23,497 nt of DNA from a virus. Below are positions 1 to 23,497 of this stretch, piece by piece; position 1 is the stretch's first letter, and each line of letters opens with the position of its first letter. The notes below the pieces were generated by a model that did not search any database, was not told where the DNA came from, and saw only the letters and a program-made list of their open reading frames with translations. The position numbers and the translations under genes were made by a program. The DNA lies in IMG/VR virus record IMGVR_UViG_3300032157_000045, positions 1 to 23,497 of that record; one strand, written 5' to 3'.

Positions 1-95
1 GGCTACCACCTTCCCTCTTTTCAGCCAACGGCCTTCAAGGCATAGTGAGGCCCTCGGAGGTGAAGACTCCGGGAGCCTCTAAAGACTGAGTCGAT
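1..95 (+). other. Leader region with a 13-bp hairpin before the first gene
   Basis: No gene is seen in these 95 bases. They hold a strong inverted repeat: 47-59 pairs with 67-79 (13 positions, one C-A mismatch and one G-T wobble) around the 7-base loop GTGAAGA. No T-run follows the 3' arm, so it is not a typical intrinsic terminator. It could be an RNA leader structure for the gene at 96, the end of a transcript coming from outside the window, or a protein-binding site. Confidence 0.5.
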
Positions 96-1796
96 GTGGC
101 GCTGCTAACGCCTGTTCGACCCTCGAATTCGGAAGCGATGCTAGCGCTCCAAACCCACCCCAAAACTGCGGCAGAACCCCAAGGAAAGCAAGCCCCGACC
201 GTGCGGGTTGCGCTCCGAAGGTGCCTCCCGAAGGAGCTCCAACAGGCGTTGGGGCCTCCCGGGATGGCCGTGTTGGCCTACCTCCTCCGACTCCAACTAC
301 AGTTCAACGGGTACGCCCTGCATCCCACCGCGGCCGGCATCGCCGTGGCCACCCGCCTCACCCTCCCGGAGGTACGCTACCAGCTCCGGAGGCTCCGGGA
401 CGCCGGCCTACAGCGGTACCGTCACCCCTCCGGTGCACGAGAGCTCCGGGTTGTTCACGCCGACGAGGAGAGAGCACCGTTTCCCCGTCGAGGCCCGGAT
501 GCCAAGCTGGTACCCATCCGGGACCTTCTGTGCTGGAACGGTGAAGACCTCGTGCTCCCTGCCGGTACGATGACCTGGGCGGCGCAGGAGCTTGCCCGGA
601 GAGGCAACCACGGCGGCAAGCGCCCGGGAGCGGGCCGACCTTCCAGACTTCCCACGCCCGTTGAGCGAGTACTCCCCACTGTCGAGGTAGCAGCCATGGA
701 GGACCCGAACCGAGAGGATCCCGCAGGAATTCCGCAGCCGAATTCAAGTACACCACCCTATAAGAAGAACTCAGAGGAGACAGTAAGAGAATTCTCCTCT
801 CTCCTTCGGAGAGAATCGAAGGCTGACGCCATGAACTCCCTCAGGTCGGAGGAGGGAAAAGCACACCCTCCTGCACTTTCTGTTTCCGGTTCCGTCCCAG
901 CCCTTCGACTGGTACCTCGACCTCCTCGTGCTCCGTCCGGCCCGGTGTACGGCTCCCCTCCCGTTCGGCTACCACCCCGACCAAGGCCGCGCCCCCTCCC
1001 TCGACTGGAGGCAGAACTCCCCGCCCGCCGGGTGATCGCTCCTCCGACCCCTGAGAAAAGGGCCGCGCTTGCGCCGACGGTGGGGAGCGGATCGATCGGG
1101 GGCTTCGGGGCGGGAGGGTCCCTCCGGCTCTGGATCCAAGAGCTCGGGCGCCGTCTCCTGCCGACCCTTCCAAGCCCACAGGAGCTTCCCGTACCCTTCC
1201 TTCCCTCCCCCAAGCTCCTGAGCCCACAGATGACCCCGCCAGAGCGGGCGCAGGCCCTTGCCACAGCCTACCGGGGGGCGCTGGTTACTCGGTACCCACA
1301 CCTCCCGAACCGGAGCTACGCTGCCCGGGGGGAGATCACGGCGCACAAGGACTATGCCTTGCTGTGCAAGGCCGCGGGCTACTGCCTGGAGCACGACATC
1401 GCGCCGAGCGCGTGGGCGCTTTGGAGCATGGACGTGTGGGCCAACCACATGGTGGGCAAGGGGCGCGTGAAGGGCGGAGCTCCGCGGGCCGTGTGGGTCT
1501 GGTCTCTCGTGAGACTGCGCAAGCGCCTCGACTGGTTCCGACAGGATGAGGGGCTCTATGTGGGTGGGATTCCCCTTCCGTGTGAGGAGCACAAGCGGCT
1601 CTACGCGACTTACCTCGCGCTTTGGGCGGATCTTCGGCGCTGGATGCCCAAGAGCAGAGGTGAGGTCATGGCGATCATGGACAGGTACCTACCGGGCGAC
1701 ACCTGGGAGCGCATGGTGCGTGCCGCGCAGGACGGCAACCGGGCGCAGCAACGCGCCATCGACCGACTCGTTGCACGAGGGGAGGCTTGGACGTGA
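96..1796 (+). CDS. Modular phage protein with N-terminal winged helix and long Pro-rich linker; possible replication protein
   Basis: The 566-residue product has three parts. Residues about 45-115 look like a winged-helix/helix-turn-helix domain (hydrophobic helices, then an LTLPEVRYQLRRLRDAGL recognition segment). Residues about 170-185 hold the basic Gly/Pro motif GGKRPGAGRP, common in phage DNA-binding proteins. Residues about 190-375 are a low-complexity Pro/Arg/Ser linker. Residues about 380-566 form a Trp-rich, probably helical domain that I do not recognise. DNA binding is inferred from the first two parts, and a replication-initiation role only from its place upstream of the helicase and primase genes. 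The start is GTG at 96; an in-frame ATG at 138 is an alternative, with GGAAG very close upstream. The stop overlaps the next start in a GTGA. Confidence 0.6.
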   Translation: MALLTPVRPSNSEAMLALQTHPKTAAEPQGKQAPTVRVALRRCLPKELQQALGPPGMAVLAYLLRLQLQFNGYALHPTAAGIAVATRLTLPEVRYQLRRLRDAGLQRYRHPSGARELRVVHADEERAPFPRRGPDAKLVPIRDLLCWNGEDLVLPAGTMTWAAQELARRGNHGGKRPGAGRPSRLPTPVERVLPTVEVAAMEDPNREDPAGIPQPNSSTPPYKKNSEETVREFSSLLRRESKADAMNSLRSEEGKAHPPALSVSGSVPALRLVPRPPRAPSGPVYGSPPVRLPPRPRPRPLPRLEAELPARRVIAPPTPEKRAALAPTVGSGSIGGFGAGGSLRLWIQELGRRLLPTLPSPQELPVPFLPSPKLLSPQMTPPERAQALATAYRGALVTRYPHLPNRSYAARGEITAHKDYALLCKAAGYCLEHDIAPSAWALWSMDVWANHMVGKGRVKGGAPRAVWVWSLVRLRKRLDWFRQDEGLYVGGIPLPCEEHKRLYATYLALWADLRRWMPKSRGEVMAIMDRYLPGDTWERMVRAAQDGNRAQQRAIDRLVARGEAWT

Positions 1797-1888
1797 TCGT
1801 TCTTGCTGGCTTCCTCTGCGGTGTGGTCGTCGGGTGGTGGTTGTGCGTCGCATGGCTCGTGTACGAGCTCACCTTCGGGGGCAGGTAG
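1793..1888 (+). CDS. Single-span membrane miniprotein, 31 aa
   Basis: This short reading frame starts at GTG 1793, overlapping the previous stop as GTGA, with a good GGAGG at 1781-1785 seven bases upstream. The 31-residue product is almost entirely hydrophobic from residue 2 to 24 (Ile, Val, Leu, Gly, Trp and Cys), followed by a short polar tail ending in GGR. It would insert as one transmembrane helix. The ribosome binding site and coupled start argue that it is translated; the function is unknown. A second membrane miniprotein with the same kind of coupled start lies at 2608. Confidence 0.6.
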   Translation: MIVLAGFLCGVVVGWWLCVAWLVYELTFGGR

Positions 1889-1892
1889 AGCC

Positions 1893-2324
1893 TTGAAGCG
1901 ATGCTCTACCTGCGGACGGCACCCGGGACGTGCGCGTCGTGCAGCACAGCGTCTCGAAGATGCAATGGCGCTTCCTCCGGGGCCTTGGGCTCCGTGGGGA
2001 ACGCAGCAGGCAGCCGCGGATAAAGTGGGCGTGTCCCGTTCCTGGCTCACGGTGCTTGTGTCCCAGGGGCGCACTCCGGCAGAGGCCGTTGCGCTCGCTG
2101 AAGCACGACAGAAACATCGTGAGCTCCGTCGGTGGGGCCGGTTCCTTCCTGCGCGCAACGCACAAGAGAAGTGCCCCGTGCTGGGGTGCACTGCCCGACG
2201 CGGAAGGGTTCGTCGCAACACACCCGCAGGGGAGGAGTCTTACTGCGTCTACCACCGCGAGGTGCGGCGCTGTGCACGGCAGAGGGCTGCACAGAAACGC
2301 GCATGCCAGGGAGCGAAGCAATGA
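1893..2324 (+). CDS. Small DNA-binding-like protein with HTH and Cys/His zinc-type motifs
   Basis: The frame encodes 143 residues from TTG 1893, which has a GGGGGCAGG stretch just upstream; ATG 1965 (residue 25) is the alternative start. Residues 4-7 are CSTC. Residues about 38-60 form a helix-turn-helix-like segment (TQQAAADKVGVSRSWLTVLV) resembling those of small phage regulators. Residues 94-121 carry CPVLGC and YCVYH, giving a C-x4-C ... C-x2-H set likely to bind zinc. The C-terminus is Arg/Lys-rich. I infer a nucleic-acid-binding protein, perhaps a regulator. The gene ends in an ATGA overlap with the next gene. The start is the least certain part. Confidence 0.6.
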   Translation: MKRCSTCGRHPGRARRAAQRLEDAMALPPGPWAPWGTQQAAADKVGVSRSWLTVLVSQGRTPAEAVALAEARQKHRELRRWGRFLPARNAQEKCPVLGCTARRGRVRRNTPAGEESYCVYHREVRRCARQRAAQKRACQGAKQ

Positions 2325-2611
2325 GCAAGCGTCGGAAGTGTCACTACCTCGGGAAGGGCGTGATCGCCTGTGGAGGCAAGCCCACCGCGCACGACCTCGA
2401 AGAGATCGAGAAGTTCAAGCGCGTCGCTTCGGGTGTTCCGCAGCCCATGCGGGAGGCTCGGGAGTACGTCGGGCTCACCCTTGGGCAGGCTGCGAAGATT
2501 CTCGGCGTGGAGCGAGCGCGCCTCGAAGCCGTCGAGCAAGACCCTTCGAGCTGCGATGACCTCCTGAAGCGTCGGATGGAAACCGCTTACGACTGCAAGG
2601 TGCAGCGGTGA
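2321..2611 (+). CDS. Small XRE-like helix-turn-helix protein
   Basis: The 96-residue product starts at ATG 2321, overlapping the previous stop, with CCAGGGAG upstream. Its N-terminus is basic (MSKRRKCHYLGKG) and has Cys7, His8 and Cys17, a possible metal site. Residues about 45-70 read LTLGQAAKILGVERARLEAVEQ, a recognisable Cro/CI (XRE)-type helix-turn-helix. It is probably a small DNA-binding regulator, but the target is not evident. The stop overlaps the next start as GTGA, so it sits in a translationally coupled chain of small genes. Confidence 0.65.
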   Translation: MSKRRKCHYLGKGVIACGGKPTAHDLEEIEKFKRVASGVPQPMREAREYVGLTLGQAAKILGVERARLEAVEQDPSSCDDLLKRRMETAYDCKVQR

Positions 2612-2694
2612 CGGACGAAGAGCTCCTCTACATCGCGCTCACGCTCGTGCTGTTGATGGCGAGTCCACTCCTCCTCTTGGCGTTTGGGGAGTAG
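2608..2694 (+). CDS. Single-span membrane miniprotein, 28 aa
   Basis: This very short frame begins at GTG 2608, overlapping the previous stop as GTGA, with AAGG at 2597-2600 seven bases upstream. After an acidic start (MTDEE), residues 6-26 are a continuous Leu/Ala/Val/Ile stretch that would span the membrane. It ends in GE. It is the second tiny membrane-type protein within 1 kb. It may be real because of the coupling, ribosome binding site and gap-filling position, but no family is recognised. Confidence 0.5.
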   Translation: MTDEELLYIALTLVLLMASPLLLLAFGE

Positions 2695-2698
2695 CGCC

Positions 2699-2974
2699 GT
2701 GCGTCCCCACCACTGCCACGCCATCGGTTGTGAGAAGCCTGTGCGCCCGGAGATGCTCATGTGCGTTGCGCACTGGGCGCTCGTGTACCCGGCGACGCAG
2801 AAGGAGGTGCGCCAGCACTACCGCCCCGAGCAGTGCCGCACCCGGAAGCCCTCTCGGGCTTGGCTCTTGGCAGCCACGCACGCACGGCTAGAGGTCGCTC
2901 GCCACGAAGAACGACCCGATGCCGTCAAGTACCTGGAGGATCTCATCGAACGTCTCAGCGCGAGGGTTGGCTAG
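2699..2974 (+). CDS. Small conserved-type phage protein with His/Cys motif
   Basis: GTG 2699 is chosen because GGGGAG at 2687-2692 lies six bases upstream; the frame itself is open from 2684. The 91-residue product begins with a His/Cys-rich segment (HHCHAIGC, then MCVAHW at residues 21-26), a C-x4-C ... C-x2-H arrangement likely to bind zinc. The pattern of a short Cys/His head followed by MC..HW..V, Pro and a helical segment recurs in small hypothetical proteins of phages, from memory only. The C-terminal half is helical and charged. No specific function can be given. Confidence 0.65.
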   Translation: MRPHHCHAIGCEKPVRPEMLMCVAHWALVYPATQKEVRQHYRPEQCRTRKPSRAWLLAATHARLEVARHEERPDAVKYLEDLIERLSARVG

Positions 2975-2977
2975 CAC

Positions 2978-3187
2978 ATGGCAACTTCACAGAACCTAAG
3001 GACGAGGCAGGAGCGCCTCATCAGTCAGGAGAGCCTTGCTCGCGCGTACCTCGGCCCTCAGGTGGCCTACGTTCCGTACGTCGTGACCTCGCTCCATCCC
3101 TTCGACGGAACGCCTGTGCTCGAACGCTACGACGGAGGGAAGCACAGCGACCGTGAGATTCACTGGGTGTGCAGGAAGGCTTACTGA
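2978..3187 (+). CDS. Hypothetical small protein
   Basis: The 69-residue product starts at ATG 2978, three bases after the previous stop, and ends three bases before the helicase start. It is mixed alpha/beta in appearance, with an Arg/Gln-rich N-terminus and a central aromatic stretch (YLGPQVAYVPYVV). There is one Cys, in the terminal WVCRKAY. No known family is recognised. Its position directly before the helicase in the same transcript is the only clue to its role. Confidence 0.55.
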   Translation: MATSQNLRTRQERLISQESLARAYLGPQVAYVPYVVTSLHPFDGTPVLERYDGGKHSDREIHWVCRKAY

Positions 3188-3190
3188 CGC

Positions 3191-4537
3191 ATGTCCCACC
3201 CCAAAGAACCCTATTGGATGGACCCTGCCTTTGAGCGGGCCGTACTCACGCTGTGCGCCTCTCGGGCCAACTTCTGGGGGCGCCTCGGCTTCGCGCTGGA
3301 CCCGGCGTGCATGGGCCTGCCGGAAGCCACGCTCATCCTGGAGACCATACGGGTGATGGCGAAGGAGCGGAGCCACGGCCCCGAGAGCGCGTTGCTCGTG
3401 CTTCAACGCCTCCGGCGGAAGATGAGCGAGGGCAAGGTCACACTGGAGCAGATCAAACAGGTGGGCGCTCTCTTCGACGCGGCCGAGGATGCCGGGCTTC
3501 CCAACGAAGAGTCCGTCGTCGCGGAGCTCGTGCCGGTGCTCCGTCGCCGCCTAGAGAGCGAGGCCATCCTAGACGCCCATGACGCCTACGCGAACCGGAA
3601 GTCTCTCGACGGGGTGACCGCGAAGATTGAGGCTTCCCGTCGTCTCGGGGTCACGAACACCTCCGTGGGGATGGACCTGCAATCGGGCTTCTCGACGATC
3701 GAAGAGCTGGAGGGTGTAGAGCGCCTCCAGACCGGGATCTTGGAGCTGGACTTGCAGCTCGACCAGGGCATGCCTCGGGGGCAACTAGGGTTCGTGCTGG
3801 GGGACTCCGGAGCCGGGAAGTCCATGTGGCTCGTCGCGCAAGCCTGCGAGGCCATCCGGAGCCAGCACAACACGATCTACGCGACGCTGGAGCTCCCGAA
3901 GCACGTCCAGCTTGCACGCCTCTACGCGAACCTCACGGGGGTGCCGTTCAAGTGCATCCTAGAGAACCCGTTGGACCGCAAGGAGGCTCAGCGTCGCATG
4001 GAGATCATGCACCCGTCGGTGGGCTCCATGCTCGTGGAGGAGTTCCCGCCGTACGCCACGACGGTGCAGGACATCGTGGAATGGACCGCACGGTGCGAGG
4101 ACTACCTAGGGGAGCCCGTTGGCTGCGTCGTGATCGACTACGCGGACAAGATGCACGACCCCAAGGTGCGGCAGGACGACGACTACCACGCCATGCGGAA
4201 CGTGTACGAAGGGCTCCGGGTGCGTGTCGCTCACCAGCCCGGTCGATGGGCCTGGACGGCCTCGCAGGCAACCCGCCCCGCGAACGACCGGGAGAAGCGC
4301 CTCGGGTTGCACCACGCCTCCGACTCGCACCACAAGGGTCGTGTCTCGGACGTGGTGCTCACGCTCAACGTGCGCGACGACGGTCTTCAGATGTTGATCT
4401 TCTGCGCGAAGAACCGAACGGGGCGAGCCAACTTCCAGGTGGGTCCTCTTCCGACAGACTTCGACCGCGCGAGGATCGTACCGGCTCCCTCCGAGTGGAC
4501 CGATTGGTCCGTGCAGGTTGCCCAAGAGCAGAAGTAG
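3191..4537 (+). CDS. Replicative DNA helicase, DnaB family
   Basis: The 448-residue product matches a DnaB/T7 gp4-type hexameric helicase, which unwinds duplex DNA at the fork using NTP hydrolysis. An N-terminal helical domain covers about residues 1-150. The RecA-like motor follows, with Walker A GDSGAGKS at 204-211, a catalytic-Glu segment (YATLELP, about 230-236), Walker B VVIDYAD at 313-319, the sensor-like TASQATRP, and a C-terminal KNRTGR that resembles the arginine-finger region. Length and motif order are normal for the family. The start is ATG 3191; AGGAAGG at 3173-3179 lies somewhat far upstream. The end of the gene carries the TTGCCCAAGAG string seen in two intergenic elements. Confidence 0.92.
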   Translation: MSHPKEPYWMDPAFERAVLTLCASRANFWGRLGFALDPACMGLPEATLILETIRVMAKERSHGPESALLVLQRLRRKMSEGKVTLEQIKQVGALFDAAEDAGLPNEESVVAELVPVLRRRLESEAILDAHDAYANRKSLDGVTAKIEASRRLGVTNTSVGMDLQSGFSTIEELEGVERLQTGILELDLQLDQGMPRGQLGFVLGDSGAGKSMWLVAQACEAIRSQHNTIYATLELPKHVQLARLYANLTGVPFKCILENPLDRKEAQRRMEIMHPSVGSMLVEEFPPYATTVQDIVEWTARCEDYLGEPVGCVVIDYADKMHDPKVRQDDDYHAMRNVYEGLRVRVAHQPGRWAWTASQATRPANDREKRLGLHHASDSHHKGRVSDVVLTLNVRDDGLQMLIFCAKNRTGRANFQVGPLPTDFDRARIVPAPSEWTDWSVQVAQEQK

Positions 4538-4540
4538 GAG
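4518..4540 (+). repeat. Weaker third copy of the pre-start element (inside helicase 3' end)
   Basis: Starting with TTGCCCAAGAG and ending with GTAGGAG, this matches the elements at 6735 and 12718 at 17 of 23 positions and likewise lies about 9 bases before a start codon (4550). However, the first half encodes Ala-Gln-Glu at the end of the helicase, so the likeness may be chance. Confidence 0.35.
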
Positions 4541-4549
4541 TTTTTACTG

Positions 4550-4927
4550 ATGGCGAAGTGGCGTCGAACGAAGCATCTCGGGGAAGCTCTCCTTCCGGGC
4601 ACGAAGCATGCGTACCTCTCCCGAGAGGAGGAGTGGAAGATTGCGGGTCGGATGGGTGGTGGTACGGGGCGTTCCGGGAAGCACGGGAGCCTCACGAGCA
4701 TGGCGCTCTTGCGCTTGTCTGAGCACCGCTCTGGGAGTCCGGCACCGGCCTTCGGCTTCACGGAGGAGGAGGAAAGTGCAGGTATGCACTGGCCTGCACT
4801 CACCTTGGAGGTCTCGTTCATCAAGGGCCGTGAAGACCAGCGGGAGGCTCTTGCTGCGAAGCTTCGGGCCGTGGTCGCCGAGTTCGCAAAAGAGCAGGGT
4901 CTCTTTCCGCCAGAGGAGGAGAGCTGA
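4550..4927 (+). CDS. Hypothetical protein, 125 aa
   Basis: ATG 4550 follows the helicase stop by 12 bases, with TAGGAG upstream. The product has a basic N-terminus (MAKWRRTKHLG), a Gly-rich patch at about residues 35-45, an acidic stretch (TEEEES) and a C-terminal helix. I recognise no family. It shares the replication transcript with the helicase and primase genes, which suggests but does not show a link to replication. It ends just before the next start. Confidence 0.6.
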   Translation: MAKWRRTKHLGEALLPGTKHAYLSREEEWKIAGRMGGGTGRSGKHGSLTSMALLRLSEHRSGSPAPAFGFTEEEESAGMHWPALTLEVSFIKGREDQREALAAKLRAVVAEFAKEQGLFPPEEES

Positions 4928-4928
4928 G

Positions 4929-5129
4929 ATGCCCAGAGGATACGAGTCCTTCGAGGACGTGAAGTGCATCGCCGAAACGGACGCAGCCATCCTCTGTGAC
5001 TTCGAGGACGGCGTGCAGCATTGGGTGCCGAAAAGCCAGCTTTCGGAGGACTCGGAGGTAGAAGAGAAGGACGACGAAGGGACGCTCATCGTGACGCGGT
5101 GGTGGGCCGAGCAGAAGGGCCTCGCGTGA
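4929..5129 (+). CDS. Hypothetical small acidic protein, 66 aa
   Basis: ATG 4929 is supported by a strong GGAGGAGAG at 4915-4923; the same frame runs open further upstream only as a shadow of the previous gene. The product is acidic and reads as a short beta-rich domain: ETDAAILCDFEDGVQHWVPKSQL followed, after an acidic linker, by TLIVTRWWAEQKGL. Small phage proteins with an 'AI..../..WVPKSQ' pattern are common, from memory, but have no assigned function. Confidence 0.65.
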   Translation: MPRGYESFEDVKCIAETDAAILCDFEDGVQHWVPKSQLSEDSEVEEKDDEGTLIVTRWWAEQKGLA

Positions 5130-5169
5130 GCGAGCGCAGTGGGTGAGTGTTCCTCCGACGAGGCTGGCC

Positions 5170-5466
5170 ATGCGGCCGGAAGACCTCAAGATGCACTCGA
5201 TTCGCCCCTTTTACCTCCGGCAGCCGAACCCGCTCATGGACTGCCTGTTGACCTGTGGTCCTTGCGGTCGGTCTTTCTTCGGGACGAGCGAGAACTTACA
5301 CACCTCCGACCCAAGGTGTCCTCACTGCCTCGTGCAGCTCTGGTCACAGGAGGTGTGGCTTGTCGCGATTGCGGTACTGCGCGCAACCGGGGACCTCGTG
5401 GCCTGTGATGATGCTCTGGTGGAAGGACAACGGCATGAAGCGGAAGCACGCAAAGAAGCCTTGTAA
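5170..5466 (+). CDS. Small zinc-ribbon protein
   Basis: ATG 5170 is chosen because GAGG at 5160-5163 is six bases upstream; GTG 5143 is an in-frame alternative. The 98-residue product has a clear C-x2-C ... C-x2-C pair (Cys29/32 and Cys50/53: CGPC and CPHC), the spacing of a zinc ribbon. The C-terminal third is a helix rich in Ala, Glu and Arg. Its 3' end overlaps the start of the next gene by 32 bases. It may bind DNA, RNA or a protein partner; nothing decides which. Confidence 0.6.
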   Translation: MRPEDLKMHSIRPFYLRQPNPLMDCLLTCGPCGRSFFGTSENLHTSDPRCPHCLVQLWSQEVWLVAIAVLRATGDLVACDDALVEGQRHEAEARKEAL

Positions 5467-5800
5467 CGACTGTCCCTACCGTCTGAGCTCTCCGGTGGGG
5501 AAGTGGCACCCGGTGGAGTTCCAGAAGGTTCTCGAAGCAGAGCGGGACCCGGAGCACGGCTCCATCTTCGCGTGCCACAAGACCCTCCAACTTCCCGTCA
5601 AGGAGCGCGGGTTGTGTGCGGGCTACCTTCGCGACCAGAAGGCTCGGGGCTACCCCTCCATTCGCCTCCGGCTCGTACTCATCGCCGACGAGCAGGCTGC
5701 GAGCGTCGCCATGGAGATCGACGAAACCGCTCCGGGCTTCTACCCGAACGCGACGGTCATGTGCGCGGCCAACGGTGTGGGCACCACGGGCGATGAGTAG
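5435..5800 (+). CDS. DUF6283-like Cys-rich protein
   Basis: ATG 5435 is chosen because GGAAGG lies eight bases upstream, although the frame is open from 5255. The 121-residue product carries KKPCNDCPYR at residues 7-16, then FACHKT at 46-51 and LCAGYL at 60-65. This Cys-x2-Cys-Pro ... Cys-His ... Cys-x-Gly-Tyr/Trp pattern fits the DUF6283 family found in phages and actinobacteria. That assignment is from memory of the pattern, not a search. Four Cys and one His suggest a bound metal. The biochemical function of the family is not known to me. It overlaps both neighbours, so translation is probably coupled. Confidence 0.7.
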   Translation: MKRKHAKKPCNDCPYRLSSPVGKWHPVEFQKVLEAERDPEHGSIFACHKTLQLPVKERGLCAGYLRDQKARGYPSIRLRLVLIADEQAASVAMEIDETAPGFYPNATVMCAANGVGTTGDE

Positions 5801-6734
5801 CCGCTCTACGGACTACTGGGCACCGCTCGACGCGAACCCTGAGAACCCGGATTGGCGCGAGGACCACGAGGCTGTGACATCGGCCTTCGCGGGGATGCAG
5901 GGCAAGGGCTGGCTCCGGGCGAACTGCCCGCGGTGCGAGGACAAGACCGGCAAGCCGGACAAGCGCGCCTCCCTCGGGTACAACACCGCGACGGGCGGGT
6001 ACCACTGCCAGAAGTGCGGCCTCAAAGGGAAGCTCACGGAGCAAGAGCGGGAGGAGCTTCCCAACACGGAGGCGGAACCCGAAGAGGAGGCACTGCCCGG
6101 CAAGCCCACGGACCCGGAGCCGTGCTGGGGATACCAGCCGCTCTACGAGGGGCCCTCCGCGGAGCTCTCAGCCTTCGACCTCGCACGCACCTACTACGAG
6201 GGGCGCGGCCTCTCCTCCGAGGTGGGCCGTGAGACGGGTGTCGGGAGCTCTACCTGGGGGATGAACCAGCACCGGATCTTGATCCCCTTCCCAGACTACC
6301 AGAACCCCGAGAGGCTCAAGGGTTGGGTCAGCCGGTACTACCTTGGGAAGCGCACGCCGGACGGTTCGAGTGTGTACCGCTACGCCCGCCGCTTCGACCG
6401 GGCCACATACCTCTACAACGAACCCGCGCTCTACGAGGACGGTGCTCCTCCGGTGTACGTCGTGGAGGGAGCGCTGGACGCGCATGCCCTGTGGCCGGAC
6501 GCGGTAGCAGTCCTCGGGAAGCCTCTGCCCTTTCACGTCGAGTGCTTCCAGCGTGCTCTTCGCCCTGTCGTGATCGTGCTCGACGGTGACGCCCATGAAG
6601 AGGGCTGGGCGCTCGCGATGAAGCTGAAGTTCCTTGGGGTACGTGCCGCCAGCGTTCGGCTCCCTCCGGGAAAAGACCCGGACGAAGTGGATCGGGACTG
6701 GCTAGACTACGAGGCTGCACTTTCTCTTGCGTGA
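5793..6734 (+). CDS. DNA primase with zinc ribbon and Toprim domain
   Basis: The 313-residue product would make RNA primers for the replisome. A zinc ribbon near the N-terminus has Cys45/48 and Cys72/75 (CPRC and CQKC). A Toprim domain follows, with the Glu motif in VYVVEGALDA (Glu225) and VIVLDGD (Asp264 and Asp266), the metal-binding acidic triad of primases and topoisomerases. It is short compared with DnaG and lacks a helicase domain, so it resembles the primase half of T7 gp4, with the helicase encoded separately at 3191. The ATG at 5793 overlaps the end of the previous gene by eight bases, with only a weak binding site, which suggests coupling. Confidence 0.9.
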   Translation: MSSRSTDYWAPLDANPENPDWREDHEAVTSAFAGMQGKGWLRANCPRCEDKTGKPDKRASLGYNTATGGYHCQKCGLKGKLTEQEREELPNTEAEPEEEALPGKPTDPEPCWGYQPLYEGPSAELSAFDLARTYYEGRGLSSEVGRETGVGSSTWGMNQHRILIPFPDYQNPERLKGWVSRYYLGKRTPDGSSVYRYARRFDRATYLYNEPALYEDGAPPVYVVEGALDAHALWPDAVAVLGKPLPFHVECFQRALRPVVIVLDGDAHEEGWALAMKLKFLGVRAASVRLPPGKDPDEVDRDWLDYEAALSLA

Positions 6735-6757
6735 TTGCCCAAGAGTAAGGGTAGAGG
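6735..6757 (+). repeat. Pre-start element, copy 1
   Basis: This intergenic element reads TTGCCCAAGAGTAA, then G, then GGTAGAGG. The copy at 12718-12740 is identical at 22 of 23 positions. Both sit between the stop of a replication enzyme gene (primase, polymerase) and a small downstream gene, with 8 to 9 bases before the ATG. The 3' part doubles as the ribosome binding site. It may be a translational operator or a phage promoter element. Confidence 0.65.
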
Positions 6758-6765
6758 AAGTAAGC

Positions 6766-6963
6766 ATGCGGAGGAGCTACCGTTGCCCGGTCGTCGCGAG
6801 GCTTGCGAGCCACGTGCAGGACATCGTTCGGATGCCGGTACCGCCGGGCATGTGGGCTGTGCTCGACGCAGATGACGCGCTCGTAGCTCTCGTGCCGTAT
6901 GGACTCTGCGAGCTGGTCATCGGAAAGCTGAACCAGCCGGAGGCTCCTGATGGACGGTCGTAA
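6766..6963 (+). CDS. Hypothetical small protein, 65 aa
   Basis: ATG 6766 is preceded by AGAGGAAG, the end of the repeated pre-start element. The 65-residue product is hydrophobic in the middle (MWAVLDADDALVALVPYGL), consistent with a small beta-rich fold rather than a membrane span. No family is recognised. It overlaps the next gene, a predicted dNTP diphosphohydrolase, by 14 bases, so the two are likely co-translated. Confidence 0.55.
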   Translation: MRRSYRCPVVARLASHVQDIVRMPVPPGMWAVLDADDALVALVPYGLCELVIGKLNQPEAPDGRS

Positions 6964-7348
6964 GTACGATGACGGGAAGATGGCCTACCACCTCGTGGAC
7001 GTGGCCGCGCTTGCTTGGCTGGTCGCGAGCCTGAGCTATGGACAGGTCAAGTATGCCGCCGAGAACTGGAGGAAGGTTTCTGACGCGAGGGAGCGCTACT
7101 ACGCGGCTCTCGTTCGGCACCTAGAGCTCTGGCGCGGAGGAGAGGAGTTCGACCCGGACACGGGCGGACACCTGCACCACCTCGCGGGGGTGCTCGTTAA
7201 CGCGATGTTCCTTTGCGCACTCTTCGCGCCTCGGGACATCCGCGAGATCACCAAGGCCACCGCGGAAGCGATCAAAGACTGGCAGTGGAAGCAAGGCGCA
7301 AAGAGCTCGGAACTGTCAGGAACAATTCACCCACCAGGAACCAAGTAA
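6950..7348 (+). CDS. dATP/dGTP diphosphohydrolase-like protein (DUF5664/MazZ type)
   Basis: The 132-residue product begins with GRKYDDGKMAYHLV and continues with KYAAENWRK (34-42), RYYAALVRHLELWRGGEEFD (49-68) and GGHLHHLAGVLVNAMFL (72-88). This matches the all-alpha DUF5664 pattern (dATP/dGTP diphosphohydrolase N-terminal), a MazG-superfamily branch that includes MazZ. In 2-aminoadenine (Z-genome) phages MazZ converts dGTP to dGMP for PurZ. Here the role is probably hydrolysis of a purine dNTP to the monophosphate; the substrate is not decided by sequence. The ATG at 6950 has GGAGG at 6939-6943. The next gene, thyX, begins one base after the stop. No purZ lies in the window. Confidence 0.75.
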   Translation: MDGRKYDDGKMAYHLVDVAALAWLVASLSYGQVKYAAENWRKVSDARERYYAALVRHLELWRGGEEFDPDTGGHLHHLAGVLVNAMFLCALFAPRDIREITKATAEAIKDWQWKQGAKSSELSGTIHPPGTK

Positions 7349-7349
7349 C

Positions 7350-8171
7350 ATGGCGAACCCTCAGCCTTCGGACATCACCGTAGAGCTCCTCGGAACGTAC
7401 GGAGGAGACATCACGCACGCACTGTCTGCCTGGACGAGCACCAAGCGGGACCTGACCGAAGAGAAGCGCGCTCGGATCCCGCAGCTCCTCAAGATCCTTG
7501 CTCACCGGGACACCTCGAACTGGAGGGAGCCACGCCACACCAGCCCCTTCGAGAAGTCCGTGCTGCACTTCCTCGTGCGTGCCGACAAGGCCACGCACAT
7601 CCACATCATCAAGCATCGCATCGCCGTGTCCGTGAATGCTGAGAGCGCCCGGTACAAGGAGCTTCACGGGGATGACTACCTGTACCCGGACGACTGGCCG
7701 ACAGCGGCAGAAGCGGAGCGGAGCTCTCACGCGGCCTTCCTCCGGGAGACCTACCACTCCACCGTGAAGAACGCGGTGCACGGCTACCACCTCTTGGTCG
7801 AAGCCTTCGTGAACTGGAAGGTCAACCAGCACATGGGCTCGCGAGAGGCTCAGCCCAACGTGTCGGACGAGGCGTGGCAGAAGCTACAGGAGGATGTGCG
7901 CAAGAAGGTGCGGTCTCGGGCGAAGGAGACGGCGCGCTTCGTTCTGCCTCATGCCTCCATGATTACTCAGGACGTGAGCTTCAACTTTCTGAGCTTCACG
8001 CACTTCCTCCACCTGCGCGCGGACAAGCACGCACAGCGGGAAGTGCGGATCGTGGCGGCGTTGATGATGCGGGAAGTCTGCGTGGCTTCGCAGGACTTCG
8101 ACGCCTCCTTCGATGCCTTCGGCTGGACCAAGGAAGCAAGACAAGCGCTCTACACGGAGCTCGGGATCTAA
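7350..8171 (+). CDS. thyX: Flavin-dependent thymidylate synthase ThyX
   Basis: The 273-residue product makes dTMP from dUMP using FAD, NADPH and methylene-tetrahydrofolate. It has the ThyX hallmarks: HTSPFEK at 63-69 and the signature region KHRIAVSVNAES ARY at 88-102, which fits the RHR-x7/8-S motif with Lys in place of the first Arg. The flanking helices and the C-terminal QDFDASFDAF segment are typical of phage ThyX proteins. Length is normal. It follows the MazZ-like gene by one base and has a modest AGGA upstream. Context points to control of the dNTP pool during replication. Confidence 0.9.
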   Translation: MANPQPSDITVELLGTYGGDITHALSAWTSTKRDLTEEKRARIPQLLKILAHRDTSNWREPRHTSPFEKSVLHFLVRADKATHIHIIKHRIAVSVNAESARYKELHGDDYLYPDDWPTAAEAERSSHAAFLRETYHSTVKNAVHGYHLLVEAFVNWKVNQHMGSREAQPNVSDEAWQKLQEDVRKKVRSRAKETARFVLPHASMITQDVSFNFLSFTHFLHLRADKHAQREVRIVAALMMREVCVASQDFDASFDAFGWTKEARQALYTELGI

Positions 8172-8186
8172 GGAAGGAACAGGGAC

Positions 8187-9191
8187 ATGAAGATCGTTGC
8201 GGTGCAGATTCACGAGGCGGACGAGTTCGGGCAGGTGCGAGCACAGGTACAGTTCAAGGGCACGATGGAGGAGGCGCTGGACATCGTGCAGGAGCTCAAG
8301 GGGCTCTGCGGGCAAACTCAAGAGCAGAGGGAACTGGCTCGGCGCATGGCGGGAATGGACACGTTCCCTGGAACGCCGGGCGCTTTCTCTAGCCGCATGA
8401 GTTCTGACAGCACACCCGTGGGTCCCGTGATTCCTTCGGGTGGTGCGCCCAAGCCGGTGCCTCCGACGGCCACCGCTCCCGAGGTGAAGAGCACCGGGAC
8501 CCTCAGCGTGTCCCCCGCGGTCGGAGCTGCGGTCTCGGGTGCGTCCGTCTCTTCCGTCCAAGAGAAGGCCAAGCGCGCCCCGAGAGCTCCGAAGGCTTCC
8601 GGTCCCGAGGCCCTTACCCAAACCGCCGACCAGCCGGCGAAGGAGGAGGCACCCGCTGCCCCCACCAGCACCCCGGACACGCAAGAGAAGCAGCCCAACC
8701 TTCCGGGTGTCGCCGCCCCGGAGGCTCCGGGCCGCACCGTCGAGCGAATCAACAACGGGCAGTTCTGGATTCAGAGCTGGAAGGAGGGAGAGGTCTACTA
8801 CGCACAGATCGAGGTGGGGCAGGACCCGGCCGTCAGCGGACTGCAAGCCTCGGGAGCTACGTCCCTCGTCGCAATGGCAGAGGTCGCAGAGCTGGCGCGC
8901 AACGCCCTGGCCTCGAAGGCAACCCCGCCCGCGACGGAAGAGCTCGCGGGCTTCGAGCCGCCGACGGACGTGCCTCCTGCACTCCTCGTCGCACCGGGCT
9001 TCCGTGCCGTCATGGATTGGATGGTGAGTCCCGAGGGAGGAGGCTACAGTCTCACGGACGCAGCCAAGATCACGGCGCACTGCGTAGCCCTCCGTCCGAA
9101 GGTGTTGGCCATCTCGCGGATGGCCGGCGACATTGGGCAGCGTGTCTCCCGCACGCTGGAGCTCATCGCCATGGACCGGGCCAACACGTAG
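8187..9191 (+). CDS. Unknown protein with long disordered linker, 334 aa
   Basis: ATG 8187 has a strong AAGGAAGGA upstream. The product has a short N-terminal alpha/beta segment (residues 1-45), then a long low-complexity stretch rich in Pro, Ala, Ser, Thr and Lys (about 70-185). A compact C-terminal part follows (about 187-334), starting RTVERINNGQFWIQSW and including GEVYYAQIEVGQD. I recognise no family in either folded part. Its place between thyX and the polymerase gene suggests a replication accessory role, but this is only positional. The linker resembles tethers that join two binding modules. Confidence 0.65.
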   Translation: MKIVAVQIHEADEFGQVRAQVQFKGTMEEALDIVQELKGLCGQTQEQRELARRMAGMDTFPGTPGAFSSRMSSDSTPVGPVIPSGGAPKPVPPTATAPEVKSTGTLSVSPAVGAAVSGASVSSVQEKAKRAPRAPKASGPEALTQTADQPAKEEAPAAPTSTPDTQEKQPNLPGVAAPEAPGRTVERINNGQFWIQSWKEGEVYYAQIEVGQDPAVSGLQASGATSLVAMAEVAELARNALASKATPPATEELAGFEPPTDVPPALLVAPGFRAVMDWMVSPEGGGYSLTDAAKITAHCVALRPKVLAISRMAGDIGQRVSRTLELIAMDRANT

Positions 9192-9192
9192 C

Positions 9193-12100
9193 ATGCACAC
9201 TCTCCCGCTCTACCCCACCGCGTCCCTCGCCGTAGAGAACCTCCAACCCATCCCCCTCGACAAGAGCTGTACACGCTGCGCTCTCAGTACGGGGGTACGC
9301 ACCGTGTGCATGGCTGCGGAGCTCTCGGGTCCCACCAACGGGCCGACGCTCCTTGTGGTGGGGGAAGGGCCGGGAGAGAACGAGGACCGCCAGGGCAGGC
9401 CCTTTGTGGGCGCTTCGGGCACCGTTCTTCGCGGTGCCCTCGGGCTCTGGAAGGGTCCGGTCGTGATCGAGAACGCCCTGCGCTGTGCCCCTGGCTCCCG
9501 GGAGATCAAGCCCTCCTACATCGAAGCCTGTCGGCCCTACCTCGCAGGCACCTTCCAAGAGACCAAGCCCGCAAGGATTCTCGCGCTCGGGGCGACGGCG
9601 GCAACCGCGGTGCTTGGCCACGGAATCTCACCCTTCAGCACCCGGAAGGGCTACGGGTACACGGCCTCGGGGGTGCCGGTGTTCTTTGTGCTGCACCCTG
9701 CCGCTGCCCTCCGGAACCGGTTCGTGCGGTCCTGGTTCGACGCGGATATCAAGTGGGCGCTGACGGCTTCCCCTCCCATGCCACCGCCCACAGGTGGCAC
9801 CGTATATATCGTCACGACACCCGAGGAGTCCCTTGCTGCCTGTCAGGAGATGCGCACCGCGGAGTGGGCCTCCCTCGACGTGGAGACCTTCGGGATCGTG
9901 CACGAGCCGGGCTACCACCTGTTGGGACTCTCCCTCACGGCACGCCAAGAGTCGGAGGAGGGTGTTGCGTACGTGTGGGGTCGCGCGGAGCTCGAAGACT
10001 CTGCCGTGAACGCACCGCTCAAGGCGTACCTGCAAGACCCCCGGGCGAAGAAGATCGGGTCGAACGCCAAGTACGACGCCCATGCGATCGAGTACGGGCT
10101 GGGCGTGCGGGTGCGCGGTTGGGCTGGAGACGTGCGCCTCTGGCGGAAGCTCCTCCAGGCAGATGCACACGCAGACCTGGAGACGATGCAGTACCTCGTC
10201 GGCATGGGAGGGGGGAAGGCTGACATCGAACCGTTGATCGACAGTGCCAAGAAGAACCTTCAGAAGCTCTCCCTCCAATACTCCAAGGGGAAGCTCTCCC
10301 TCGAAGCCGTCCAGATCGCACCTTCGGTGCGCTGCATGGCGATGAGCGACGCCGACGTAGACCGCATGCTCCGCGCGATTCACCACGGCACCGGTCCCAA
10401 GACCTACGCCTTCGCGGCGCTGCCGAACGACCTACGCAACAGCTACAACGCGAGGGACACCGTCTCGACCGCACGCCTCGGGCGCAAGCTAGAGAGCGAG
10501 CTTCGCGCGAACCCCGAGCTCTGGGGGGTTTGGCAGAACGTAGTGGCCCCGCTCTCTCACGCGGTGGAGCGGATGGAGTGGAACGGCATCGGGGTCAGCA
10601 AGCCTGCGATCTACCAGCTCCAAGCCGCCATGGCTGCCAAAGAAGCAGAACTCAGCGCACGCCTGAAGCCCTACGGTGACCTCAACCCCAACAGCTCGAA
10701 GGACGTGGCAGAGCTGGTGTACGGGCAGCTCAACACTCCTGTCACGCACGTGACGCCGGGAGGCAAGCCCTCGACGGCCGCGGAGGTACTGGAGGGCATC
10801 GACCATCCGGTGGTGAAAGACCTCATCGCGTACCGCCAGTGCACGAAGTTCAAGAGCCAGTACGCCGACGGGATGGAGTTCTACATCCGTTCGGACGGAC
10901 GCATCCACCCGAGCATCTTGCTCGACGGGACGGAGTGTATGCCTGCCGGGGAGCTCGTGCTGACAGCGAGGGGCTACCTTCCTGTGGAGCAGGTGCGGGT
11001 GGGGGACACCGTGCTCACGCATGAAGGACGCCCTCGGAAGGTCGTTGAGCGCAGTGAGTTCGCTCCGGCTCCCATCTATCACGTGGTGCTCTCGAACGGC
11101 ACACACCTGCGGACCACGGCCAACCACCAGTATCGTGCGGGTGCAGGGTGGCAACGTGCGGATAGCCTGAAGGTGGGAACCTCAGTTGCGGTTCACTCGG
11201 GCGGGGAAGTGTGGGAGACCATAGATGGGTGGGCACCGTTCGAGGTCTCTACCTGGGGGCGCGTTCGGAATGCCCATACGGGCCACGTCCTAACCCTCCA
11301 GTCCAAGGGTCGTTGGGGCCACCTGAAGGTCACGCTCAAGCGTGGAGGAGCGCGTACGAGGGGCGCAGACCGTCGTGACTTTGGGGTGCACCGGCTAGTC
11401 TTGGAGACGTTCGCTCCCGAGAGGACAGGCCCCATTGCCATGCACCTCGACGGGTACGCCTGGAACAACACCCTAGAGAACTTGGCTTGGGGCGATCACC
11501 GGACCAACTTCGCGGACGCACGGAAGCACGGAAGCATGTCGCACCGGCATGCAGGACACTCGCAGGTAGCCCTGACGCCGGCCGTGGCCGATGCCATTCG
11601 GGCCACGCCTCTGGCAGTCGCGAGCAACCAAGCGCTTGCCGACAGGTTTGGAGTGAGCCGGGCGCTGGTTCGGGGTGTTCGGAACGGCACGCGGTGGCAG
11701 CCTGAAGCTCATGTTGCGGGGAAGCGTGCCTCCTTCGGGGAGGCTACGGTGGTGCTCGTGGAGGTGCTACCTGCCGCTCCGACCTACGGGCTCACGGTTG
11801 AAGAGGACGCCAGTCATGTGACGGGAGGGATCGTCACACACAACACTGGGCGCCCCTCCTCCCGTGAGCCCAACCTGATGAACATCCCGAGGCCCAAGAC
11901 CGCAGAGGGCAAGATGTGCCGGGACATCTTCGTGGCACCTCCCGGGCATCTGCTTCTGGAGGGGGACTACTCGCAGATCGAGCTTCGGGTAGCGGCGATG
12001 CTCTCGCAGGACCCGGCGATGATCGAGGTGTTCCGAGAGGCTCACCGCGCCCCGGAGGAGGAAAAGGGCAAGTACGACTTTCACCTCCAGACCGCCAAGA

Positions 12101-12711
12101 TGGTGGCCCCGGTGTTGGGCTACAAGCCGGAGGACATCACGAAGGAGCACCCCCTACGAGACCAAGCGAAGATCATCAACTTCGGTGTCCTCTACGGGAA
12201 GGTTGCCGCGGGCTTGAGCGCGGAGCTCGGTATCAGCAAGGCGAAAGCTCAGGCCCTCATCGACGCCATCTTCGGGAAGTTCAAACGCCTGCACCAATGG
12301 ATTCAAGAGTCCCTCGCCTTCGCACGGCGCACGGGGTACTGCCGGACGTGGTGGGCCGGGAGTGACGCCCGTATTCGCCCGCTCTGGCGTGTAGGGGACG
12401 CAGACGAAGAGGCACGCTCGAACGCCGAACGCTCCTCGTGGAACACGCGCATCCAAGGGACCGCGACGGAGTTCACCAACGCGAGCCTGGGAGCCTTCCA
12501 GCGGTGGTTGGACGAAGACGGTATTCCGGCCCGGCTCGTGCTCACCGTCTACGACTCCATCCTTGTGGAGGTGCGGGAGCAGGATGTGGCAGAGGTGGCC
12601 TGGAACCTCAAGCGCATCATGTGCGGGTGGGAGAGCTGGGGTGTGCCGGTCGAGGCGGAGTTCAAGGTGGGCGCTGCATGGGGCTCGATGCAGGGCTTGA
12701 AAGTTTCCTGA
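9193..12711 (+). CDS. Uracil-DNA glycosylase/PolA-type DNA polymerase fusion with intein
   Basis: The precursor is 1172 residues, about 869 after splicing. Residues 1-190 form a family-4 uracil-DNA glycosylase: Cys26/29/98/113 fit a 4Fe-4S site, with GEGPGENED at 57-65, GRPFVGASG and HPAAALRN at 168-175. A DnaQ-like 3'-5' exonuclease follows, with Asp229/Glu231 in LDVETFG, SNAKYDAHAIE and YNARDTVSTARL. The family A polymerase has TGRPSS...PNLMNIP, motif A DYSQIELR (Asp925), motif B RDQAKIINFGVLYG and motif C VYDS (Asp1121). An intein splits the protein at residues 582-884, just before TGRPSS. ATG 9193 follows the previous stop by one base with a weak binding site. UDG-like domains fused to phage PolA enzymes are known from SPO1-type phages. 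Confidence 0.93.
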   Translation: MHTLPLYPTASLAVENLQPIPLDKSCTRCALSTGVRTVCMAAELSGPTNGPTLLVVGEGPGENEDRQGRPFVGASGTVLRGALGLWKGPVVIENALRCAPGSREIKPSYIEACRPYLAGTFQETKPARILALGATAATAVLGHGISPFSTRKGYGYTASGVPVFFVLHPAAALRNRFVRSWFDADIKWALTASPPMPPPTGGTVYIVTTPEESLAACQEMRTAEWASLDVETFGIVHEPGYHLLGLSLTARQESEEGVAYVWGRAELEDSAVNAPLKAYLQDPRAKKIGSNAKYDAHAIEYGLGVRVRGWAGDVRLWRKLLQADAHADLETMQYLVGMGGGKADIEPLIDSAKKNLQKLSLQYSKGKLSLEAVQIAPSVRCMAMSDADVDRMLRAIHHGTGPKTYAFAALPNDLRNSYNARDTVSTARLGRKLESELRANPELWGVWQNVVAPLSHAVERMEWNGIGVSKPAIYQLQAAMAAKEAELSARLKPYGDLNPNSSKDVAELVYGQLNTPVTHVTPGGKPSTAAEVLEGIDHPVVKDLIAYRQCTKFKSQYADGMEFYIRSDGRIHPSILLDGTECMPAGELVLTARGYLPVEQVRVGDTVLTHEGRPRKVVERSEFAPAPIYHVVLSNGTHLRTTANHQYRAGAGWQRADSLKVGTSVAVHSGGEVWETIDGWAPFEVSTWGRVRNAHTGHVLTLQSKGRWGHLKVTLKRGGARTRGADRRDFGVHRLVLETFAPERTGPIAMHLDGYAWNNTLENLAWGDHRTNFADARKHGSMSHRHAGHSQVALTPAVADAIRATPLAVASNQALADRFGVSRALVRGVRNGTRWQPEAHVAGKRASFGEATVVLVEVLPAAPTYGLTVEEDASHVTGGIVTHNTGRPSSREPNLMNIPRPKTAEGKMCRDIFVAPPGHLLLEGDYSQIELRVAAMLSQDPAMIEVFREAHRAPEEEKGKYDFHLQTAKMVAPVLGYKPEDITKEHPLRDQAKIINFGVLYGKVAAGLSAELGISKAKAQALIDAIFGKFKRLHQWIQESLAFARRTGYCRTWWAGSDARIRPLWRVGDADEEARSNAERSSWNTRIQGTATEFTNASLGAFQRWLDEDGIPARLVLTVYDSILVEVREQDVAEVAWNLKRIMCGWESWGVPVEAEFKVGAAWGSMQGLKVS
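10936..11844 (+). mobile_element. Intein with NUMOD4/HNH homing endonuclease, in the polymerase gene
   Basis: This 303-residue in-frame insertion has all splicing hallmarks. It begins with Cys (CMPAGELVLT), has block B TTANHQY, block F YGLTVEEDASHVTGGIV and ends in THN, with Thr as the first C-extein residue. Between the splicing blocks sit a NUMOD4-like motif (IDGWAPFEVSTWGRVRNA, about 11221-11274) and an HNH segment (VHRLVLETFAP ... MHLDGYAWNNTLENLAWGDH, about 11386-11505). A helix-turn-helix (NQALADRFGVSRALVRG) follows and probably adds DNA recognition. The insertion point splits the conserved TGRxSS region of family A polymerases, so activity requires splicing. The HNH residues look intact, so homing may be active. 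Confidence 0.92.
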
Positions 12712-12717
12712 ACGGGT

Positions 12718-12740
12718 TTGCCCAAGAGTAAAGGTAGAGG
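12718..12740 (+). repeat. Pre-start element, copy 2
   Basis: TTGCCCAAGAGTAA, then A, then GGTAGAGG: 22 of 23 positions match the copy at 6735. It lies between the polymerase stop (12711) and the ATG at 12750, and its AGAGG serves as ribosome binding site. The string upstream and downstream of the element is not shared, so conservation is limited to the element itself. Confidence 0.65.
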
Positions 12741-12749
12741 GACCAAACG

Positions 12750-13250
12750 ATGCCAAGCCCAACCACCGCACCTCAGCTCCCGAGCGACGACGAAGGACAG
12801 TACCTTCGGGAGTGTGTTCGGATCGAGTCAAGCACCCTGGAGGAGGAGTTCATTCGTCTCCCGGGAGACTTGGCCTACTGGAACCATCAGTACAGTCGGG
12901 CCTACCAGACGTACCTCATGGCCAAGAACGACCTGGAACGAGTCGCGGCCTCGTGCTCCATCATCATCCGGACACAGCTCGGGATCGAGAACAAGGGCAA
13001 GGTCACCATCTCGGAGGTCGAGCAACAGCTCGTGATGAGCGCGGACTACCAGCGCGCGAAGGGTGCGGAGATCGTGGCCGAGGCAGAGAAGGTGCGCCTC
13101 TACGGTGTGCTCGATGCGCTTCTCTCCAAGCGTGACATGCTCATCTCCCTCGGCGCACACATGCGACAGGAGATGCAGAACGACCCCACGATCAAGCGGG
13201 GTCTCGCCGTCGAATCGGAGGTGCGCCGCGCTCGACGCGACGGTCTGTAA
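12750..13250 (+). CDS. Helical protein, possible UvsY-like recombination mediator
   Basis: The 166-residue product is nearly all alpha-helical and charged, with probable coiled-coil helices: EFIRLPGDLAYWNHQYSRAY, then a KVTISEVEQQLVMSAD segment, then LYGVLDALLSKRDMLISLGAHMRQEM. This layout (helix, 'K.T..E.E..V..D', long helix ending near a Lys-Arg-Asp-Met-Leu motif) is like T4 UvsY and phage proteins annotated as UvsY-like by profile searches. UvsY loads the recombinase onto gp32-coated DNA. The position directly before a gp32-like gene and close to recA supports the idea. Sequence identity to UvsY is not evident by eye, so the call is tentative. Confidence 0.5.
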   Translation: MPSPTTAPQLPSDDEGQYLRECVRIESSTLEEEFIRLPGDLAYWNHQYSRAYQTYLMAKNDLERVAASCSIIIRTQLGIENKGKVTISEVEQQLVMSADYQRAKGAEIVAEAEKVRLYGVLDALLSKRDMLISLGAHMRQEMQNDPTIKRGLAVESEVRRARRDGL

Positions 13251-13308
13251 GAAGTCCCCCCAACAACCCACACAACTCAACCACTGAACCTGCACAAGGA
13301 ACTCACAC
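13251..13308 (+). promoter_or_regulatory. C/A-rich, G-poor leader of the ssDNA-binding protein gene
   Basis: Between the two genes lies a 58-base stretch dominated by C and A, with almost no G from about 13259 to 13285 and AAGGA near 13292. Such a leader cannot fold, which is typical of highly translated messages. No promoter hexamers are convincing. Confidence 0.4.
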
Positions 13309-14172
13309 ATGACAAGCACAAGCAACCTCGTTCGCTACGGAAGCTACACTCTCGAAGCCGCTACGGAGGACGACGCCAAGGTGAAGGCTGCCTCCGGGAA
13401 CTCCTTCATGGAGCTCATCGAGGGGGAGAACGTCGTCCGCATCCTGCCCCCACCGGAGGGTGCTACCAGTCCCTTCCGGGTGACCTCCATGCACTACATC
13501 GACCCCATTCCCGGGAGCGATCGCAAGATCGTCTTCGCCTGCCCACGGGTGGAGGGTGTGGGGATCTGCCCAGCCTGCGCGAAGGCCGAAGAGCTTGGCC
13601 GCTCTCCGGACCCCGGCCAGCGCGAGCGCGCGAAGGATCTTGCGCACAGTCTGCGCATCTACGCCAACGTGCTGGACCGCTCCCAGCCCGATGTCGGACC
13701 CAAGGTGCTGGGCTTCGGGAAGCAGATTCAGATGCAGCTCCGCGCCATTCGGGCCAGCCCTCGCTTGGGTGGGGACTTCACGGATCCCACCTCCAAGGGC
13801 TTCGACATCATCATCACGCGCACGGGCACGGGCAGGCAGGACACCAAGTACAACGTGGCCGCGGATCGCCAGTGCTCTCCGCTGGCTGACTCCGACGAGG
13901 GGATCGTGGCCATTCTCGACCTGCGGCACGACCTCAACGCGCTTGTGGACACCGTGCCTCCGGAAGAGCTCGTCGCGTACTTCAACTCCGCGCGCTCTTC
14001 TCTTGCCTCGGGAGCTCGTCCTATGGGGCTCGCCAAGCCTCCAGCCCCTTCGCAGATGGCGGCTCCCGCAGGACCGCGCCTCGGTTCGACGGTGATGCAG
14101 GGTGCAGCACAGCCCGTCACCAACGTCTCCACCGCTCCGAACCCGCTGGCTCCGAACTACCCTCGGGGCTGA
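13309..14172 (+). CDS. gp32-like single-stranded DNA-binding protein
   Basis: The 287-residue product resembles T4 gp32, which coats ssDNA during replication, recombination and repair. Visible features are FMELIEGENVVRILPPP (33-49) and a zinc site with His62, Cys78, Cys87 and Cys90, nearly the same spacing as His64/Cys77/Cys87/Cys90 of T4 gp32. The OB-fold region continues with SLRIYANVLDRS and DIIITRTGTGRQDTKY. The last 60 residues are Pro/Ala-rich (KPPAPSQMAAPAGP) and not acidic, unlike the usual gp32 tail. The start is ATG 13309 with AAGGA upstream. The gene lies between the possible mediator and recA, as expected for a T4-like recombination set. Confidence 0.82.
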   Translation: MTSTSNLVRYGSYTLEAATEDDAKVKAASGNSFMELIEGENVVRILPPPEGATSPFRVTSMHYIDPIPGSDRKIVFACPRVEGVGICPACAKAEELGRSPDPGQRERAKDLAHSLRIYANVLDRSQPDVGPKVLGFGKQIQMQLRAIRASPRLGGDFTDPTSKGFDIIITRTGTGRQDTKYNVAADRQCSPLADSDEGIVAILDLRHDLNALVDTVPPEELVAYFNSARSSLASGARPMGLAKPPAPSQMAAPAGPRLGSTVMQGAAQPVTNVSTAPNPLAPNYPRG

Positions 14173-14214
14173 GAGTCTCATCCCTCTAGATGGCGGGTGT
14201 AAGCCCTGCGTAAC

Positions 14215-14230
14215 GCCCCTGGAGAGGGGC
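14215..14230 (+). other. Perfect 6-bp GC hairpin with GGAG loop
   Basis: GCCCCT pairs fully with AGGGGC around the loop GGAG, 43 bases after the gp32-like stop. No T-run follows, so it is not a standard intrinsic terminator, though it could block exonucleases or pause RNA polymerase. Confidence 0.5.
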
Positions 14231-14265
14231 TGGCTGGCTATGTGAGCGTAGGCCGCCTGATAAGA

Positions 14266-14297
14266 CACCGTGCCCGTCCGGTGAGCCAAGAGACGGG
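14266..14297 (+). other. Predicted H-type pseudoknot
   Basis: Stem 1 is CACCG (14266-14270) with CGGTG (14279-14283). Its loop contains CCCGTC (14273-14278), which pairs perfectly with GACGGG (14292-14297) as stem 2. Loop 1 is 2 bases and loop 3 is 8 bases, which is sterically allowed for 5- and 6-bp stems. All eleven pairs are Watson-Crick. Confidence 0.5.
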
Positions 14298-14382
14298 AGC
14301 GGGGGTGTTAGGACCCTGCTGAGCTGTGCGTTCCCTTCGCTTCACCCTGTAGCGGAGCCTAGTCCTCACACAGCTCAACGGG

Positions 14383-14401
14383 CTGAGGTTCGAAGCCTCA
14401 G
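14383..14401 (+). other. tRNA T-arm-like hairpin
   Basis: CTGAGG pairs with CCTCAG around the 7-base loop TTCGAAG, which fits the tRNA T-loop pattern. It is followed by GACTCCC-A-CC, resembling a 3' acceptor strand and discriminator. No canonical 5' half was found, so a tRNA gene is not called. Confidence 0.4.
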
Positions 14402-14519
14402 ACTCCCACCGGAGCCCTTCGCGAAGTGTAAGCGGTAAGGCAACAGAGCTATCAACCTGTGCAGCGGATCCACCCTGCACGGCTGGCTCACACGCCGAAC
14501 GCAGGACCGTCGTGAAGGG

Positions 14520-14539
14520 CTCCTCTACGCACGGAGGAG
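14520..14539 (+). promoter_or_regulatory. Hairpin covering the recA ribosome binding site
   Basis: CTCCTC (14520-14525) pairs with GAGGAG (14534-14539) around an 8-base loop. The 3' arm is the core of the strong GGAGGAGG (14533-14540) that precedes the recA ATG at 14546 by five bases. Folding would hide the site; opening, perhaps by upstream pairing, would allow translation. Confidence 0.5.
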
Positions 14540-14545
14540 GTTCTC

Positions 14546-15562
14546 ATGGCAGCCAAGGTACTCGACTTCCCAACGATGCCCACAACCCGTAAGAACGCGC
14601 TGGAGACGGCGCTTGCGGAGGTGCGCAAGAAGTTCGGACGGGGAGCTCTGCAGTGCTTGGGTCCGGAGGTGGACGGGCCGAGGGAGCCCGTGCCTGTGAT
14701 TCCCACTGGCTCTATCGCGCTGGACAGGGCTACCGGGTGCGGTGGTTACCCTCGTGGTCGAGTCGTGGAAGTGTATGGGATGGAGTCCAGCGGGAAGACC
14801 ACGCTCGCTCTGCATGCCGTTGCAGAGGTTCAGCGCAGTGGTGGCATCGCTGCCTTCGTGGACGTGGAACACGCCCTCGACACGAAGTACACCACTGCGC
14901 TTGGTGTCTCTGTTCCAGACCTCTTGATCTCCCAGCCGGACACTGGAGAGCAGGCCCTCGGGATCGTCGAGCACCTTGTGTGCTCCGGTGCTGTCGACCT
15001 CATCGTGATCGACTCCGTGGCCGCGCTGGTGCCCAAGGCAGAGCTCGATGGGGAGATGGGCGACGCGCACATGGGGTTGCACGCTCGCCTCATGTCGCAA
15101 GCCCTTCGCAAGCTCACCGGGCTCTCCCACAGGAACAACGTCACGCTGCTCTTCATCAACCAGATTCGGATGAAGATCGGGGTACTGTTCGGGAACCCGG
15201 AGACCACGACGGGAGGCAACGCCTTGAAGTTCTACGCGAGCCTTCGCCTCCATGTCGGGCGTCGACAGGCCATCAAGAACGGTGAAGAGGTGGTCGGTAG
15301 CCACACCGTCGTGAAGGTGCTGAAGAACAAGATGGCTCCTCCCTTCCGGGAGGCAGAGTTCGAGGTGCGCTTCGGGCAGGGCATCGACCGGTACGGGGAT
15401 GCGCTCAACGTGGGCTTGGAGCTAGGGCTCATCGAGAAGTCCGGGAACTGGTGGAGCTTTGGGGATGCTCGCCTAGGGCAAGGGAGGGACGCCGCTCGCG
15501 AGGTGCTCTCCTCCAACCCGGAGCTCTTCGCGCAGTTGCTCGCTGCCCTTCGAGCCAAGTGA
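14546..15562 (+). CDS. recA: RecA recombinase, bacterial type
   Basis: The 338-residue product is a full-length RecA, close to the 353 of E. coli. It polymerises on ssDNA and drives homologous pairing with ATP. Visible motifs are Walker A GMESSGKT (78-85), FVDVEHALD with the catalytic Glu, Walker [12 protein letters not shown], loop L1 [18 protein letters not shown], and loop L2 [20 protein letters not shown] with the conserved Gly-Gly-Asn-Ala-Leu-Lys-Phe-Tyr after it. The C-terminal domain is present but lacks a strongly acidic tail. It is of bacterial type rather than UvsX type even though its neighbours look T4-like. Its translation may be controlled by the hairpin just upstream. Its TGA shares one base with the next ATG. 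Confidence 0.96.
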
Positions 15563-15741
15563 TGGTAGCGCTGGTCGTGCAGGTGCCGCGGAGGCGCACG
15601 AAACAGAAGCGGCCGGTTCCTTGGGCGCTCTGTGAGTTCTGCCGGGCTCTCTTGCACACGGAGTGGCGGAGTCCCAACGGGGATCTCATCTGCGGAAAGT
15701 GTGTGCTCCCGTTTCACGTCCTGGAGGGACCATGCCGGTGA
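15562..15741 (+). CDS. Small zinc-ribbon protein, 59 aa
   Basis: ATG 15562 overlaps the recA stop by one base (TGATG), so translation is probably by re-initiation. The 59-residue product has a basic N-terminus (PRRRTKQKRP) and a zinc-ribbon pair CEFC ... CGKC. Such small CxxC/CxxC proteins often bind nucleic acids or act as adaptors. No family is recognised. It overlaps the next start by ten bases. Confidence 0.6.
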   Translation: MVALVVQVPRRRTKQKRPVPWALCEFCRALLHTEWRSPNGDLICGKCVLPFHVLEGPCR

Positions 15742-15920
15742 ACCAAAAGCGCTCGAACATGGAGCTCATCATGCACGCGCTCGCGCTGCTCTTGCGCCAC
15801 GAGGCTGAGAAGCTGAAGCCGGGAGTAGTACCCGACCCGCTTTACCTCGCGCGCATTGCACGGGAGCTGACGGAGCGTGAGGAAGAGCTTGCAGCCGAGC
15901 GGACAGGAGAGACTCTGTGA
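15732..15920 (+). CDS. Hypothetical small helical protein, 62 aa
   Basis: ATG 15732 has GGAGG four to five bases upstream; the frame is open from 15663 but the later start fits the binding site. The product is helical and charged: NMELIMHALALLLRHEAEKL, then LARIARELTEREEELAAERTG. No family is recognised. Its stop overlaps the start of the SbcD-like gene in a GTGA, so it is co-translated with that nuclease gene. Confidence 0.6.
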   Translation: MPVNQKRSNMELIMHALALLLRHEAEKLKPGVVPDPLYLARIARELTEREEELAAERTGETL

Positions 15921-17041
15921 CCCTGTACTTCGTCGGCGACGTTCATCTAGGGAACCATCGCACGCTAGGGGGTTCGGTGGTGGCCGGAGTCAACCAGCGC
16001 GCACAGCAGACGCTCAACGTGATTCGTGCTGCTAAGGCGCACGCTTGTCGCCACGAAGAGGAGACGAACCTCTTCGTGTTGGGGGATCTCTTCGACACGT
16101 CGAACCCCACTCCGCAGCTCGTGACGGCAGCCATGGAAGCGCTCTGGCCGAAGTCTCATCCCCTCTCAGTACACCTGCTCGCGGGGAACCATGATCTCGT
16201 CTCGGATGAGGACGGAGATCATGCCCTTGGCCCATTCGTCTTCGTGCCACGAATGGACGTGTACGAGGCGCCGTGCGCTCGGGACTTTGGGGCGGATGAG
16301 GCCACCGTGCTCCTTGTTCCTTACCGCTCTGGGCACGCCAAGGAGTGGCTCCCGGGCGCACTGGTGGAGCTCTTGAAGGGCTACCCCTCGCACGGGCGTA
16401 GGCTTCTCTTGCTGCACCTGGGGATCCACGACGCGGCGATGCGGGCTGCTCTTCCTTGGACGAAGGATGCAGCGGACGCTGTCTCCATCGAGCAGCTACA
16501 AGACCTCTGCGCCGCGCACGGGATCGAGAGTGTCGTTGCGGGGAACTGGCACGCTCGGAAGCGCTGGCGCACCTCCTCCCTTGACGTGTTGCAGGTAGGG
16601 GCTCTTGTCCCAACCGGTTGGGACAACCCTGGGCTTCGTGGCTTGTACGGCACGGTTGCTTCGTTTGGTCCGGGTGGGCTCTCAGTGTATGAGCTCCCCG
16701 GTCCACGCTTCGTGACCGTGACGGAGGCAGGAGCCCTCAACAACATACTCGACGAGGCCGACGAGCAGGACTTGCTGTACGTGCGCTGGAAGACTGCACC
16801 CTCGAACGTCGAGGGTGTGACGGCTCACCTTCGAGAGTTGAGGGAGGGTGGGATCATCGCGGGCTTCACCGTGCAGATCGAGCAGGAGGCCCTTCGCGCC
16901 CAAGCACAGGCGGCTTCGCAACGGGCTCGGAGCGCGGAGACCCTCCAGGAAGCTCTCGCACACTACGTGGCCGGGGTTGCTCTGGAGGAGGGAATTGACC
17001 GGGCCGAAGTTCTCGACCGTGCACGGGAGTACCTTGGATGA
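15917..17041 (+). CDS. SbcD/Mre11-type nuclease subunit (T4 gp47-like)
   Basis: The 374-residue product is a calcineurin-like metallophosphoesterase, the nuclease partner of an SbcC-type ATPase. It processes DNA ends for recombination. Metal-binding motifs are in order: GDVHLG (Asp8, His10), GDLFD (Asp57), GNHD (90-93), LLHLGIHD (His167) and GNWHARK (209-215), which replaces the usual GxxH. GTG 15917 overlaps the previous stop and has AGGAGAG seven bases upstream. The gene order with the SbcC/gp46-like gene 190 bases downstream supports the call. The C-terminal third, rich in Ala and Glu, probably docks onto the SbcC coiled coil. Confidence 0.88.
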   Translation: MTLYFVGDVHLGNHRTLGGSVVAGVNQRAQQTLNVIRAAKAHACRHEEETNLFVLGDLFDTSNPTPQLVTAAMEALWPKSHPLSVHLLAGNHDLVSDEDGDHALGPFVFVPRMDVYEAPCARDFGADEATVLLVPYRSGHAKEWLPGALVELLKGYPSHGRRLLLLHLGIHDAAMRAALPWTKDAADAVSIEQLQDLCAAHGIESVVAGNWHARKRWRTSSLDVLQVGALVPTGWDNPGLRGLYGTVASFGPGGLSVYELPGPRFVTVTEAGALNNILDEADEQDLLYVRWKTAPSNVEGVTAHLRELREGGIIAGFTVQIEQEALRAQAQAASQRARSAETLQEALAHYVAGVALEEGIDRAEVLDRAREYLG

Positions 17042-17229
17042 AGAACCTGCGACCGTTGACACAAGGTGCCTTCCAAGAGGAGGTGTTCCGAGAGCTGCGG
17101 AAGCAAGCACAGAAGATTGAGATTCTGGAGGAGATTGTGCGGGCTCAAACCGGGCTCTCACCAGAGGACTTCCAGAAGGCTATGCGTACCGCTGGGGAGT
17201 TGCTCAAGTGTCCTCTAGAGGGGCTCTAA
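17038..17229 (+). CDS. Hypothetical 63-aa protein between the SbcD and SbcC genes
   Basis: ATG 17038 overlaps the previous stop as ATGA, and its own stop overlaps the next start as TAATG, so it is coupled on both sides. The product is helical: FQEEVFRELRKQAQKIEILEEIVRAQTG, then SPEDFQKAMRTAGELL, suggesting a short coiled coil. No family is recognised. Its position invites the idea of a small partner of the gp46/gp47 complex. Confidence 0.6.
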   Translation: MKNLRPLTQGAFQEEVFRELRKQAQKIEILEEIVRAQTGLSPEDFQKAMRTAGELLKCPLEGL

Positions 17230-18929
17230 TGCACGTTCAAGCTCTGCACCTGAACAACTTCATCCTGCCTGGAGAGGTACACGTTCATCTCCCAGAGCGA
17301 GGGCTTGTCGTCGTTTCAGGCCCGAATGGGGCCGGGAAGAGCCGGTTGGCTGAGGCAGTTGCCTTTGCGTTCTGGGGACGCACGCTCCGAGGCACGGACC
17401 CGTGGCTCACGGGAGAGGTGGGCTCCGTGCGAGTGACCACGACCACCATGGAGGTGCAGCGCAGCGTCACAGCCAAGGGCTCCAAGAAGTTAGAGTGGGT
17501 TCCTCACGATCGGAACCTCGTGACCTACGAGACCGCCACGAAGGCACAGGCTGCCCTGGAGGCCCACGCTGGAGACCTGGAGGTCTGGCGTCGTACGCAC
17601 GTCCTGAGCTCTCAGGATGCGGCGCACTTCACGACGGCCACGGACGCAGAGCGCAAGCACTTGCTGGAGCAGATTCTAGGGCTGGAGCTTTTCGACCAAG
17701 CCTGGACGAAGGTGCGCGACGACGCGGCCAAGTTGAAGGTTCGGATGCTCGACCAGCCCCTAGCGCTTGCGGTGGCGCAGGGTCGTAGGGAGGGGGCTGT
17801 GCGAGTGCTGTCGGGGCTCGACCAAGTGCAGGACCCGGAGCCGGTAGAGCCGGCTGTGCTGATTGCTGCTCCTCATGCCCTGTATGACAAGGAGCGGCAC
17901 GAGGCTCTCTTCGCCGAACGGCGTGAATTGGAGGTCAAGCTCCGTGCAGCCGGGCAAGCCCTCACGCGGATGGAGGGGGAGCGCAGCAACTACTATCGGC
18001 GGATCGAGGCCATTCAGGCACAGCTCCAAGCCTCCCGAGCCGGAGACCCATGCCCGGTCTGTGGCAGCACGGAGTATCCCGAGCGTGCGGAGCGAATCCG
18101 ACAACTGGAGGTTGCCCTACCCGAGGCACAGCAAGGTCTTCAGGACGCACAGGCAGGAGTCGACGAGTTCATTCGGGTGCAGCGGGCGATAGGCACACGC
18201 GCTGAGGAGGTTGCTGCATCGCAGGTGAAACTTGCGGAGAGTGAGTACGAGTTCCGGTTTATCGCGCAGCGTCGTAGCGAGTGGGAGAGAGAGCATCGGG
18301 CATGGGCCGACAGGCAAGCCTCGTGGAACCGGCAACGTGCCCATGCCCTGGCAGACCTGGAGGAGGCATCCGCGAGCCTGGAACACCTACAGCACAAGGG
18401 CGTGGTACTCGCTCGGGAACAGGCCACCCTGAAGGCCGTCGAGGGGGTGCTGGGGATGAAGGGCGTGCGCGCGCATGTGCTCAGCCGGGCACTCGAAGGC
18501 ATCGAGGCGGTAGCCAATGGCTGGCTCTCTCGCATTGCCCCACGCCCCATGGAGCTCCGGCTCAAGTCCTACACCACAACCAAGGCCGGCACGACCTCTG
18601 AGGCCATCAGTCTGGAGGTGTTGGGCGCAGGAGGAGGCAAGGGCTACTGGGCGGCATCGGGTGGGGAGCGCCGAAGAATCGACGTGGCCCTGCTACTTGC
18701 TCTTGCTGAAGTGAGCGCGGCTGCCTATGGCAGAGTTCCGGGCACCCTATGGTTGGACGAGGTACTTGATAGCCTCGACATGGGGGGCGTGGACGCCGTG
18801 GCAGAGGCTCTGCACGACCTCGCGGTGGATCGGGCTGTCGTGCTCATCACGCACTCAGAGGCCCTTGCGGCGCGCGTTCCAGCGGCACAGCGGCTTCACG
18901 TTTCTCAGGGACGTATCGAGCGGAGGTAA
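17229..18929 (+). CDS. SbcC/Rad50-type ATPase (T4 gp46-like)
   Basis: The 566-residue product is an SMC-like ATPase that would work with the SbcD-like nuclease at 15917. Visible features are Walker A GPNGAGKS (31-38), a first coiled coil, a zinc hook CPVC (275-278), a second coiled coil rich in Glu, Arg and Ala, the ABC signature SGGERRR (from 477), Walker B TLWLDEVLDSLD (Asp510, Glu511) and the H-loop VLITHSE. Length is close to T4 gp46 (560) and about half of E. coli SbcC, as usual for phages. The start is ATG 17229, with GAGGGG just upstream and overlap with the previous stop; the frame is also open from 17208. Confidence 0.92.
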   Translation: MHVQALHLNNFILPGEVHVHLPERGLVVVSGPNGAGKSRLAEAVAFAFWGRTLRGTDPWLTGEVGSVRVTTTTMEVQRSVTAKGSKKLEWVPHDRNLVTYETATKAQAALEAHAGDLEVWRRTHVLSSQDAAHFTTATDAERKHLLEQILGLELFDQAWTKVRDDAAKLKVRMLDQPLALAVAQGRREGAVRVLSGLDQVQDPEPVEPAVLIAAPHALYDKERHEALFAERRELEVKLRAAGQALTRMEGERSNYYRRIEAIQAQLQASRAGDPCPVCGSTEYPERAERIRQLEVALPEAQQGLQDAQAGVDEFIRVQRAIGTRAEEVAASQVKLAESEYEFRFIAQRRSEWEREHRAWADRQASWNRQRAHALADLEEASASLEHLQHKGVVLAREQATLKAVEGVLGMKGVRAHVLSRALEGIEAVANGWLSRIAPRPMELRLKSYTTTKAGTTSEAISLEVLGAGGGKGYWAASGGERRRIDVALLLALAEVSAAAYGRVPGTLWLDEVLDSLDMGGVDAVAEALHDLAVDRAVVLITHSEALAARVPAAQRLHVSQGRIERR

Positions 18930-18935
18930 AGGACC

Positions 18936-19856
18936 ATGGCAACAGCGGAAGCAACGAAGAGCAAGCGGGAACGTGGTGGGCTCCTAGAGAGCTTGCCCCG
19001 GTCCAACCTGTACAACGCAGACCCGGACAACCTTGTGATCCAAGGCTTGGACACGGTGGCCGACGAGAACACGGTGGAGGGCATCCTCTCCCACAAGGAG
19101 CGGAACGACCTCCCGGTGCCTGTGGAGCTCATCGAGTCCGTCTACACGCACGGTGTGCTCAAGCCCGTCGAGGTGTGCCGTCAAGAAGACGCCCTCGTTG
19201 TGGTGGAGGGACGCGACCGCGTGCGTGCATGCCGCGAGGCGAACAAGCGGCTGCGGAAGGAAGAGAAGGAGCTCCACCGGGTTCCGATCATCTTCCGCAA
19301 GGGAGACCAGCGCTACCTCTACGAGCTCTCCTTGATCGGGAACCTGCGCTTCAAGGAGGACTCGCCCCTCACGATCGCGGCCATGACGGAGCGCCTCATC
19401 ACGGTGTTGGGCGCTACAGAGCAGGAAGCCGCCAGCGCGTACCAAGTTACCGTCCAGACCATCAAGGCACGGCGCGCGCTGCTCACGCTCCCGACCAAGA
19501 TTCAGAGGGCCGTCGATGCAGGGAAGATCGCGGCCACTTCAGCAGCTCGCCTCGCGGCCATCGGCGACTCGGAAAAGCAGCTCGCAGCCTTCGACGAGCT
19601 CTTGGCCAAGGGAGGCCCGATCTCTCGCGGCGACGTGGACACGAAGGTGGGCAAGACGAAGGGCACCAAGGGCGCCGACGAAAAGCCGCCTCGTTCTCGT
19701 CGGGTGCTCAACAAGCTCCTGAAGGGGCAGGACGCTGGTAAGATCGCGCTCAACACGGACGTGTACAACACCCTGCGTTGGGTGCTCGGGAAGGTGAGCT
19801 CTCGGGCGATCGAGGGACTCGGGCCCGCGCTTCGCGTCCTGAAGTTGGAGGAGTAG
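18936..19856 (+). CDS. ParB-like protein with nuclease-type N-domain and HTH
   Basis: The 306-residue product has an N-terminal ParB/Spo0J-like domain (about 55-150) with ALVVVEGRDRVRACREANKR (86-105), corresponding to the 'GxRRxxA' motif of the family. A KorB/ParB-type helix-turn-helix follows at about 155-185 (ATEQEAASAYQVTVQTIKARRALL). The C-terminal part is Lys/Gly-rich then helical. ParB proteins bind specific DNA and may be CTPases; in phages many act as regulators rather than in partition, and no ParA gene is nearby. ATG 18936 has GGAGG at 18923-18927. The next gene starts at the base after the stop. Confidence 0.78.
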   Translation: MATAEATKSKRERGGLLESLPRSNLYNADPDNLVIQGLDTVADENTVEGILSHKERNDLPVPVELIESVYTHGVLKPVEVCRQEDALVVVEGRDRVRACREANKRLRKEEKELHRVPIIFRKGDQRYLYELSLIGNLRFKEDSPLTIAAMTERLITVLGATEQEAASAYQVTVQTIKARRALLTLPTKIQRAVDAGKIAATSAARLAAIGDSEKQLAAFDELLAKGGPISRGDVDTKVGKTKGTKGADEKPPRSRRVLNKLLKGQDAGKIALNTDVYNTLRWVLGKVSSRAIEGLGPALRVLKLEE

Positions 19857-20189
19857 ATGCTTCAGGGAAGGTTCAAGCTCATCGCCTGCGCCAGCACACC
19901 AGCGCTCGCGGTGCAGAGCACAGGGTTACCCATTCCGGTCTTTCGGGTCGTGCCGTTGGACGCCGAAGGCTTCGAGCGCGAGGTAGAGAAGGAGCTTCAG
20001 CGCGAGCAGTTCCCGGCAGAGCATGTGCAGCGCGTGAGGCAGGCCCTCTACGTGTTCCTCGCCGGCAAGCGCACCGCGAACGATCTTGCCGATGCCATGC
20101 TCTCCATCGGCGCGCTTGCTCCGGCTCCTTGGGCGGCCGTCGTGGAGACCGGGCCGGGGCACTACATCGTGTTCGGGTTCTACCAGTGA
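19857..20189 (+). CDS. Hypothetical protein, 110 aa
   Basis: ATG 19857 directly follows the ParB-like stop, with GGAGGAG at 19846-19852. The product begins with a beta-rich segment (RFKLIACASTPALAV), has a charged helical middle (EREVEKELQREQFPAEHVQRVRQAL) and ends in a hydrophobic strand pair (HYIVFGFYQ). No family is recognised. Its stop overlaps the next start as GTGA. Confidence 0.55.
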   Translation: MLQGRFKLIACASTPALAVQSTGLPIPVFRVVPLDAEGFEREVEKELQREQFPAEHVQRVRQALYVFLAGKRTANDLADAMLSIGALAPAPWAAVVETGPGHYIVFGFYQ

Positions 20190-20740
20190 TCGCCGTCGTG
20201 GGAGACCCCAACGTCTGCGCGGAACATGGTGTGCCTTTGCAGGTTCACCCAAACGGAATCTGGAAGCACTGCCCCAAGTGCTTCCATCGAGGGAGCTGTC
20301 CGCACCACCCACAAGCCCAAGTCTGGCAGCACCCGGACGGGGCTCGCTGTGCCATCTGCGGGTACTTCTACGACGGACGGGAACCTCCTGCGTCCGACCC
20401 TCCGGAGTTCCGCACCTTCGCTCACTACCGCTCTACCATCGCGCCCAACGACCAGTACAAGGGCACACAGATGCCTCTGGAGTACCATGCGGTGGGCCTC
20501 GCTGAGGAAGCCGCGGAGGTCTTGGGTCTCATCAAGAAGGTGGTGTGGCACCTGCACACCCTCGACATCACACGGGTGCGAGAAGAGCTCGGTGACACTT
20601 TCTTCTACTTGGACCGGGTGGCCGCTCGGGTGGGGCTCACGCTCGAAGAGGTAGCCGCGGACAACGTGCGTAAGATCAAGCGTCTCTACCCGAACGGCTT
20701 CGACCCGGAAGTGAGCCGCAACCGCAAGCGTCTTCCGTGA
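20186..20740 (+). CDS. MazG-like nucleotide pyrophosphohydrolase with Cys/His-rich N-terminus
   Basis: The 184-residue product starts at GTG 20186, overlapping the previous stop. Residues 11-58 hold many Cys and His (CAEHG, CPKC, CPHH, CAIC), suggesting one or two zinc ribbons. Residues about 88-170 form a MazG-type all-alpha domain with LAEEAAEV (105-112) and EELGDTFFYLD (133-143), the E-E-x-x-E and E-x-x-D metal-binding motifs. Such enzymes turn (d)NTPs into monophosphates plus pyrophosphate. It is the second enzyme of this superfamily here, with the one at 6950. The zinc head fused to MazG is unusual and could mediate DNA or protein contact. The start lacks a clear ribosome binding site. 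Confidence 0.78.
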   Translation: MIAVVGDPNVCAEHGVPLQVHPNGIWKHCPKCFHRGSCPHHPQAQVWQHPDGARCAICGYFYDGREPPASDPPEFRTFAHYRSTIAPNDQYKGTQMPLEYHAVGLAEEAAEVLGLIKKVVWHLHTLDITRVREELGDTFFYLDRVAARVGLTLEEVAADNVRKIKRLYPNGFDPEVSRNRKRLP

Positions 20741-20746
20741 TACAAT
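20738..20746 (+). promoter_or_regulatory. Possible extended -10 promoter
   Basis: TGATACAAT matches the extended -10 pattern TGnTATAAT at all but one position, in a GC-rich setting. No good -35 is seen. Transcription would begin near 20753, at or next to the ATG at 20754, giving a nearly leaderless message; that start has only a weak binding site. It could be chance. Confidence 0.3.
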
Positions 20747-20753
20747 CCAGGGC

Positions 20754-21440
20754 ATGGAGCTCATCAATCCCGCCCTCTCCAAGCTCAAGCGCCCTCTCTC
20801 GAAGCTGAAGCCCGATCCCACCAACGTGCGTGCGCACGACGCGAGGAGCATCGAGGCCATCAAGACGAGCCTCACGAAGTACGGGCAGCAGAAGCCCATC
20901 GTGATCGTGCCCGATGGCACGGTGGCCGCGGGGAACGGCACGCTCGAAGCGGCCAAGCAACTCGGGTGGACCCACCTCGCGGTGGTGGTCTTCTCCGGTA
21001 CGCTGGAGCAAGCACGCGCCTTCGCCGTCGCAGACAACCGCACCGCGGAGCTCTCCTCGTGGGACGACCACAAGCTGGCTGAAGCGATGGACGAGCTCAC
21101 CAAGCAAGGGATCGAGGTCGGGGACCTGGGCTTCAACAACGCAGAGATGGAGGCGCTCATTGCGCGTACAGCGGTGGACCTCGACAAGCCCATCGAAAAG
21201 GCACCACTCGGAAAGACTCCGATCGAAGCGGCAGAGGCGTACCTGAACAACGAGATCAAACAGGTGGTGCTGTACCTGCCAGGGCATCAGTTCGAGCCTG
21301 TGCTCAACGCCTTCCAGGACTACGCCAAGCGGCACGGGTTGATGAGCAACACGGAGGTCGTGCTGCACCTGCTCGGGATGCACCCCTTTCCAGCTCCGGC
21401 CGTGGCCCCGTCCGCGCCCACTCCCGCTTCCCATGGATGA
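20754..21440 (+). CDS. ParB N-terminal domain protein, modification-associated type
   Basis: The 228-residue product begins with a ParB/RepB-like domain: LKPDPTNVRAHDARSIEAIK (residues 18-37), QQKPIVIVPDGTVAAGNGTL (44-63), and AVADNRTAELSSWDDHKLAEA. The A-D-N-R..L..W(D) pattern is typical of ParB domains that sit beside or are fused to phage DNA adenine methyltransferases. There is no helix-turn-helix like that of the ParB-like protein at 18936. The C-terminus is Pro/Ala-rich and low complexity. The ATG has only a weak GGG upstream. It opens the putative DNA-modification cluster. Confidence 0.75.
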   Translation: MELINPALSKLKRPLSKLKPDPTNVRAHDARSIEAIKTSLTKYGQQKPIVIVPDGTVAAGNGTLEAAKQLGWTHLAVVVFSGTLEQARAFAVADNRTAELSSWDDHKLAEAMDELTKQGIEVGDLGFNNAEMEALIARTAVDLDKPIEKAPLGKTPIEAAEAYLNNEIKQVVLYLPGHQFEPVLNAFQDYAKRHGLMSNTEVVLHLLGMHPFPAPAVAPSAPTPASHG

Positions 21441-22305
21441 GATCCGTCTTCCCTCGTTCCTTCCCCTCGATCCCGTGCGTAACCTGCTTAAGGTTACGCA
21501 CGCACAGGCAGAGCCCACCTACCGCCGGGTGCAGAAGTCCACGCTCATCCTTGGTCCGTCCGGCCCTCTCGGGTTGTACTTTCACCCGGAGGAGTCGGTA
21601 GAAGAGCTCCGGCTCGCGCTGAAGGGCATCTCGTACTCAACCAGCGCCCGGACACGAGGACTCACCACACACTCCAGGACGTTCGGGAACGCTCCTCGAA
21701 TCCCAATCCGAGCGGACTACTGCCACTGTGCCGCACTCGCTCGGGAGGATCCGCACGCGCACGGACTGCTCACTCAGTGGGCCGGCTACGCCTCCTCCTA
21801 CTTCGAGAAGGCATTCCCGCAGGAGCACACACGCCAGAGGGACCGGCTTGTGGGAGCGGTACGCCCCGAGTGGAGGCTCCCCGGAGACACCTTCACCTCC
21901 GGGATCATCAACGCCAACAACTACCTCGCGTACCACCTCGACACAGGAAACTTCCCAGACTCTTGGAGCGCCATGCTCGTGCTCCGGGAGTACACAGAAG
22001 GTGGTGAGCTGGTCGTTCCCGAGTGGGGCCTCACCTTCGAGTGCGCCGACCGGTCGATGCTCCTCTTCGACGGGAGCCGCTGGCTTCATGGCGTCGCCCC
22101 CATGCGACGGCTCAGCGAGGCCAAGAGCTACCGGTACTCCATCGTCTGGTACGCCCTGAAGTTCATGGCGAACTGCCTCTCACCGGAGGAGGAGCTCTTG
22201 CGCATTCGCACCAAGAAGACGGAGCGTGAGCGCGCACGCCTCGACCCGGTGGCCACCGCTGAACGCATCGGCCTCACGAAGGCGAAGAGAACCCCCACAC
22301 CATGA
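21433..22305 (+). CDS. 2OG-Fe(II) dioxygenase, TET/JBP-like
   Basis: The 290-residue product contains a double-stranded beta-helix dioxygenase core. The iron ligands are visible as YHLDTGNF (His168, Asp170) and WLHGVAP (His219), and Arg234 in SYRYSIVWY would bind 2-oxoglutarate. GGELVVPEWGL and LLFDG lie between them. The H-x-D-x-G-N spacing and the surrounding pattern are like phage proteins related to TET/JBP enzymes, which oxidise methyl groups on DNA bases. That relation is from memory of motifs and needs a profile search. It starts inside the previous gene (8-base overlap) and ends in an ATGA overlap with the FkbM gene. Substrate, base or protein, is unknown. Confidence 0.75.
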   Translation: MDEIRLPSFLPLDPVRNLLKVTHAQAEPTYRRVQKSTLILGPSGPLGLYFHPEESVEELRLALKGISYSTSARTRGLTTHSRTFGNAPRIPIRADYCHCAALAREDPHAHGLLTQWAGYASSYFEKAFPQEHTRQRDRLVGAVRPEWRLPGDTFTSGIINANNYLAYHLDTGNFPDSWSAMLVLREYTEGGELVVPEWGLTFECADRSMLLFDGSRWLHGVAPMRRLSEAKSYRYSIVWYALKFMANCLSPEEELLRIRTKKTERERARLDPVATAERIGLTKAKRTPTP

Positions 22306-23006
22306 GCAGCACTCCTCCGGCCCTCGACCTCGTGAAGGTGCGAGGGCTCTCCTTCTACACACGTCCCGGCTCCTCGGACATCAAGGCCATCAAGGAGGTC
22401 GTCGAGAAGCGCGCCTACGCTCGCAAGCACTTCCCGCTCGACGGCTTCCAGTGGATCGACCTCGGAGCCAACATCGGAGCGTTCACGGTGCTCCTCGCGG
22501 CACAGGGAGCGACCGTCCACGCCTACGAGCCCGACCCGGATAGCTTCGACCTCCTGAAGCAGAACGTCACCCTGAACGGCCTCGACCACCGGGTACACCT
22601 CCACCAAGCCGCCGTCGTGTGGGATGAGCGCACGGAGGTCACACTTCATGTGAACGGGCGCAAGAAAAACTTCTGGCGGAACTCCATCCTCAAGCCCTGG
22701 CAGGGAGGCTCCACCGTGCAGGTTCCTGCCGTCCATGTACGAGACGTTCTGCTCCCCGGAGCCGACGTGAAGATGGACGTAGAGGGCGCTGAGATGCCCC
22801 TGTTGGAGGCGCTGGAGACCCGTCCCGGGCGTCGTCTGGTGTTGGAGTGGTCCTTCGACGTGGACGCCTCCATCCCCCGCTTCAAGGCCATCGTGAAGAA
22901 GCTCCAAGGCTGGTACTCCTCCGTGGTCTATGGCCGCTTCGATGAGACCCGCCCGACGTGGCCCGCGGAGTGGTTCCCTCCGGCCAAGACGATCTGGTGC
23001 ACGTGA
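22302..23006 (+). CDS. FkbM-family SAM-dependent methyltransferase
   Basis: The 234-residue product has a class I methyltransferase fold: WIDLGANIGAFTVLLAA (51-67) as the SAM-binding motif I, HAYEPDPDSFDLLKQNV (73-89) with the acidic residue for ribose binding, and DVKMDVEGAE (the K-x-D-V-E-G-x-E signature of FkbM). FkbM enzymes usually O-methylate hydroxyl groups on sugars or polyketides. Placed between a dioxygenase and a DNA methyltransferase, it could methylate a hydroxyl introduced by the dioxygenase, but this is inference. ATG 22302 overlaps the previous stop; no strong binding site is seen. Confidence 0.82.
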   Translation: MSSTPPALDLVKVRGLSFYTRPGSSDIKAIKEVVEKRAYARKHFPLDGFQWIDLGANIGAFTVLLAAQGATVHAYEPDPDSFDLLKQNVTLNGLDHRVHLHQAAVVWDERTEVTLHVNGRKKNFWRNSILKPWQGGSTVQVPAVHVRDVLLPGADVKMDVEGAEMPLLEALETRPGRRLVLEWSFDVDASIPRFKAIVKKLQGWYSSVVYGRFDETRPTWPAEWFPPAKTIWCT

Positions 23007-23497
23007 CCTCCCGCTGGCAGATCCTCGAAGGAGACACCATCACCAAGCTTCGAGAGCTCCCAGACGCTTCCATCGACGCCGTGGTGACGGACCCTCCTTA
23101 CCCCGAGATCGATAGGCCCTACGGAAGGCTCACAGAGGAGGACTGGCACGTCCTCATGGCCGGTGTGATCGAGCAGGTGCGCCGGGTGCTCAAGCCGACC
23201 GGGAGCGCCGTCTTCATCCTCCAACCCAACAGTGAGAAGGTGGGCCGGATGCGTCCCTGGCTCTGGGAGTTCCTGGCCACGTACACCCGGGACTGGAACA
23301 TGGTGCAGGACGTGTGGTGGTGGAACTACGCCGCGCTTCCTACGGTGCACACTTCCGCCGGGCTCCTTCGCCAGAGCCTCAAAGCCTGCGCATGGTTCGG
23401 TCCCGAGGACTGCTACCGCGCCCAAGAGGAGGTTCTCTGGAGTCACCAGTATGAAGAGCGCGCACGGGCCTCCGAGGCTCGGGGTCTGCGCTATCAC
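23003..23497 (+). CDS. DNA methyltransferase, N6-adenine/N4-cytosine type (5' part only)
   Basis: The frame starts at GTG 23003, overlapping the FkbM stop as GTGA, and stays open to the end of the window (165 codons), so the gene is cut off. The N-terminus reads WQILEGDTITKLRELPDASIDAVVTDPPYPE; DPPY (residues about 31-34) is catalytic motif IV of amino-methyltransferases, and the VLKPTGSAVFIL segment is the usual following strand. DPPY near the start means that the SAM-binding FxGxG motif should lie beyond the window end (beta-class order). It would methylate adenine N6 or cytosine N4, not cytosine C5. Confidence 0.85.
   Translation, partial: MTSRWQILEGDTITKLRELPDASIDAVVTDPPYPEIDRPYGRLTEEDWHVLMAGVIEQVRRVLKPTGSAVFILQPNSEKVGRMRPWLWEFLATYTRDWNMVQDVWWWNYAALPTVHTSAGLLRQSLKACAWFGPEDCYRAQEEVLWSHQYEERARASEARGLRYH

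Follow-up and report, generated by a model that had tools for sequence, protein, structure and literature searches.

The window analyzed here (the whole stretch of DNA, 23,497 bases) constitutes an entire IMG/VR virus record. As neither end repeats nor completeness is reported in the record, the window is probably a fragment of a virus genome. It carries a replication and recombination block encoding a DnaB-like helicase, primase, thymidylate synthase, family A DNA polymerase, a gp32-like protein and RecA/UvsX, as well as SbcD- and SbcC-like proteins and a ParB-like protein (18936-19856, plus strand; matches to the ParB HTH and N-terminal domains). The polymerase gene (9133-12711, plus strand) encodes an N-terminal uracil-DNA-glycosylase-like domain (residues 70-198), a 3'-5' exonuclease and an apparent intein with an HNH/NUMOD4 endonuclease (about residues 600-904), and the N-terminal part of this polymerase is common to the IMG/VR loci L082-L087. 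Within the SbcD-like gene there is a perfect 16-bp palindrome, TCCCAACCGGTTGGGA (16608-16623), the longest in the contig at the scanned lengths. A Tet/JBP-like 2-oxoglutarate oxygenase gene (21433-22305, plus strand) adjoins an FkbM/Trm5-like methyltransferase gene (22302-23006, plus strand), and the pair may perhaps serve in base modification of the phage DNA. Among the matches listed, those closest to the RecA of the contig are bacterial RecA proteins of Anaeromyxobacter and other Deltaproteobacteria (up to 64% identity), which can be read as a hint of the host and of nothing beyond that.

The features at the junction of the gp32-like gene and recA are the following:

13309-14172, plus strand: gp32-like single-stranded DNA-binding protein, 287 aa (Pfam PF08804 gp32, E 4e-9; phrog_1192, E 2e-23)
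14173-14545, plus strand: noncoding gap from the gp32-like gene to recA, 373 nt
14533-14540, plus strand: strong recA Shine-Dalgarno sequence GGAGGAGG, 5 nt before the ATG, read from the sequence
14546-15562, plus strand: recA/UvsX-like recombinase, 338 aa (phrog_97, E 3e-84; 64% identity to an Anaeromyxobacter RecA)

Coding potential and known RNA classes in the gap

The original prediction placed a stretch without a gene at exactly these coordinates, the TGA of the gp32-like gene occupying 14170-14172 and the ATG of recA starting at 14546, and the analysis bears this out. With codon-usage scores derived from the genes of the contig itself, each of the six frames of the gap came out negative or close to zero, compared to 0.1 to 0.28 for most neighbouring genes. 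These scores alone are no proof that the gap is noncoding, since some likely small genes elsewhere on the contig also score near zero. The small ORFs of the gap had no match in Pfam, and phage proteins of the relatives, when aligned to the gap, gave nothing above noise and revealed no protein relic. A missed protein-coding gene is rejected by these three lines of evidence, and the 373-nt gap is taken as noncoding.

No known RNA family had been matched to the region initially, and the Rfam search proposed as a check was equally empty: with Rfam 15 no family reached its gathering score in the window, and permissive searches gave chance matches far below the cut-offs. Matches to a group II intron and to selenocysteine-tRNA were weak, also far below the cut-offs, and were discarded. 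ARAGORN detected no tRNA or tmRNA in the gap and the Rfam tRNA search gave none at E<=10; low-threshold ARAGORN matches are also found in 99-100% of shuffles. A tRNA-like reading of the gap, with a T-arm-like snippet at 14386-14400, a D-loop-like one at about 14430-14442 and a CTGATAA loop near 14257, was rejected because the Rfam tRNA search was empty at this E-value and the relaxed ARAGORN matches are noise. The D-loop-like 19-mer has one occurrence in IMG/VR, in an unrelated place without a tRNA. Of the findings named in advance as arguing against a new RNA, an Rfam match, a tRNA or tmRNA, and a missed coding region were thus not made.

Simple scans of the gap revealed no sigma-70-like promoter and no terminator, which is consistent with read-through from the gp32-like gene into recA. 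The same result speaks against a freestanding structured ncRNA, including a degenerate tRNA-like RNA. A noncoding gap in a compact phage contig and the snippets resembling a T arm and a D loop would suit such a molecule; however, known RNA classes are not matched even at permissive E-values, the relaxed tRNA matches are as common in shuffles, and the larger part of the gap lacks significant structure (see below). We consider a freestanding RNA highly unlikely. Of the two roles proposed originally, an unknown ncRNA or a leader controlling recA, it is the leader that survives, as an inference from the hairpin found just before the ribosome-binding site.

Comparison with related loci

Homologues of the gap were sought in collections from which near relatives were possibly left out by design. 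At the DNA level none was found in phages or plasmids, in the IMG/VR loci reached via RecA or the polymerase, or in 195 genomes from the phylum to which an Anaeromyxobacter genome belongs, where the matches were chance-looking and only about 18-53 nt long. An exact search for the T-arm pattern yielded no homologue either. The search for homologous regions upstream of recA, by which the original prediction was to be checked, thus found none, and distant relatives with the same gene order turned out to be nearly gapless: in loci L028, L035, L036/L043 and L076 (polymerase, small gene, gp32-like gene, recA) only about 0-57 bp separate the last two genes. The gp32-like proteins of these loci show only 21-25% identity, and the one of L035 was not recognized in the PHROGs scan. 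As judged from these comparisons, this phage or its close kin carries the gap as additional sequence and not as an ancestral recA leader; nor is the gap a conserved recA device, since the gaps of the same-order relatives are so short.

Two other sets of loci were considered and set aside. Gaps of 200-270 bp lie farther upstream in L002, L022, L032 and L037, are mutually alignable and probably contain a small gene rather than this RNA. Some of the other loci reached, L003 and L009 among them, resemble bacterial-type recA loci in which a CinA-like gene precedes recA. L002 and L022 are long, GC-rich phage contigs from IMG/VR in which recA directly follows a RuvC-like resolvase gene (L002:3430-3999 and L022:3382-3969), and L032 and L037 have a similar-sized gene at this position.

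Folding of the gap

The following elements were delineated by folding:

14173-14410, no strand assigned: 5' two thirds of the gap, 238 nt, fold not significantly beyond that of shuffles
14320-14377, plus strand: 9-bp stem of the original prediction, arms 14320-14328 and 14369-14377
14411-14523, plus strand: 113-nt rod-like hairpin, MFE -58.6 kcal/mol
14411-14424, plus strand: 5' arm of the closing helix, 14 bp, GGAGCCCTTCGCGA
14510-14523, plus strand: 3' arm of the closing helix, 14 bp, TCGTGAAGGGCTCC
14520-14539, plus strand: alternative hairpin CTCCTC (14520-14525)/GAGGAG (14534-14539) over the recA Shine-Dalgarno sequence

Folded as one piece, the gap reaches -168.9 kcal/mol (z about -2.9 on the plus and -2.7 on the minus strand against shuffles), and 5 of 125 gap-sized windows of the contig, coding ones among them, reach z <= -2.98. 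In a scan with 120-nt windows, the starts at 14401 and 14411 were the lowest of the 390 in the contig (z -4.3 and -5.05). The element itself, 14411-14523, has a z of -5.8 on the plus strand, none of 500 shuffles being equally stable, and of -5.0 on the minus strand, but its limits were set after the fold had been seen and the grid values of the scan are for this reason the fairer measure. The 238 nt before it have a z of -1.2 on the plus strand, with 19 of 200 shuffles as good, and of -1.8 on the minus strand. Clearly significant structure in the gap is limited to this one hairpin. The original prediction of a large structured RNA does not hold, because two thirds of the gap folds like shuffles, and the signal attributed to at least six convincing stems comes from a single element. 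Neither does the 9-bp stem that had been singled out stand out: its helix score of 23, calculated by hand, is below 25.4, the mean of the best helix in shuffled copies. The wider stretch around it (14314-14383) has a z of -3.3, with limits picked after the fact. The helix that does stand out had not been singled out.

This is the helix closing the 113-nt rod, with 14 uninterrupted base pairs (13 Watson-Crick pairs and one G-U). Inward of it, shorter helices with internal loops between them are predicted to lead to an apical loop near 14468-14472, and some 10 nt separate the 3' end of the rod from the Shine-Dalgarno sequence of recA that follows. An equally good helix occurs nowhere else in the contig and in 3 of 400 shuffles. 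That figure, about 1%, leaves some room for a chance stable inverted repeat without function, the gap being a relic or spacer (left by a lost gene, for instance) in a GC-rich genome; the lack of the gap in distant relatives and the shuffle-like folding of 238 of the 373 nt point the same way. Nevertheless, the hairpin window is the best of all those scanned in the contig and is placed exactly at the recA start, and neither Pfam nor the proteins of relatives disclosed a protein relic, so that we regard the absence of function as rather unlikely.

Because the fold signal is of similar strength on the minus strand, the element can equally well be described as an inverted repeat in the DNA, and a role at the DNA level is conceivable: as an operator, as a replication or partition site, or as the ends of a small mobile element (14-bp arms flanking 85 bp). 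The 5' arm holds most of a 10-bp palindrome, CTTCGCGAAG, and a ParB-like protein is encoded on the contig. However, the contig has palindromes of 10 bp or more in about 19 further places, there is no second copy of the repeat in it, and no target-site duplication is evident. A search for the arm-pair pattern in IMG/VR and the 195 genomes gave only scattered matches, none in a related context, those in IMG/VR being overlapped by open frames at least 131 codons long. A function as DNA appears to us quite improbable.

Possible roles of the hairpin and known systems

The reading we prefer, if tentatively and at less than even confidence, is that of one intercistronic cis-acting mRNA hairpin (14411-14523) that affects recA via translation or processing; it is favoured because the hairpin sits directly before the recA ribosome-binding site. 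Counting against it, the collections searched gave no homologue, and hence no covariation, in its support. One transcript would run from the gp32-like gene into recA, and the hairpin would be made as RNA. It would uncouple recA translation from that of gp32 and would set how often the recA ribosome-binding site opens, either by branch migration between the long helix and the Shine-Dalgarno hairpin or through whatever binds or cuts the rod.

The branch migration would involve bases 14520-14523, which are common to both structures: they belong to the outer 4 bp of the long helix and to the 6-7-bp hairpin over the Shine-Dalgarno sequence. On 14405-14545 the two arrangements are predicted to be nearly isoenergetic (-61.4 and -59.2 kcal/mol, a difference of 2.2 kcal/mol). 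Among the 18 gene starts checked, only that of recA has a Shine-Dalgarno sequence that pairs with 6 upstream bases. Such a 6-bp hairpin is found by chance in 2.7% of shuffles and in 4% of the 30-mers of the contig, and the predicted mean openness of the recA Shine-Dalgarno sequence equals that in shuffles (0.28 vs. 0.27); for these reasons the strand-exchange switch is offered as a hypothesis. Its most elaborate form, a two-state phage-specific element in which the exchange between the two hairpins would make recA (UvsX) translation respond to a signal, for example free gp32-like protein, as a recombination-control leader, seems to us very unlikely.

The unremarkable openness of the Shine-Dalgarno sequence favours RNA processing over a translational switch. 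The rod could be a processing or stability element in which RNase III of the host or another nuclease cuts the duplex, or it could protect the 3' end of the gp32 mRNA; separate gp32 and recA messages would result and recA translation would be affected only indirectly. A long uninterrupted duplex does sit in the intercistronic gap, and the 14-bp helix with the further helices of the rod provides the roughly one to two helical turns of duplex expected of an RNase III site between two cistrons. Intercistronic hairpins cut by RNase III occur in phages such as T7, which provides a precedent. Yet processing leaves the length of the 373-nt gap without explanation, and no homologue was found in the collections searched. 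We take it to be possible though somewhat unlikely.

With the preferred cis-acting hairpin, the claim concerning 373 nt is narrowed to a single testable hairpin of 113 nt. If confirmed, it would join the cis-acting RNA elements that set how much single-strand-binding protein a phage makes relative to recombinase, here in a phage group of which the collections searched contain no close relatives.

Like the T7-type RNase III sites, the predicted rod is a long duplex with imperfections, located between two genes that presumably share a message; unlike them, it has no conserved sequence. Helices over the ribosome-binding site are known from the T4 genes e, soc, 49 and I-TevI, and T4 gp32 and gp43 make use of leader structures (PMC3014915). 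As in those four genes and in Aeh1 mobE, a helix is predicted here over the Shine-Dalgarno sequence of a downstream phage gene (PMC3014915). In contrast to them, a far larger rod upstream is predicted to compete with the small hairpin, the openness of the site is not below chance, a late promoter was not identified and the gene is recA. The translational operators of T4 genes 32 and 43 are similar in that a leader structure precedes a phage gene of DNA replication or recombination (PMC3014915). Those operators, however, precede the gene of the regulator itself and serve autoregulation, whereas the element described here lies 3' of the gp32-like gene and before recA, and where the gene 32 operator comprises a pseudoknot and an A+U-rich stretch, the present element is GC-rich.
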